A DNA stretch of 45,803 nucleotides from the NCBI GenBank assembly GCA_028280965.1, contig JANQKT010000042.1, positions 1 to 45,803 of the forward strand, in the 5' to 3' direction. A program made the translations under genes and the position numbers. Shown in pieces: positions 1 to 45,803 of the stretch. The notes beneath the pieces are model-generated. The model was not told the DNA's origin. It did no database searches and saw only the letters and a program-made list of their open reading frames with translations. The stretch comes from Phycisphaeraceae bacterium. Lineage in GTDB: Bacteria; Planctomycetota; Phycisphaerae; Phycisphaerales; Phycisphaeraceae. Positions within the stretch are counted from its first letter, which is position 1, and every line of letters starts with the position of its first letter.

Positions 1-389
1 CGCGCTACACCCGCGACCCGTACCCGCAGCGCGTTGTCTGGCACCAGGACGGCGGTGTGCGTGCCTCGTCCAACCCGCCGCAGCGCCGGATGTACTGGCT
101 GGGCGTTGAAGCGGGCTACACCCACGACGGCACGGCCGACAAGGCCGACGCCCGGATCGACCGCGCGACCAACACAGTCACGGTCACCGCTGAGGGCTAC
201 GAGCGGCTGCACATCTATTTAAGTGATGCGATGCTCGACCTGGATCGGCCGGTGCGGTTGGTGATGAACGGGCTGGCGGTGCAGGCCGACTTGGTATGGC
301 ACTCGGGAGAGGAACTGCTGGATCAGATGGAACAAACCGGCGATCGGAACCGGGTGTTCCCCGTTAGCATCGTGGTGCCGGTGCAATAA
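1..389 (+). CDS. C-terminal part of a probable alpha/beta-hydrolase-type protein (5' end outside window)
   Basis: The reading frame is open from base 3 to the TAA at 387-389 with no start in the window, so this is the last ~128 residues of a longer protein. The visible part contains an RMYWL stretch followed by a beta-rich segment ending in DLDRPVRLVMNG. That ending resembles the C-terminal domain of planctomycete secreted esterase or dienelactone-hydrolase-like proteins, where a 'L.(D/K)PV.V..NG' segment closes the fold. No catalytic residues are visible because the catalytic domain lies upstream. The frame and codon use look like genuine coding sequence; the functional assignment is weak and rests on the C-terminal pattern only. 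Confidence 0.75.
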   Translation, partial: RYTRDPYPQRVVWHQDGGVRASSNPPQRRMYWLGVEAGYTHDGTADKADARIDRATNTVTVTAEGYERLHIYLSDAMLDLDRPVRLVMNGLAVQADLVWHSGEELLDQMEQTGDRNRVFPVSIVVPVQ

Positions 390-460
390 CCGAGGCAATG
401 GCACCTGAGGTTTCAGGTGGGGTATAAAGGTTTCAAGCCTTCACCGAGGACAAACACCCG

Positions 461-2008
461 ATGAGATGGACGACCAGAACCGCCGCCGCGTCGATCCTTT
501 GTGCCGCCCCCGCGCTGCCGGGCTTCACCCAGGCCTTCAACCCCGTGAGTGACGACGACCGCGCGAACGTCGAGCAGGACTTCGGCGAGAAGCTGCGGCA
601 GGTCAAGAAGACGCGGACGACCGACGACGACCGCCAGCTCGCGATCGAGATGATCGAGTTCGCCGGCAAGATCCCCGACTCGCCGGGTATCCGGTGCCTG
701 CTTTATATCGAGGCGATCCCGCTGGCGGCGGCGGGCGGGGACATCACCGCGGCGGTGTTCGCGGCCGACCGGCTCGGGGTGATCTGGCCGGGACACGAGG
801 CGACCGACCCCGCGGCGCTGATCCCCGCGGCGGAGCGCGCCTACCGCCTGGCCAACGCGGACGAGCGCGACCGGATCGCCGAGCCCTACCTCGACCTCTT
901 GCTGGGCGCCGCCCGCCGTGCGGAGCTGGACGACGACCTGGACCAGGCGATCCGGCTGTGCCGCGACGCGAACCTGGTCGCGCGCAAGGTCGAGTCGGAC
1001 CGGCGCGAGCACATCGAGGACACGCTCGCACGGCTCTCGCAGGCATCCGACGACCTCAACGAGATCAGGCAACTGAGCCAGGCGGTTCAGGCAAACCCAG
1101 ACAACATCCAGGCGGCGCGCGAACTGATCCGGCTGCTCGTCACCCGGCGGGACGACCCGCTGGCCGCGGCCGCCTTCGCCGACAACGCCGACGACCCGGA
1201 CACCGCCGAGGCGCTGGGCCACTGCAACGCCGGCGTCGTGGAGGCGTCGGGCCCCGCGGCGCTGTTCGTCGGCGACTGGTACATGGCCCTGGCCGACAAC
1301 GAAGAAGACGACTACGCCCGGCCGATGCTCGCGCACGCGCTGCGCTGGTACGACCGGTTCCAGGCGGTCTACCCGCGCGAGGACGCGCTGGCCAAACGCG
1401 TCGCGATGCGCATCGAGGTCGCCCGGGCCCGCCTCGACCGGATCCAGGAAGTGCGGCGCGCCGCGCAACGCGGCCAGTGGATCGACCTGATCGCCACGAT
1501 GTACAAGCCCGCCGAGCACGCCCTCGGTGAGTCGATCGACCTGGTCAACCAGGAGATCGTGATAGACGGCGGCGCGTTCGTCATGCCCGTCGCGCCGCGG
1601 GGCAGCTACGAGTTGCGTGTCCGTCTGACCATGCACGAACAGACGCCCGGCCTGTCGCTCTACCTGCCGGTCGGCGAGCAGAAGCGTGCGGCGACCTTCC
1701 ACTACGCCATCAACGACAACACGATGTCCGCCATCGAGGGCGTGGACGAGCAGGACACGCGCAAGACCAGCGCCAACAAACCCGGCCGGCCTGTCGAACT
1801 GGTCTTCCAGGCCGCGGACATGCCCGACGGCAAGCTGGGTCTGGCGATGCTCATCGACGGGCAGGAATCGCTGAAGTGGGTCGGCTCGCGCAGCAAGGTC
1901 AAGGCCAACGAAGAGGTCCGCCCGCCCGAAGAACTGGGACGGGTGATCTACTTCACCTGCAAGGGCAAGGCGACGTTCCACCGCATCGAGCTGCGCGAGC
2001 GGGGCTGA
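461..2008 (+). CDS. Secreted TPR-like hypothetical protein with C-terminal beta-sandwich-like region
   Basis: 515 residues. The first ~25 residues form a signal peptide (Arg-containing start, then Ala/Leu-rich core ending near GFTQA). Residues ~30-340 are strongly helical and repetitive: short Ala/Leu/Asp-rich helices such as 'YARPMLAHALRWYDRF' resemble the degenerate TPR or 'A..WY..AL' repeats of planctomycete secreted proteins. From ~345 a beta-rich region follows (YELRVRLTMHEQTPGLSLYLPV ... FHRIELRERG), which looks like a LamG/DUF1080-type sandwich. Start chosen at the ATG with a GAGG sequence upstream (~449). It follows the hydrolase-like gene by 71 nt, so they could be cotranscribed, although TATAAA at 423-428 could be its own -10. 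No catalytic motif is seen; function unknown. Confidence 0.8.
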   Translation: MRWTTRTAAASILCAAPALPGFTQAFNPVSDDDRANVEQDFGEKLRQVKKTRTTDDDRQLAIEMIEFAGKIPDSPGIRCLLYIEAIPLAAAGGDITAAVFAADRLGVIWPGHEATDPAALIPAAERAYRLANADERDRIAEPYLDLLLGAARRAELDDDLDQAIRLCRDANLVARKVESDRREHIEDTLARLSQASDDLNEIRQLSQAVQANPDNIQAARELIRLLVTRRDDPLAAAAFADNADDPDTAEALGHCNAGVVEASGPAALFVGDWYMALADNEEDDYARPMLAHALRWYDRFQAVYPREDALAKRVAMRIEVARARLDRIQEVRRAAQRGQWIDLIATMYKPAEHALGESIDLVNQEIVIDGGAFVMPVAPRGSYELRVRLTMHEQTPGLSLYLPVGEQKRAATFHYAINDNTMSAIEGVDEQDTRKTSANKPGRPVELVFQAADMPDGKLGLAMLIDGQESLKWVGSRSKVKANEEVRPPEELGRVIYFTCKGKATFHRIELRERG

Positions 2009-2104
2009 GGATCAAGCCCTAGAACGGCTTATCGATGCAGCGTGCGCAAGGGACGCGCCCTCTTTTTAGAGCGTCAAAACCTGTGTTCATCCGTAGCCAA
2101 GAAA

Positions 2105-3058
2105 CTACGACAACTCGATCCGCGGGTCGACCCACGCGTAGGCCAGGTCCACCAGCAGGTTGAAGACGATGAGCATGGTCGCGAAGACCAGCACGACGCC
2201 GAGGATAACGAGTTGGTCCTTGTTCTGGACGGACTTGACGAACTCGAAGCCCAGGCCGGGGATGTTGAAGATCGTTTCGACGACGAACGAGCCGGTCATG
2301 ACCGACGCGGCGGCGGGGCCCAGGAACGAGAGCACCGGCAGAAACGCGACCTTCAGCGCGTGCTTGAACAGCGCCTGGCGGTGGGACAATCCCTTGGCCC
2401 GCGCGGTGCGGACGTAGTCGGACGACATGATGTCCGCCAGGCCCAGCCGGATCAGCCTCGCGATGTAGGCCGCGGGCGCCAGGCCGAGCGCGATCGCGGG
2501 CAGGATCATGCTGCGCGGCCCGCTCCACCCGCCCAGCGGCAGGTGCGTGAACGTCAGGCCCGGCAGCAGCAGCCGGGTCAGGCTCGCGCCCACCGCCAGG
2601 AGGACCGCGCCGGTCACGAAGCTCGGCAGCGAGATGCCGATCAGCGTGATCGCCAGCGAGCCGGAATCTAAAGGTGACTTGGGTTTCAAAGCGCCCAGCA
2701 CGCCCGCGGTGGTCCCGAGCAGCAAACCAAACGCGATCGCGGTGAGGCCGAGCGAGGCGGAGACGGGCAGGCCGTCTTTGATGATGCCCGCGACCGTCCG
2801 CCCGGGGCGCGCGATCGAGTCGCCGAAGTCCAGCCGGGTAAAGATGCCTTCGAGGTAGCTGCCGAAGAAGACGTACGGTCCCTTGTCCATGTTGTACCGC
2901 GCAAGCATGGCCTGCTTGACGGCCTCGTTGGGCTGCTTGGCGCCGTCGGCGGTGAACGGGTCGCCGGGCATGACCCACGCCATCGTGAACGTGACGACCA
3001 GGATCACACTGAGGATCAGGGGCAGTTGCAGCAGTCGTGAGAGGATCAGTCGCAGCAT
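2105..3058 (-). CDS. oppB: Peptide/nickel-type ABC transporter permease, OppB/DppB family
   Basis: 317 residues, the usual length for OppB/DppB. The N-terminus is the family's typical first membrane segment (MLRLILSRLLQLPLILSVILVV), followed by a periplasmic loop with a GDPF motif and five more hydrophobic segments. The cytoplasmic EAA loop that contacts the ATPase is visible around residue 215-235 (DYVRTARAKGLSHRQALFKHAL). The protein should form half of the inner-membrane channel for oligopeptides. It lies 70 nt downstream of the oppA-like gene and is probably cotranscribed with it. The expected partner permease OppC and ATPases OppD/F do not follow: the next gene is convergent. Family assignment is firm; the true substrate is not known. 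Confidence 0.93.
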   Translation of the reverse strand: MLRLILSRLLQLPLILSVILVVTFTMAWVMPGDPFTADGAKQPNEAVKQAMLARYNMDKGPYVFFGSYLEGIFTRLDFGDSIARPGRTVAGIIKDGLPVSASLGLTAIAFGLLLGTTAGVLGALKPKSPLDSGSLAITLIGISLPSFVTGAVLLAVGASLTRLLLPGLTFTHLPLGGWSGPRSMILPAIALGLAPAAYIARLIRLGLADIMSSDYVRTARAKGLSHRQALFKHALKVAFLPVLSFLGPAAASVMTGSFVVETIFNIPGLGFEFVKSVQNKDQLVILGVVLVFATMLIVFNLLVDLAYAWVDPRIELS

Positions 3059-3128
3059 GAAGAGGTTAGGAGTTAGAAGTTGGTAGTCAAGAAGTCTGGC
3101 ATGAAGCGTCGCGACCCGCCGCGCCGAC

Positions 3129-4955
3129 CTACTCGCCGCGTTTCATCGGGATCAGCTCCAGGCGCAGGTTGTTCCACGCGTTGGGGCGCAGGTCGACCTT
3201 GTCCTTGTCGTACATCATGACCGTCGCGTAGTAAAAGATCGGCACGATCGGCGCCTCCTGCATCAGCAGCGCCTCGGCCTCGGCGAGCATCTCAAACCGC
3301 CTGGCCTTGTCCGGCTCGACCGCGGCGTCCTGGAGCAGCTTGTCGTACGCCGCGTTGAAGTATTTTGAGTCGTTGTTCGAGTCGCTGGAGCGGTGCATAT
3401 CCAGCCAGGTCGTCGGGTCGATGTAGTCGCCGAACCAGCCCGCCCGGCGGACATGGAAGTTGCCCTTCTTGCTGCGGTCCAAGAGCACCTTGAACTCCAT
3501 CTGATCCAGCGTCACCTGCAGGCCCAGGTGGTCCTCCCAGCTCTTCTTGACCGCCAGCGCGATCCGCGCGTGGCCGGCGCCGCCCGCGTCGTTGTTGACC
3601 ATGATCTCGATGGGCGGGAACCCTTCGCCGCCGGGATACCCCGCCTCGGCGAGCAGCTTCGCGGCCGCCTTGGGGTCATAAGTCAACGCCGAACCGACCG
3701 GGCCCGTGTAGCCGGGGATGGCCTCGTCCGGCACGACCAGCTTCGCGATCGGCTCGCGCATCCGCGTCACGTTCTCGACGATCGTCTTGCGGTCAATACA
3801 CATCCCCATCGCCTGGCGGACTCGGATATCCGCCATCGGGTTCTTCACCCCGCTGGGCAGCGCCTCGCGACAGTTGAACTGGTAGTAGTACGTCCCGGCG
3901 CTCGGCACGGTATGCACATTGGGGTAGTTCTTCGGAACCAACTTCTGCTTCATCTCGCCGACGTCCGGGATCCAGTCCAGGAGCCCCTCCTCGAAACGCA
4001 GCAGTTGGAGGCTCGGGTCGGCGATCGTCTCCTGCACGACCCGCACGTTGCCCATCGCGTCCTTGTTCCAGTAGTACGGGTTCTGATCGAAGATCATCCG
4101 CACCTTCTGCTCCCAATCGCGCAGGGTGTACGGCCCGTTGGAGACCAGCCGCAGCGGGTCGCCGAAGTACGCGTCATCGATCCGGAACGCCCCGCCCTTG
4201 ACCAATTCACCCATCGGGTCGACGACGTGCTCGGGCATCGGCGAGAAGGTCGGGAAGGCGCAGAGGTCCACAAAGTACGCCGTCGGCGAACTCAGCTTCA
4301 CCTGCAATGTCCGATCGTCAAGTGCCTTGATCGCCACGCGTTCGTCAAACCGCTTGAGTGTCAGGTCCCACTTCTCTTTATCGCTCAGCGAATCGGCATT
4401 GCTTTCCAGATCGGGGTGGCGCTTCAGGAATTCGGCGCGCTTTTCTTCATCGGGGATCGCGTCCTTGAGGACACTGAAATCCATCAGGCCCTGCCGCCAG
4501 TAGTAAAAATCTTCGGCGCCTTCGATGACGTAGAACAGCGAGGCGTAGTCGCTGGCCGAGTCGGGCAGCAGCGCGCGACGCCAGCCGTAGACAAAATCCT
4601 CGGCTGACACGGCGTGGCCGTCCGACCACTTCGCGTCTTTGCGGATCTTGAAGGTGTAGGTCAGCCCGTCTTCGGAGACCTGTGGCATCGCCTCCGCCGA
4701 GCCGGGCTCCAAGCCTTCGCCGCCCCACTTCACGACAAGCAACGGCTCATAAAGACACTTGACCACGCGGAAGTCGGTTGACGCCGACGTCGTGCCCGGG
4801 TCGAGCGAGCCCGGGTCGTTGGGGATCGCGAAGACAAACGCGCCGCGCCCCTGCGGGTCGTCCGGCAGAGGCGGCAGGCCGTCATCGAAGCTGAAAAACG
4901 CCAGGGCGAGCGTGGCGACAGCGATGATCCCGAGGACGGTGGCGATACGCAGCAT
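3129..4955 (-). CDS. oppA: Peptide ABC transporter substrate-binding protein, OppA/SBP_bac_5 family
   Basis: 608 residues. An N-terminal hydrophobic segment (residues ~3-21) directs export; there is no Cys lipobox, so it is either cleaved or stays membrane-anchored. The mature part shows family 5 solute-binding landmarks: LCYEPLL-like segment KCLYEPLLV (~68-76), 'TFKIRKDAKWSDG' with AEDFVYGWRRAL (~105-135), and NPYYW (~290). It would bind oligopeptides in the periplasm and deliver them to the OppB-type permease just downstream. A promoter fits well: CTGACA (complement of 4986-4991), 18 nt, TAAACT (complement of 4962-4967), then only 6 nt to the ATG, so the mRNA may be leaderless. It is somewhat longer than E. 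coli OppA, with an extra acidic helical insert around residues 165-215. Confidence 0.92.
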   Translation of the reverse strand: MLRIATVLGIIAVATLALAFFSFDDGLPPLPDDPQGRGAFVFAIPNDPGSLDPGTTSASTDFRVVKCLYEPLLVVKWGGEGLEPGSAEAMPQVSEDGLTYTFKIRKDAKWSDGHAVSAEDFVYGWRRALLPDSASDYASLFYVIEGAEDFYYWRQGLMDFSVLKDAIPDEEKRAEFLKRHPDLESNADSLSDKEKWDLTLKRFDERVAIKALDDRTLQVKLSSPTAYFVDLCAFPTFSPMPEHVVDPMGELVKGGAFRIDDAYFGDPLRLVSNGPYTLRDWEQKVRMIFDQNPYYWNKDAMGNVRVVQETIADPSLQLLRFEEGLLDWIPDVGEMKQKLVPKNYPNVHTVPSAGTYYYQFNCREALPSGVKNPMADIRVRQAMGMCIDRKTIVENVTRMREPIAKLVVPDEAIPGYTGPVGSALTYDPKAAAKLLAEAGYPGGEGFPPIEIMVNNDAGGAGHARIALAVKKSWEDHLGLQVTLDQMEFKVLLDRSKKGNFHVRRAGWFGDYIDPTTWLDMHRSSDSNNDSKYFNAAYDKLLQDAAVEPDKARRFEMLAEAEALLMQEAPIVPIFYYATVMMYDKDKVDLRPNAWNNLRLELIPMKRGE

Positions 4956-4961
4956 ACCGGC

Positions 4962-4991
4962 AGTTTACGCGGCAACACCGGGTCGTGTCAG
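4962..4991 (-). promoter_or_regulatory. Predicted promoter of oppA-oppB
   Basis: Read on the minus strand, CTGACA (4986-4991) and TAAACT (4962-4967) are separated by 18 nt. The -10 ends 6 nt before the oppA ATG, and the -35 overlaps the end of the FKBP gene. Inferred from sequence only. Confidence 0.5.
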
Positions 4992-6445
4992 TCCGACGCC
5001 TCGGGCTTATCGATCCCCACCAGCGTCACGCGGAAACTCAGCACCGCGTCCGGCGGGATCAGGCCGCCCGCCGCACCGACCTCGCCATAGGCCAAATAAG
5101 GCGGGATCGTCAGCAAACGCGTCTCGCCGACACGCATCCCGGCGACGCCGAGCTCGAGGCCGGTGATCACCTCGCCCCGGCCGAGGGTCAGCCGCATCGG
5201 CCCGCCCCGGCCGGCGGTGGCGTCGAAAACCTCGTCCTTGCCCTCGACCCGGGCGACATAGTGCAGCGCAACGCGGTCGCCGGGCACCGCGGGATCGGCC
5301 GCGTCGTCGCCTTCCTCTTCAACGATGTGCGTCACGCCCGGCTTCACCGCGACCAGCTGCACGTCCATGAACACCGGCCGATCGGGCATACGATCAATGC
5401 CCGGCAGCGCGCCCGACGCAGAATGCCCACGCGGGATGAACAATTGCAGCTGCTCGCCCGCACGCACACCCGCCAGCCCCTCATCAAACGCACGGATCGC
5501 CTGCCCCGCCGCGAGGACGAACGACTGCTGCCCGTCGTCGATCAAGGGCTCGCCGTCGAGCGTCTGCATCGTGTAGCGGACCTCGAGGTAGCTGCCCGCC
5601 TTGGCCCGCGGGCCGTCGGTCTCGTGCGTCAGCTTGTAGCGGAGGCCGGATGCGGTGTGGCTGAAGCCCTCAAGCGAAGGCCGGCCCGACCACCCCTCAC
5701 TCAACACGCGTAGCGACCGGTCGGGGCGCCAGGTCCGCGTCGGCACGATCACCGGCGTCGGGTCGTGCTCACGCATGAGTGCCGGGTCCTCTCCATCCAT
5801 CTGCGCAAGCAGATCCGCAAAAGCCTCGGGCGAGTCCGGCAGCACCGCGGGCGAGTCGCCAACCGTCGGAGCGGGCACACCCTGCTCCGCATCCCAATCA
5901 CCGACGCCAGGCTCTTCAAGCGACTGCCCATCGACATCCACAAACACCGCGGGCACGACGATCGAAGGCGGGCGGTCGCCCTGCGCCGGCGCGGGTGACT
6001 GCTCGGGCTGACCCTGCTCCGGGCTGCTCGGCGTTTCGTTGCCGCCACGATCAATGCCCAGCCACGACGGGTGCACCAGCGCGATGTACAGCGCTGCGCC
6101 CAGGAGCACGATCAGCCCGAGCATCACGACGATGCCCACGGGGTTGCGGCGCTTGGTGCCGGTCGCGTCGTACGCCTGCGTCTGTTGCGCTGACGAAGTA
6201 GATAGTGCTGCGCCGGCCAATGCGCTGCCGTTCATCGCCGGGGCCCCCCCGGACTGCAGCGCGCGGTAGCGCTCCAGGTCCTTCGCCGAGCCCTTGCGCG
6301 TCATCGAGGCGTACCGCCCGTGCTCGTCGTCTTCGACGACGTAGAACACCCGCCCCTCGTCGTCGCGGATCGCGCGGCCGAGGTCCTCCTCGCGGACCAC
6401 GACAGGTCGGCCGGAATACGGGCTGAGCAGAGTCACCGGAGGCAT
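4988..6445 (-). CDS. Membrane-anchored peptidyl-prolyl isomerase with two FKBP-type domains
   Basis: 485 residues from the ATG at 6445; a longer frame from TTG at 6469 is possible but less likely. The N-terminal ~65 residues are a small conserved-looking cytoplasmic region (LLSPYSGRPVVVREEDLGRA). One membrane helix lies at ~103-124, then a Pro/Gln-rich linker. Two consecutive FKBP folds follow. The first (~270-370) has a GLRYKL start and diverged active-site residues. The second (~385-480) has the canonical pattern: DEVFDAT, ITGLELGVAGMRVGE, IPPYLAYGEVG and a 'V.F.V.LV' end. It should catalyse cis-trans isomerisation of prolyl bonds on the outer face of the inner membrane, helping envelope proteins to fold. 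The first domain may be mainly substrate-binding. oppA starts 33 nt downstream. Confidence 0.88.
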   Translation of the reverse strand: MPPVTLLSPYSGRPVVVREEDLGRAIRDDEGRVFYVVEDDEHGRYASMTRKGSAKDLERYRALQSGGAPAMNGSALAGAALSTSSAQQTQAYDATGTKRRNPVGIVVMLGLIVLLGAALYIALVHPSWLGIDRGGNETPSSPEQGQPEQSPAPAQGDRPPSIVVPAVFVDVDGQSLEEPGVGDWDAEQGVPAPTVGDSPAVLPDSPEAFADLLAQMDGEDPALMREHDPTPVIVPTRTWRPDRSLRVLSEGWSGRPSLEGFSHTASGLRYKLTHETDGPRAKAGSYLEVRYTMQTLDGEPLIDDGQQSFVLAAGQAIRAFDEGLAGVRAGEQLQLFIPRGHSASGALPGIDRMPDRPVFMDVQLVAVKPGVTHIVEEEGDDAADPAVPGDRVALHYVARVEGKDEVFDATAGRGGPMRLTLGRGEVITGLELGVAGMRVGETRLLTIPPYLAYGEVGAAGGLIPPDAVLSFRVTLVGIDKPEASD

Positions 6446-6811
6446 GGCAGCAGGCCAAAAGCAAGGCAAGGCGGGCTAAAACAACCACGAGCGACCCGCC
6501 CCACCGGCGGGTGACCCGTATTCACGGATTGTAACCCAATTCTCGCGCCAGCCTAGACTTGGGCACACTTATCGGCAGCAAATCCGCCGCCCGCGTCCGA
6601 TAACGGGGTGCCGGTTGGCGCAAAGTCCGAAAATCCGCCTCCACCCAGCACTGAAGCCCCGCCTCGGCCGATCCCGCCGTCCGATCCAGTTACCGATCCA
6701 GCACGCTTCGCTGCCCTGCCGATGCTTCGGGAGCCGCGCGTCCCGGGAGTTCACAGGGTGCTTGTCGGGAGTTGCCCGAGTTGTGGGTGTGCGGGACCGC
6801 AAGGAGACGCG

Positions 6812-7009
6812 ATGACCAAGCAGCAGACCATCGAACTGATCCGCCAGCGCAACCAGTCGGCGAGCGCCGAGTTCCTGACGCGGTTTGATGAGCGTGCCCT
6901 GGATGTCTACCTCCGCCGGCTGTCCACCATCAGCAACCACCGCGGCCGCGGCTCCCGCTGGGTCCGCGAGACGACGAGCCCCGCGGTGACGACGCGCTCG
7001 GCGGCGTGA
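6812..7009 (+). CDS. Small conserved hypothetical protein (65 aa)
   Basis: The start is set by a clear Shine-Dalgarno AAGGAG at 6801-6806, 5 nt before the ATG; the longer upstream open frame has no support. The protein begins MTKQQTIELIRQRN and is highly charged. The core 'FLTRFDERALDVYLRRL' followed by RGRGSRWVR resembles small proteins I recall as common in planctomycetes and of unknown function. No signal peptide or membrane segment is visible, so it is probably cytosolic. A single amphipathic helix plus a basic tail could suggest binding to nucleic acid or to another protein, but nothing in the sequence proves this. It stands alone between the FKBP gene (divergent) and the PEP-CTERM gene. 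Confidence 0.72.
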   Translation: MTKQQTIELIRQRNQSASAEFLTRFDERALDVYLRRLSTISNHRGRGSRWVRETTSPAVTTRSAA

Positions 7010-7236
7010 GGGATTACGTACTGCTAAGATAATTATTTCTTTCGCGTTCTACTACAATCTTCACTGTGCCACTGATAAATACCGAACATATGGCTTGGAG
7101 CCATGCAGGCTGTCTGTTAAGCTGACCGCTTGATTCGTATTCACGGTTTAGTCAGGGCAAATCAGGTTGGAGGAAGCATCCCGTAAATCTATAGGTTGGC
7201 TTTGCCCAATTTAAAGATTTGGGAGAAGAAAGAGCT
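7010..7236 (+). other. Non-coding leader region upstream of the PEP-CTERM/dockerin gene
   Basis: 227 bases without a gene and clearly more AT-rich than the surroundings. It holds a TACAAT at 7053-7058 that could be a -10 box and a short perfect hairpin (ATGGCT-TGG-AGCCAT) near 7089-7103. Close to the gene is a purine-rich Shine-Dalgarno stretch (GGGAGAAGAAAGAG). No known riboswitch could be recognised. Confidence 0.4.
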
Positions 7237-8157
7237 ATGAACAATCCAAAAACTCAATTCTGCCTCCTAGCGATCATTGCGACAGTCGGATCCACTCCAC
7301 CTGCCTACTCAGGCTCATTTACGACGTATTTTGGCGAAGATCTCAGTGATAACACGCAACAGCCTGCGCGTATCAATTCGGATGCTGCTCGTGACTCGTT
7401 TATGAATGCGATTAATTTTGGTGCCACCGAAGACTTTGAAAGCTACCTGTTCGGGACAACACCCGAGATGTTGATGTTCGACTCGGTTACTGCAATCCTT
7501 GACGCCGAAGCAGACGGCGGACCAGTGCAGATTGACAATATGCAATTGCCGGGTGGTCATTACGCAATTTCTGGCAATAATCACCTGTTTTCAAACACTG
7601 TAGCGCCGCGCGATTTTGAGCTAACGTTTTCTTCACCACAAGCCGCTATTGGGTTTTATGTAACCGACGCCGGGGATATCCAGTCTAATAGCCTGGTGAT
7701 CACGCTTAGTTTAGTTGGTGGTGAGCAGCAACAATTCACAATTCCCCATTCTCAGACCGGTTCGCTGCAAAACTATGGGTCGGTTGCTTACTGGTCCGTT
7801 GTGTTCGACACCGACTTGTTTTCAGCCGTGACATTTGGGCGCACTGCATCTGACGGGGTTTCCTATGACGATATAACCATCGCTCCCGAGCCGCGCCGCT
7901 CTGCCGATCTAGATGATGACGGCGATGTCGATGATGCCGATTTTGGTATCGCATTTGCCGCGTTCACCGGGCCTGAAAACGGCCCATCATCCAACCCACT
8001 GGCCGACCTTGATAGAGACGGGGATGTAGACGACGCTGATTTTGGTCTGGCATTCGCAGCATTCACAGGCCCCAATATCACGGCGCATGTCCCAGAACCC
8101 ACTAGTCTCCCCGCATTTGGATTGTACGGTCTATATCTCACGCGTCGTCGCCGCTAA
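7237..8157 (+). CDS. PEP-CTERM surface protein with dockerin-like double repeat
   Basis: 306 residues from the ATG at 7237, chosen because a purine-rich ribosome site precedes it. Order: signal peptide (~1-25); a beta-rich domain of ~200 residues of unknown family (FESYLFGTTPEML ... VVFDTDLFSAVTFGRT); two Ca-binding dockerin/EF-hand-like repeats (DLDDDGDVDDADFGIAF and DLDRDGDVDDADFGLAF, each followed by AAFTGP); and a C-terminal VPEP motif, short hydrophobic stretch and RRRR tail. The tail is what an exosortase system recognises for surface anchoring. The spacing Asp-x-Asp-x-Asp-Gly-x-Asp fits calcium loops. The gene uses visibly more A/T than its neighbours, a hint of recent transfer or relaxed selection. 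Ligand and function unknown. Confidence 0.85.
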   Translation: MNNPKTQFCLLAIIATVGSTPPAYSGSFTTYFGEDLSDNTQQPARINSDAARDSFMNAINFGATEDFESYLFGTTPEMLMFDSVTAILDAEADGGPVQIDNMQLPGGHYAISGNNHLFSNTVAPRDFELTFSSPQAAIGFYVTDAGDIQSNSLVITLSLVGGEQQQFTIPHSQTGSLQNYGSVAYWSVVFDTDLFSAVTFGRTASDGVSYDDITIAPEPRRSADLDDDGDVDDADFGIAFAAFTGPENGPSSNPLADLDRDGDVDDADFGLAFAAFTGPNITAHVPEPTSLPAFGLYGLYLTRRRR

Positions 8158-8679
8158 CAGCGTTAACCCTTCTCGGTGGGTGGCCGGGGCAGGCGGTTTG
8201 GGGATGCACCGGAACGAACGGATGAGGGTCGTTTGGTGTGGTACGCCTCACATCATTCGCAGGCGTGTTGACTTGTATAGCACCGGGCGAGTTCTTTTTT
8301 TGTCATGCCTTGACTTGTCCGGGCGCGCGGGGCGTGCAGGAAAATCGTTGCTGCCCGGCGGCGGGTGTTGCGGGTGGGCTGGCCGGCGTTATGGATGGGC
8401 GGGGTTGGGTGTGGTTGTGGGCGCGGGGATCGGGGCTGGTGTTTGGATGGGAGGGGTTTGCGTCAAACGCCGACGCTGTCTTCGACCCTGAGCTCAGACC
8501 GAGGGGAGTCCGCGAAGCGTCTGGTATGGGTGCGGGTGCGTTTGATCCCGCCGCATTGCTGTTGCAACGCGGCGGGCATGTGCGCGCAGTTGATGCGCCT
8601 GTCCTGATCTTCTTTTACCGCGTGCGGCCAGTGAGCCTTTACGCACGGGCGGCGAAAACCGGCTGAGAATGAAGCTCAT
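8158..8679. other. Gene-free convergent intergenic region with G-rich stretch
   Basis: 522 bases between two convergent genes. Open frames here have no ribosome sites, no family resemblance and odd composition, and I regard them as chance. The + strand between about 8355 and 8456 is very G-rich, with many GGG/GGGG runs separated by 1-9 nt, giving quadruplex potential. No terminator with a U-tract is obvious for either gene. Confidence 0.5.
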
Positions 8680-10104
8680 CTAGCGCGGCTGGATCACCGC
8701 TGACCAGTTCGCTGGGGTTTCGCCGGCCTGCATCGGCGTAGACACAACCAGGTCCAGCCAGCCGCCGCGGGCGACGAAGAGCTGTTCGTTCTCGACGACG
8801 AACCGGGCCAGGCGGTTGCCCTGCGCGTCGGTCGCCTCGATCAGGATCAGGACGCCGCGCAGCGCGGCCAGGCCGTTGTACCGGGCGCTGAGGCGCAGCG
8901 CGGTGTGCTCGGCGGCGCCGACCGGGTCGATCTGCACGTCCGGGATCGGGAAGAGGTTCTGGGTCCGCCCCGCTATTTTGACGCTGGTGCGCACGCCGCG
9001 TTGGCGTTGCCAGTGGCGGGTGGCGATGGGCAGCGCGATGGCCTGCTCGGCGTCGGGGGCGATCAGGCTCAGGGGCAGGAAGGCCTCGGCGAAGACCCCG
9101 CCGGAGCTGTCGAGCAGCATGATGTGTAGCTCGCCGGCGAGCAGCGCGTCGGCGCCGTTGTTGCGGACCGATGCGGTCAGCAGCGTCCGGCCGTCATCAA
9201 GCGCACTCGGCAGCAACTCGGTCACCGAAAAGTCCGCTTCGCCGCCCGCGTCCGCGGCGCCGCGCGGCGGGGTGGTGATGTACCAGCCCTCGAGCATGAT
9301 CCGCTCGGCGGGGATTACGACCGTCGGCACGTCGGCGGGCAGCGCGCCGGGGTCGATCGCGACGACCGGGGCGACGTACTTCGGGTCGGGGTTGGGCTCG
9401 GGCGGGCCGATGTTGGCGAACAGCCTCGGCTCGGCGGGCGGGTCAGATGAATCGGGCGGGAACAGGTCGGGCGGGTTGTCGCGGGTGCTGTCGGGTGTGT
9501 CGGCAGGGTCGTTTTGGCCCGCCTGGCCGCCGGGTGCCGGGTCGGTTCTGTCCCTCTGCTTGTCGACGATGGTGTAGAGGACGATGCCGCTGACGACGAC
9601 GAGCACACCGAGGGCCGCGATGAGCAGGGCTTGGGTGCGTTTGCGTCGCTGGCGCGCATGCCGGCGGGCCCGGCGGTGTGAGCGGCTGGACGCCACCGGC
9701 TCGTCGGTGAGGCGCTCGATCGCCGGCGGGCCTTCGCTTGATGATGACTTGGGCCGGTGCGCCGCGGGCGGGGGCGCGCTGTCCATCTGGGATTGAATAC
9801 GCGCTTCGGTGCCGCGCACATCCGACTGGCGCATCAGCTCGGACAACCCCGACAGGCCGACGACGTTGCCTTCATCGTCGATCGAGACCGGCGAGGCCTC
9901 GTCCGGGTCGATGTCCACGCTGTCGGTCCGCAGCACGGCCTCGGTCTCGTCCAGCGTCCGCGGGCCGGTGATCAGTACGCGTTCGACATGGGCGGTTTTG
10001 ATCCGGTACTTGTTCTGGCAGGATTCGCAGCGCACCACCGCCCCGCTGCGCACGAACGGCGACTCGGTCATGCTCTGGCAAGTTGGACAGGTCAGTTGAT
10101 ACAC
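8680..10104 (-). CDS. Zinc-ribbon membrane protein of unknown function
   Basis: 474 residues if translation starts at the GTG at 10104 (MYQLTCPTC...); an ATG at 10137 would add 11 residues. The GTG is preferred because TACAAT (complement of 10116-10121) lies just upstream and would leave the ATG outside the transcript. The N-terminus is a four-Cys zinc ribbon (C6-x2-C9 ... C26-x2-C29) of the MJ0042/zinc-finger type. Next come an acidic, Pro/Ser-rich linker, a very basic patch (RRARRHARQRRKR) and one membrane helix (~165-187). A long extracytoplasmic part ends in two beta-rich segments. The layout (cytoplasmic zinc finger, one TM, external domain) is common in planctomycete genomes; a sensing or scaffolding role is only a guess. 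Confidence 0.8.
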   Translation of the reverse strand: MYQLTCPTCQSMTESPFVRSGAVVRCESCQNKYRIKTAHVERVLITGPRTLDETEAVLRTDSVDIDPDEASPVSIDDEGNVVGLSGLSELMRQSDVRGTEARIQSQMDSAPPPAAHRPKSSSSEGPPAIERLTDEPVASSRSHRRARRHARQRRKRTQALLIAALGVLVVVSGIVLYTIVDKQRDRTDPAPGGQAGQNDPADTPDSTRDNPPDLFPPDSSDPPAEPRLFANIGPPEPNPDPKYVAPVVAIDPGALPADVPTVVIPAERIMLEGWYITTPPRGAADAGGEADFSVTELLPSALDDGRTLLTASVRNNGADALLAGELHIMLLDSSGGVFAEAFLPLSLIAPDAEQAIALPIATRHWQRQRGVRTSVKIAGRTQNLFPIPDVQIDPVGAAEHTALRLSARYNGLAALRGVLILIEATDAQGNRLARFVVENEQLFVARGGWLDLVVSTPMQAGETPANWSAVIQPR

Positions 10105-10183
10105 GCGGGTGCCGCATTGTAATGGCGCAGCGCGCATCAATCGCGCCCGCCCCACGGTGAGACACATCCATCACAATCAGCTC

Positions 10184-10260
10184 GTCTTAGCCGCCGCCAG
10201 CAAGGCGGCACGTGGGCAAGTGACGCGACGACGTGCCGCCTTGCTGGCGGCGGCTAAGAC
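10184..10260. repeat. Perfect 30-bp inverted repeat with nested palindromes
   Basis: Arms 10184-10213 and 10231-10260 are exact reverse complements, separated by 17 nt. Each arm contains its own small hairpin (GCCGCC-AGCAA-GGCGGC). It lies between the divergent zinc-ribbon gene and the riboswitch promoter. There is no U-tract, so it is not a standard terminator. Confidence 0.9.
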
Positions 10261-10281
10261 ACACCAATGCCAGTGCTCCCC

Positions 10282-10310
10282 TTGCTCGCATACCTCTTTG
10301 GCGTTATGCT
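10282..10310 (+). promoter_or_regulatory. Predicted promoter of the cobalamin-riboswitch operon
   Basis: TTGCTC (10282-10287), a 17-nt spacer and TATGCT (10305-10310). Transcription would begin near 10317, a few bases before the first conserved helix of the riboswitch, which fits very well. Confidence 0.6.
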
Positions 10311-10322
10311 GCCTGCTGACCC

Positions 10323-10566
10323 CCAGGTGCCCTTTGATCCGCTTTAGCCGGCGGTCGGGGGGTGAAAAGGGAAGTGGGGTGACCGAATCGGGCCGCTGCC
10401 GGCACATCAACGCTTGGCAGTGAATAGCTTGCCCGGATCGGGATTCCCCCGCGGACGCGCCGCCGTGACGGGCACGTGTCTGGCCGAGTATGCCACTGGA
10501 TCGCCTGCAACGGGCGCTCTGGGAAGGCGGGCCAGATCCACCCGGAGCCGGAAGACCTGCCTGCCG
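10323..10566 (+). ncRNA. Cobalamin riboswitch
   Basis: The region carries conserved landmarks of the cobalamin (AdoCbl-type) riboswitch in the right order. The closing helix P1 pairs CAGGT (10324-10328) with ACCTG (10555-10559). GGGAAG (10369-10374) is followed by GGTGA (10378-10382) and AATCGGG (10386-10392). A CCCCCGC segment is at ~10446, GCCACTG at 10492-10498 and TGGGAAGGC at 10520-10528. The B12 box AGCCGGAAGACCTGCC at 10546-10561 matches 14 of 16 positions of the consensus as I remember it. A variable insert of about 45 nt follows P3/P4. A strong hairpin (GCCCGGA-TGG-TCCGGGC, 10566-10582) directly downstream may be part of the expression platform, but no U-tract is seen, so control could be at translation. 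The next gene starts at 10756. Confidence 0.9.
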
Positions 10567-10755
10567 CCCGGATGGTCCGGGCATGGGGTGACCGGATCGA
10601 GGTCCTCGCGAAGAAGGACGCCGGTTGCCTGGCCCCTCGCTGCATCATCGCATGCAGCGTGCTCTCGGCGGCACAGGCACGGTGCCCAACCTCTCGAGCC
10701 CACCTCGGTCCATCCTTCGCTTGTCCCGCGCGAGTCGGGGCGGAAAGGCATGGCT

Positions 10756-11574
10756 ATGCATTGTTTCTGGATCGGAGCCGCGGGCGGTTGTCTCGCGGCG
10801 GGCAGCGTTGGTTTCGCCGACGCATCTTTCGTTGACCACGTGGTGTCCTACACGCCGGGCACGGGCGTCGGCGGCTACACCAACCCCGACGCCGCGCTGG
10901 GCAAGCCCGGCGACGACACCGGGTTCGGGCTGCTAACCCCGTTCAACCCACACTTCTCAACCGATGAACTGGCACGCATCGGCGGAGGCGGCGAACTCAC
11001 ACTCCGCTTCGCTAACGAGGTGCTCGTCGGCCCGGGCCTTGACATCGGCATCTACACCAACGTCTTCCTGATCAACAACCAGGGCGGCACCGGCGCGAAC
11101 AACCCCGCAGCCTCATTCGGCGGCGACAGCGTCTCGGTCCAGGTCAGCGCCAACGGCACCGACTGGGCCGCGGTCGATACATCAACAACACCGTTCGATC
11201 TGCCGCACACGTTCTACCTCAACCCCGAAGCGCTGACCGCGTCTGCTTCATCACCGCCGGCCATCCCGATCGAGGCGGACTTCGGCAAACCCTTCGATGC
11301 CACATTGTCCGACTTCGACGGCCTGACATTCGATCAGATCGCCAGCCTGCTCAACGGCTCGGCCGGCGGGACCTGGCTGGACCTCTCGCCGACCGGTCTG
11401 GACGCGGTGTCGTATATCCGCTTTGACAACCCCGGCGACACCTTCGAACTCGACGCGGTCTCGATCGCCAACCACAAAATCGGCCCGGCCGTGCCCGAGC
11501 CCGCATCGTTGAGCCTTGTGCTTGTCCTACTCGCCACCACCACACCTCGGCGGGCCTATCGGCCGTCGAACTAA
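10756..11574 (+). CDS. PEP-CTERM surface protein under cobalamin riboswitch
   Basis: 272 residues. The start at 10756 is chosen because GGAAAGG (10742-10748) lies 7 nt upstream; the ATG at 10750 would be too close. A signal peptide (to about GFADA) is followed by FVDHVVSYTPGTGVGGYTNP, a DAALGKP segment, a GGGGELTLRF strand, and 'DIGIYTNVFL'. This layout recalls a class of secreted beta-sandwich proteins with 'aLG.P ... GGGG.l.l.F' that I remember from Bacteroidota and Verrucomicrobiota surface loci. The C-terminus has VPEPASL, a hydrophobic stretch and a short basic tail (PRRAYRPSN), a PEP-CTERM signal for exosortase-dependent surface attachment. It is the first gene after the riboswitch, and the next starts 15 nt downstream, so the two form an operon. 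A role in binding cobalamin or a cobalamin carrier is an inference from context. Confidence 0.88.
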   Translation: MHCFWIGAAGGCLAAGSVGFADASFVDHVVSYTPGTGVGGYTNPDAALGKPGDDTGFGLLTPFNPHFSTDELARIGGGGELTLRFANEVLVGPGLDIGIYTNVFLINNQGGTGANNPAASFGGDSVSVQVSANGTDWAAVDTSTTPFDLPHTFYLNPEALTASASSPPAIPIEADFGKPFDATLSDFDGLTFDQIASLLNGSAGGTWLDLSPTGLDAVSYIRFDNPGDTFELDAVSIANHKIGPAVPEPASLSLVLVLLATTTPRRAYRPSN

Positions 11575-11589
11575 CAACCGGAGAAAACC

Positions 11590-12174
11590 ATGCAACACGC
11601 AATCAAACACGTGATCGCCTCATGCCTGACCATCACGATGGCGGCCGCCGTCTCTGCCGAGCTGCTGCCCGGCTACTCGGCCGGCAGCGGGGCTAATACC
11701 TCGCAGGTCATCATCGATTTCGGCTTCCAGGGCGGCGACGCCTACCTGTTCGACTACCGTTACGACGGTGACGCTACCGCCGAGGACATGCTGCTGGCGC
11801 TCGACGCGGCCGGCGACCTCACGGTCCACCACCAGTTCTTCGAGTTCGGCGGCGTCTCCTCGATCTTTATCGACGGCTTTTCGTTCGACGGCAACAGCGC
11901 GGTACCGAGCTTCGAAGGCGCGGCCGGCGAGTCGTGGTCGTACTGGATCGTCGATGACCGCGTTGCCGGGCCGAGCTTCTATGTTTCCTCGCCCACCGGC
12001 GCGACCGACCGCGTGCTTGAAGACGGATCGATCGATGGCTGGTCGCTGAACATCTCCGAGTTCAACTCGATGGGGCTTGATCCAACATTCACTCAGCCAA
12101 CGGTCATCCCCGAGCCGGCAAGCGCGGCCCTGCTGATGCTGGGCGGGCTGGTGCTTGCGCGACGCCGACGCTGA
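11590..12174 (+). CDS. PEP-CTERM surface protein with DUF4430/transcobalamin-like residue pattern
   Basis: 194 residues with a good Shine-Dalgarno (GGAGAAAACC) before the ATG. A signal peptide ends near VSAE. The single domain shows an ordered pattern: DYRYDGDATAEDMLLAL (helix), a strand HHQFFEFG, then SIFIDGFSFDG, SWSYWIVDD and 'GATDRVLEDGSIDGWSL'. This follows what I remember of DUF4430, the fold of the C-terminal domain of transcobalamin and intrinsic factor ('..s.IdG ... gWmYyvNg ... gad.y.l.dGD.I.W'). It ends with IPEPASA, a hydrophobic stretch and RRRR, a textbook PEP-CTERM tail. It sits 15 nt after the first PEP-CTERM gene and shares its riboswitch. Surface binding of B12 is the leading hypothesis; the homology needs profile confirmation. 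Confidence 0.88.
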   Translation: MQHAIKHVIASCLTITMAAAVSAELLPGYSAGSGANTSQVIIDFGFQGGDAYLFDYRYDGDATAEDMLLALDAAGDLTVHHQFFEFGGVSSIFIDGFSFDGNSAVPSFEGAAGESWSYWIVDDRVAGPSFYVSSPTGATDRVLEDGSIDGWSLNISEFNSMGLDPTFTQPTVIPEPASAALLMLGGLVLARRRR

Positions 12175-12194
12175 TAAATCGATATGGTTTCACC

Positions 12195-12227
12195 GCCGGG
12201 TGCCGCTTGACTGCGGCGTCCGGCTTT
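12195..12227 (+). terminator. Intercistronic hairpin, possible weak terminator
   Basis: GCCGG-GT-GCCGC, a TTGACT loop, GCGGC-GT-CCGGC, then TTT. The hairpin fills the space just before the pseudopilin start (12232). With only three Us it may attenuate rather than stop transcription, or it may mask the ribosome site of the next gene. Confidence 0.45.
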
Positions 12228-12231
12228 GACG

Positions 12232-13011
12232 ATGGATCACCGCCGCACACGCCATCCCGGTTTCACGCTGATCGAGCTGCTCGTGGTGATCTCGATCATC
12301 GCGCTGTTGCTCGCCTTGCTGCTGCCCGCGCTCGGCGGCGCGCGTCAGTCAGCCCGCGCGACACAGTGCCTCAGCAGCCAGCGCCAGCTGACAATCGCGC
12401 TCACCAATCACGCGGCTGAGCACGATGGTCTGCTGATGCACTTCGCCGAGCGCGAGCCGGACGGCGTGCAGTGGTGGTTCGGCTTCGAGCCGGGCGGGCC
12501 GGCCAACTCAGCCAGCCGCCCGCTCGACAAGTCCCGCGGGCCGCTGGCCCACTACCTCGGCGACGACATCGATCAGGGCCTGGCCTGCCCCGCGTTCCCC
12601 GACAACGACCCGGGCTTTGTCGCCAAGTTCCGCGAGCGCTCGGCCCACTTCGGCTACAACGGCGGGCTCGCCTGGCCGTTCCCGATCGGCAGGACGCCCG
12701 AGCGCATCGATGCGGTCGCTCAGCCATCCGGGGTCTTCGCCTTCGCCGACGCGGTGCACCAGGACTTCAGCACGAGCACGTTCTACGAGCCGCACACCGT
12801 CGCGTACCGCAGGCCGGGCAAGGTCACGGGGGCCGGACACTTCCGCCACGCCGGCCGGGCCAACCTCGCGATGCTCGATGGGCACGCCGGGCCGATCGAC
12901 CCGCCGGAGGGCGAAAGCGTTTGGGCAAGGTTCGGAGCAGGTGACGTGATCAACCTCGACACCGCCGACGGCGCCGGCACGCGGTACGGTTTTCATACCT
13001 GGACGCGATGA
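12232..13011 (+). CDS. Prepilin-like protein with N-methylation site and H-X9-DG motif
   Basis: 259 residues; start taken at the ATG 12232 ([10 protein letters not shown]...). The type IV prepilin leader is RHPG followed by [24 protein letters not shown], with cleavage expected after the Gly and the Glu at position +5. The rest is a globular domain ending with the H-X9-DG signature ([12 protein letters not shown], near residue 218), which defines a family of planctomycete/verrucomicrobial pseudopilins thought to be processed and exported through a type II-secretion-like apparatus. It follows the riboswitch-controlled PEP-CTERM pair by 57 nt, with a hairpin in the gap, so membership of that operon is plausible but unproven. 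No pilus or secretion genes are nearby. Confidence 0.9.
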
Positions 13012-13179
13012 CCATTACCGTTTCGCGGGTGACGCGCAGCGTCCCATGCGAAGTATCGGTGACATTTTGAACCGGACGCGGCGCGTCCCGCAACACGTTG
13101 CAGTGCGCGCCTGTCACGCGATCCGGAATAGATCCCCGCCTTACAAAGTTACATCATCTCCGACTGGTTCCAACCCCGC

Positions 13180-13192
13180 TACAATCCCCGCC
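13180..13192 (+). promoter_or_regulatory. -10-like element of trxB, leaderless start
   Basis: TACAAT at 13180-13185 followed by exactly 7 nt and the ATG. There is no Shine-Dalgarno, and the -35 region is poor. Confidence 0.45.
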
Positions 13193-14227
13193 ATGACCGA
13201 CACGCCAGACCTGCCCCGAGAGAAAGTCGTGATCATCGGCTCCGGCCCCGCCGGCTGGACCGCCGCGATCTATGCCGCCCGCGCCTCGCTTAGCCCACTG
13301 GTCTTCGCGGGGCGGTCGGCAGGCTCCCTGCTCGCCGGCGGGCAGCTCATGCTCACCACCGAAGTCGAAAACTACCCCGGCTTCCCCGAAGGCGTCACCG
13401 GCCCGGAGATGATGCAGAAGTTCTTCGAGCAGGCCGCCCGGTTCGACACCCGCGTCGTCACCGACGAGGGACCGATCAACGGCAAGGACATCTCAGGCAA
13501 GCTCTTCTCGATCTTCCAGGACGTGAAGTCTGCCGACCTGTCCAAGCGCCCGTTCCACATCATCGGCGACGGGGGGTACGAGGTCCTCGCCGAGTCGGTC
13601 ATCATCGCGACCGGCGCAAAGGCCAACTGGCTGAACCTCGAGAACGAGCAGCGCCTCGCCAAGTCCGGCGGCGGGGTCAGCGCCTGCGCCGTCTGCGATG
13701 GCGCATTGCCCATCTTCCGCGACGCGGAGGTCGGCGTCGTCGGCGCCGGCGACAGCGCGGTGGAGGAAGCGACCTACCTCACCAAGTTCGCCAGCACGGT
13801 GCATATGTTCGTCCGCCGCGACGAGATGCGTGCCAGCAAGATCATGGCCCAGCGGGCGCTGGACAACCCCAAGATCCAGATGCACTGGAACACCGAGGTC
13901 ACCGATGTGCTCGGCGAGGACAAGATCAGCGCCGTCAAGCTGATCAACAACAAGACCAACGAAGAATCCCAGATGCCGCTGGGCGGGCTGTTCCTCGCGA
14001 TCGGCCACACGCCGATCACACAGTTTTTGAACGGGCAACTCGACCTCGATGACGCGGGCTACATCAAGCTCGCGGACGCGTACCGCTCGACGACGAACAT
14101 CGAGGGCGTGTTCGCCGCCGGCGACGTTTCCGACCACGTGTATCGCCAGGCGGTCACCGCCGCGGGCATGGGCTGCAAGGCCGCGATCGACGCCGAGCGC
14201 TGGCTGGGCGATCAGGGCGTACACTAG
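13193..14227 (+). CDS. trxB: Thioredoxin reductase (NADPH)
   Basis: 344 residues, the normal size for low-Mr thioredoxin reductase. The FAD-binding motif is GSGPAGWTAAIYAARA (~16-31), the GGQL segment near 49 is present, and the redox-active disulfide is CAVC (~165), where CATC is more usual. The NADPH-binding GAGDSAVEEATYL (~187) and the C-terminal FAD motif GVFAAGDVSDH (~306) complete the fold. The enzyme transfers electrons from NADPH via FAD to thioredoxin, here probably the TrxA encoded at 26458-26790. There is a small extra loop (KLFSIFQDVKSADLSKRPFH) compared with E. coli. The start is set by a TACAAT box 7 nt upstream, suggesting a leaderless transcript separate from the pseudopilin gene. 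Confidence 0.95.
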   Translation: MTDTPDLPREKVVIIGSGPAGWTAAIYAARASLSPLVFAGRSAGSLLAGGQLMLTTEVENYPGFPEGVTGPEMMQKFFEQAARFDTRVVTDEGPINGKDISGKLFSIFQDVKSADLSKRPFHIIGDGGYEVLAESVIIATGAKANWLNLENEQRLAKSGGGVSACAVCDGALPIFRDAEVGVVGAGDSAVEEATYLTKFASTVHMFVRRDEMRASKIMAQRALDNPKIQMHWNTEVTDVLGEDKISAVKLINNKTNEESQMPLGGLFLAIGHTPITQFLNGQLDLDDAGYIKLADAYRSTTNIEGVFAAGDVSDHVYRQAVTAAGMGCKAAIDAERWLGDQGVH

Positions 14228-14257
14228 CCCTGCTGATACAACAGCATGGGGTGCCCA

Positions 14258-14716
14258 ATGCGGATCGCGGTATCGCGCCAGATCGACGCACAGGTTGAGC
14301 GCGTCTTCGAGGTCTTCACCGAGCTCGACCGCGCGTCCGAGCGCATCGGCGGGATCGAGTCGGTCGAGGTCTTGACCGACGGGCCGTTCGGCGAAGGAAC
14401 GCGCTGGACCGAGACCCGCCGGATGGGCGGACGCCTGGCGAGCGAGACGATGACGATCACCGGCTTCGACCCGCCGCGTTCGTACACGGCCGAGGCGAAG
14501 TCCTGTGGCGCACACTACACCACAACGCTCAGCTTCGATCCCGCCGGCTCTGGCACAAAAGTCACGATGTCGTTCGGCGGCGTGCCCACCAACCTGATGG
14601 CCCGGCTGATGATGATCGTGATGGGTCCCTTGATGCGCGGCACGATTACGAAGATGATCGCGCAGGACCTTGACGACCTCGCACAGGTTTGTGAGGCGGG
14701 TGATCGAACTGCTTAG
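14258..14716 (+). CDS. SRPBCC (START-like) family protein
   Basis: 152 residues from the ATG at 14258 (MRIAVSRQIDAQVERVFEVF); an in-frame ATG four codons upstream is possible. The N-terminus is the typical SRPBCC beginning, a strand followed by a helix 'vFev.tel'. A central GTRW and the strands TMTITGFDPPRSYTAE follow, and the long C-terminal helix includes MMIVMGPLMRG. This fold forms a hydrophobic pocket for lipids or polyketides; no catalytic residues can be assigned. It follows trxB by 30 nt and may be cotranscribed. Confidence 0.82.
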   Translation: MRIAVSRQIDAQVERVFEVFTELDRASERIGGIESVEVLTDGPFGEGTRWTETRRMGGRLASETMTITGFDPPRSYTAEAKSCGAHYTTTLSFDPAGSGTKVTMSFGGVPTNLMARLMMIVMGPLMRGTITKMIAQDLDDLAQVCEAGDRTA

Positions 14717-14722
14717 GCACAG

Positions 14723-14758
14723 AAAAACCCACGGCGTGAGCTTAACCAACGCCGCAGG
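14723..14758 (-). terminator. Probable intrinsic terminator of the PEP-CTERM repeat protein gene
   Basis: Read on the minus strand, an imperfect GC-rich hairpin (core CGGCGT/ACGCCG) is followed by five Ts (complement of 14723-14727). It lies between convergent genes, 40 nt past the stop of the minus-strand gene. Confidence 0.5.
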
Positions 14759-14798
14759 CATTTTGTCATCGCTGGTTTATCCGCACGTTGGCTTCTGG

Positions 14799-16274
14799 TC
14801 AGATAGCGCGCCGGCGTCGAACAAACAGGCCGAGAGCGAAGCCGGCAAATACAATTGCGGCGCTCGGCTCCGGGACGGTCGCGACAAAAAGACCCGATGA
14901 ACCGTCCTCAAAGTCGAGTTCGAACAAGACCTCGCCTTCATCGTTGAAGCCGTCCGGGGTGATCTGCATACCCACGATCCGCCGAAGGTCTTCGGCCGCG
15001 TCGGGTGCGGCATCGAAGAGATCACCTTCCTTGGCAATCAGTTCAAGTTGGCCGTCGATCTGGACAAACAGCGCCAAATCGAATGCAGGCGGGAATGCAG
15101 CATCCTGGCCGTCTTCTATAAAGCTGCCAATAAACGCAAAATCCCCGTTGTTGTTTAGCGAGGCCACCCCGGCGCCGGTGATCTCCATCTCTTTGCCGTC
15201 AAAGGTTCGGGGGATATGGGTCTGCAGCACCAGGTCGATCTCGGAACCCGGCCCATCGGTCGGTCCGAACCAGCCGCGTATGATCTGGCCAGAGCCATTG
15301 GTCATGCTGCCCCGCAACAGGACATCGCCACGCGCGTTGACCGCCTCGGCGCTGGTCCCGGAGTTGAAAACGGCCCCGTCGTTTCGGCCCGGCACCGGGT
15401 CACCCGAGCGGCTGGGCGGGCCCAATTGTCGGACACCCTGCTCTGAGGCGGCGTAGATGAAGGTCTCTATGTTACGGCGGAGAGTGCTCCCCGGGCTCGG
15501 GTATTCCAAGAGCGCTTCATAGGCGACTTCGCCGGTATCGAGGATCGTCAGAACCTGGAGCAGTTGTTGGTACCGCCGATCCAACGGTGCCGCGGGCGGC
15601 ATATCGTTTTCGGAGGTCAATTGGACATGGCCTGCCCCGCCTGAGGCCGGCCCGTAAAGCGTCTGTGTCACAAGCGGCCCAAGCGTCGCGATGAATGCGA
15701 TATCACCCGCATCACTGATTGTTGGCTGGGAACCCGAGCGATTCAGAAAATTGATGCTTCCATTAAATCCCAGGTTCGGGTCGTCTCGACGCGCGATCAC
15801 TGTCGTCGGCGAGCCTGGCCCCGCCGAAGGCCCGAACACCGCGTGTGCAGCTAAACCGAGCGGGGAATCCGGGTTGAGTTCCGCCAGGAAGGCGACATCA
15901 CCGAATGCGTTAAGGGTAACGCCACGCTCGAAATCGAAAAGCGTCGTACCATCACCAAACCCCGGCGCGGCGTCTCCGACGGCGAACAGCCTCCCCAGAG
16001 CGGACCCCGCACCGTCGGTGGGCCCGAACAAAGCAGACGTCCCTTGCTCCGAAAGGTCCTGCAGCCCTGCGATAAAGGCCACATCCCCCGCGTTGTTCAG
16101 CGACGGCCGCTCCCCGAAACCCGTGTAAATCAGGCCGCCCGCACCCGGCGCGGCCTCGCCGCTGAGCGCGACGGTGCGGTAGGGAACACCCGCAGACACG
16201 GACCCGCAGATGCTGATAGTCCCCAACACCGATACAACAGCTCGATGAACACCCAACGGTTTCAGTTTTTTCAT
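14799..16274 (-). CDS. PEP-CTERM protein with tandem 'N-x-x-G-D-V-A-F' repeats
   Basis: 491 residues from the ATG at 16274, preceded by AAGAGGA about 10 nt upstream. A signal peptide is followed by about seven repeats of ~55-65 residues. Each has a core like SLNNAGDVAFIAGL, TLNAFGDVAFLAEL, TISDAGDIAFIATL, TILDTGEVAYEALL, AVNARGDVLLRGSM, SLNNNGDFAFIGSF and DGFNDEGEVLFELDF. This pattern (DUF7453-like, beta-propeller-like blades) is frequent in planctomycete surface proteins; a seven-bladed propeller would fit the repeat number. The C-terminus VPEPSA, hydrophobic stretch and RRRRAI is a PEP-CTERM signal. Each blade carries an Ala/Gly-rich loop with PSDGPGS-like spacing. Ligand unknown. Confidence 0.87.
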   Translation of the reverse strand: MKKLKPLGVHRAVVSVLGTISICGSVSAGVPYRTVALSGEAAPGAGGLIYTGFGERPSLNNAGDVAFIAGLQDLSEQGTSALFGPTDGAGSALGRLFAVGDAAPGFGDGTTLFDFERGVTLNAFGDVAFLAELNPDSPLGLAAHAVFGPSAGPGSPTTVIARRDDPNLGFNGSINFLNRSGSQPTISDAGDIAFIATLGPLVTQTLYGPASGGAGHVQLTSENDMPPAAPLDRRYQQLLQVLTILDTGEVAYEALLEYPSPGSTLRRNIETFIYAASEQGVRQLGPPSRSGDPVPGRNDGAVFNSGTSAEAVNARGDVLLRGSMTNGSGQIIRGWFGPTDGPGSEIDLVLQTHIPRTFDGKEMEITGAGVASLNNNGDFAFIGSFIEDGQDAAFPPAFDLALFVQIDGQLELIAKEGDLFDAAPDAAEDLRRIVGMQITPDGFNDEGEVLFELDFEDGSSGLFVATVPEPSAAIVFAGFALGLFVRRRRAI

Positions 16275-16283
16275 ACCACACAC

Positions 16284-16479
16284 ATCCTCTTAAAACGTCT
16301 CGCACCGGCTATTGACGGCGACGCCCATAACCGCAGCCAGGATTCACTACAACCTACCACTCGCCCAACCCCACAACAATCCATTTTATGTATTACCTGT
16401 ACGTATTTTTTGTGATCGCACGGCGAAGACGAAACAACAGCCAAGGCCACGCTTTCTGTCCAGAGGAATCACACCCACC
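16284..16479. other. Gene-free upstream region of the repeat protein
   Basis: The AT-richer stretch upstream of the minus-strand PEP-CTERM gene. No RNA gene is recognised and no convincing -35/-10 pair is seen. It borders the terminator of the oxidoreductase gene at 16480-16516. Confidence 0.35.
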
Positions 16480-16516
16480 AAAAAACCCACGGCGTTGGCT
16501 TCACCAACGCCGTGGG
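16480..16516 (-). terminator. Intrinsic terminator of the Gfo/Idh/MocA gene
   Basis: On the minus strand a perfect 13-bp hairpin (arms 16486-16498 and 16504-16516, 5-nt loop) is followed by six Ts (complement of 16480-16485). It lies 35 nt past the stop codon of the oxidoreductase gene. Confidence 0.88.
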
Positions 16517-16551
16517 CATGTTGTTTGATCAAAGATCGCCAAGCTTCGCAA

Positions 16552-17946
16552 TCAATCCATCTTGAATTCCCAGCCGTCGCGGTACTTCTTGGTGATGTAC
16601 TGGTTGGCGTTGTCGTTGTTGGTGATCTTCTGGTTGTAATGGTCATATTCGAGCCGGCCACCAACCTTCTGGGCGATTGTGCCCAGCAGGACCGACTCGG
16701 TGAGCATCGCGGCGTAACGGAAGCCCGAGCGGGGGTAGTAGTAGGGCTTGTTGCCGACGCAGGCCTCGTACCACTCCTTGTGGTGGCCTTCGGAGCGCTT
16801 CAGGGTCTTGGGCGGCTCCTGGAGTTTGTTGTTACCGAAGCTGTAGACCTTGATATTGTTGCCGTAGTCGTCCATGTACTGGATCGCGCCGCGTTCGCCG
16901 ATGATGAAGCCACCGGACGGGCCGAGCTTGCCGTCCTTGTCCAGGCCGTCCGCGGCGACCCACTCGGGCTTGTCGGGCTTCAGCCCGCCTTCGTACCAGT
17001 AGTAGTTGAAGCCCGGGCGGGAGAGCTTCTCGGGGAACTCGAACTTGACGACCGACTGATTGGCCCACATGTCCTTGCCCGCGACGGTCGGGCCCTCGAG
17101 CAGTTCGACGGCGGTGGGGAAGCCCGGGTCCATGCCCCAGTAGAAGCCGTCGGTGGTGTGGCAGCCCATGTCGCCGAGCGCACCGGTGCCGAAGTCGATG
17201 AAGCCGCGCCAGGCGAAGGGGTGGTAGGGCCCGCGGCCGCGCCGGCCCCCGCCGGTCGCGCCGGAGTACGGCCGCATCGGCGCCGGGCCGATGTAGGCCT
17301 CCCAGTCGAGGTTGGCCGGCGGGTCGCCGGTTGGCTTGGGCTTCTCGCCGCCCTGCGGCCAGATCGGGCGGTTGGTCCAGATGTGCGCCTCCTTGATCAC
17401 GCCGAGCTGACCGGAGCGGACCCACTCGACGATCCGCCGGTTGCCCTCGTTGGCGTGCATCTGGTTGCCCATCTGCGTGGCGACCTTGTAGCGCTCAGCG
17501 GCGATGGCGAGCTGACGCGCCTCCCAGACAGTATGAGTCAGCGGCTTCTGCGTGTACATGTGCTTGCCGAGCATCATGCCGACGATCGATGCGGGGTAGT
17601 GGTGGTGGTCGGGCGTGCCGACCATGACCGCGTCGATGTCCTTGTGCTGCTTGTCGTACATCTCGCGGTAGTCGGTGTAGCCGGTCGCGTCGGGCCAGCG
17701 GTTGAACGCCGGTCCGAACCGGTTCTGGTCCGCGTCGCAGTAGGCGTTGCAGGTGACGTCGCCAGCGTTGATGATCTCGCCGATGTGCTGACCCGCGGCG
17801 ATACCGGAGGTGCCGATGAACGCAACGCTCAGTTTTGCGTTCGCGCCGAGCACTCGGCCATAGGCGCTAGCGCCCATCGCCCAGGCGGAGGTTGCGGCGG
17901 CGGCCTGGATAAATCGGCGGCGCGTGATACGGGGGAGTTGGGGCAT
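16552..17946 (-). CDS. Tat-exported Gfo/Idh/MocA family oxidoreductase
   Basis: 464 residues from the ATG at 17946; a GTG four codons upstream is an alternative. The N-terminal twin-arginine signal (TRRRFIQAAAATSAWAMG) sends the folded, cofactor-loaded protein out of the cytoplasm. A nucleotide-binding Rossmann fold follows (VAFIGTSGIAAGQH), then a DAVMVGTPDHHHY segment and a QKP motif at the position of the usual EKP. The C-terminal part has the GDMGCHTTDGFYWG stretch typical of the secreted planctomycete group. Such enzymes oxidise or reduce sugars or inositols with NAD(P), but members with a Tat signal have mostly unknown substrates. It is a monocistronic gene with its own strong terminator. 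The Gln replacing Glu in EKP is common in exported members. Confidence 0.93.
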   Translation of the reverse strand: MPQLPRITRRRFIQAAAATSAWAMGASAYGRVLGANAKLSVAFIGTSGIAAGQHIGEIINAGDVTCNAYCDADQNRFGPAFNRWPDATGYTDYREMYDKQHKDIDAVMVGTPDHHHYPASIVGMMLGKHMYTQKPLTHTVWEARQLAIAAERYKVATQMGNQMHANEGNRRIVEWVRSGQLGVIKEAHIWTNRPIWPQGGEKPKPTGDPPANLDWEAYIGPAPMRPYSGATGGGRRGRGPYHPFAWRGFIDFGTGALGDMGCHTTDGFYWGMDPGFPTAVELLEGPTVAGKDMWANQSVVKFEFPEKLSRPGFNYYWYEGGLKPDKPEWVAADGLDKDGKLGPSGGFIIGERGAIQYMDDYGNNIKVYSFGNNKLQEPPKTLKRSEGHHKEWYEACVGNKPYYYPRSGFRYAAMLTESVLLGTIAQKVGGRLEYDHYNQKITNNDNANQYITKKYRDGWEFKMD

Positions 17947-18308
17947 GTCGATGCTCACTTATCGAAAGTGGGTAGATTGGACGGGGCCTTTGGCCCCGTA
18001 CCTCCTTCACAGCTGATGGATGCCCATCAAGAAGGCTATCTTACAGGATCGGGGACGCCGCGAACAACGCGAGCCTGCTACGAGGAGTGCCGAAACAGCA
18101 GAGAGGCGCTGATACGGCCACATGTGCACCGCGTCCTGCCGGATCGACCGCCCGGCTGGCCCGGCTGGCCCGGCTGATCTGTCCGTCCCAGGGCGTTGTG
18201 CCGCTGAATGAGGGACCACGCCTCGCTGGGCCGCCCTGCTGTTTCGTGCGTTCACACCCCGGGCGGTACCCGATCGGGCAGTCGCGCTATTGTATTCACT
18301 TCAAAGAC
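17947..18308. other. Gene-free region
   Basis: About 360 bases between the oxidoreductase and SnoaL-like genes, both on the minus strand. It should hold the promoter of the oxidoreductase. Only short chance frames are present, and no repeat or RNA structure stands out apart from the hairpin beginning at 18309. Confidence 0.4.
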
Positions 18309-18335
18309 AAGCCCACGCTCTCAGAGCGTGGGCTT
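18309..18335 (-). terminator. Probable terminator of the SnoaL-like gene
   Basis: A near-perfect hairpin (AAGCCCACGCT ... AGCGTGGGCTT) lies 32 nt past the minus-strand stop. The tract after it on the minus strand (TGTCTTTG) is only moderately T-rich. Confidence 0.6.
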
Positions 18336-18366
18336 GGTGGGAGGCGCCATTCATGAGCAGATTGGC

Positions 18367-18789
18367 TCAGCCGCAGTCGCCCATGTCGTAGAAGAACTGC
18401 TCGTGCACGACCTTGCCGTCTTTGACGGTGTAGAGCCCCGCCTCCTGCATCTGCATGCGTTGGCCGGCCATCGGCCCGTTCTTCGCGGTCGTATCCATCT
18501 CAAAGAGAACGATGAACTTGTCGCCATGCGGGAACGGGCCGGTGCACTTGCTGCCGTGGACCTCGTTGTTGTCGTACCACCACTGCCACTTGGCACGGAC
18601 CGCATCGATGCCCTCGGAGACCCGCGGGATGCCCGTGCCGGGCATCGTCGCGACTTCCTCGCTCACGATATCGTCAGCGTAGTAGTTGTCCAGCACCTGC
18701 TTGTCCTTGCCGGCGTTGCACAACTCCACGAGCTTCTTGCCCACGGCGAGGGTGTCTTTACAGATCGCGTTTTCCATTTCGGTCGTCAT
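18367..18789 (-). CDS. SnoaL-like (NTF2-fold) protein
   Basis: 140 residues. The N-terminal helix (LVELCNAGKDKQVLDNYYADDIV) and following strands, including FIVLFEMDTT and a final 'V.EQFFYD', match the SnoaL-like/nuclear transport factor 2 fold, a cone with a ligand pocket. No enzyme activity can be assigned. The start has a GGAG Shine-Dalgarno, and a near-consensus promoter is upstream (18832-18859), so it is transcribed separately from the DinB gene. Such proteins are often found next to ArsR-SRPBCC-DinB genes, as here. Confidence 0.85.
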   Translation of the reverse strand: MTTEMENAICKDTLAVGKKLVELCNAGKDKQVLDNYYADDIVSEEVATMPGTGIPRVSEGIDAVRAKWQWWYDNNEVHGSKCTGPFPHGDKFIVLFEMDTTAKNGPMAGQRMQMQEAGLYTVKDGKVVHEQFFYDMGDCG

Positions 18790-18831
18790 GTTTCGGTCTC
18801 CGTGTTTGGGGTGTCCTGATCCGATCCGTGC

Positions 18832-18859
18832 AGGATACCTTTTGTTTGGTTTTTGTCAA
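18832..18859 (-). promoter_or_regulatory. Sigma-70 type promoter of the SnoaL-like gene
   Basis: On the minus strand TTGACA (complement of 18854-18859), a 16-nt A-rich spacer and TATCCT (complement of 18832-18837). A leader of about 35 nt with a ribosome site follows. Confidence 0.75.
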
Positions 18860-18898
18860 GTATCTATTCGGTGACAATTTCCTCATGATGGATCATGC

Positions 18899-19393
18899 TC
18901 AGGCGAGCAGAGGCTGACGCTGCAACGACCTGCGGATGTCGGCGAGCTGGCCGCGATGATGCATGCCGTGCGTTGCGATCATGCCCAGCGCCTTACCAAC
19001 GGTACCGAAGATCGGCTCAAAGCCTTCTATTACCTGGGCCGAGGGTTCGTCGAGGTCGGCCGGGTTGAGCCGGGCGATCCGCTGCACGACATCTGCGCGA
19101 GCCTGTTTAAATGCATCGATGACCTCGTCGTAGGCCGGGTAGACCGAGGGATCGTCAACCGGCATCGTTCCGCCGTTAAACAACTCGCCCCAGTGCTCCA
19201 GCGGGCTAGGCTCTCCAAATACCATCGTGCGGGACGAGGCGTCAGAGCAGGCCATGTGCCCGACACACCACATGGCGTGGTTGCCGCCGGGGAATGCACG
19301 GTGCATTTCGTGGCCGCGCAGGTCTTCGGCTAGGCCGACAAAGATGTCGCCGGTGACGACGAATGTGTGCTGAAGAAAATCGATCGTGTTCAT
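18899..19393 (-). CDS. DinB-like four-helix protein
   Basis: 164 residues; the start is fixed by AAGGAG 5 nt before the ATG at 19393. The protein is a predicted four-helix bundle with the DinB/DfsB metal-site histidines: one in HAMWCVGHMAC and the pair in THGMHHRGQLADIRR near the C-terminus. Proteins of this superfamily bind a divalent metal with three histidines, and many act as thiol-dependent transferases (bacillithiol or mycothiol type); here no substrate can be named. It follows the AHSA1-like gene by 42 nt and is the third gene of the ArsR operon. Confidence 0.87.
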   Translation of the reverse strand: MNTIDFLQHTFVVTGDIFVGLAEDLRGHEMHRAFPGGNHAMWCVGHMACSDASSRTMVFGEPSPLEHWGELFNGGTMPVDDPSVYPAYDEVIDAFKQARADVVQRIARLNPADLDEPSAQVIEGFEPIFGTVGKALGMIATHGMHHRGQLADIRRSLQRQPLLA

Positions 19394-19435
19394 GGAAACT
19401 CCTTGCATAGGTGTTCGGACCCGCGAATCGGTTCA

Positions 19436-19948
19436 TCAAGCCCCGGCCGTCTGCCCCGCCATCGCCTCGCGCGGGTCGACGCCACGGACAAAGTAGCCCA
19501 GGGACTTGAGGCAGCCCCACCACCCGCCGGTGTGTTCGGAGCGCTTGACCGCGGTGTCCAAGCCGGCGTGGGTGAGGATGACCTCGGTGGCGGGCCCGTC
19601 GCCGTAAGGGTTGTCGGCGTCGAGGAAGTCGAGGGTGACGGTGGAACCCTCGGCCATCTCGGGGTGCTCAACCCAGCCCCAGGTAAAGGCGATGCGCCGG
19701 CCGGGGATCAACTCGGTGAAAACACCCTCGCCGGTGTGCGTGCCGTTGGGGGTCTGCATGACGACAGAGAAAGTGCCGCCAACCGTTGCATCGAGGGTGA
19801 TGCCGGTGCAGGTGACGCCGGGCTCGGGCGCGAACCACTTGGCGTATTGCGATGCGTCGAGCCAGGTGTCGTAGACCTTCTGAGGCGCGGCCTGGACGAG
19901 TTTGTTCAGGCGGACAGCGTTTTCGGGTTGGGCGGTCGGTTCGGTCAT
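19436..19948 (-). CDS. AHSA1/SRPBCC family protein
   Basis: 170 residues from the ATG at 19948. It begins with AVRLNKLVQAAPQKVYDTWLDASQYAKWFAP, the standard start of AHSA1-like SRPBCC proteins, and continues with strands TCTGITLDATVGGTFS and RIAFTWGW. The C-terminus has GGWWGCLKSLGYF, the usual 'GW...L..L' helix. The ATG overlaps the TGA of the ArsR gene (ATGA), so translation is probably coupled. In many bacteria this protein type is paired with an ArsR repressor; the ligand of the pocket is unknown. Confidence 0.9.
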   Translation of the reverse strand: MTEPTAQPENAVRLNKLVQAAPQKVYDTWLDASQYAKWFAPEPGVTCTGITLDATVGGTFSVVMQTPNGTHTGEGVFTELIPGRRIAFTWGWVEHPEMAEGSTVTLDFLDADNPYGDGPATEVILTHAGLDTAVKRSEHTGGWWGCLKSLGYFVRGVDPREAMAGQTAGA

Positions 19949-20382
19949 GGCTTGCCTTCCTTGTTGGGCTGGGTTGTGGATGGAGTTGTGTCGGGCTGAG
20001 GTGCGCCGGGATCGAGAAAGTCCCCGAGCGCGTCGAGCCGGTCGGACCAGAAACGCCTGTAGAACGCGACCCATTCGCTGGCCTGCTTGAGCGGGCGCGG
20101 GTCGAGCGAACAACGGCGGACACGCCCGTCGCGCTGCTGCTTGAGCAGGCCGGCACGCTCGAGTACACGGATGTGCTTGCTGACCGCCGGCAGCGACATC
20201 GTCTCGAGGAACGGCTCGGCGAGGTCAGTGACACGCAGGCCGTCGTCCCCGGAATGATCCCCGGGATCGGCTTCGGCCATGCGTGCCAGGATCGCCCGGC
20301 GGGTCGGGTCGGCCAGCGCGGCAAACGTCCGGTCCATCGCGGACTCAAAGGCGGGCCGGGCTGATTCGTTTAATTTAACCAT
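19945..20382 (-). CDS. ArsR family winged-helix repressor
   Basis: 145 residues. The helix-turn-helix is clear: FAALADPTRRAILARM (~20-35), then LPAVSKHIRVLERAGLLKQQRDGRVRRCSL, recognition helix and wing. No ArsR metal-binding ELCVC motif is seen, so it probably does not sense arsenic or other metals through that site. It belongs to the group paired with SRPBCC/AHSA1 proteins. The ATG at 20382 lies inside a 20-bp palindrome and 8 nt after a TATTAT box, indicating a leaderless message that the repressor can shut off itself. First gene of the ArsR-AHSA1-DinB operon. Confidence 0.93.
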   Translation of the reverse strand: MVKLNESARPAFESAMDRTFAALADPTRRAILARMAEADPGDHSGDDGLRVTDLAEPFLETMSLPAVSKHIRVLERAGLLKQQRDGRVRRCSLDPRPLKQASEWVAFYRRFWSDRLDALGDFLDPGAPQPDTTPSTTQPNKEGKP

Positions 20383-20392
20383 ATGGTTAAAT
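20373..20392. promoter_or_regulatory. 20-bp palindromic operator of the ArsR operon
   Basis: ATTTAACCAT/ATGGTTAAAT is a perfect palindrome centred between 20382 and 20383. It covers the start codon and touches the -10 box, an ideal site for autorepression. I recall similar AACCATATGGTT sequences before other ArsR-SRPBCC pairs. Confidence 0.8.
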
Positions 20393-20418
20393 AATATCAG
20401 ATCAATGCCTCATGTCAA
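20391..20418 (-). promoter_or_regulatory. Promoter of the ArsR-AHSA1-DinB operon
   Basis: On the minus strand TTGACA (complement of 20413-20418), a 16-nt spacer and TATTAT (complement of 20391-20396). The -10 ends 8 nt before the ATG. Confidence 0.75.
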
Positions 20419-20624
20419 GCCCCCGGGCACAGGTTGATTCAGGCTTGCGTGCCGGGCCCTGTGCTGATGCTCAGCAGCTGCGTCGAGAACTCAATCACAC
20501 TGCAACGACCCGCGGCATCGCGTGTATGACCCTGCGGAACGATGCAATACGTGTTTCGATGCCGCGTTCTGCACACATCCCGTCGCACGCATCCTCCCCC
20601 GGAGCAACACCCCGGAATAGCCCC

Positions 20625-22112
20625 ATGGCGATCAACACCTCCCTCAGCCCGATCCCGGCCCGCGACTTCGGCCCGGCGCAGGCCCGGCACCTCGCCAGCC
20701 GCGCCGGCTTTGGCGGGACACCGCGGCAGCTCGCCGACTACCACGCGCTCGGCCTGGGCAAAGCCGTCGACCAGTTCGTCAGCTACAACGGCACCCCGAC
20801 CGGCCTCGAGCCCGCGGACCTGGACCCGGACATCATCCGCAAGCTGAGCGCGGACGAGCGGCGCGAGTTCCTCGAGGCGCGGCGGAACAGAGACCAGAAG
20901 GCGCAGGACAAGTTCCGCCGGATGCGCGTCGCCGCGAACGCGGAGGATCGGCGGATGCACCTGGCGCTGCAGCGGTGGTGGGTCGATCGGATGACCCAGA
21001 CGCCCCGGCCGACCGAAGAACAGCTCACACTCCTCTGGCACGGCCACTTCGCGACGCGCCACCGCGATGTCCGCGATGCCTACCTGATGGAGAAGCAGAA
21101 CAACTTCTTCCGCGAACACGCCAACGGCTCGTTCGCCGACCTGGCCAAAGGCATCGTCCGCGACCCGGCGATGATCAAGTTCCTCAACAACGACCGCAAC
21201 AACAAGAGCCGACCCAACGAGAACCTGTCCCGCGAGCTGATGGAGCTGTTCACGCTCGGCGAGGGCCACTACACCGAGGACGACATCCGCGCCGGCGCCC
21301 GCGCCCTGACCGGCTACCACGTCGATGACAACGACTTCGCCTTCAACACCCGCCAGCACGACACGGGCAGCAAGACGATCCTCGGCCAGTCTGACAAATT
21401 CAACGGCGACAGCTTCGTCGAGCTGCTCTTGAAACAGCAGGCCTGCTCGCGCTTCGTCGCGCTCAAGCTCTACCGCCACTTCGTCGCGGATGTCAGCGAC
21501 GACTGGGACCTGCTTGACTCCGGCACGCGTCAGGTCGTCGAGGCCATGGCCAAGCAGTTGCGTGGCAGCAACTACCGGATCCAGCCCGTCCTGAGGACGC
21601 TGTTCAAAAGCCGCCACTTCTACGACCCGGGCATCATGGGCCGGAAGATCAAGAGCCCGGTGCAGGTCGTGATCGGCACGGTGCGCGAGACCGGCGCGCC
21701 GCTGCGCGACGAGCGCGGGGTGGTGCTGGCGATGCGGCTGATGGGTCAAGAGTTGTTCGAGCCGCCGAGCGTCGCGGGCTGGGAGGGCGGCCGGGCCTGG
21801 ATCAACACCTCGACGTTGTTCCTGCGGCAGAACACGAGCGCCTACCTGATCAGCGGCGTATCGCCGGGCCGGTCGTTTAAGAAGAGCGGCCTGGACTACG
21901 ACCCGCTGCCGCTGCTTGAGGGCTTGGATGACCGCACACCCGAGGCGGTGACCAACCACCTGTGCGACGCGATGCTTGGGGCCCGCGTGCCCGCCGATCG
22001 GCGCGGCCCGCTGGTGAAGTTTATGAAGGAGCGCGACAAGGGCGTCACCGCCGATGCGCTCGTCGCCCTGCTGTTGCTGATCACTGCGATGCCGGAGTAT
22101 CAGCTGTGTTGA
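20625..22112 (+). CDS. DUF1800 family protein
   Basis: 495 residues from the ATG at 20625 (MAINTSLSPIPARDF); the longer upstream frame has no ribosome site. Family landmarks: RHLASRAGFGGTP (~18-30), LTLLWHGHFATRH (~134), KFLNNDRNNKSRPNENLSR with ELMELFTLGEG (~185-212), ALTGY, and the metal-like QHDTGSKTILGQ segment. DUF1800 proteins are nearly always encoded beside DUF1501 proteins, as here (64 nt upstream of it). The pair is widespread in planctomycetes and is thought to be exported or surface-related, but the biochemical role is unknown. No classical signal peptide is visible at this start. Confidence 0.92.
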   Translation: MAINTSLSPIPARDFGPAQARHLASRAGFGGTPRQLADYHALGLGKAVDQFVSYNGTPTGLEPADLDPDIIRKLSADERREFLEARRNRDQKAQDKFRRMRVAANAEDRRMHLALQRWWVDRMTQTPRPTEEQLTLLWHGHFATRHRDVRDAYLMEKQNNFFREHANGSFADLAKGIVRDPAMIKFLNNDRNNKSRPNENLSRELMELFTLGEGHYTEDDIRAGARALTGYHVDDNDFAFNTRQHDTGSKTILGQSDKFNGDSFVELLLKQQACSRFVALKLYRHFVADVSDDWDLLDSGTRQVVEAMAKQLRGSNYRIQPVLRTLFKSRHFYDPGIMGRKIKSPVQVVIGTVRETGAPLRDERGVVLAMRLMGQELFEPPSVAGWEGGRAWINTSTLFLRQNTSAYLISGVSPGRSFKKSGLDYDPLPLLEGLDDRTPEAVTNHLCDAMLGARVPADRRGPLVKFMKERDKGVTADALVALLLLITAMPEYQLC

Positions 22113-22125
22113 GTCGAATCGTAAA

Positions 22126-22158
22126 GTGCTAAGCGGCAAGCCGCTTGCGGCTTAGCAC
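22126..22158. repeat. Hairpin element between DUF1800 and DUF1501 genes
   Basis: A 9-bp outer stem (GTGCTAAGC/GCTTAGCAC), one G-G mismatch, and a 5-bp inner stem (GCAAG-CCG-CTTGC). It resembles intergenic 'aagccgcaagcggctt' palindromes of planctomycetes. There is no U-tract. Confidence 0.8.
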
Positions 22159-22176
22159 ACCCACAGGATTACAACC

Positions 22177-23523
22177 ATGTGCAACCACTACCACCCCCTG
22201 AGCACCGACACGCCCAAGCTGCTCGACGCCGCATTTACCCGTCGGCGGTTCCTCGGCGGGATGGCGATGCTCTCCGCCGCCGCGTCCGTGCCCGGCTTTG
22301 TCGGCTCGGCCGGTGAAGCCCTCGCCGACACAAACTGGCACACCTCGTCGAAACCCGGCGTGCCCGAAGAGCGCATCCTCGTCGTCGTCCAGCTCTCCGG
22401 CGGCAACGACGGGCTCAACACCGTCGTACCCTTCGGCGATGACAATTACCACCGCGCGCGCCCGTCGCTGCGCATCGCCGAGCGCGACACGCTCAAACTC
22501 CAAGACAAAGACGGCTTCGGCCTCAACCCCGCGCTGCGCCCGCTGCACGAGATGATCGGCCAGGGCCGTACCGCGGTCATCAACGGCGTCGGCTACCCGA
22601 ACCCTAACCGCTCGCACTTCAAATCCATGGACATCTGGCACAGCGCCAAGACGGACGAGAAGGACCAGCGCGGCCGTGGCTGGGTCGGCCAGGCGCTCGA
22701 CACCGCCTACCCGCTGGACAAAAACGGCAACGCGCCGGAAGACGCGGCGATGGCCTGCGTCTCGATCGGCAGCGATGCGCCCCTGGCGGTGCAGGGCAAG
22801 CACATCAAGCCCGTCGCCTTCCAGGCGCCCGAGGCCTTCCGCTGGGCCGGGCGCGATGTGCATGATGCGGTCTCCGACGGCTACGACGACATCCAGCACG
22901 CCGCCGCGCCCGAGGCCGACGACCCCGCCGACCCGCTCGCGTTCGTGCATCGCACGTCCCTAGACGCGCAGGTCGCTTCGAGCAAGGTGCGCTACGCGGT
23001 CAAGGGCTCGACCGAGACACGCTTCCCCGCCAGCCCGCTCTCGCAACAACTCCAGATGGTCGCGAAGATGATCCGCGCCGAGCTGCCCACGCGCATCTAC
23101 TACGTCACGCTCGGCGGGTTCGACACCCACGCCCAGCAAACCAACAAGCACACCCAGCTGCTCACCCAGTTCGCCGGCGCGATGAAGGCGTTCTACGACG
23201 AGCTTCACAAGACCGGTCACGACGGGCGCGTCGTCTCACTGGCGTTCTCCGAGTTCGGCCGACGCCTCCGGCAGAACGCCTCGGGCGGCACCGACCACGG
23301 CGTCGCGGGCCCGTCGTTTGTCTTCGGGCCATCCATCACCGCCGGCGTGCACGGCGGCTACCCCTCGCTCACCCAGCTCGACCAGGGCGACCTGATCCAC
23401 ACCATCGATTTCCGCGGCGTTTACGCAGACCTGCTGGACAACTGGATGGGGATTGATTCAAGGCAAACGCTCGGCGCGAAGTATGAGCACGTCGGGCTGT
23501 TCAAACCGGCCAAGCGCGCCTGA
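22177..23523 (+). CDS. DUF1501 family protein, Tat-exported
   Basis: 448 residues. The N-terminus contains a twin-arginine signal (TRRRFLGGMAMLSAAASVPGF). The mature domain belongs to the alkaline phosphatase/sulfatase-like superfamily fold used by DUF1501: VVVQLSGGNDGLNTVVP (~67-83), RPSL, ALRPLHEMIGQG, NRSHFKSMDIWHS, then 'TLGGFDTHAQQ' and EFGRRLRQNASGGTDHG near the C-terminus, all family hallmarks. Its neighbour DUF1800 is its usual partner. Function unknown; export in folded form suggests a cofactor or metal. Confidence 0.93.
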   Translation: MCNHYHPLSTDTPKLLDAAFTRRRFLGGMAMLSAAASVPGFVGSAGEALADTNWHTSSKPGVPEERILVVVQLSGGNDGLNTVVPFGDDNYHRARPSLRIAERDTLKLQDKDGFGLNPALRPLHEMIGQGRTAVINGVGYPNPNRSHFKSMDIWHSAKTDEKDQRGRGWVGQALDTAYPLDKNGNAPEDAAMACVSIGSDAPLAVQGKHIKPVAFQAPEAFRWAGRDVHDAVSDGYDDIQHAAAPEADDPADPLAFVHRTSLDAQVASSKVRYAVKGSTETRFPASPLSQQLQMVAKMIRAELPTRIYYVTLGGFDTHAQQTNKHTQLLTQFAGAMKAFYDELHKTGHDGRVVSLAFSEFGRRLRQNASGGTDHGVAGPSFVFGPSITAGVHGGYPSLTQLDQGDLIHTIDFRGVYADLLDNWMGIDSRQTLGAKYEHVGLFKPAKRA

Positions 23524-23558
23524 CCCTGCACCCAGACAACCTGGACCACGCACCACGG

Positions 23559-23593
23559 CACCCCCGCTCGTTCTGGTCGGGGGTGTCGTCTTT
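23559..23593 (+). terminator. Probable terminator after the DUF1800-DUF1501 operon
   Basis: Stem CACCCCCG/CGGGGGTG (23559-23566, 23578-23585) with an 11-nt loop, followed by TCGTCTTT. It sits between the DUF1501 stop and the lepA promoter. Confidence 0.55.
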
Positions 23594-23609
23594 CCCAAGG
23601 TCGTCCTGC

Positions 23610-23655
23610 TACAATCTCTGGCCGTCGAAGCCCACGCCCTGACGGCGTGGGCTTC
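23610..23655 (+). promoter_or_regulatory. lepA -10 element and 5' leader hairpin
   Basis: TACAAT at 23610-23615 would start transcription near 23622. The mRNA then opens with a perfect 12-bp stem (23627-23638 with 23644-23655, 5-nt loop). No U-tract follows, so it may stabilise or regulate the lepA message rather than end it. Confidence 0.5.
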
Positions 23656-23685
23656 TGGCATCCACAAACAACCGCCCCACCGCCC

Positions 23686-25503
23686 ATGAGCGCCCAGCAG
23701 CACATCCGCAACTTCTGCATCATCGCCCACATCGACCACGGCAAGTCCACCCTGGCCGACCGGATGCTCATGGGCACCGGCGCGATGGACGAGCGGACCA
23801 AGAAGGAACAGGCGCTCGACAACATGGACCTCGAGCGCGAACGCGGGATCACGATCAAGTCATCCGCGGTGTCCGTCGAGCACGAGTACGAGGGCACGCG
23901 CTACGAGCTGAACTTCATCGACACGCCCGGGCACGTGGACTTCCACTACGAGGTCAGCCGGGCGCTCGCCGCGTGCGAGGGCGCGATCCTCGTGGTCGAC
24001 GCGACCCAGGGCGTCGAGGCCCAGACCGTCGCGAACCTATACAAGGCCGTCGAGGCCGACCTCGAGCTGATCCCGGTGGTCAACAAGATCGACTTGCCCT
24101 CCGCCGAGCCGGAGAAGCGCGCGATCCAGGTCGAGGAGGTGCTCGGGCTGGATGCGAACGACTGCATCTTCACCTCCGCCAAGACCGGCGCGGGCGTCAC
24201 CGAGCTGCTCGACGCGATCTGCGCCCGATTCCACCCCCCGGAGGGCGACCCCGACGAGAAGCTGCAGGCGCTCATCTTCGACGCCAAGTACGACGACTAC
24301 CGCGGCGTCATCGTCTACTTCCGTGTCGTCAACGGCACGATGAAGAAGGGCGACCGCATCCGCATGATGGGCGTCAAGCGCACCTTCCACATCACCGAGC
24401 TGGGCAAGTTCCGCCCGGAGATGCAGCAGACCAGCGACCCCTTCGAGGCGGGCGATGTCGGCTACATGGTCGCATCGATCAAAACCCTCGAAGACGTGAA
24501 CATCGGCGACACGATCACGCTCGACGTAAACCCCGCGGACCAGCCGCTGCCCGGCTACCAGGAGCCGCAGCCGATGGTGTTCTGCGACTTCTACCCGTCC
24601 GGCGACACGCAGTTCGACGACCTGCGCGAAGCCATCGGCAAGCTGCACATCAACGACGCGAGCTACACCTACGAGCCGACCAACTCCGAGGCGCTCGGCT
24701 CGGGATTCCGCTGCGGGTTCCTGGGCATGCTGCACATGGACATCATCCAGGAGCGACTGGAACGCGAGGGCGATGTTCAGCTCGTCCAGACCGCGCCGAC
24801 GGTGACGTACGAGGTCGTCGTCATCGGTAAGATGGGCGCGACCGAGGTGATCCATATCACCAACCCCGCCGAGCTGCCGGACATGAGCAAGGTCAAGGAG
24901 ATCCGCGAGCCGATCGTCAGCGCCGAGATCATCGTGCCCAACGACAAGATCGGTGACATCATGAAGCTGTGCGAGCAGCGCCGCGGCGTGTACAAGCAGC
25001 AGAAGTTCCTCGCAGACGACCGGCAGATCCTCGAGTACGACCTGCCGCTGGCCGAGATCATCTACGACTTCTTCGACAAGCTGAAGTCGATGACCTCCGG
25101 CTACGGCACGATGGACTACCACGTCACCGGCTTCACCAAGGACAACCTGGTGAAGATGGACATCCTCGTCAACGGCGCGAAGGTCGAAGCACTATCCCTG
25201 ATCGTCCACCGCGAGAAGGCCGAGTACCGCGGCCGGCACCTGCTCAAGCGGCTCAAGCAGGAGATCGACCGGCACCTGTTCGAGATCCCCCTGCAGGCCG
25301 CGATCGGCGGGAAGATCATCGCCCGCGAGACGATCAAGTCCGTCGGCAAGAACGTCACCGCCAAGTGCTACGGCGGGGACGTGACCCGTAAGCGCAAGCT
25401 CCTGGAAAAACAGAAGGCGGGCAAGGCACGGATGAAGAAGATCGCGTCCGTCGATATCCCGCAGAAGGCCTTCATGGCGGTGCTGGATACGGGGGAGGGT
25501 TGA
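23686..25503 (+). CDS. lepA: Elongation factor 4 (LepA, ribosomal back-translocase)
   Basis: 605 residues, the usual length. The GTPase domain has all G motifs: AHIDHGKST (G1, ~14), RGITIK (G2), DTPGHVDF (G3, ~84), NKID (G4) and SAKTG (G5). EF-G-like domains II, III and V follow, then the LepA-specific C-terminal domain with AIGGKIIARETIKSVGKNV and AKCYGGDVTRKRKLL. The protein binds the ribosome and remodels stalled or mistranslocated complexes at the cost of GTP. The start at 23686 is chosen because it gives the normal N-terminus; the upstream extension runs through the leader hairpin. It is preceded by a promoter-like box and a hairpin and followed by an unrelated gene. Confidence 0.98.
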   Translation: MSAQQHIRNFCIIAHIDHGKSTLADRMLMGTGAMDERTKKEQALDNMDLERERGITIKSSAVSVEHEYEGTRYELNFIDTPGHVDFHYEVSRALAACEGAILVVDATQGVEAQTVANLYKAVEADLELIPVVNKIDLPSAEPEKRAIQVEEVLGLDANDCIFTSAKTGAGVTELLDAICARFHPPEGDPDEKLQALIFDAKYDDYRGVIVYFRVVNGTMKKGDRIRMMGVKRTFHITELGKFRPEMQQTSDPFEAGDVGYMVASIKTLEDVNIGDTITLDVNPADQPLPGYQEPQPMVFCDFYPSGDTQFDDLREAIGKLHINDASYTYEPTNSEALGSGFRCGFLGMLHMDIIQERLEREGDVQLVQTAPTVTYEVVVIGKMGATEVIHITNPAELPDMSKVKEIREPIVSAEIIVPNDKIGDIMKLCEQRRGVYKQQKFLADDRQILEYDLPLAEIIYDFFDKLKSMTSGYGTMDYHVTGFTKDNLVKMDILVNGAKVEALSLIVHREKAEYRGRHLLKRLKQEIDRHLFEIPLQAAIGGKIIARETIKSVGKNVTAKCYGGDVTRKRKLLEKQKAGKARMKKIASVDIPQKAFMAVLDTGEG

Positions 25504-25527
25504 GCCAGCGGCGGATACCATATCCGC

Positions 25528-26403
25528 ATGGTGAGGCAAACCCATTCCGACCATAAGCTCATCATCTGGATCGGGTCGATTGCGGTTGCGATTGCGTGCG
25601 TCGTTGGGCTTGGCCTGAAGCTTCACTGGGACAACCAGTACGGGTCGCGTCATCAGCGGAAAGCGGTCTATCAGCAGTGGCATAATTCCATCGATCAGCG
25701 AGCCGATGAATTCCGCGAGGTCTTCAGGTCCGCTGCGTTCTCGAACATGACCGCGCAACAGGTCGCATCACAGGTCGGGGGAAATGTCCAGGTCTTGCCT
25801 AGGCAGCCTTGGGGGCAGAGCCATTTGCAGTGGGTTGTCGATCCATCGATGGGTGTCGGGATACGGCTGGTTTACGATCCGCAGGGCCAGATCGTTGGGA
25901 GCGACTGCTGCGGTGCCCCGACGTCAATAACCAATCAAATGGCGGGCCCGCCGAATCAGCCCAAACGCAAACCTATCGAACGGCGGTTACAGAGCTTCAG
26001 GCAGTTCCTGGTGCCTTCAGCGACCGGGATGAACCTCCCGATACCAATCATCCTTTGGCTGGGGCTGGTGATACTCGCCTGGGTGATCCGTTCGGCTCGA
26101 CACCTCTTATTGGCAGCAGCGATGTGGGTCGTCGCTTTAACGGGCCTTTTCATCATGATCGCCCCAGGCCACCACTTGCTGACCGAGACGATGAGCAATG
26201 ACCCTTTGTTCTGGTTCACGCTGATGTTCCTGCTTACCATCGGGGCCATCATCTTGGAGCGCATTGAACGCCGAGTCGATCCCGCGGCCTGCCAAAACTG
26301 TGGCTATCTCCTGACCGGCAATACGACCGGCATTTGCCCTGAGTGCGGTGAAGCGATCCCCGACGAACAGTACGCGCATTTGAGGTCAATGAAACGCGCA
26401 TAA
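25528..26403 (+). CDS. Membrane protein with C-terminal zinc ribbon, unknown function
   Basis: 291 residues. One membrane helix near the start (LIIWIGSIAVAIACVVGLGL), an external region of ~130 residues, then three hydrophobic segments (~168-185, ~192-215, ~228-243). The C-terminal zinc ribbon is CQNCGYLLTG with ICPECG. Proteins with this 'CxxCGYxLTGx...CPECG' end are very frequent in Phycisphaerae and of unknown role. Just before the ATG is the palindrome GCGGATA-CCA-TATCCGC, and within it TACCAT stands 6 nt from the start, again suggesting a leaderless message. The gene is 24 nt after lepA. Confidence 0.82.
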   Translation: MVRQTHSDHKLIIWIGSIAVAIACVVGLGLKLHWDNQYGSRHQRKAVYQQWHNSIDQRADEFREVFRSAAFSNMTAQQVASQVGGNVQVLPRQPWGQSHLQWVVDPSMGVGIRLVYDPQGQIVGSDCCGAPTSITNQMAGPPNQPKRKPIERRLQSFRQFLVPSATGMNLPIPIILWLGLVILAWVIRSARHLLLAAAMWVVALTGLFIMIAPGHHLLTETMSNDPLFWFTLMFLLTIGAIILERIERRVDPAACQNCGYLLTGNTTGICPECGEAIPDEQYAHLRSMKRA

Positions 26404-26428
26404 AAAACCCACGCTCGTTGAGCGTGGG
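26402..26428 (-). terminator. Intrinsic terminator of trxA
   Basis: On the minus strand the 9-bp stem CCCACGCTC/GAGCGTGGG (3-nt loop) is followed by six Ts (complement of 26402-26407). It lies 30 nt past the trxA stop and overlaps the last base pairs of the convergent gene. Confidence 0.88.
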
Positions 26429-26457
26429 CCTCGCTAATTCTCGGTTGTCATCCAACC

Positions 26458-26790
26458 TCACACCAGCACCTTGTCCAGCTCTTCCGCGTAGGCGGCTTCG
26501 GGCTGCATACCAACGAAGGTCTTGACCGGTTCGCCGCCTTGGATCAGGATGACCGTTGGGATCGACTGGATGCCGTACTTGACAGAGGTTTCCTTGTTCG
26601 CGTCGGTGTCCATCTTGCCGATCTTGACCTTGCCATCAAACTGCTCGGCGAGTTTGTCGATCACCGGGGCGAGCATCTTGCAGGGCATGCACCACTCGGC
26701 CCAGAAATCGACGAGGACGGGGACGTCGGACTTCAGGACTTCTTCATCGAAGTTGGCATCCGTGAACGTGTGCACAGCGTCGCTGGCCAT
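26458..26790 (-). CDS. trxA: Thioredoxin
   Basis: 110 residues from the ATG at 26790, which has a GGAG ribosome site 8 nt upstream; the longer frame is not supported. It has a classical thioredoxin fold: VLVDFWAEWCMPCKMLAPVID (~25-45), a KMDTDAN strand, the cis-Pro loop SIPTVILIQGG (~75), and a final helix. The active site is C34-M-P-C37, where most thioredoxins have CGPC; the Met next to the nucleophilic Cys should alter the redox potential. It reduces disulfides in the cytosol and is itself reduced by TrxB (13193-14227), which also has a variant active site. It has a clear promoter and terminator, so it is transcribed alone. Confidence 0.96.
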   Translation of the reverse strand: MASDAVHTFTDANFDEEVLKSDVPVLVDFWAEWCMPCKMLAPVIDKLAEQFDGKVKIGKMDTDANKETSVKYGIQSIPTVILIQGGEPVKTFVGMQPEAAYAEELDKVLV

Positions 26791-26846
26791 GGCAAATCTC
26801 CGTGTAGGCGGGGTTTCCGCCGGGGGTGGGGGATCAGGCGGACCGG

Positions 26847-26875
26847 ATTCTAGACCTGCCGAGGCGTCGCGGCAA
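26847..26875 (-). promoter_or_regulatory. Predicted trxA promoter
   Basis: On the minus strand TTGCCG (complement of 26870-26875), a 17-nt spacer and TAGAAT (complement of 26847-26852), about 57 nt before the trxA ATG. Confidence 0.6.
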
Positions 26876-26993
26876 ACACCCTCATGCGTTTGCTCCGAGG
26901 CGTCGGGAGGCTTGCGGCCCGCGCCCGGCGACGTGCCGGACACGAGAGACAACCCCATATCGGGGCGGTCTATTCCCGCTACGATCCTTTGCG

Positions 26994-27785
26994 ATGCCCC
27001 ACCATGCGCTCCAGCAGACCGACCACCGCGACCGCCCGCTGCCGGGTCGGTCCTGGGCGCTGTCAATGCGGTGGACCGACCTCCTGTTCATGCACTGGCC
27101 GGTCGAGCCGGATGTCCTGCGCCAAGCCCTGCCCGGCGACTTCGACCTGGACCTCTACGACGGGGTGGCCTGGGTCGGCGTTATCCCGTTCCGGATGCAG
27201 GCGACCCGGCCCCGGTTCTTGCCCCCGATCCCGCAACGCGTCATGCCGGTCAGCCCGTCATCGTTCCCTGAACTGAACGTGCGGACCTACGTGACGGTGG
27301 ACACGAAGGACGGGCCGCTGCCCGGTGTCTACTTCTTTTCATTAGACGCGGCGAGCAACACGGCGGTCCGGCTGGCGCGCTTCACCTTCAGGCTGCCGTA
27401 CTTCGATGCGCGCATGCAAGTCGAGCGCGAGCCCGGCGGCAGCGGGTGGGTCCACTACCAGTCCGTGCGGTCTCACTACGGCGCCCCCGCGGCCCGCTTC
27501 GCGGCCTCGTACCGCCCGATGGGCGAGCCGGCTTGCGCGGAGGAAGGCTCTTTCGAGCACTTCCTGACCGAGCGCTACCGCCTGTTCGCGCTCGGCCGAA
27601 AGGGCCGGGGCGTGCGCGTGGGCGAGATCGCGCACGCGCCTTGGCCGCTGCGGGACGCCGAGTGCGAGCTGTCGGTGTGCGAGATGACCGGCGGGCTGGG
27701 GTTTGAGCTGCCGGCATCCAGCGAGCCGGTGCTTCATTACGCGGACAAGCTGGATGTCGTGGCGTGGTGGCCCAGGCGGGTTTGA
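26994..27785 (+). CDS. DUF2071 (YqjF-like) family protein
   Basis: 263 residues from the ATG at 26994. Family landmarks are clear: 'MRWTDLLFMHWPVEPDVLRQALP' (~25-47), LDLYDGVAWVGVIPFRM (~50-66), ELNVRTYV, GVYFFSLDAASNTAVRLAR, and the two paired strands at the end (LHYADKLDVVAWWP). The fold is acetoacetate-decarboxylase-like, but the family has no proven activity. TACGAT ends 8 nt before the ATG and there is no Shine-Dalgarno, so a leaderless transcript is likely; this decides the start against longer frames reaching into the trxA promoter. Confidence 0.9.
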   Translation: MPHHALQQTDHRDRPLPGRSWALSMRWTDLLFMHWPVEPDVLRQALPGDFDLDLYDGVAWVGVIPFRMQATRPRFLPPIPQRVMPVSPSSFPELNVRTYVTVDTKDGPLPGVYFFSLDAASNTAVRLARFTFRLPYFDARMQVEREPGGSGWVHYQSVRSHYGAPAARFAASYRPMGEPACAEEGSFEHFLTERYRLFALGRKGRGVRVGEIAHAPWPLRDAECELSVCEMTGGLGFELPASSEPVLHYADKLDVVAWWPRRV

Positions 27786-27804
27786 ATCTGTTCATGCAGG
27801 CCGT

Positions 27805-28830
27805 TTACCTGCCGCGGTATTGCTCTTCGTAGTACGTGCGGTATTCGCCGCTCTTCACCCGCTGCCACCACCGCGGGTTGTCCACGTACCACCTCACCGT
27901 CGCTTCGAGCGCCTGCGGCCAGGCGCTGCGGCTCGGCTGCCAGCCGAGCTCGGTCTTGAGCTTGGTCGCATCGATCGCGTATCGGCGGTCGTGGCCCAGG
28001 CGGTCGGTCACGCGCTCGATCATGTCCTCGCCCTTGCCCATCAGCCCGAGGATCGCGTGGGTGAGTTCGAGGTTGGAGCGCTCGTTGTTCCCGCCGATGC
28101 AGTACTGCTCGCCTGCCGTGCCTTTTTCGAGGACGGTGAGCACCGCCTCGTTGTGGTCCTCGACGTGCAGCCAGTCACGGACGTTCTTGCCGTCGCCGTA
28201 CAGCGGGACCTTCTCGCCCTCAATGAGATTCGTTACAAACAGCGGGATGACCTTCTCGGGGAACTGGTACGGGCCGTGGTTGTTCGAGCAGTTGGTGATC
28301 ATCACCTGCATGCCGAACGTGTGGTGGTAAGCACGCGCGATCATGTCGCTGCCTGCCTTGCTGGATGAGTACGGGCTGGACGGCGCGTAGGGCGTTGTCT
28401 CGCTGAAGAGCTTGTCCGGCTCGTCCAGCGGCAGGTCGCCAAAGACCTCGTCCGTCGAGACGTGGACAAACTTCTTGGTGTTTTCGGGATCGGCGCGTCT
28501 CAGCGCATCGAGCAGCGTCTGCGTGCCGAGCACGTTGGACTCAACAAACGGCCGGGCGTCGATGATCGAGCGATCCACGTGCGACTCGGCGGCCATGTGC
28601 ACGACGGCGTCGCACTTCTGCATGAGCTCGGTCACGAGATCGATGTCGAGGATGTTGCCGTGGACAAAGGTGTACCGCTCGTCGTTCTGAACATCCGCGA
28701 GGTTCTCTGGGTTGCCGGAGTAAGTCAGCGCGTCGAGGTTGGTGATGGAAAAGTCCGGCCGATCGCGCAGCACGTAGCGAACGAAGTTGGACCCGATGAA
28801 CCCGCTGCCGCCGGTGAGTAGGATGTGCAT
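27805..28830 (-). CDS. rfbB: dTDP-glucose 4,6-dehydratase
   Basis: 341 residues. Short-chain dehydrogenase fold: the NAD-binding GGSGFIGSNF (~7-16), a STDEVFGDL segment holding the catalytic Thr-Asp-Glu, and the YSSSK motif (~154-158) with the catalytic Tyr and Lys. The C-terminal part binds the nucleotide sugar (RDWLHVEDH). It converts dTDP-glucose to dTDP-4-keto-6-deoxyglucose, step 2 of dTDP-L-rhamnose synthesis. It is the last gene of the rfbA-C-D-B operon, 51 nt after rfbD. Confidence 0.97.
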   Translation of the reverse strand: MHILLTGGSGFIGSNFVRYVLRDRPDFSITNLDALTYSGNPENLADVQNDERYTFVHGNILDIDLVTELMQKCDAVVHMAAESHVDRSIIDARPFVESNVLGTQTLLDALRRADPENTKKFVHVSTDEVFGDLPLDEPDKLFSETTPYAPSSPYSSSKAGSDMIARAYHHTFGMQVMITNCSNNHGPYQFPEKVIPLFVTNLIEGEKVPLYGDGKNVRDWLHVEDHNEAVLTVLEKGTAGEQYCIGGNNERSNLELTHAILGLMGKGEDMIERVTDRLGHDRRYAIDATKLKTELGWQPSRSAWPQALEATVRWYVDNPRWWQRVKSGEYRTYYEEQYRGR

Positions 28831-28881
28831 GCTGTTGATCCCTTAGCCACAAAAAGCACAAGAAGGACAAAAAGCCCTTGC

Positions 28882-29763
28882 TCATGCTGATTTTTGTACC
28901 TTTTGTGCTTCCTGGTGGCCAATCTGATTGAGCACACTTGCCAGATTCTCACGCCAACCCGGCATCGGCCCGACGATCGCCTCGGTGGGTTCGAGGTCCA
29001 GCACGCTGTACGCCGGGCGTACCGCCGGGCGCGGGTACTGGTCGCTGCCGCAGGGCTGGACATCACAACCAGGGTTGGCATGCTCGGCGATGACAGCCGC
29101 GAAGTCGTGCCAGGTGCAGTCGCCGCCGTCGGTGACGTGGAGGGTGCCGCGGGCCCCTTCTTCGATGAGCTTGAGCGTCGTGGCGGCGAGGTGCTGGGCG
29201 CTGGTCGGCCGGCCGCGTTGATCATTCACGACCTGCAGCGACTCTTTTTCCTTCGCCAGCCTCGCGATCGTGAGCACAAAGTTGTTTGCCCAGGGCGCAT
29301 AGAGCCAGCTCGTGCGGACGATCAGGTGAGGGCAGCCGTGTACTCGGATCTCGCGCTCGCCGTCGGCTTTGCTCCGGCCATACGCGTTGCAGGGCTCGAC
29401 CGGGCCGTCGATCTTGTACGGCTCGCTCGCCCGGCCGCTGAAAACGTAGTCCGTCGAGTAGTGCACCAGCATCGCATCCGCTTGGCAGCAGGCCTCGGCG
29501 AGGTAGCCGACGCCGGTGCCGTTGACCAGCGTCGCCATGTCCTCGCTTTCTTCGGCGCGGTCGACATCCGTGTACGCGCAGCAGTTGATCACGACGCCGA
29601 TGTCCGGCGTCACGAAACGCTTGATCGCGTTCGGGTCGGTGATGTCGAACTCGGGCAGCGACGCGGTGCGGTACGGGATCGACTTATCGTCCAGCAGCTC
29701 ACACCAGGCCGTGCCGAGCATCCCCTCGGGCGCGATCAATAAAATCGTTGCATCCACACTCAC
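28882..29763 (-). CDS. rfbD: dTDP-4-dehydrorhamnose reductase
   Basis: 293 residues from the GTG at 29763, whose last two bases overlap the TGA of rfbC (GTGA), a typical coupled start. The N-terminus has a slightly unusual Rossmann motif (LLIAPEGMLGTAW). The catalytic part has VNCCAYTDVDRAEE, STDYVFSG and the YGRSK active-site motif, then RTSWLYAPWANNFV. It reduces dTDP-4-dehydro-L-rhamnose with NAD(P)H, the last step of dTDP-L-rhamnose synthesis. All four Rml enzymes are in this operon, so the cell can make activated rhamnose for polysaccharide. Confidence 0.95.
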   Translation of the reverse strand: MSVDATILLIAPEGMLGTAWCELLDDKSIPYRTASLPEFDITDPNAIKRFVTPDIGVVINCCAYTDVDRAEESEDMATLVNGTGVGYLAEACCQADAMLVHYSTDYVFSGRASEPYKIDGPVEPCNAYGRSKADGEREIRVHGCPHLIVRTSWLYAPWANNFVLTIARLAKEKESLQVVNDQRGRPTSAQHLAATTLKLIEEGARGTLHVTDGGDCTWHDFAAVIAEHANPGCDVQPCGSDQYPRPAVRPAYSVLDLEPTEAIVGPMPGWRENLASVLNQIGHQEAQKVQKSA

Positions 29764-30254
29764 TTGAACTGCACCCCCCACGGGAAGCCTTCAATGCTGT
29801 CCCACGCCCGCCGGTCCTCGTCGGGCGCAGCCGGATCGTACTGATGCGTGACAAAGTAGAGCAAGCCGGCCTCACTTGGGCCGACGGTCGCGGCGCCGTG
29901 CCACAGGGGCGGCGGGATGACCATGACGCCCGGCGCCTTGTCGCCGATGACCTTGACCCAGGCGTGGTCTTTATCTTCGTCGTACACGCCGACCTTGAGG
30001 TGGCCGTGCAGGCACAGCCAGAAGTCGGTCTGCTTGTGGTGGCGGTGCCAGGCCTTGACGACGTCGGGGTACATCACCGAGTAATTGACCTGGCCCTGCC
30101 CATCGAGCACGCCAACGAACTGGTTCATATAAGACCAGCCGCGGTCATCGGTGAAGACTCTCTGCGGAACGAACACCGGCTCGCCGAGCGACTTGGCCTG
30201 TTCGAAGGCTTCGTCGAGCGGCGCATCAACGGTCTTGGGGGAACTAAGCTTCAA
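29760..30254 (-). CDS. rfbC: dTDP-4-dehydrorhamnose 3,5-epimerase (RmlC-like cupin)
   Basis: 164 residues, shorter than typical RmlC (about 180). The start is a TTG at 30254 with AGGATG upstream. A cupin fold is indicated by FVPQRVFTDDRGWSYMNQF, AWHRHHKQTDFWLCLHG with its conserved histidines, then VYDED and PPPLWHGAATVG. The tail lacks some RmlC consensus, and the family also includes sugar ketoisomerases, but the place between rfbA and rfbD strongly supports the 3,5-epimerase role. Its stop overlaps the rfbD start. Confidence 0.85.
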   Translation of the reverse strand: MKLSSPKTVDAPLDEAFEQAKSLGEPVFVPQRVFTDDRGWSYMNQFVGVLDGQGQVNYSVMYPDVVKAWHRHHKQTDFWLCLHGHLKVGVYDEDKDHAWVKVIGDKAPGVMVIPPPLWHGAATVGPSEAGLLYFVTHQYDPAAPDEDRRAWDSIEGFPWGVQFK

Positions 30255-30311
30255 CGGGTGTCCATCCTTATCGGGCCTGTGGCAGCGCGGGCGCTACACG
30301 AGTCTAATCGG

Positions 30312-30947
30312 TCAGGCCGGAGCGCGACTGGCGGGCTCAACAGCGCTTTTTGATCGGGCCAGGCACGCCAACGCACCGGCCATAATCAGCACGACCCCGG
30401 CGAGCTCGACCGCGTGGCTGAAGTCGATCGGCCCGGCGAGCCGCACCTTTGTAAAGCGGTTCAGCTCCCACAATTCAGCGATGCGGATGACCGCGAAGCC
30501 CGCGAGCAGCGCGACGCCCGCCACACCGAGACGGACGCGCGTCCAGAGCCCGCGCATCACCAGCAGCAGGCCGCTGACCGATAACACGCCGACCACGCCG
30601 AGCGCGACCAGTACGAGCCGCATCGCTTCGTGCCGCCGATCGAACCAGCCCTGCCGGATCGCGAGGTTCCGGCCGGTGACATGGGCCAGGCCCTGCAGGT
30701 CGAGTTGCTTGTTCACCGAGAGCACCGCCATGCAGAGCGCCAGCCCGAGCCAGAACAAGCCGAATCGGCGGCTGCGTTTTGCTTCGATCAGCCTTGCCCG
30801 GCGGAGGAAACAAACGAGGCACAGCACCGCCGCGAGCGCGTAGCACCCCGCCGTTGCCCAGCCGAGCACGGTCGGGTCGCCGACCGCCGGCTCCCAGTGC
30901 GCTTCGCGGAGTTGTTTGGCCAGGAGCATGACCTCAAAACGCCCCAT
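30312..30947 (-). CDS. Membrane protein of unknown function inside the rhamnose operon
   Basis: 211 residues from the ATG at 30947, overlapping the 3' end of rfbA by 14 bases; the ATG at 30929 would remove the overlap. Five hydrophobic segments are visible (~28-50, ~62-78, ~108-132, ~137-152, ~178-196), with a long charged loop ([17 protein letters not shown]). No family is recognised. The place inside the rml operon suggests a link to polysaccharide or envelope synthesis, but no transferase motif is present. The gap to rfbC is 57 nt. Confidence 0.75.
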
Positions 30948-31809
30948 CCTTCAAGAGCCCGAACAGGTACTGCCCGTAGCCGTTGCTCTTCATCGTCTCT
31001 GCGAGATTCTCAAGCTGCGCATCATCGATAAAGCCCATCTTCCAGGCGATCTCTTCGGGGCAGGAGATCATCATGCCCTGCCGCTGCTCGATCGTCTCGA
31101 CGAAGTTGCCTGCCTGCAGGAGCGACTCGTGTGTGCCCGCGTCCAGCCAGGCGGTGCCGCGCGACCAGAGCTGCACGTTCAGCTTGCCCTGCTCCATATA
31201 CGTGCGGTTCACGTCCGTGATCTCCAGCTCCCCGCGCGGCGAGGGCTCGATCGATTCGGCGATCGCGGTGACGTTCTTGTCGTAGAAGTACAGCCCGGGC
31301 ACGGCGTAGTGGCTCTTGGGTTGTTTGGGTTTTTCTTCCAGCGAGACCGCCTTGCCGTTGTCATCGAACTCGACAACGCCGTAGCGTTCCGGGTCCTTGA
31401 CCGGGTAGCCGAAGATCGTCGCGCCGTCTTCGACCTCGGCGGCGGCCTTGACCTGCTTGCTCAGGCCGGTGCCGTAAAAAATGTTGTCGCCGAGGATCAG
31501 GCAGCACGGGGCGCCGGCGGTGAAGGACTTGTCCAGCAGGAACGCCTGCGCCAGCCCTTTCGGCTCGGGCTGTTCGATGTAGGAAAACGACATACCCCAC
31601 TTCGCCCCGTCGCCGAGCAGGCGCTCGAAGCCGGGCAGGTCGGTCGGCGTGGAGATGACCAGGACCTCGCGGATGCCGGCGAGCATAAGCACCGACAGCG
31701 GGTAGTAGATCATCGGCTTGTTATAGACCGGCAGCAGCTGCTTGGACTGCGCAAGCGTCAGCGGGTAGAGCCGCGTGCCGTGCCCGCCGGCGAGGATGAT
31801 GCCTTTCAT
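30934..31809 (-). CDS. rfbA: Glucose-1-phosphate thymidylyltransferase
   Basis: 291 residues from the ATG at 31809 ([18 protein letters not shown]). It has the nucleotidyltransferase signature [11 protein letters not shown], the [15 protein letters not shown] segment that binds thymidine and sugar, and the DNIFYG metal site (~110). [16 protein letters not shown] and '[17 protein letters not shown]' are RmlA hallmarks. It makes dTDP-glucose from glucose-1-phosphate and dTTP, the first and feedback-regulated step to dTDP-L-rhamnose. First gene of the operon. Confidence 0.97.
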
Positions 31810-31930
31810 CGGGATTCGTCCCAAGGGTTATCGAACGCGTGGACGGCCGACCGCCCCACGCCTTGGCATCATCGTCATTTGATCGGGGCGCGTCCACAGG
31901 GCTGGTGGGTCGCTCACCGGGGGCCGGTCA

Positions 31931-32743
31931 TCAGGCCTCACCGAAGATCCGCTTGCGCAGCAGCCGCATGTCCAGGGGAACCAGCAGCACGATCAGGCCG
32001 ACGCAGAGCCCCGCCGCCGCGGGCAGGTGCCACGTGAACCGCCCCGCGACCAGCAGCCAGCGCAGGCCCTGCGCCAGGTGATGCAGCGGGTTGAGTTGGA
32101 CGGCCTCGCGCAGCACGGCGATGTCCGGCAGCGGGAAGTAGGTGCTGGACGCGAAGCCGATCGGCATGATGACCAGGAAAAACGGCAGGCTCATGTGGTC
32201 GATGGTCGGGACGACCGCGGTGAAGTAGAGGCCGACGGCGGCGAACGCGAGCGCGGCCAGGAACAGCAGCGGCACCACGGCCGGCAGCCACTGCCAGTGC
32301 AGGTCCAGCCGGCCGAACGCCCCGAACACCGCCAGCACACACCCGAGGACGACGGCGTAACCGGTCGCGTAGCTCGCGGCCCAGAGCGCTTCCCCCCAGA
32401 CCACGTGCTCGAGCCGGACCATGGTGGTGAGCTGCCCCTCCCAGGATTTCTGAAAGTGCATCCGCACGAACGCGCCGAACAGCGCCTGGAAGAACGCGAT
32501 CATAAAGGCCGTGTACGCGAGCATCCCCGGCGCCAGGTAGCGCAGGTAGCTCATCTCGATCCCCTGCCAGGCGAAGGCCTCGATCTGCCGGCCGAGCCCG
32601 ACGCCGAACGCCAGCAGCAGGATCAGCGGTTCGAAGATGGGCGGCACCAGCATCGTGTGCCAATTGCGGACATGGACGCGGAGGTGCCGCATCAGGACCG
32701 CGCGCGACTGCCACTGGCATGCGGGGCGGTAGGCGCTCATCAT
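31931..32743 (-). CDS. ABC-2 type permease, NodJ-like
   Basis: 270 residues from the ATG at 32743, which overlaps the TGA of the ATPase gene (ATGA). Six hydrophobic segments are visible. The ABC-2 region has 'PPIFEPLILLLAFGVGLG' near the start and the family's terminal signature 'FFLVIMPIGFASSTYFPL ... AVQLNPLHHLAQGLRW' (~200-235), close to NodJ/daunorubicin-type exporters. With the ATPase it should export a lipid-linked sugar or small amphiphile across the inner membrane. The nearby rhamnose operon makes a glycan substrate plausible, but this is inference. Confidence 0.9.
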   Translation of the reverse strand: MMSAYRPACQWQSRAVLMRHLRVHVRNWHTMLVPPIFEPLILLLAFGVGLGRQIEAFAWQGIEMSYLRYLAPGMLAYTAFMIAFFQALFGAFVRMHFQKSWEGQLTTMVRLEHVVWGEALWAASYATGYAVVLGCVLAVFGAFGRLDLHWQWLPAVVPLLFLAALAFAAVGLYFTAVVPTIDHMSLPFFLVIMPIGFASSTYFPLPDIAVLREAVQLNPLHHLAQGLRWLLVAGRFTWHLPAAAGLCVGLIVLLVPLDMRLLRKRIFGEA

Positions 32744-33684
32744 GGTTCCCTCTCTTCTGACAGCGCGAGGAACAAGTCGTCCAGCGTCGGTGGGCGCACC
32801 TCGTAACGCAGGTCCGCGAACGACGCGACAAAACGTGACAGGCCCTCGGCGTCCAGCGGCACGTGCCACTGCGTCAGCACCTGTGACGGCTTGGCCCTGC
32901 TTCGCAACTCACGCTCGATCCATTGCAGGGCCTCGGCGGTTCGCGGCTCGTTGTTGTCCAGCAGGACCACGTGCTCGCCGACCACATCGCCCAGTACTTC
33001 CTCGGCCACGCCCTGCGCCCGGACCCTGCCGCGCTGCAGGACCTGTAAACGGTCGGACAGCCGGGCCGCTTCGTCCATGTAGTGCGTCGTCAAGACGACG
33101 GCCATCCCCTGTTCGCGTAGCGAACGCACCAATTCCCACACCGCGACGCGCGCCTGCGGGTCCAGGCCCGTCGTGGGCTCGTCGAGGAAGACCACCTTGG
33201 GCTCATGCACGACCGCGCGCGCGATCATCAGCCGACGCCGGTACCCGCCCGATAACGTCTCGGGCGACTGGTCGGCGTACTCACGCAGGCCGAACTGGTC
33301 GAGCAGCCCCTCGATCCGCCGGTCGATGTCGTGCTGGCGTGGCCGGTAGTAGCGCCCGGTCTGCACTAGGTTCTGCTTGACTGTGAAGTCGGTGTCGAAG
33401 GTATCGTCCTGTGTACAGACGCCAAGCACCCGCCGCGCAGCGTCCTGCTCGCGAGTCAGGTCGTGGCCTTCGATCGTGATCGAGCCCGCGTCCGGGCGCA
33501 GGTACCCGTAGCACATCCGCAGCGTCGTCGTCTTGCCCGCCCCGTTGGGCCCGAGCAGCCCGAGGACCTCGCCCGCCGCGACAACCAGATCGATCCCGTC
33601 GACCACGCGCTTGCCACCGAGGTGCTTGACCAGGCCGGTCGCTACCAGGAGCTGATCGGAGTCGGATTCGTGGGTGAGCAACAC
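32740..33684 (-). CDS. ABC transporter ATPase, NodI-like
   Basis: 314 residues from the GTG at 33684, with AAGGAC upstream. Walker A GPNGAGKTT (45-53), a Q-loop in VCTQDDTFDTDFTV (~90-105), signature LSGGYRRR (~150), Walker B VVFLDEPTTGLDP (~170) and the switch His in TTHYMD (~205). The 'D..FTV.qNL...GRYY' segment and the long C-terminal extension (~230-314) are typical of the NodI/DrrA group of exporters. It powers the permease encoded in the overlapping downstream gene. Confidence 0.95.
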   Translation of the reverse strand: MLLTHESDSDQLLVATGLVKHLGGKRVVDGIDLVVAAGEVLGLLGPNGAGKTTTLRMCYGYLRPDAGSITIEGHDLTREQDAARRVLGVCTQDDTFDTDFTVKQNLVQTGRYYRPRQHDIDRRIEGLLDQFGLREYADQSPETLSGGYRRRLMIARAVVHEPKVVFLDEPTTGLDPQARVAVWELVRSLREQGMAVVLTTHYMDEAARLSDRLQVLQRGRVRAQGVAEEVLGDVVGEHVVLLDNNEPRTAEALQWIERELRSRAKPSQVLTQWHVPLDAEGLSRFVASFADLRYEVRPPTLDDLFLALSEEREP

Positions 33685-33788
33685 GGTGGTCCTTCAATCG
33701 CGACGCGCACGTTATATCACCACGGAGCGCGGAGCTCTCACCCTTCCAACGGCTTGGAGGTTTTGGGGGATGACGGGCGGTGCCGCGG

Positions 33789-35318
33789 CTAACGCGTCAC
33801 GCGCCGCTCGATCCGGCGGAGGCCGCGGACCAGGTCGGTCGCCGACTTGTACTGCGCCATCTCCGGGTTCTTCGGCCGGAGCACCGCGGCGGTCAGGGCG
33901 CTGAGCGCCTTGGCCGTGTCCGACTCGGAGTCGTAGGCGATGTACTGCCGCAGGTCCGGGTTGACGTGCGGCTTGGCGATCTGCACCGCGAGGTAGAACG
34001 CGTCCACCGTCTTGTCGACCTTGCCGTACACATCCGCGATGGCGTTGTTGGTGACGTGGCCGCGCTCGATCATCTTGCCGAGCATCCGCTGGATCTGGCT
34101 GGTGCGCATCATCTCGCCGAACAGCTCACCGAGCATGGGCGAGCGGCTGACCTGCTCCCCGATGCGGCAGGCCGAGCCGAAGTCGACAAAACCGACGCCG
34201 ACGGGCGTGATCACCATGTTGTCCATCCGCAGGTCCAGGTGCATGACGCGGGCCTGGTCGTGCAGCGCCGCGAGCAGCTCGGCGGCCTGGAGCGCGAAGT
34301 CGAGCTGGCTGATCGGTTCCCCGCCGATGCGCATCCACTTCATGTGCAGCGTGCGGACAAAACCCCGCTGATCCTTCTCGATGCCCAGCGGCTTGGGCAC
34401 CTTGTCCCTAAACGCCGGGTCGAGGTTGTTCTGCAGGATGCCGAGCATCGCGGCCTCGCGCGTCAGGAACGTCGGGAAGACGTGATCAACGAGTTTGTGG
34501 GCGCGCTTGCGCAGGTCGTTGAGATCGGTCTCCGGGAACTTGTGGCGGAGGCGCTGCAGCAGGTCGTGGTACGTCGGCACGCGTTTGGTTACAACGTAAC
34601 CGTCGGGGGCAAACGGGCCGGCCGGGCAGGGCGTGAGCTCGACGTGGTAGGTGAACCGCTCGGTGAAGTCGCCGGGCTGGATGAGTTGGGTCTTGCGCGC
34701 GAGGAACGCGAAGCCCTTGGGCGTGACGCCGGGCAGGCGCATGCCGAGCGTGTTGGCGTGGATCACGGTGACCGGCTGCTCGACCGTGAACCCGCGTTTA
34801 CCGTCATAGGCCTCGGCGAGGTTGCGCACGCTCTTTTCATTGTCCCCGAGGTAGAGGAAGAGCCCGCCCCAGTGCAGGCGGGGGAAGACCTCGTCGGGCA
34901 GCTTGGGCTCGCCGGGCGTCGCGGTGAGGGCATCCACGAGCTGGCCGGGCGCGCCGGGGTTGGCCTGCCCCGCGCGGGCGGTGGGTCGGCCGGCGACGGC
35001 GCGGCGGAGCCAGAGGCGGTGCGCGGCGGCGGCCAGCTTCTGCATCGACCGGTCGTTGCGCACCGGCGTCGGCCGGGCCGGCGTGGGTTGAGCCTTGGTG
35101 TTGGGCATGAGTCTCCGCAGCGCGCGTTTCAGGAAGCCCGGCCCAGCTGCTATCGGCCGGTCGGACGCCGCGGTTTGGTTCGGTTGTGCGGATTGTGCCG
35201 CCGGCCTGGGGATCGTCGGCGGCGGGATGACCTCGCCGGCCGTAGACGGTGACCGCTGCGGTGCGCGGACCCGCGCATCGCGTTCGATATGGTCGTAGAT
35301 CGGGTGCTGGCCGGGCAT
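33789..35318 (-). CDS. Kinase-like protein with protein-kinase-fold C-terminal domain
   Basis: 509 residues. The first ~110 residues are Pro/Ala/Arg-rich and probably disordered. From ~150 a kinase fold can be followed: a beta-rich N-lobe, a helical region (HKLVDHVFPTFLTREAAML ~275-295), the catalytic loop MHLDLRMDN (~358-366) and a VDFGSA metal motif (~376-381). HxDxRxxN with DFG gives the catalytic Asp, Asn and Mg-binding Asp. The N-lobe Lys is not obvious. The sequence is not a typical Hanks kinase; lipopolysaccharide kinases and aminoglycoside-kinase-like proteins share this pattern. No signal or membrane segment, so cytosolic. Substrate unknown. Confidence 0.8.
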   Translation of the reverse strand: MPGQHPIYDHIERDARVRAPQRSPSTAGEVIPPPTIPRPAAQSAQPNQTAASDRPIAAGPGFLKRALRRLMPNTKAQPTPARPTPVRNDRSMQKLAAAAHRLWLRRAVAGRPTARAGQANPGAPGQLVDALTATPGEPKLPDEVFPRLHWGGLFLYLGDNEKSVRNLAEAYDGKRGFTVEQPVTVIHANTLGMRLPGVTPKGFAFLARKTQLIQPGDFTERFTYHVELTPCPAGPFAPDGYVVTKRVPTYHDLLQRLRHKFPETDLNDLRKRAHKLVDHVFPTFLTREAAMLGILQNNLDPAFRDKVPKPLGIEKDQRGFVRTLHMKWMRIGGEPISQLDFALQAAELLAALHDQARVMHLDLRMDNMVITPVGVGFVDFGSACRIGEQVSRSPMLGELFGEMMRTSQIQRMLGKMIERGHVTNNAIADVYGKVDKTVDAFYLAVQIAKPHVNPDLRQYIAYDSESDTAKALSALTAAVLRPKNPEMAQYKSATDLVRGLRRIERRVTR

Positions 35319-35393
35319 CGCGGGTGGGGCTAAACAGTCTGGTCGATAAGACCACGCATCAACAACTCCAATGCTATCGGACCGCGGCCCGTC

Positions 35394-36392
35394 TCAGTCC
35401 CATTTCAGCACGTCCAGCTCGACACGGACCCGATTGACGGCGTGCCCGTCCGGCGAGACCACGGTCAGCTCGACCGCGTCGCCCGGCTGATGGGAACGGA
35501 CCAGGGTAAAAAGGCTGCTCAGATCGACAACCGGCCGGCCATCGAGGTGCGTGATCAACTGCTCGTTCGTGATGCCCGCGCGGCCCAGTGCCCCGCCTTG
35601 AAACACCCGATGCGTCACCACCCCGGCCGAGCCGGGCGGGAATCGCTTGGTAAAGCCGTAAGGCTGGGTGCGCAGGCCGACCAGTTCGGCTCCAAGCGTC
35701 GCCGTGGGTCGGTCGGCAAGGGATTGGACCAGCCGCCGCGCTTCGTCGGCGGGCGCGATGAACCCCAGGCCGAGCGAGCCCAGATCGTCGCCGATGAACG
35801 CGGACTGGACGCCGACGATCCCGCCGCGAGCATCGACCCAGCACCCGCCGGACGTACCGGGCGCGGCGTCGGCGGCGATCAGCAGCGAGCGCGCGTAGCT
35901 GCCGTGGTTGCTCAGGAAATTGAAACCTGTCCGATCGCGCGCGACCCGGCCGGGGATGAACGCTTCTTCGAGCATCGAGGGCGCACCGATCAGAAAGATC
36001 AGCGCGCCAGGCGGGGACAACCCGTCGCTGAAACCCAATAACGCCCCGTGCGGGCGGTCGCCCAGATCGGTCTCAAGCACCGCGAGGTCGTGGCCGAGAT
36101 CGACCGCGACCGTCCGCGCGGGCACGATGCGCCCGTCGGGCAGAAGCAGCTCGATCCGGTCCGCCGGGTTGTGGACAACGTGCGCCGCGGTGAGGAAGTG
36201 GCTCTGGTGCGAGACAAACGCGCCGCTGCCTGCGATGCGCCCGTCCTTCAACACCGTCGCCGTCGCGGGCAGTACCGTTGCAAAAAGAGAGCCGTCATCG
36301 GCGCTCGGCGGCATGCCGGCCTGTGTACGAGAAACGCAGCCAACAAGCATGGACAACGCCAGGGTCAACGCCACACCACACACACCCCTCAT
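35394..36392 (-). CDS. Trypsin-like (S1C/DegP-type) lipoprotein protease with PDZ domain
   Basis: 332 residues from the ATG at 36392, overlapping the nitroreductase TGA (ATGA). A lipoprotein signal ends with LVGC, Cys19 being the lipid site. The protease domain has the full triad: His71 in LTAAHVVH, Asp102 in GHDLAVLE and Ser181 in APGTSGGCW. A single PDZ-like domain follows (~245-330: GVVTHRVFQGGALGRAGI ... LITHLDGRPV). It is similar to DegP/DegS proteases that degrade damaged envelope proteins, but with one PDZ and a lipid anchor. It is the last gene of the rsfS-DUF1294-nitroreductase run. Confidence 0.9.
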   Translation of the reverse strand: MRGVCGVALTLALSMLVGCVSRTQAGMPPSADDGSLFATVLPATATVLKDGRIAGSGAFVSHQSHFLTAAHVVHNPADRIELLLPDGRIVPARTVAVDLGHDLAVLETDLGDRPHGALLGFSDGLSPPGALIFLIGAPSMLEEAFIPGRVARDRTGFNFLSNHGSYARSLLIAADAAPGTSGGCWVDARGGIVGVQSAFIGDDLGSLGLGFIAPADEARRLVQSLADRPTATLGAELVGLRTQPYGFTKRFPPGSAGVVTHRVFQGGALGRAGITNEQLITHLDGRPVVDLSSLFTLVRSHQPGDAVELTVVSPDGHAVNRVRVELDVLKWD

Positions 36393-37051
36393 GCCCGCAC
36401 CTCCATCACCCGCCCGATCGGCCGGCGCTCGATCGCCGCGGCGGGGACTTCGCAATCGTCCGACGGGTAGCCGACGGGGATCAGTAAGAAAGGCCGTTCG
36501 TTCGCGGGGCGGTTAAGGATCTGGTTTAAGAAGTTCATCGGGCTGGGCGTGTGCGTCAGCGTCGCGAGCCCGGCGTGCTGCGCGGCGCAGAGCAGCATCC
36601 CGCAGGCCAGGCCGATCGACTCGCTGGAGTAGTAGACCTTCCCGCCGTCGTCCGCCTTGGTCAGGCGGAACGCAACGATCAGCCAGGGGACGGTTTCGAG
36701 GAAGGCCTTGTTGTCGTCCGTGCCCAGCGGCGCGAGGTCTTCGAGCCACTGCTCGCCCGCGCGCCCGGCGTAGAACTCGCGTTCTTCGGCCTCGGCCCCT
36801 TCGCGGATCTGCTTCTTGATCGATGGGTCGCTGACGCAGACAAACCGCCAGGGCTGCTTGTTCGCCCCGCTGGGCGCGCTGCCGGCCGTGCGGATGAGCG
36901 CTTCGATCGTCTCGCGGCTGACCGGCTTGTCGGAGAACATGCGGACCGATCGGCGTTTTCGCATGACGTCGTAGAACGCGGCCGCCGCCTGCTCGGGTGG
37001 CACGCGGGGGTCAAAACGGTCGTTGTACGGGACGGTCGGGCAGTTGTGCAT
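36389..37051 (-). CDS. Nitroreductase family flavoprotein
   Basis: 220 residues. FMN-binding nitroreductase fold: MRKRRSVRMFSDKPVSRETIEALIRTAGSAPSGANKQPW (~30-68) is the classic phosphate/FMN site. SSESIGLACGMLLCAAQHAGL (~140-160) and the C-terminal FLLIPVGYPSDDCEVP complete it. The pattern with SAPSGANKQPW is close to iodotyrosine-deiodinase/BluB-like relatives. It probably reduces a small organic substrate with NAD(P)H. TAAACT ends 6 nt before the ATG, so it may have its own leaderless transcript although it lies only 4 nt after DUF1294. Confidence 0.9.
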   Translation of the reverse strand: MHNCPTVPYNDRFDPRVPPEQAAAAFYDVMRKRRSVRMFSDKPVSRETIEALIRTAGSAPSGANKQPWRFVCVSDPSIKKQIREGAEAEEREFYAGRAGEQWLEDLAPLGTDDNKAFLETVPWLIVAFRLTKADDGGKVYYSSESIGLACGMLLCAAQHAGLATLTHTPSPMNFLNQILNRPANERPFLLIPVGYPSDDCEVPAAAIERRPIGRVMEVRA

Positions 37052-37055
37052 GGCG

Positions 37056-37349
37056 TTAGTTTACTGAGAGCCGCACCAGGTACGTCACCGCACCGGCAAG
37101 CGTGACATGCACCACGACCGTCAGCCAAAACACGAAGCGGAAGCGTGCCTTGACGGTCTTGTGCCGCAGCCAACGCTGCCCCAACAGCCCGCCCGGCCAG
37201 CCGCCGAGCAGTGACAGCAGATGTAGCCGGTTCTCGGGAACGCGCCAGCCATCGCGCCCCGCCTGGCGTTTGTCCCAGGCGTAGAAGGCGAGCGTGAGCA
37301 CGCTCATCAGGAAAAGGTCCGCGGCGAGTATGACCAACCAAATCTGCAT
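37056..37349 (-). CDS. DUF1294 small membrane protein
   Basis: 97 residues from the ATG at 37349 (MQIWLVILAADLF), 5 nt after the rsfS stop. It has a first hydrophobic helix, then YAWDKRQAGRDGWRVPENRLHLLSLLGGWPGGLLGQRW and RHKTVKARFRFVFW, the diagnostic DUF1294 pattern, and a last membrane helix. Family function unknown; it is often fused to cold-shock domains in other bacteria, here it stands alone. The much longer upstream frame is only the shadow of rsfS. Confidence 0.88.
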   Translation of the reverse strand: MQIWLVILAADLFLMSVLTLAFYAWDKRQAGRDGWRVPENRLHLLSLLGGWPGGLLGQRWLRHKTVKARFRFVFWLTVVVHVTLAGAVTYLVRLSVN

Positions 37350-37354
37350 CGTGT

Positions 37355-37786
37355 TTAACCGGGAGGGCGAGGCTCCTGCCGCCTCCACTTGATCTCCGGC
37401 GCATCGCCCCAGAGCATCTCCAGGTCGTAGTGGCCGCGGGTCGCCGGCTCGAAGAGGTGGACCATGACCTCGACAAAGTCGGCGACCAGCCAGGTCGCGG
37501 CGGCGTCCTTGTCGTCGCCGAAGCGCTCGAAACCCTTCTCTTGCCCAAGCTTGGCGACGTGGCCGGCGAGCGCGCGGAGCTGGCGGTCGCTCGTGCCCGA
37601 GGCGATCACGATGTAGTAGGTCAGCGGGCTGACCCCGCGCACGTCCAGCACGCGGACGTCCTCGCACTCGAAGTCATTGAGCAGCCGGGCGGCGGCGATC
37701 GCGAACGCCTCGCCCTCGGTGCGCTCGGGGTCCGGGGTCGGTCGGTCGGGGGACGGTTCAACAGTCGTCGGATCGGGGTCGGTCAT
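37355..37786 (-). CDS. rsfS: Ribosomal silencing factor RsfS (YbeB/Iojap)
   Basis: 143 residues from the ATG at 37786; the N-terminal ~25 residues are Pro/Asp-rich and disordered. Core features: AFAIAAARLLNDFECEDVRVLDVRGVSPLTYYIVIASGTSDRQLRALAGHV, then DDKDAAATWLVADFVEVMVHLF and YDLEMLWGDAPEI, all typical of RsfS. It binds ribosomal protein L14 and blocks joining of subunits when nutrients are low. TATCCT (complement of 37794-37799) ends 7 nt before the ATG, indicating a leaderless start. It is first in the run rsfS, DUF1294, nitroreductase, protease. Confidence 0.95.
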   Translation of the reverse strand: MTDPDPTTVEPSPDRPTPDPERTEGEAFAIAAARLLNDFECEDVRVLDVRGVSPLTYYIVIASGTSDRQLRALAGHVAKLGQEKGFERFGDDKDAAATWLVADFVEVMVHLFEPATRGHYDLEMLWGDAPEIKWRRQEPRPPG

Positions 37787-37906
37787 CGCGGGCAGGATAC
37801 ACGGGGCGGTCAGCAGCCGCCGCGTCACCACCCGCGCGGTCAAATCACGGGAGACGCGTCCGCCCGGGCGTGGCCCGGCGGCTAAACGGGTATCCTGCTA
37901 CCCAAG

Positions 37907-39064
37907 ATGTTCATCCCCATCCGCAGCGACCGGCCCCTGCGCTCCACGCCCTACGTCAACTACGCGTTGATCGCGGCGTGCGTCCTAGCGTTCGCCGGCA
38001 CCAACAACCAGCTCGGCACCAGCCACCTGAACTGGGCCCACAAGCTGATGCTCTGGCCCGAGGGGACGCAGGTCGCCACCCGGCTGTGGCAATTCATCAC
38101 GTACCAGTTCCTCCACGACGGGCCGATCCACCTCATCGGCAACATGATCTTCCTCTGGGTGTTCGGCAACGCGGTCGAGGACCGGCTGGGCAAGGTCGGC
38201 TACCTGTTTTTCTACCTCGCGATGGGCGTCTTCGCCGGCCTCGCGCACTGCCTGACCTCGGAAGCGCCGGTGCTCGGCGCGTCCGGCTCGGTCGCCGGCG
38301 TCACCGGCGCGTTCCTCGCGTTATTCCCGCGCACGCGCATCACGTTCATCTACTTCTTCTTTTTCATCGGCGCCTTCGAGGTGCCGGCGATGGTCGTCGT
38401 CATCTTCTACTTCGCCAAGGACCTCCTGTTCTACGGCATGGGCGGCGGCGGGGTCGCGTACACCGCGCACCTGGGCGGCAACGTCGCGGGCTTCGCGATC
38501 GCGATGGCGCTGCTCGGCCCGCGCCTGCTGCCGCGCGAGCCCTACGACCTCTTCTCCCTGTGGACCCACAAACGCCGGCGAGACAAGTTCAAAAAACTCG
38601 CCAACCAGGGCTACGCCGCGTGGGAAGGCCAGTCACCCGCCGGCGGCAAGCTCTTCCGCAAGGGCGAGGCCGCGATGACCGAGCAGGACACGGCCGTGCT
38701 CGAGCTGCGCCAAACCATCAGCCGGTCGATCACCAACCACGACATGGACCGGGCGGCGGAGGACTACAAACAACTGCTCACCGAGCACGGCGACCAGACG
38801 CTCAGCCAGAAGCAGCAGTTCGAGCTCGCCAACCACCTCGCCGGCCAGGGCGACCACGCCGACGCGGCTCGCGCGTACGAGCTGCTGCTCAAGGCCTACC
38901 CCAACCACCCCGAGCGTGCCCACGCCCAGCTCGTGCTCGGGCTGGTGTACGTGCGCTACCTCGGCCGGGCCGACGACGCGAAACCGGTGCTGCAGGAAGC
39001 CAGCCAGCGCCTAAACGGCGATGATGCGAAGCTCGCCCGACAACTCATGTCCGAAATCGGATGA
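37907..39064 (+). CDS. Rhomboid family intramembrane protease with C-terminal TPR-like domain
   Basis: 385 residues. About six membrane helices in the first ~215 residues. Rhomboid motifs: HLIGNMIFLWVFGNAVED (~74-91), the catalytic serine in GASGSVAG (~Ser126) and the catalytic histidine in TAHLGGNVAG (~187). The dyad is intact, so it should cut membrane proteins in the lipid bilayer. The remaining ~160 residues form helical TPR-like repeats (DMDRAAEDYKQLLTEHGD, DHADAARAYELLLKAYPNHPERAHAQLVLG), probably in the cytosol for partner binding. TATCCT stands 10 nt before the ATG. Confidence 0.94.
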   Translation: MFIPIRSDRPLRSTPYVNYALIAACVLAFAGTNNQLGTSHLNWAHKLMLWPEGTQVATRLWQFITYQFLHDGPIHLIGNMIFLWVFGNAVEDRLGKVGYLFFYLAMGVFAGLAHCLTSEAPVLGASGSVAGVTGAFLALFPRTRITFIYFFFFIGAFEVPAMVVVIFYFAKDLLFYGMGGGGVAYTAHLGGNVAGFAIAMALLGPRLLPREPYDLFSLWTHKRRRDKFKKLANQGYAAWEGQSPAGGKLFRKGEAAMTEQDTAVLELRQTISRSITNHDMDRAAEDYKQLLTEHGDQTLSQKQQFELANHLAGQGDHADAARAYELLLKAYPNHPERAHAQLVLGLVYVRYLGRADDAKPVLQEASQRLNGDDAKLARQLMSEIG

Positions 39065-39091
39065 GTTTGACCACTCTGTAACACGCACCCC

Positions 39092-39165
39092 GTTGGCCGT
39101 CGCCTGCGAGGCGACGCGTTCAAGCAATCTCAACCCGATGCGTCGCCTTGCAGGCGACGGCCAAC
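39092..39165. repeat. 26-bp inverted repeat (one mismatch) with nested palindromes
   Basis: Arms 39092-39117 and 39140-39165 pair with a single mismatch across a 22-nt spacer. Each arm is itself palindromic (CGTCGCCTGCGAGGCGACG). It lies directly upstream of the lpxI -10 box; no U-tract. Confidence 0.9.
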
Positions 39166-39178
39166 TATGATTGCCCCC

Positions 39179-40027
39179 ATGCGCGAGCCCGTCATGGGTC
39201 TGATCGCCGGCGGCGGCCGGCTGCCGTTCCTCCAGGCACAGGGGATGCGCGCCGCCGGCTACCGCGTCGCCTGCGTCGGGCTGCTGGGCCAGTACGACCC
39301 CGAGCTGAGCGCCCTGTGCGACGACTTCGTCGAGTCCGGCGTGCTCAACCTCGGCCGGTGGTGCCGCCAGCTGCGCAAACGCGGGACGCACCAGGCAGTC
39401 ATGGTCGGCAAGGTCGAGAAGAGCGGGCTGCTGTACGATCCACGCCAGTGGCTGCGGCAGATGCCGCACTGGCGCGTCGCCAAGCTCTACCTGTGGGACC
39501 TGCGTCACGACCGGCGCAGCCAGACCATGCTCGCCGGCGTCGCGAACGAACTGAAGAAAGGCGGGCTCGAACTCATCGACACCACCCGGTTCATCCCCGA
39601 CCACCTCGCGCACGAAGGCACACTCACCGCGAAGCCGCCCACCGCCCGGCAGCAGCGCGACATCGACTTCGCCTGGCCGATCCTCATGCGCATGAACGAC
39701 CTGGACATCGGCCAGGCCGTCGCGGTCAAGGACGGCGACGTCATCGCCGTCGAGGCCATGGAGGGCACCGACGCCATGATCCGCCGGGCCGGCGGGTTGT
39801 GCCGCAAGCCCGGCTGGGTCCTGGCCAAGGGCGCCCCGGCGAAGAAAGACCCCCGCTTCGACGTGCCGACCATCGGTGTGACCACGATCGAGAACCTCGC
39901 AGATGCGGGAGCCGGCTGCCTGGTCGTCGCGTCGGGCCGGGTCATCCTGCTGGATAAGCCCGAGGTCCTCGCCGCCGCCGACCGGCTGGGCATCGCGATC
40001 GTGGGCCGGGCGGTCACAGAAGATTAA
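39179..40027 (+). CDS. lpxI: UDP-2,3-diacylglucosamine pyrophosphatase LpxI
   Basis: 282 residues. The start at 39179 is preferred over the ATG at 39167, because the latter overlaps TATGAT (39166-39171), a good -10 box located 7 nt before 39179. Family landmarks: GLIAGGGRLPFLQAQ (~7-21), GKVEKSGL (~82), DTTRFIPDHLA, 'DIDFAWPILMRMNDLDIGQAVAVKDGDVIAVEAMEGTDAMI' (~160-200) and KDPRFDVPTIGVTTI (~223-237). LpxI (DUF1009) hydrolyses UDP-2,3-diacylglucosamine to lipid X in lipid A synthesis, replacing LpxH. This supports a lipid A-containing outer membrane. Confidence 0.95.
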   Translation: MREPVMGLIAGGGRLPFLQAQGMRAAGYRVACVGLLGQYDPELSALCDDFVESGVLNLGRWCRQLRKRGTHQAVMVGKVEKSGLLYDPRQWLRQMPHWRVAKLYLWDLRHDRRSQTMLAGVANELKKGGLELIDTTRFIPDHLAHEGTLTAKPPTARQQRDIDFAWPILMRMNDLDIGQAVAVKDGDVIAVEAMEGTDAMIRRAGGLCRKPGWVLAKGAPAKKDPRFDVPTIGVTTIENLADAGAGCLVVASGRVILLDKPEVLAAADRLGIAIVGRAVTED

Positions 40028-40180
40028 GAACCCACGCGCGCTTGTACGCGTACCTTGGGAATAATCCCCGCAATTCGCGGATTTATCCCTCCTAGGCGTG
40101 ACCCTACCGCTGTCATGCCCGACACTTTCCCCCGACCGCTGCGCTTTTTCCCGAAACCACCCCCACCCCGGAGACCGATC

Positions 40181-40705
40181 ATGACCCGCTTGCTCAAACT
40201 GTCCGCCCCCCTGCTGGCCATCGCCTTTTTGCTCAGCGTAACCGCTTTCACCCAGGCCGATGACGACGACCAGCCGACGCTCGAAGGCGTCGACCTGGGT
40301 ACCCACGTGTACGGCCCCGAAGTCGAGGCCGAAGACCTCGAAGGCAAGGTCATCATTTACGAATACTGGGGCGACCGCTGCCCGCCGTGCATCGCCTCGA
40401 TCCCCCACATCGTCAAGCTGAAGGAGACCTACGGCGACAAGCTCGTCATCGTCGCCAACCAGGTCTGGACCAAAGACACCGACAAGGCCAAGTCCGCCTG
40501 GACCAACGCCGGCGGCAGCGACACGATCTCCGTCATCAACCACGGCAAGATCGACGGCGCTGCGCACCGCGGCGTCCCGCACAGCTACGTCTTCGACCAC
40601 GAGGGCAACTTCCTCTGGAACGGCAACCCCCACCCCCGCGCTGATGGCAAGAAGCTTGATGAAGTCGTCAAGAAGGCCGTCGCCAAGGTCCCCGATCAGA
40701 GCTGA
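40181..40705 (+). CDS. Exported TlpA/thioredoxin-like protein
   Basis: 174 residues from the ATG at 40181, with GGAG 7 nt upstream. A signal peptide is followed by an acidic stretch (QADDDDQP) and a thioredoxin-like domain: VIIYEYWGDRCPPCIASIPHI holds the redox pair C67-P-P-C70. KLVIVANQVWTKDTDKA and the cis-Pro GVPHSYVFDHEGNF follow. It is expected to act as a thiol-disulfide oxidoreductase outside the cytoplasm. The CPPC site is typical of reducing TlpA/ResA relatives that often use CxPC. Transcribed alone, with a strong terminator after it. Confidence 0.93.
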   Translation: MTRLLKLSAPLLAIAFLLSVTAFTQADDDDQPTLEGVDLGTHVYGPEVEAEDLEGKVIIYEYWGDRCPPCIASIPHIVKLKETYGDKLVIVANQVWTKDTDKAKSAWTNAGGSDTISVINHGKIDGAAHRGVPHSYVFDHEGNFLWNGNPHPRADGKKLDEVVKKAVAKVPDQS

Positions 40706-40740
40706 TCGCCCCAACGCTACAACTGATTTGTAATGAAAGA

Positions 40741-40770
40741 CCCGAGGCAGTTGTGCCGCCTCGGGTTTTT
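40741..40770 (+). terminator. Intrinsic terminator of the TlpA-like gene
   Basis: Stem CCCGAGGC/GCCTCGGG (40741-40748, 40758-40765) with a 9-nt loop, followed by TTTTT. It lies 36 nt after the stop. Confidence 0.9.
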
Positions 40771-40856
40771 CTATGGTGCCTGCCTTTTGATTCATGCCCG
40801 CGGCGTGCCTGCCCGGGGGCGTGCCGTGGGATCCCAAACCCACAAACCACGTCCGC

Positions 40857-41381
40857 CTACTTCTCCGCGCACCACTCAAACAGCGCGCTCCACTCGTGCC
40901 GCTGCAGCGCCACCAGGTCCGGCGAGTCGCTCTCGCAGCGCGCGTTCGCCCGGGCGACCCGATCGACAAACGCCTCGGCGTCATAGGCCCCGATCGCCGA
41001 GCCCGACGCGCTGCCGCCGCCGGACAGGTCGATGTGCCCCATCGCCGGGTGGGCCCCGGCCTTGCGGTACCAGTACTTGGCGTTGGAAAAATCGCCCTCC
41101 CGCCGATGCATGATCGCGTGCCAGAACGAGCCGGTCGGCGTGTGGATCGACTGGCTGTAGCCGTGGCTGCGGTCCAGTTCATCCACGTACAGCCAGAGCC
41201 CGGCCTTGATCGCGTCGTGACCGTCGAGCGCCGGGTCCTGCACGACCCGCTGCACCACCGCGAGCACGTCCGGCGGCGCGCCCTCGACGGGGACCAGCGT
41301 GTGCATGGCCTGGTCAAACGGCAGGGCCTCGAAGACCGGCGCAACGGCCGCTTCGATCTGTTCGGGCAGGGCTACGGGCAT
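40857..41381 (-). CDS. Conserved hypothetical protein
   Basis: 174 residues. Not assigned to a named family. A striking segment QSIHTPTGSFWHAIMHRREGDFSNAKYWYRKAG (~80-112) looks like a conserved core with several His, Trp and Arg residues and could form a binding site; I recall related hypothetical proteins in planctomycetes and acidobacteria. No signal peptide or membrane helix, so cytosolic. The C-terminal part (ALQRHEWSALFEWC) is helical. It is convergent with the TlpA-like gene and divergent from cysC, so it is transcribed alone. Confidence 0.82.
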   Translation of the reverse strand: MPVALPEQIEAAVAPVFEALPFDQAMHTLVPVEGAPPDVLAVVQRVVQDPALDGHDAIKAGLWLYVDELDRSHGYSQSIHTPTGSFWHAIMHRREGDFSNAKYWYRKAGAHPAMGHIDLSGGGSASGSAIGAYDAEAFVDRVARANARCESDSPDLVALQRHEWSALFEWCAEK

Positions 41382-41493
41382 CGACTCTAGACCTCACTGA
41401 CTCACGGGGGACATTCCGGGGGGCATATTGTAGGATCATCGGTCAGACGATCCGCCGCCGTGATTTGTTCTTCACCCAGAGGAATCCCAACCC

Positions 41494-42111
41494 ATGCCCG
41501 AGCCTAAGGCCACCAACATCACCTGGCACGAAGGGACGATCGACCGCGAGGCGCGCTTCAAGCGCCTGGGCCAACGCGGCTGCACCGTCTGGTTTACCGG
41601 GCTGTCGGGCAGCGGCAAGTCCACCGTCGCGGTCGCCGTCGAACAGGCCCTGCACGACCTCGGCCGGCACGCCTACCGACTGGACGGCGACAACGTCCGC
41701 CACGGGCTCAATGCGAACCTGGGCTTCTCCGCCGAGGACCGGGACGAGAACATCCGCCGGATCGGCGAGGTCGCCAGGCTCTTCGCCGACAGCGGGCTGA
41801 TCACCCTCTGCTCGTTCGTCTCGCCCTACCGCGACGCCCGTGACCGGGTCCGCAAGCTCCACGAAGAAGCGGGCCTGGCCTTCTTCGAGTGCTTCGTCGA
41901 TATCCCGCTGAAAGTCGCCCAGGAGCGCGACCCCAAGGGCCTGTACGCCAAGGCCGCCGCCGGCGAGATCGCGGACATGACGGGGATGAGTGAAAGCTCG
42001 CCCTTCGAGCCGCCAGAGAACCCGGAGATCCGTCTACCGACGCACGAACAGAGTGTGGAGAAGTCGGCGGGGGATGTAGTTGAAACACTGAAAGCGAAGT
42101 CAGTTATCTGA
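41494..42111 (+). CDS. cysC: Adenylylsulfate (APS) kinase
   Basis: 205 residues with an AGAGGA ribosome site. P-loop GLSGSGKS (~36-43), LDGDNVRHGLNANLGFS (~63-79), the DRDENIRRIGEVARLF motif and FVSPYRDARD (~108) are complete APS-kinase signatures, with FVDIPLKVAQERDPKGLYAKA following. The enzyme phosphorylates APS to PAPS with ATP, for sulfate assimilation or sulfation of surface glycans. No ATP sulfurylase or PAPS reductase genes are in the window, so the gene is separated from the usual cys cluster. Confidence 0.96.
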   Translation: MPEPKATNITWHEGTIDREARFKRLGQRGCTVWFTGLSGSGKSTVAVAVEQALHDLGRHAYRLDGDNVRHGLNANLGFSAEDRDENIRRIGEVARLFADSGLITLCSFVSPYRDARDRVRKLHEEAGLAFFECFVDIPLKVAQERDPKGLYAKAAAGEIADMTGMSESSPFEPPENPEIRLPTHEQSVEKSAGDVVETLKAKSVI

Positions 42112-42113
42112 AC

Positions 42114-42219
42114 GACGGGTGGCCGGGGTGGAGGCTTGGCGACCCCCGAGAATAACCATCTTTACGTGTTTACACCCGTTCGTTCCGGGGTTCGATTCGC
42201 TCATCCCCGGCCACCCGTC
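42114..42219. repeat. 15-bp inverted repeat enclosing a structured, tRNA-like segment
   Basis: Arms 42114-42128 and 42205-42219 are perfect complements with 76 nt between them. Inside is GGTTCGATTC (42189-42198), the T-loop consensus of tRNAs, and smaller alternative hairpins using the same G and C runs. I could not fold a complete tRNA (no good anticodon or T stem). Confidence 0.6.
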
Positions 42220-42235
42220 TTTGTGAGTGATCACC

Positions 42236-42964
42236 ATGCCCGACAATCTTCCGCCTTTCACCGGCTTCGGTCGCAAGACCCAGGGCTTCCTCAAGGGCCT
42301 CGATGCGAACAACACACGCGAGTGGTTCACCGCGAACAAGGCGCGGTACGAATCCGACCTCGTCGCCCCGGCGCTCGCGTTCATCACCGCGATGGAGCCG
42401 CGGATCGAGAAGATCAGCAGGCACTTTATGGCCATCCCCGCCAAGCAGGGCGGGTCGCTCATGCGGATCTACCGCGATGTGCGGTTCTCCAAGAACAAGT
42501 CGCCTTACAAGACCAACATCGGCATCCACTTCCGGCACGAGCTGGCGAAGGATGTCCACGCGCCGGGGTTTTACGTGCACATCCAGCCGCCGAGCGTGGG
42601 CAGCGCGTACGACGTGACCGGCTCGATGGCCGCGGTCGGGGTCTGGCGGCCGCCCGCGGAAGCGCTCAAGGCGATCCGTGATCGCATCGCTGACAAGCCC
42701 GATGAATGGCTCGCCGCGCGGGACGACAAGCAGTTCAACCGGGCCCTCGAGATCACCGGCGAATCGCTCAAGCGCCCGCCACGCGGGTTCGACCCCGAGC
42801 ACCGGTGTATCGACGACCTCAAACGCAAGGACTTCACCGCGGTCCGCACCCTGTCGGTCAGAGAAGTCGGCTCGGCAGGCCTGCTGGACACGGTCGAAGA
42901 GGCCTTCGCCGCTTCGGTGCCGTACATGCGGTTCCTGTGCAAGGCGGTCGGCGTGCGGTACTAG
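42236..42964 (+). CDS. DUF2461 family protein
   Basis: 242 residues from the ATG at 42236; GTG at 42227 is an alternative. Family landmarks: FLKGLDANNTREWFTANKARYE (~18-39), RIYRDVRFSKNKSPYKTNIGIHF (~81-103) and GFYVHIQPPSVG, ending with a helical part. DUF2461 (TIGR02453) is widespread and of unknown function. It is preceded by the 15-bp inverted repeat and followed by another inverted repeat before the helicase gene. Confidence 0.9.
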   Translation: MPDNLPPFTGFGRKTQGFLKGLDANNTREWFTANKARYESDLVAPALAFITAMEPRIEKISRHFMAIPAKQGGSLMRIYRDVRFSKNKSPYKTNIGIHFRHELAKDVHAPGFYVHIQPPSVGSAYDVTGSMAAVGVWRPPAEALKAIRDRIADKPDEWLAARDDKQFNRALEITGESLKRPPRGFDPEHRCIDDLKRKDFTAVRTLSVREVGSAGLLDTVEEAFAASVPYMRFLCKAVGVRY

Positions 42965-42982
42965 GCTCTGTCGAAAATGATC

Positions 42983-43078
42983 AGGGGGACAGGCATTCCT
43001 GCCTGTCAGCAAGCCGGAGGCCTGATCCGAAGCATCATTCGGCTGCGCCGAACGACAGGCAGGAATGCCTGCCCCCCT
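42983..43078. repeat. 25-bp inverted repeat (one mismatch) with nested palindromes
   Basis: Arms 42983-43007 and 43054-43078 pair with one mismatch around a 46-nt spacer. Each arm contains the palindrome GACAGGCA-TTCC-TGCCTGTC, and the spacer has its own short stem (CCGAA/TTCGG). It fills the space between DUF2461 and the helicase. Confidence 0.9.
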
Positions 43079-43116
43079 ATTTAGGTGTTTCGCGACAAAG
43101 TCTAGAATCACGTCCC

Positions 43117-45618
43117 GTGATTGACCCCACGACAACGCAAACGATCGAATCGGCCGAGCGCTGGATGATGTCGATCGGCCGGGCGCCTTTCGACTTCCAA
43201 CGCGCCGCGTGGGCCGCGTCGCTTGAAGGCAAGAGCGGGCTGATCCACGCGCCGACCGGGATGGGCAAGACGCTCGCGGCGTGGCTCGGGCCGGTGTGTG
43301 ACTGGGTTGGGCGGAACCCCGATGGTTGGAAGCCGCCCACAAACACGAAGCGGAAAACCGGGCCGCCGATCGAGGTGCTCTGGCTGACGCCGCTGCGGGC
43401 GCTCGCGAACGACACCGAGCAGTCGCTGAATCAGCCCATCGACGGCCTCGGTCTGCCCTGGACCATCGAGCGGCGGACCGGCGACGTCTCATCCTCGGTC
43501 AAAAAACGCCAACGCGAACGCCTGCCGACCGCGCTGATCACGACGCCGGAGAGTGTTTCGCTGCTTCTTTCCTATCCCGAAGCAAGAAAGAACTTCAAGA
43601 CCCTGCGCACGGTCATCGTTGACGAGTGGCACGAACTGCTGGGCAGCAAGCGCGGCACACAGACCCAGCTCGCGCTCGCCCGGCTCCGCAGATGGAACCC
43701 GCAAATCCGCATCTGGGGTTTGAGCGCGACGCTGGGCAACCTCGATCAGGCTTTGCAACACCTCATCGGCGTCGGCGGCCAGGGCGGCAGACGCCGCGGC
43801 ACGATCATCGCCGGGCCAAACGAGAAGGACATCGAACTCGACATCCTGCTGCCGGACGATATCGAGCGCTTCCCCTGGGCCGGGCACATCGGGCTCAGGC
43901 TCGTGCCGCAGGTCGTCGAGAAGATCCGCTCGGCTAGGACAACGCTTGTCTTCACCAACACGCGGGCGCAGGCGGAGATCTGGTTCAACAAGCTCATGTC
44001 CGCGGCGCCCGACCTACTCGGATCAATCGCGCTGCACCACGGCTCGCTGGACATGGCGATCCGCAATGAAGTCGAAACGATGCTCAGCAGAGGCCGGCTG
44101 CGCGCGGCCGTGTGCACGTCATCCCTCGACCTGGGGGTTGATTTCCCGGCGGTCGATCAGGTCATGCAGATCGGCAGCCCCAAGGGTGTCGCGCGCCTGA
44201 TGCAACGCGCCGGGCGCAGCGGGCACCAGCCCGGCAGGCCGAGCAAAGTCATCTGCGTCGCGTCGCACGCGTTCGAGTTGGTCGAGTTCAGCGCGGCGCG
44301 CGAGGCGCTGGCCGAGCGCCGGCTCGAAGACCGCCCGCCGTACGATCGGCCGCTGGACGTGCTGGTGCAGCACGTCGTGACCTGCGCCGCCGGGGGCGGG
44401 TTCGAGAGCGAACAGCTCTACAAGGAAGTCAAGACCGCGGCGTGCTACGCCGGCCTGACCACGCAGCAGTGGCAGTGGGTCATGGACTTCGTTGAGCGTG
44501 GCGGCGAGGCGCTAACGGCCTACCCGCAGTACGCGCGGATCAAAGAGCAAAAAAAGAAATGGGGCCCCTCAACACCGACGATCGCGCGCGACCACCGCAT
44601 GGGCATCGGCACGATCGCGTCGGACCCGGCGATGCTGGTCAAGTACAACTCCGGACGGACGCTGGGCACGATCGAGGAGTCGTTCATCACCAAGCTCCGC
44701 CCGGGTGAGCGTTTCACCTTCTCCGGCAAGACGCTCGAGCTCCTGCGCGTCCGCGACATGGCGGCGTATGTCAAACCAAGCAAACGCAAACGCGGCACCG
44801 TCGCGCGGTGGAACGGCGGGCGGTTCCCGCTCTCGACCCAGCTCGCGGACGGCGTCGTCCAGCGGTTCGCCCAGTACGCGCGCGGCGCCGTCGCCGACGA
44901 AGCGATCGCCAAGATCGCCCCGCTGCTCGACCTGCAGATGCACCGGTCCAAGCTACCGACGCCCGGCGCGGTCCTGGTCGAGCGGACGAGGCTCCGCGAC
45001 GGCTGGCACACGTTCGCGTTCTTTTTCCAGGGCCGGCTGGTGCACGAGGGCCTGGCGGCGCTGATCGCGCACCGGCTGACCGGGGGCGAGCCGGGGACGG
45101 TGGGGATCAACGTCAATGATTATGGGGTGGAGTTGTTGACGTCCCGCGAGCTGAAGCTCGCAACGCCGGACTGGTACCGGTTGTTGTCGCCGGTGGGTCT
45201 GGTCGATGATCTGCTCGAATGTGTCAACGCGACGGTGCTGGCGCGTCGGCAGTTCCGCGAGATCGCGCGCATCGCCGGGCTGATCGTCCCCCAGCCACCG
45301 GGCGGGCGGAGGCGGAGCGGGCGGCAGCTGCAAGCGACCAGCGAGATGTTCTTTGAGGTGCTGACCGAGTTCGACGGCGGCAACATGCTGCTGCACCAGG
45401 CGAAGCGCGAGGTCTTGGATCAGCAGCTCGAGTTCGAGCGGCTGCGCGCCGCGATCCGGCGGCTGCGCGAGACCGACTTCGAAACGATCACGACCGAGCG
45501 CCTGACCCCCTTGGCCTTCCCGCTGTTCGCGGACCGGTTGCGGGCCGAGACGGTCAGCACCGAGCAGTGGGAAGAGCGGTTGATGAAGCAGATCGAATCG
45601 CTTGAAGAAGACGATTAG
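43117..45618 (+). CDS. Lhr-like ligase-associated-type DEXH box helicase
   Basis: 833 residues from the GTG at 43117, chosen because TAGAAT (43103-43108) ends 8 nt before it; the longer frame upstream crosses the inverted repeat. SF2 helicase motifs: Q-motif-like FDFQRAAW, Walker A APTGMGKT (~44-51), Ia TPLRALANDT, DEWHELLGSKRG (motif II, ~169), LSATLGN (III, ~201), IV VFTNTRAQAE, V SSLDLGVDFPAVDQVMQIGSPKGVARL, VI QRAGRSGH (~362). DEWHELLGSKRG and the long Lhr-type C-terminal half place it in the group linked to DNA ligase/exonuclease/PdeM repair operons. Those partner genes are not adjacent. It probably unwinds damaged DNA in repair. Confidence 0.95.
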   Translation: MIDPTTTQTIESAERWMMSIGRAPFDFQRAAWAASLEGKSGLIHAPTGMGKTLAAWLGPVCDWVGRNPDGWKPPTNTKRKTGPPIEVLWLTPLRALANDTEQSLNQPIDGLGLPWTIERRTGDVSSSVKKRQRERLPTALITTPESVSLLLSYPEARKNFKTLRTVIVDEWHELLGSKRGTQTQLALARLRRWNPQIRIWGLSATLGNLDQALQHLIGVGGQGGRRRGTIIAGPNEKDIELDILLPDDIERFPWAGHIGLRLVPQVVEKIRSARTTLVFTNTRAQAEIWFNKLMSAAPDLLGSIALHHGSLDMAIRNEVETMLSRGRLRAAVCTSSLDLGVDFPAVDQVMQIGSPKGVARLMQRAGRSGHQPGRPSKVICVASHAFELVEFSAAREALAERRLEDRPPYDRPLDVLVQHVVTCAAGGGFESEQLYKEVKTAACYAGLTTQQWQWVMDFVERGGEALTAYPQYARIKEQKKKWGPSTPTIARDHRMGIGTIASDPAMLVKYNSGRTLGTIEESFITKLRPGERFTFSGKTLELLRVRDMAAYVKPSKRKRGTVARWNGGRFPLSTQLADGVVQRFAQYARGAVADEAIAKIAPLLDLQMHRSKLPTPGAVLVERTRLRDGWHTFAFFFQGRLVHEGLAALIAHRLTGGEPGTVGINVNDYGVELLTSRELKLATPDWYRLLSPVGLVDDLLECVNATVLARRQFREIARIAGLIVPQPPGGRRRSGRQLQATSEMFFEVLTEFDGGNMLLHQAKREVLDQQLEFERLRAAIRRLRETDFETITTERLTPLAFPLFADRLRAETVSTEQWEERLMKQIESLEEDD

Positions 45619-45631
45619 GGCTGTCGCGCGA

Positions 45632-45803
45632 TCAGGCGCCCGGCCGACGGCGCAGGAGGCAAAGACCCGCCGCCGCCAACAGCGTCAGCGACGCCGGCTC
45701 GGGCACGCTCGCCGCACCGCCGGGCCCGGTGAACGCGGCGAAGGCCAGGCCGAAGTCCGCATCATCGGTGTCGTTGTCGCCGTCCAGGTCTGCTGCGGGG
45801 TTG
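45632..45803 (-). CDS. C-terminal end of a dockerin-like/PEP-CTERM surface protein (partial)
   Basis: The frame runs off the right edge; 56 residues and the stop are in the window. It begins in a dockerin-like repeat (NPAADLDGDNDTDDADF, then AAFTGPG) and continues with VPEPASLTLLAAAGLCLLRRRPGA, a complete PEP-CTERM signal. The sequence is very close to the end of the gene at 7237-8157, but with high GC like the rest of the window. The gene is convergent with the helicase (13 nt between stops). The N-terminal function is outside the window. Confidence 0.9.
   Translation of the reverse strand, partial: NPAADLDGDNDTDDADFGLAFAAFTGPGGAASVPEPASLTLLAAAGLCLLRRRPGA

Follow-up and report, generated by a model that had tools for sequence, protein, structure and literature searches.

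Organization of the riboswitch locus

The window, i.e. the whole stretch of 45,803 nucleotides of DNA that was analysed, contains a cobalamin riboswitch followed by three open reading frames on the same strand (Table 1), with intergenic gaps of 15 and 57 bases between them. A thioredoxin-reductase-like gene is found downstream of ORF3 after a gap of 181 bases.

Table 1. Features of the riboswitch locus (positions refer to the window).
Feature	Position	Strand	Description
Putative promoter TTGCTC-17-TATGCT	10282-10310	+	TTGCTC 10282-10287, TATGCT 10305-10310, spacer of 17 bases; from sequence and conserved placement relative to the riboswitch
Cobalamin riboswitch aptamer (RF00174)	10308-10578	+	60.7 bits (cut-off 31.5), E 1.1e-12, full model (1-189)
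B12 box AGCCGGAAGACCTGCC	10546-10561	+	inside the RF00174 alignment
ORF1	10756-11574	+	exported; domain likely of BtuH type; VPEP C-terminal tail; alternative start 10750
ORF2	11590-12174	+	PEP-CTERM protein; predicted (model) intrinsic factor/transcobalamin beta-domain fold
ORF3	12232-13011	+	pseudopilin-like; N-methylation motif, DUF1559 start, H-X9-DG-like region

The riboswitch before ORF1 is real, and it is the only RF00174 match in the genome of 4.16 Mb. A reading made earlier from the sequence alone had claimed a cobalamin riboswitch and a B12 box that agrees with the consensus at 14 of 16 positions; the comparison with RF00174 was run and both claims held. The promoter proposed in the same reading is present as a pair of hexamers, which are weak judged by consensus (7 of 12 positions), and a promoter scan reported no site above threshold, this pair included. 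The promoter is still plausible because its placement is conserved. When the best -35/-10 pair was located at 41 homologous loci, it ended -1 to +8 from the start of the riboswitch in 33 of them, and loci of the same genus carry the similar hexamers TTGCCT/TATGCT and TTGCCA/TATGCT at the equivalent position.

The expression platform in the leader was not identified, neither by a terminator scan, which found no intrinsic terminators between the riboswitch and ORF1, nor by folding, which gave no significant structure and none that clearly hides the Shine-Dalgarno sequence. Just within ORF1 a hairpin is followed by a T-rich stretch (10805-10823, + strand), which is at chance level. Immediately upstream of the promoter there is a perfect inverted repeat with two arms of 24 bases (CTTAGCCGCCGCCAGCAAGGCGGC, 10186-10258). 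Allowing up to 3 mismatches, the window holds no second copy, and the loci of other genomes have none either. It could represent a terminator for the flanking genes or a small mobile element.

The C-termini of ORF1 and ORF2 consist of a VPEP or IPEP motif, a hydrophobic stretch and an Arg-rich tail. ORF2 passes the PEP-CTERM model TIGR02595 with 21.4 bits (cut-off 16), while ORF1 remains below this cut-off with 12.7 bits despite the resemblance of its tail to that of ORF2. The earlier claim of two exported PEP-CTERM proteins downstream of the riboswitch held with respect to the tails, and with respect to the model for ORF2 only. Two other tails of the PEP-CTERM type occur in the window (14799-16199 and 45632-45802, both on the - strand), without a link to a riboswitch. 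The extent of the operon as first proposed, 10282-12174, held in part, as the third gene continues it to 13011.

ORF3 scores above the cut-off for both PF07963 and PF07596. Among the 41 riboswitch loci examined, the cluster of pseudopilin-like homologues has 35 members; a pseudopilin-like gene lies downstream in most of these loci, which belong to several families, and also in named records. In some of the 41 loci it is the first called gene after the riboswitch. We therefore regard ORF3 as a likely part of the riboswitch operon, which extends the unit beyond ORF1 and ORF2. A cluster of small proteins is often encoded downstream of the pseudopilin gene (loci L039, L042, L045, L050, L061, L065 and L069), and some of them are cysteine-rich and resemble a BFD-type [2Fe-2S] protein (e.g. 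MKIDRCVCTQQSF...).

Relationships of ORF1 and ORF2

To relate ORF1 to proteins of known structure, a family profile (A2) was made from ORF1 and its homologues in the equivalent riboswitch slot of other genomes. Against PDB sequences this profile found BtuG1 of B. thetaiotaomicron (8blw_B, residues 390-659) with an E-value of 2e-18 and BtuH2 (7biz_A) with an E-value of 1e-9. One single member of the family, from locus L049, matches both the BtuG1 and the BtuH2 chains on its own (E 8.5e-18), and in a profile-profile comparison the close subfamily of ORF1 (A3) aligns with the group of this member (A5) at a probability of 99.3%. The sequence of ORF1 alone had no match in the PDB, and the A3 profile retrieved only dockerin-like tails from PDB sequences. 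The link between ORF1 and BtuH at the sequence level therefore runs via intermediate sequences.

Further support comes from the AlphaFold model of ORF1 (pLDDT 87.7), for which the top structural matches are BtuH2 (7biz_B, Z 10.3) and BtuG1 (8blw_B, Z 10.1). The next fold class, lectin-like modules of the CBM32/F5-8C type, reaches Z-scores of up to 8.9, so that the margin in favor of the BtuH fold is modest. In a Foldseek search with the same model 8blw was the sole match below 0.001.

BtuH2 binds B12 through its BtuH domain, with contacts by Gln333, Asn399 (to the phosphate), His476, Tyr510, Trp511 and Trp577 (PMC8941943). Asn102 of ORF1, which is near-invariant in the family, aligns with the phosphate-contacting Asn399. 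This is the only one of the six contacts that was found to be conserved: Gln333 and Trp577 show no conservation in the ORF1 family, and His476, Tyr510 and Trp511 could not be aligned reliably. The ligand site is thus supported only in part. A relationship between the ORF1 family and BtuH is likely, as fold and ancestry are supported, with no binding data at hand.

For ORF2 the structural result is clearer. Its model (pLDDT 81.5) finds as its top 15 structural matches the beta domains of intrinsic factor, transcobalamin and haptocorrin together with the bacterial structure 3u7z, with Z-scores of 12.0-13.5 and 96-106 residues superposed at 1.9-2.5 A; the best-scoring other fold has a Z-score of 6.5. 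Foldseek also ranks the beta domains and 3u7z first, with probabilities near 1.0 and E-values only near 0.01. Comparison of the ORF2 family with PDB sequences and Pfam gave nothing useful, and the sequence families report the PEP-CTERM tail only. Since the Pfam family DUF4430 matched none of 25 ORF2-family members even at an E-value of 10, the relation to the beta domain rests on the fold alone. We consequently describe ORF2 as beta-domain-like by its predicted fold and do not count it as a DUF4430 member; descent is not shown and binding data are absent.

Conservation across the order and outer-membrane receptors

To see how general the arrangement is, 151 genomes of the order were surveyed, 136 of which are good genomes. 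The RF00174 riboswitch is present in 143 of the 151. Genes of the ORF1 family lie no more than 3.5 kb behind a listed riboswitch in 76 of 85 cases, at a median distance of 182 bases. For the ORF2 family this applies to at least 20 of 52 genes; the number is a lower bound, as several more lie behind AdoCbl-type (RF01482) or weak switches outside the RF00174 list. In another family of the order (loci L087, L093 and L098-L101) an ORF2-family gene stands alone behind a cobalamin riboswitch, which there is either an RF01482 match just below the cut-off or a weak cobalamin match.

ORF1 itself as query gave no match in named genomes. With a relative's protein as query, all 11 domain-matching loci in named Phycisphaerales or Phycisphaeraceae records have a riboswitch directly upstream, and the usual order is the switch, an ORF1-like protein, a beta-propeller-like protein and a pseudopilin-like protein. 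In other genomes the same riboswitch slot is occupied by DUF4465 proteins (the BtuJ family; E 1e-53 to 3e-33), most of them with a PEP-CTERM tail. B12 binding has been shown for members of the DUF4465 family from eight distant sources (PMC13398666). One genome (G006) has a second switch before genes that, by names assigned by eye, resemble an adenosyltransferase, BtuF, an ATPase and BtuC. At locus L044 (genome G034) two riboswitches are arranged in tandem, one before a pseudopilin-like gene and the next before a BtuB-like receptor gene.

The genome under study encodes MetH (1271.8 bits), a cobalamin adenosyltransferase and a BtuC-like permease adjoining a periplasmic binding protein, and CbiC was not found in it. 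The source bacterium is therefore likely to be a B12 consumer and probably an auxotroph.

The sequence-only reading had proposed that the system does not rely on a TonB-type receptor at this locus. This held: there is no TonB receptor at the locus of ORF1, ORF2 and ORF3. The two Plug-domain receptors of the genome score as one of the heme type and one of the Xanthomonas/Caulobacter type, and neither as BtuB. Of these, the receptor of 713 amino acids on contig C227 was considered as BtuB and rejected (225 bits with the heme receptor model compared to 75 with the TonB-B12 model); its gene adjoins a TonB-like gene and does not lie behind a riboswitch.

In 95 of the 151 genomes (88 of the 136 good ones) no TonB Plug domain was found at all. 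Of these 95, 91 keep the riboswitch and 65 have a gene of the ORF1 or the ORF2 family, and one genome that is 99% complete (G013) carries the same three-gene operon without a Plug match. Missing Plug matches could also reflect divergent receptors. Full-length BtuB-like receptors were seen in just six of the 151 genomes, with scores of 270-291 bits that do not reach the curated cut-off (599.7). In five of the six cases a riboswitch immediately precedes the gene; the remaining gene sits at a contig edge. None of these six genomes has an ORF1- or ORF2-family gene. The chance of this is 0.002 if genomes are assumed to be independent, an assumption that fails, as four of the six share one genus. 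The simplest reading is replacement, with one regulatory slot holding either BtuB or surface catchers.

Proposed function, alternatives and known systems

We propose that the operon encodes B12-repressed, exosortase-anchored surface scavengers of B12 that stand in for or precede BtuB. We consider this likely, with a probability of about 0.8, while binding, regulation and anchoring remain inferred. As long as cellular cobalamin is sufficient, the riboswitch would keep the three-gene operon off. When cobalamin becomes scarce, the BtuH-like ORF1 and the stand-alone, beta-domain-like ORF2 would be exported. An exosortase is thought to process both proteins and to anchor them at the outer surface via their PEP-CTERM tails, where they may bind corrinoids and hand them on. 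B12 would then enter the periplasm by an inferred outer-membrane route, be taken up by a BtuFC-type ABC transporter and serve MetH. The pseudopilin ORF3, encoded on the same transcript, probably aids the assembly or positioning of the capture apparatus. The surface capture of B12 or a related corrinoid, which had also been suggested in the sequence-only reading, is supported by the link to the BtuH family, the beta-domain fold and the DUF4465 substitutes; the finding that most genes of the ORF1 family in related genomes lie behind the riboswitch points the same way.

One alternative, which we consider rather unlikely, is an accessory role, in which a TonB-dependent receptor with its gene at another locus, e.g. 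the receptor on contig C227, would take over B12 from the surface proteins. The presence of two Plug-domain receptors in the genome is in agreement with this, as is the fact that BtuG and BtuH of Bacteroides are accessory to BtuB (PMC10404256, PMC8941943). Against it stand the heme-like scores of the C227 receptor and the absence of a riboswitch upstream of its gene, as well as the genome with the same operon and no Plug match and the retention of the riboswitch in nearly all Plug-less genomes. A different objection would be that a B12-regulated operon does another job, such as adhesion, envelope remodelling or the import of cobalt or a different tetrapyrrole, and that the domain likenesses merely reflect the common beta-sandwich and beta-grasp folds. 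While one must keep in mind that no binding has been shown for ORF1 or ORF2, that lectin modules of the CBM32/F5-8C type come close to ORF1 in fold (Z up to 8.9) and that PEP-CTERM proteins are abundant in these genomes, we regard this as very unlikely. The operon behind this B12 riboswitch encodes two unrelated domains that are both best matched structurally by B12-binding proteins, and DUF4465 and beta-propeller-like proteins replace ORF1 and ORF2 in other genomes, which makes a chance resemblance improbable.

It might further be argued that the riboswitch controls ORF1 and ORF2 only, and that the pseudopilin and later genes are functionally unlinked neighbours. The 57-base gap before ORF3 would fit this, and DUF1559-type genes are common in planctomycetes. 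The recurrence of the pseudopilin-like gene at most of the 41 loci across families, sometimes directly after the switch, speaks against it, and we consider this version unlikely.

The preferred reading of surface scavengers can be extended to a bolder one, namely that Phycisphaerae bring B12 across the outer membrane with neither BtuB nor any other TonB-dependent receptor involved. The apparatus would then comprise riboswitch-controlled, exosortase-anchored binders that are BtuH-like, intrinsic factor-like, BtuJ-like and propeller-like, together with a dedicated pseudopilin. As a whole, we would place this slightly on the doubtful side. B12 is larger than the roughly 600 Da that porins usually let through, which raises the question how it crosses the outer membrane where no TonB receptor is present. 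For planctomycetes, it has been reported that the pili-like fibres of their crateriform structures bind dextran and that macromolecules are taken up into the periplasm (PMC5394234), which makes a route without TonB conceivable. The apparatus might even be tied to these fibres and crateriform structures, for which no link has been shown.

In the open-licence literature searched we found no report that connects cobalamin uptake with PEP-CTERM proteins or with surface proteins of planctomycetes. The known surface systems for B12 capture are lipoproteins of Bacteroides that act with BtuB (BtuG, BtuH and BtuJ: PMC6143338, PMC8941943, PMC12751083). The btu loci of Bacteroides, with the surface lipoproteins BtuG, BtuH, BtuJ (DUF4465) and BtuK, share with the planctomycete loci the control by a cobalamin riboswitch and the encoding, at one locus, of several surface proteins of unrelated types that bind B12, where binding is only inferred in our case; the BtuH-type domain, DUF4465 and beta-propellers all recur. 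The differences are the PEP-CTERM tails in place of lipoprotein anchors, the absence of BtuB from the locus and of a recognised BtuB from most genomes of the order, and the addition of a pseudopilin-like partner and of the intrinsic factor/transcobalamin-like domain of ORF2. A whole planctomycete order appears to rely on catchers with a different kind of anchor, and in most cases no BtuB can be recognised. The BtuB-BtuCDF system of E. coli serves the same need to import B12 and shares with the genome studied here a permease of the BtuC kind. Full-length BtuB-like receptors are limited to six of the 151 genomes, and in at least five of these the same riboswitch precedes the gene.

The remaining comparison leads to animals. 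According to its model, ORF2 shares the fold of the C-terminal beta domain that is found in intrinsic factor, transcobalamin and haptocorrin, with 100-106 residues superposed at about 2.0-2.5 A, but it is a bacterial protein that lacks the alpha6/alpha6 barrel, bears a PEP-CTERM tail and shares only 6-16% identity with these carriers. The same fold is seen in 3u7z (Ruminococcus gnavus RUMGNA_00854, Z 12.3), likewise a stand-alone bacterial domain, which is annotated merely as a putative metal-binding protein. One of the candidate catchers would accordingly be a bacterial protein with the predicted fold of a domain of intrinsic factor, the B12 carrier of the human stomach. ORF1 and ORF2 are candidates for B12 binding that can be tested directly, and the finding is relevant to how the B12 carriers of animals arose.

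Follow-up and report, generated by a model that had tools for sequence, protein, structure and literature searches.

We report a family of bacterial proteins, predicted to be secreted, whose conserved domain is modelled with the fold shared by the transcobalamin β domain and DUF4430, and whose genes are regularly found behind cobalamin riboswitches. The member studied here, a 194-residue protein of a Phycisphaeraceae bacterium, is likely to be the transcobalamin-β-like half of a B12-repressed, secreted, PEP-CTERM-anchored two-part B12 binder. Together, the riboswitch, a BtuH-like partner and a pilus-like protein suggest an undescribed way of capturing B12 at the planctomycete surface. The family would represent a free-living bacterial version of the vertebrate β domain. 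It is accompanied by a pseudopilin and by a second domain resembling a B12 binder, and in about half of its carriers no TonB plug domain was found. Two questions become testable: how B12 passes over the planctomycete outer membrane, and from where the transcobalamin β domain originated. If the most speculative reading given below, a TonB-independent uptake of B12, is true, the β half of the vertebrate B12 carriers would be an old bacterial B12-capture domain.

The riboswitch-associated cassette of the window

The window (the whole stretch of DNA analysed, 45,803 nucleotides) carries, all on the forward strand and in this order, a cobalamin riboswitch, a gene for a 274-residue partner, the gene for the 194-residue protein and a pseudopilin gene (Table 1). 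The riboswitch is the sole Rfam match at the gathering level in the window. The preliminary description had placed the 194-residue open frame, which is present and opens with ATG, under a cobalamin riboswitch: the riboswitch is there, but the gene is the second and not the first behind it, the partner gene intervening and ending 15 nt before its ATG. From the close spacing and the conservation of the gene set across loci, we infer that the riboswitch, partner, family gene and pseudopilin constitute one operon. Just upstream of the riboswitch, a perfect 30-bp inverted repeat is visible by eye (10184-10260; arms 10184-10213 and 10231-10260, 17-nt loop); it could act as a terminator in both directions or represent a mobile repeat.

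Table 1. Features of the cassette, with their positions in the window
Feature	Position	Strand	Basis
Cobalamin riboswitch aptamer (RF00174)	10308..10578	+	Full-length match 1-189; 60.7 bits, gathering 31.5
Partner gene; its secreted product of 274 aa has a predicted jelly-roll domain and a weak PEP-CTERM tail	10750..11574	+	ORF from ATG 10750; predicted fold
Family gene, 194 aa	11590..12174	+	ORF from ATG
Predicted transcobalamin-β-like domain; residues 32-156 of the protein (14-138 of the model)	11683..12057	+	AlphaFold, VIA-align
PEP-CTERM tail (residues 173-194), a putative signal for sorting by exosortase	12106..12171	+	Pfam, TIGR02595
Pseudopilin gene, 259 aa, ATG 12232 (alternative TTG 12226)	12232..13011	+	N-methylation motif, DUF1559 start, H-X9-DG-like end

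The 194-residue protein begins, by eye, with a signal-peptide-like N terminus and ends in a PEP-CTERM tail, which is the sole family retrieved by a Pfam scan. This tail falls just below the curated cut-off of PF07589 (E 0.0013, 19.2 bits vs 20.7) and exceeds that of TIGR02595 (21.4 bits, cut-off 16), in agreement with the earlier description of a PEP-CTERM protein. With a PEP motif, a hydrophobic stretch, a basic end and three exosortases over cut-off in the source genome, it displays the features by which PEP-CTERM surface proteins are recognized, and it is probably anchored at the cell surface. Searched against its own genome, the protein returns 110 places at E≤1, nearly all via the tail. 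The PEP-CTERM match of the partner has an E-value of 0.19.

Family membership and association with B12 riboswitches

With the mature domain as query, 298 genomes of the class were searched by protein similarity alone (E≤1e-3), and the family was found in 64 of them; 65 of 66 places were kept, the one dropped from the counts (G231_C119, E 5.9e-4) being a chance frame in another protein. One copy (G234) is 60% identical to the window protein and the others mostly 25-45%. The family is characterized by a G-x-G motif, a helix motif TGxDxL, a W-x-Y motif and the pattern W..S..GA..R.L.DG..DGW: across 29 family sequences G14, G16, D25, Y100, R123 and D131 are invariant, and W98, W113, G119, L125, G128 and W133 nearly so. 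The ordered peptide pattern from which a transcobalamin-like domain had first been proposed (AEDMLLAL, SIFIDGFSFDG, SWSYWIVDD and a fourth peptide) was recovered complete and in the order given; as the same ordered motif defines the family throughout the class, the pattern exceeds chance. A second collection provided 29 loci, mostly from Planctomycetota, together with two Armatimonadetes bins and one Chthonomonadaceae bin (L117, L121, L123). A single-sequence scan of the genome contigs and a plasmid search gave no match, and a Pfam scan of 53 members returned only scattered single matches.

Because the members were gathered by protein similarity alone, the riboswitches constitute an independent test. 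At 50 of the 65 places, the 1.6 kb preceding the family gene contain an RF00174 match above gathering in the same orientation; with the genome size taken as 3.6 Mb, about 0.016 such places would be expected by chance. RF00174 occurs exactly once in 49 genomes; in 38 of these the family gene lies behind that very riboswitch, and the 11 exceptions are all genomes of the group that we label f4. A permissive Rfam search of the 15 remaining places (with G137, already counted, also included) detected AdoCbl (RF01482) or AdoCbl-II (RF01689) aptamers just upstream, below their gathering scores: cobalamin-clan matches reach E≤0.01 at ten places (G177, G209, G149, G255, G155, G297, G249, G228, G267 and G231) and are weaker, E 0.013-0.23, at three (G182, G084 and G246), a convincing aptamer being absent at two, G053 (18.2 bits, E 0.8) and G214 (contig end). 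In the second collection, RF00174 is found at 15 of the 17 loci scanned; L110 and L117, the two without it, are both at contig ends. Upstream DNA is missing at contig edges, so the absence of a riboswitch at L110, L117 and G214 means little. The link also holds in Armatimonadota. These counts bear out the expectation that orthologues lie in a B12 context, and the family gene is almost certainly under B12 control.

A loss of the B12 link in the f4 members was considered and dropped after AdoCbl-class aptamers were found there by the permissive search. Upstream of the f4 family genes (L023, L027, L031, L175-L182) these AdoCbl-type aptamers are rightly placed and score just below Rfam gathering; they are a candidate extension of RF01482. 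At one locus, an Acido-Lenti-1 RNA match lies between the family gene and the partner (L107:8565-8619, 41.9 bits, gathering 37).

Predicted folds and their relatives

The AlphaFold2 model of the 194-residue protein was built from 29 sequences (pLDDT 80.7, pTM 0.78). Transcobalamin, intrinsic factor and DUF4430 (3u7z) chains fill its first 16 Foldseek ranks, with probabilities of 0.97-1.00, the best E-value being 2.6e-3 and none lying below 0.001. By VIA-align, the top 15 PDB entries are intrinsic factor, transcobalamin, haptocorrin and DUF4430 (Z 11.1-12.8), as the preliminary description had anticipated for structure prediction, and the sixteenth is SAMP1 at Z 6.2. The alignments include intrinsic factor 2pmv (Z 12.8, 106 residues, 2.0 Å), haptocorrin (Z 12.1), the transcobalamin β domain alone with CNCbl (5np4, Z 11.8) and 3u7z, which we take to be a DUF4430 member (Z 11.1, 96 residues). 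Judged from this model, the protein very probably has the transcobalamin-β/DUF4430 fold; a common fold by itself does not establish function.

Aligned by hhalign with 15 DUF4430 sequences of the phylum, a profile of 53 of the 65 class members scores 38.6 (E 2.4e-6, 93 columns); the reversed profile scores 8.1, and none of 200 column shuffles exceeds 16.0. A smaller alignment of the window protein with 28 of the 29 second-collection loci (L124 being omitted as near-identical to L125) matches DUF4430 less well and only in part (E 1.1e-4, 61 columns). Against the PDB, the family profile retrieves no chain at E≤10, and the DUF4430 profile from the phylum retrieves no B12 carrier. Not one of the 53 members matches Pfam DUF4430 (PF14478) by hmmscan at E≤1; therefore, the window family is a separate, new sister family in the transcobalamin-β/DUF4430 superfamily and not a member of Pfam DUF4430. 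The likeness to transcobalamin and DUF4430 that had been proposed for this protein thus stands for the fold and the sequence profiles, which agree, but it is confined to the β domain and does not extend to membership of Pfam DUF4430: the α/α-barrel α domain is absent from the 194-residue protein, and its neighbour is predicted to be mostly β.

The β domain of the vertebrate B12 carriers is well studied. The window protein resembles that of transcobalamin, intrinsic factor and haptocorrin in its predicted fold (Z 11.6-12.8 over 100-106 residues, 1.9-2.4 Å) and in its B12 context, whereas it differs from these carriers in having no α domain, in its low identity (6-16%), in its bacterial origin, in its PEP-CTERM tail and in the different domain that partners it. 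With Pfam DUF4430 the family shares profile-profile homology, the β-grasp fold of 3u7z and B12-linked genes in the phylum; unlike it, the window family is longer and has conserved W..S..GA..R and DGW motifs, besides being devoid of Pfam matches in all 53 members. Of the 53 members, 20 match the NCBIfam SCO2322 family (NF040672), presumably of actinobacterial origin, at E≤1, the lowest E-value being 1e-3, but the members fall far below its 85-bit cut-off (window protein: E 0.061, 13.7 bits). In 199 phylum genomes the SCO2322 model gave three weak matches, two of them members of the window family behind riboswitches; no paper on SCO2322 was found in the open-access literature.

A Pfam scan of the partner returned no family, and its model is mediocre (pLDDT 64.9, pTM 0.69). 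Its best two matches among 350,542 PDB chains are the Bacteroides proteins BtuG1 (8blw_B, E 1.6e-5) and BtuH2 (7biz_B, E 2.2e-4). Structural alignment of the model, with the pLDDT just given, covers residues 393-660 of BtuG1 (Z 10.3) and 318-593 of BtuH2 (Z 11.0); PAPP-A follows close behind (Z 9.3), and discoidin-like CBM32 modules come lower. Profiles of the partner family searched against the PDB retrieved neither BtuH nor BtuG. Judged from this mediocre model, the partner may share the fold of the B12-binding domain of BtuH. BtuH is reported to bind B12 via this domain, with contacts that include Asn399 and Phe401 (PMC8941943), and the C-terminal extension of BtuG1 is described as a BtuH domain (PMC10404256). 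The partner family has a conserved N-x-F motif (GNAF in many members, TNVF in the window; model residue 80), which lies near the position expected for Asn399 of BtuH, as judged from the aligned ranges 1-218 and 318-593 alone. The partner is like BtuH and the C-terminal domain of BtuG1 in that these are its nearest structures and in its riboswitch-linked loci, cobamide riboswitches being reported at BtuH loci (PMC8941943, PMC10404256). It is unlike BtuH in having no sequence match to it, in carrying PEP-CTERM or dockerin-like tails instead of being a lipoprotein, and in being paired with a transcobalamin-β-like domain. In an alignment of 44 of the 50 partner matches, 24 sequences have a match at E≤1 to LIC_13355, a lipoprotein family of NCBIfam (lowest E 1e-6); a role connected with B12 is thus conceivable for LIC_13355 as well.

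True DUF4430 was found by the family search in 18 of 294 phylum genomes and was not found by it in the source genome. All 18 have an RF00174 match, over cut-off in 17; as true DUF4430 genes thus also accompany cobalamin riboswitches, the transcobalamin-β/DUF4430 superfamily is B12-linked twice. In one of these genomes (G381; L159:9180-15937), the DUF4430 gene lies directly between 755-residue TonB-receptor-like and 1,347-residue CobN-like frames (named from sequence), 2.4 kb downstream of a riboswitch, in a row of genes that sits behind several cobalamin riboswitches. The CobN-like frame of this row has a signal-like start and a C-terminal membrane stretch.

Gene neighbourhoods and the proposed capture of B12

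Neighbourhoods were compared at 81 loci: the 65 class places and 16 of the 29 second-collection loci, the remainder of the latter being copies already included. Partner relatives are found at 47 of the 81 loci, same-strand pseudopilin relatives at 63 and both together at 44; with relatives at only 47 loci, the partner is not always needed nearby. Neither is nearby at 14 of the 65 places, 13 of which are in f4 genomes. The pseudopilin usually comes next after the partner or family genes, and first in the Chthonomonadaceae locus. Nor is it simply a frequent gene: ten Pfam DUF1559 matches are found in the whole genome, and at E≤1e-12 the window pseudopilin is matched in 5 of 35 genomes, each by a single match inside the cassette. 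At ten loci the partner and the transcobalamin-like domain are in one open frame, in either order: the transcobalamin-like domain is first in G265, G179, G210 and G063, and the partner in G139, G151, G163, G098, L117 and L121, the last two having a PEP-CTERM tail between the two domains. A BtuF-like gene lies within 9 kb at 5 of the 81 loci (a PF01497 periplasmic binding protein in L109), and a BtuC-like permease gene likewise at 5.

These observations lead us to propose the following scheme. At low B12 the riboswitch would permit expression of the operon; the signal peptide would export the protein, and the PEP-CTERM/exosortase route would retain it on the outer surface. There, the β-grasp domain would catch the cobamide, as isolated transcobalamin β does. 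The latter is reported to bind cobalamin by itself, and in full-length transcobalamin cobalamin is described as bound first by β, after which α closes (PMC5599065, PMC11107200). The BtuH-like partner, where present, would close on the same cobamide or add a second site, resulting in tight capture. That the 194-residue protein binds B12 is, in our judgement, quite probable; whether the transcobalamin-β-like and BtuH-like domains form a two-domain clamp is evenly poised. More speculatively, the pseudopilin may help the cargo to cross the outer membrane and reach an ABC importer of the BtuF/BtuC type, a delivery by pseudopilus that we regard as doubtful. Planctomycete fibres are reported to bind dextran, and a role of crateriform structures and fibres in macromolecule uptake is put forward in the same source as its authors' speculation (PMC5394234). 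Since most cassettes include a pseudopilin, uptake assisted by fibres merits a test. The wider proposal, that Planctomycetota and Armatimonadota have a TonB-independent B12 uptake comprising a surface clamp of the two domains and a co-expressed pseudopilin-based fibre, is offered only tentatively.

The same B12 binder might merely concentrate B12, entry occurring through an ordinary TonB receptor (BtuB) and the pseudopilin being unrelated to transport. This is a serious contender, if somewhat short of an even chance: 33 of the 64 carrier genomes, among them the source genome with two, have a TonB plug domain (30 of the 52 with a completeness of 90% or more), and true DUF4430 adjoins a TonB-receptor-like gene in another planctomycete. 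Set against this, the plug domain was not found in 31 of the 64 (22 of the 52), whereas a FecCD permease is present in 61 of the 64, and the pseudopilin belongs to the cassette at most loci. FecCD permeases serve siderophores too.

As for the ligand, the transcobalamin-β fold could instead hold cobinamide or another B12 precursor, heme or cobalt, while the riboswitch still senses cobalamin. The deposition of 3u7z as a putative metal-binding protein and the many roles of β-grasp domains (ubiquitin-like proteins at Z 5-6) speak for such a ligand, but it is improbable in view of three points: the closest structures are specifically B12 carriers, those closest to the partner are B12 binders of another fold class, and B12 riboswitches control almost all loci. 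That the protein is a structural or adhesive PEP-CTERM protein of a biofilm or matrix, its B12 link a regulatory accident, is very improbable: the 110 tail-driven places and three exosortases indicate that such proteins are common in the genome, yet an accident would not last across two phyla and three cobalamin aptamer classes, nor repeatedly be paired with a BtuH-like domain.

Secreted B12 binders in Phycisphaerae are not new as such, since the DUF4465 protein 'Pan' of Mucisphaera calidilacus, a species of this class (PMC8882080), is reported to have kept B12 through purification (PMC13398666). DUF4465 and BtuJ are secreted B12 binders, as the window family is predicted to be, but they are a different family with a jelly-roll fold; DUF4465 was considered as the fold of the window family and dropped, there being no DUF4465 match in the proteins scanned. 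A bacterial transcobalamin-β counterpart under B12 control was not found described in the open-access literature, subscription journals lying mostly outside the search.

Some loci depart from the simple arrangement of the cassette: one (L081, in G243) has a second pair of partner and pseudopilin behind a second riboswitch, and another (L093, G012_C32) has four partner-family frames around a single family gene. Further along the window, on the reverse strand (14799-16283), lies a gene for a PEP-CTERM-like protein of 494 residues with a match to Pfam DUF7453 (E 5.2e-39).
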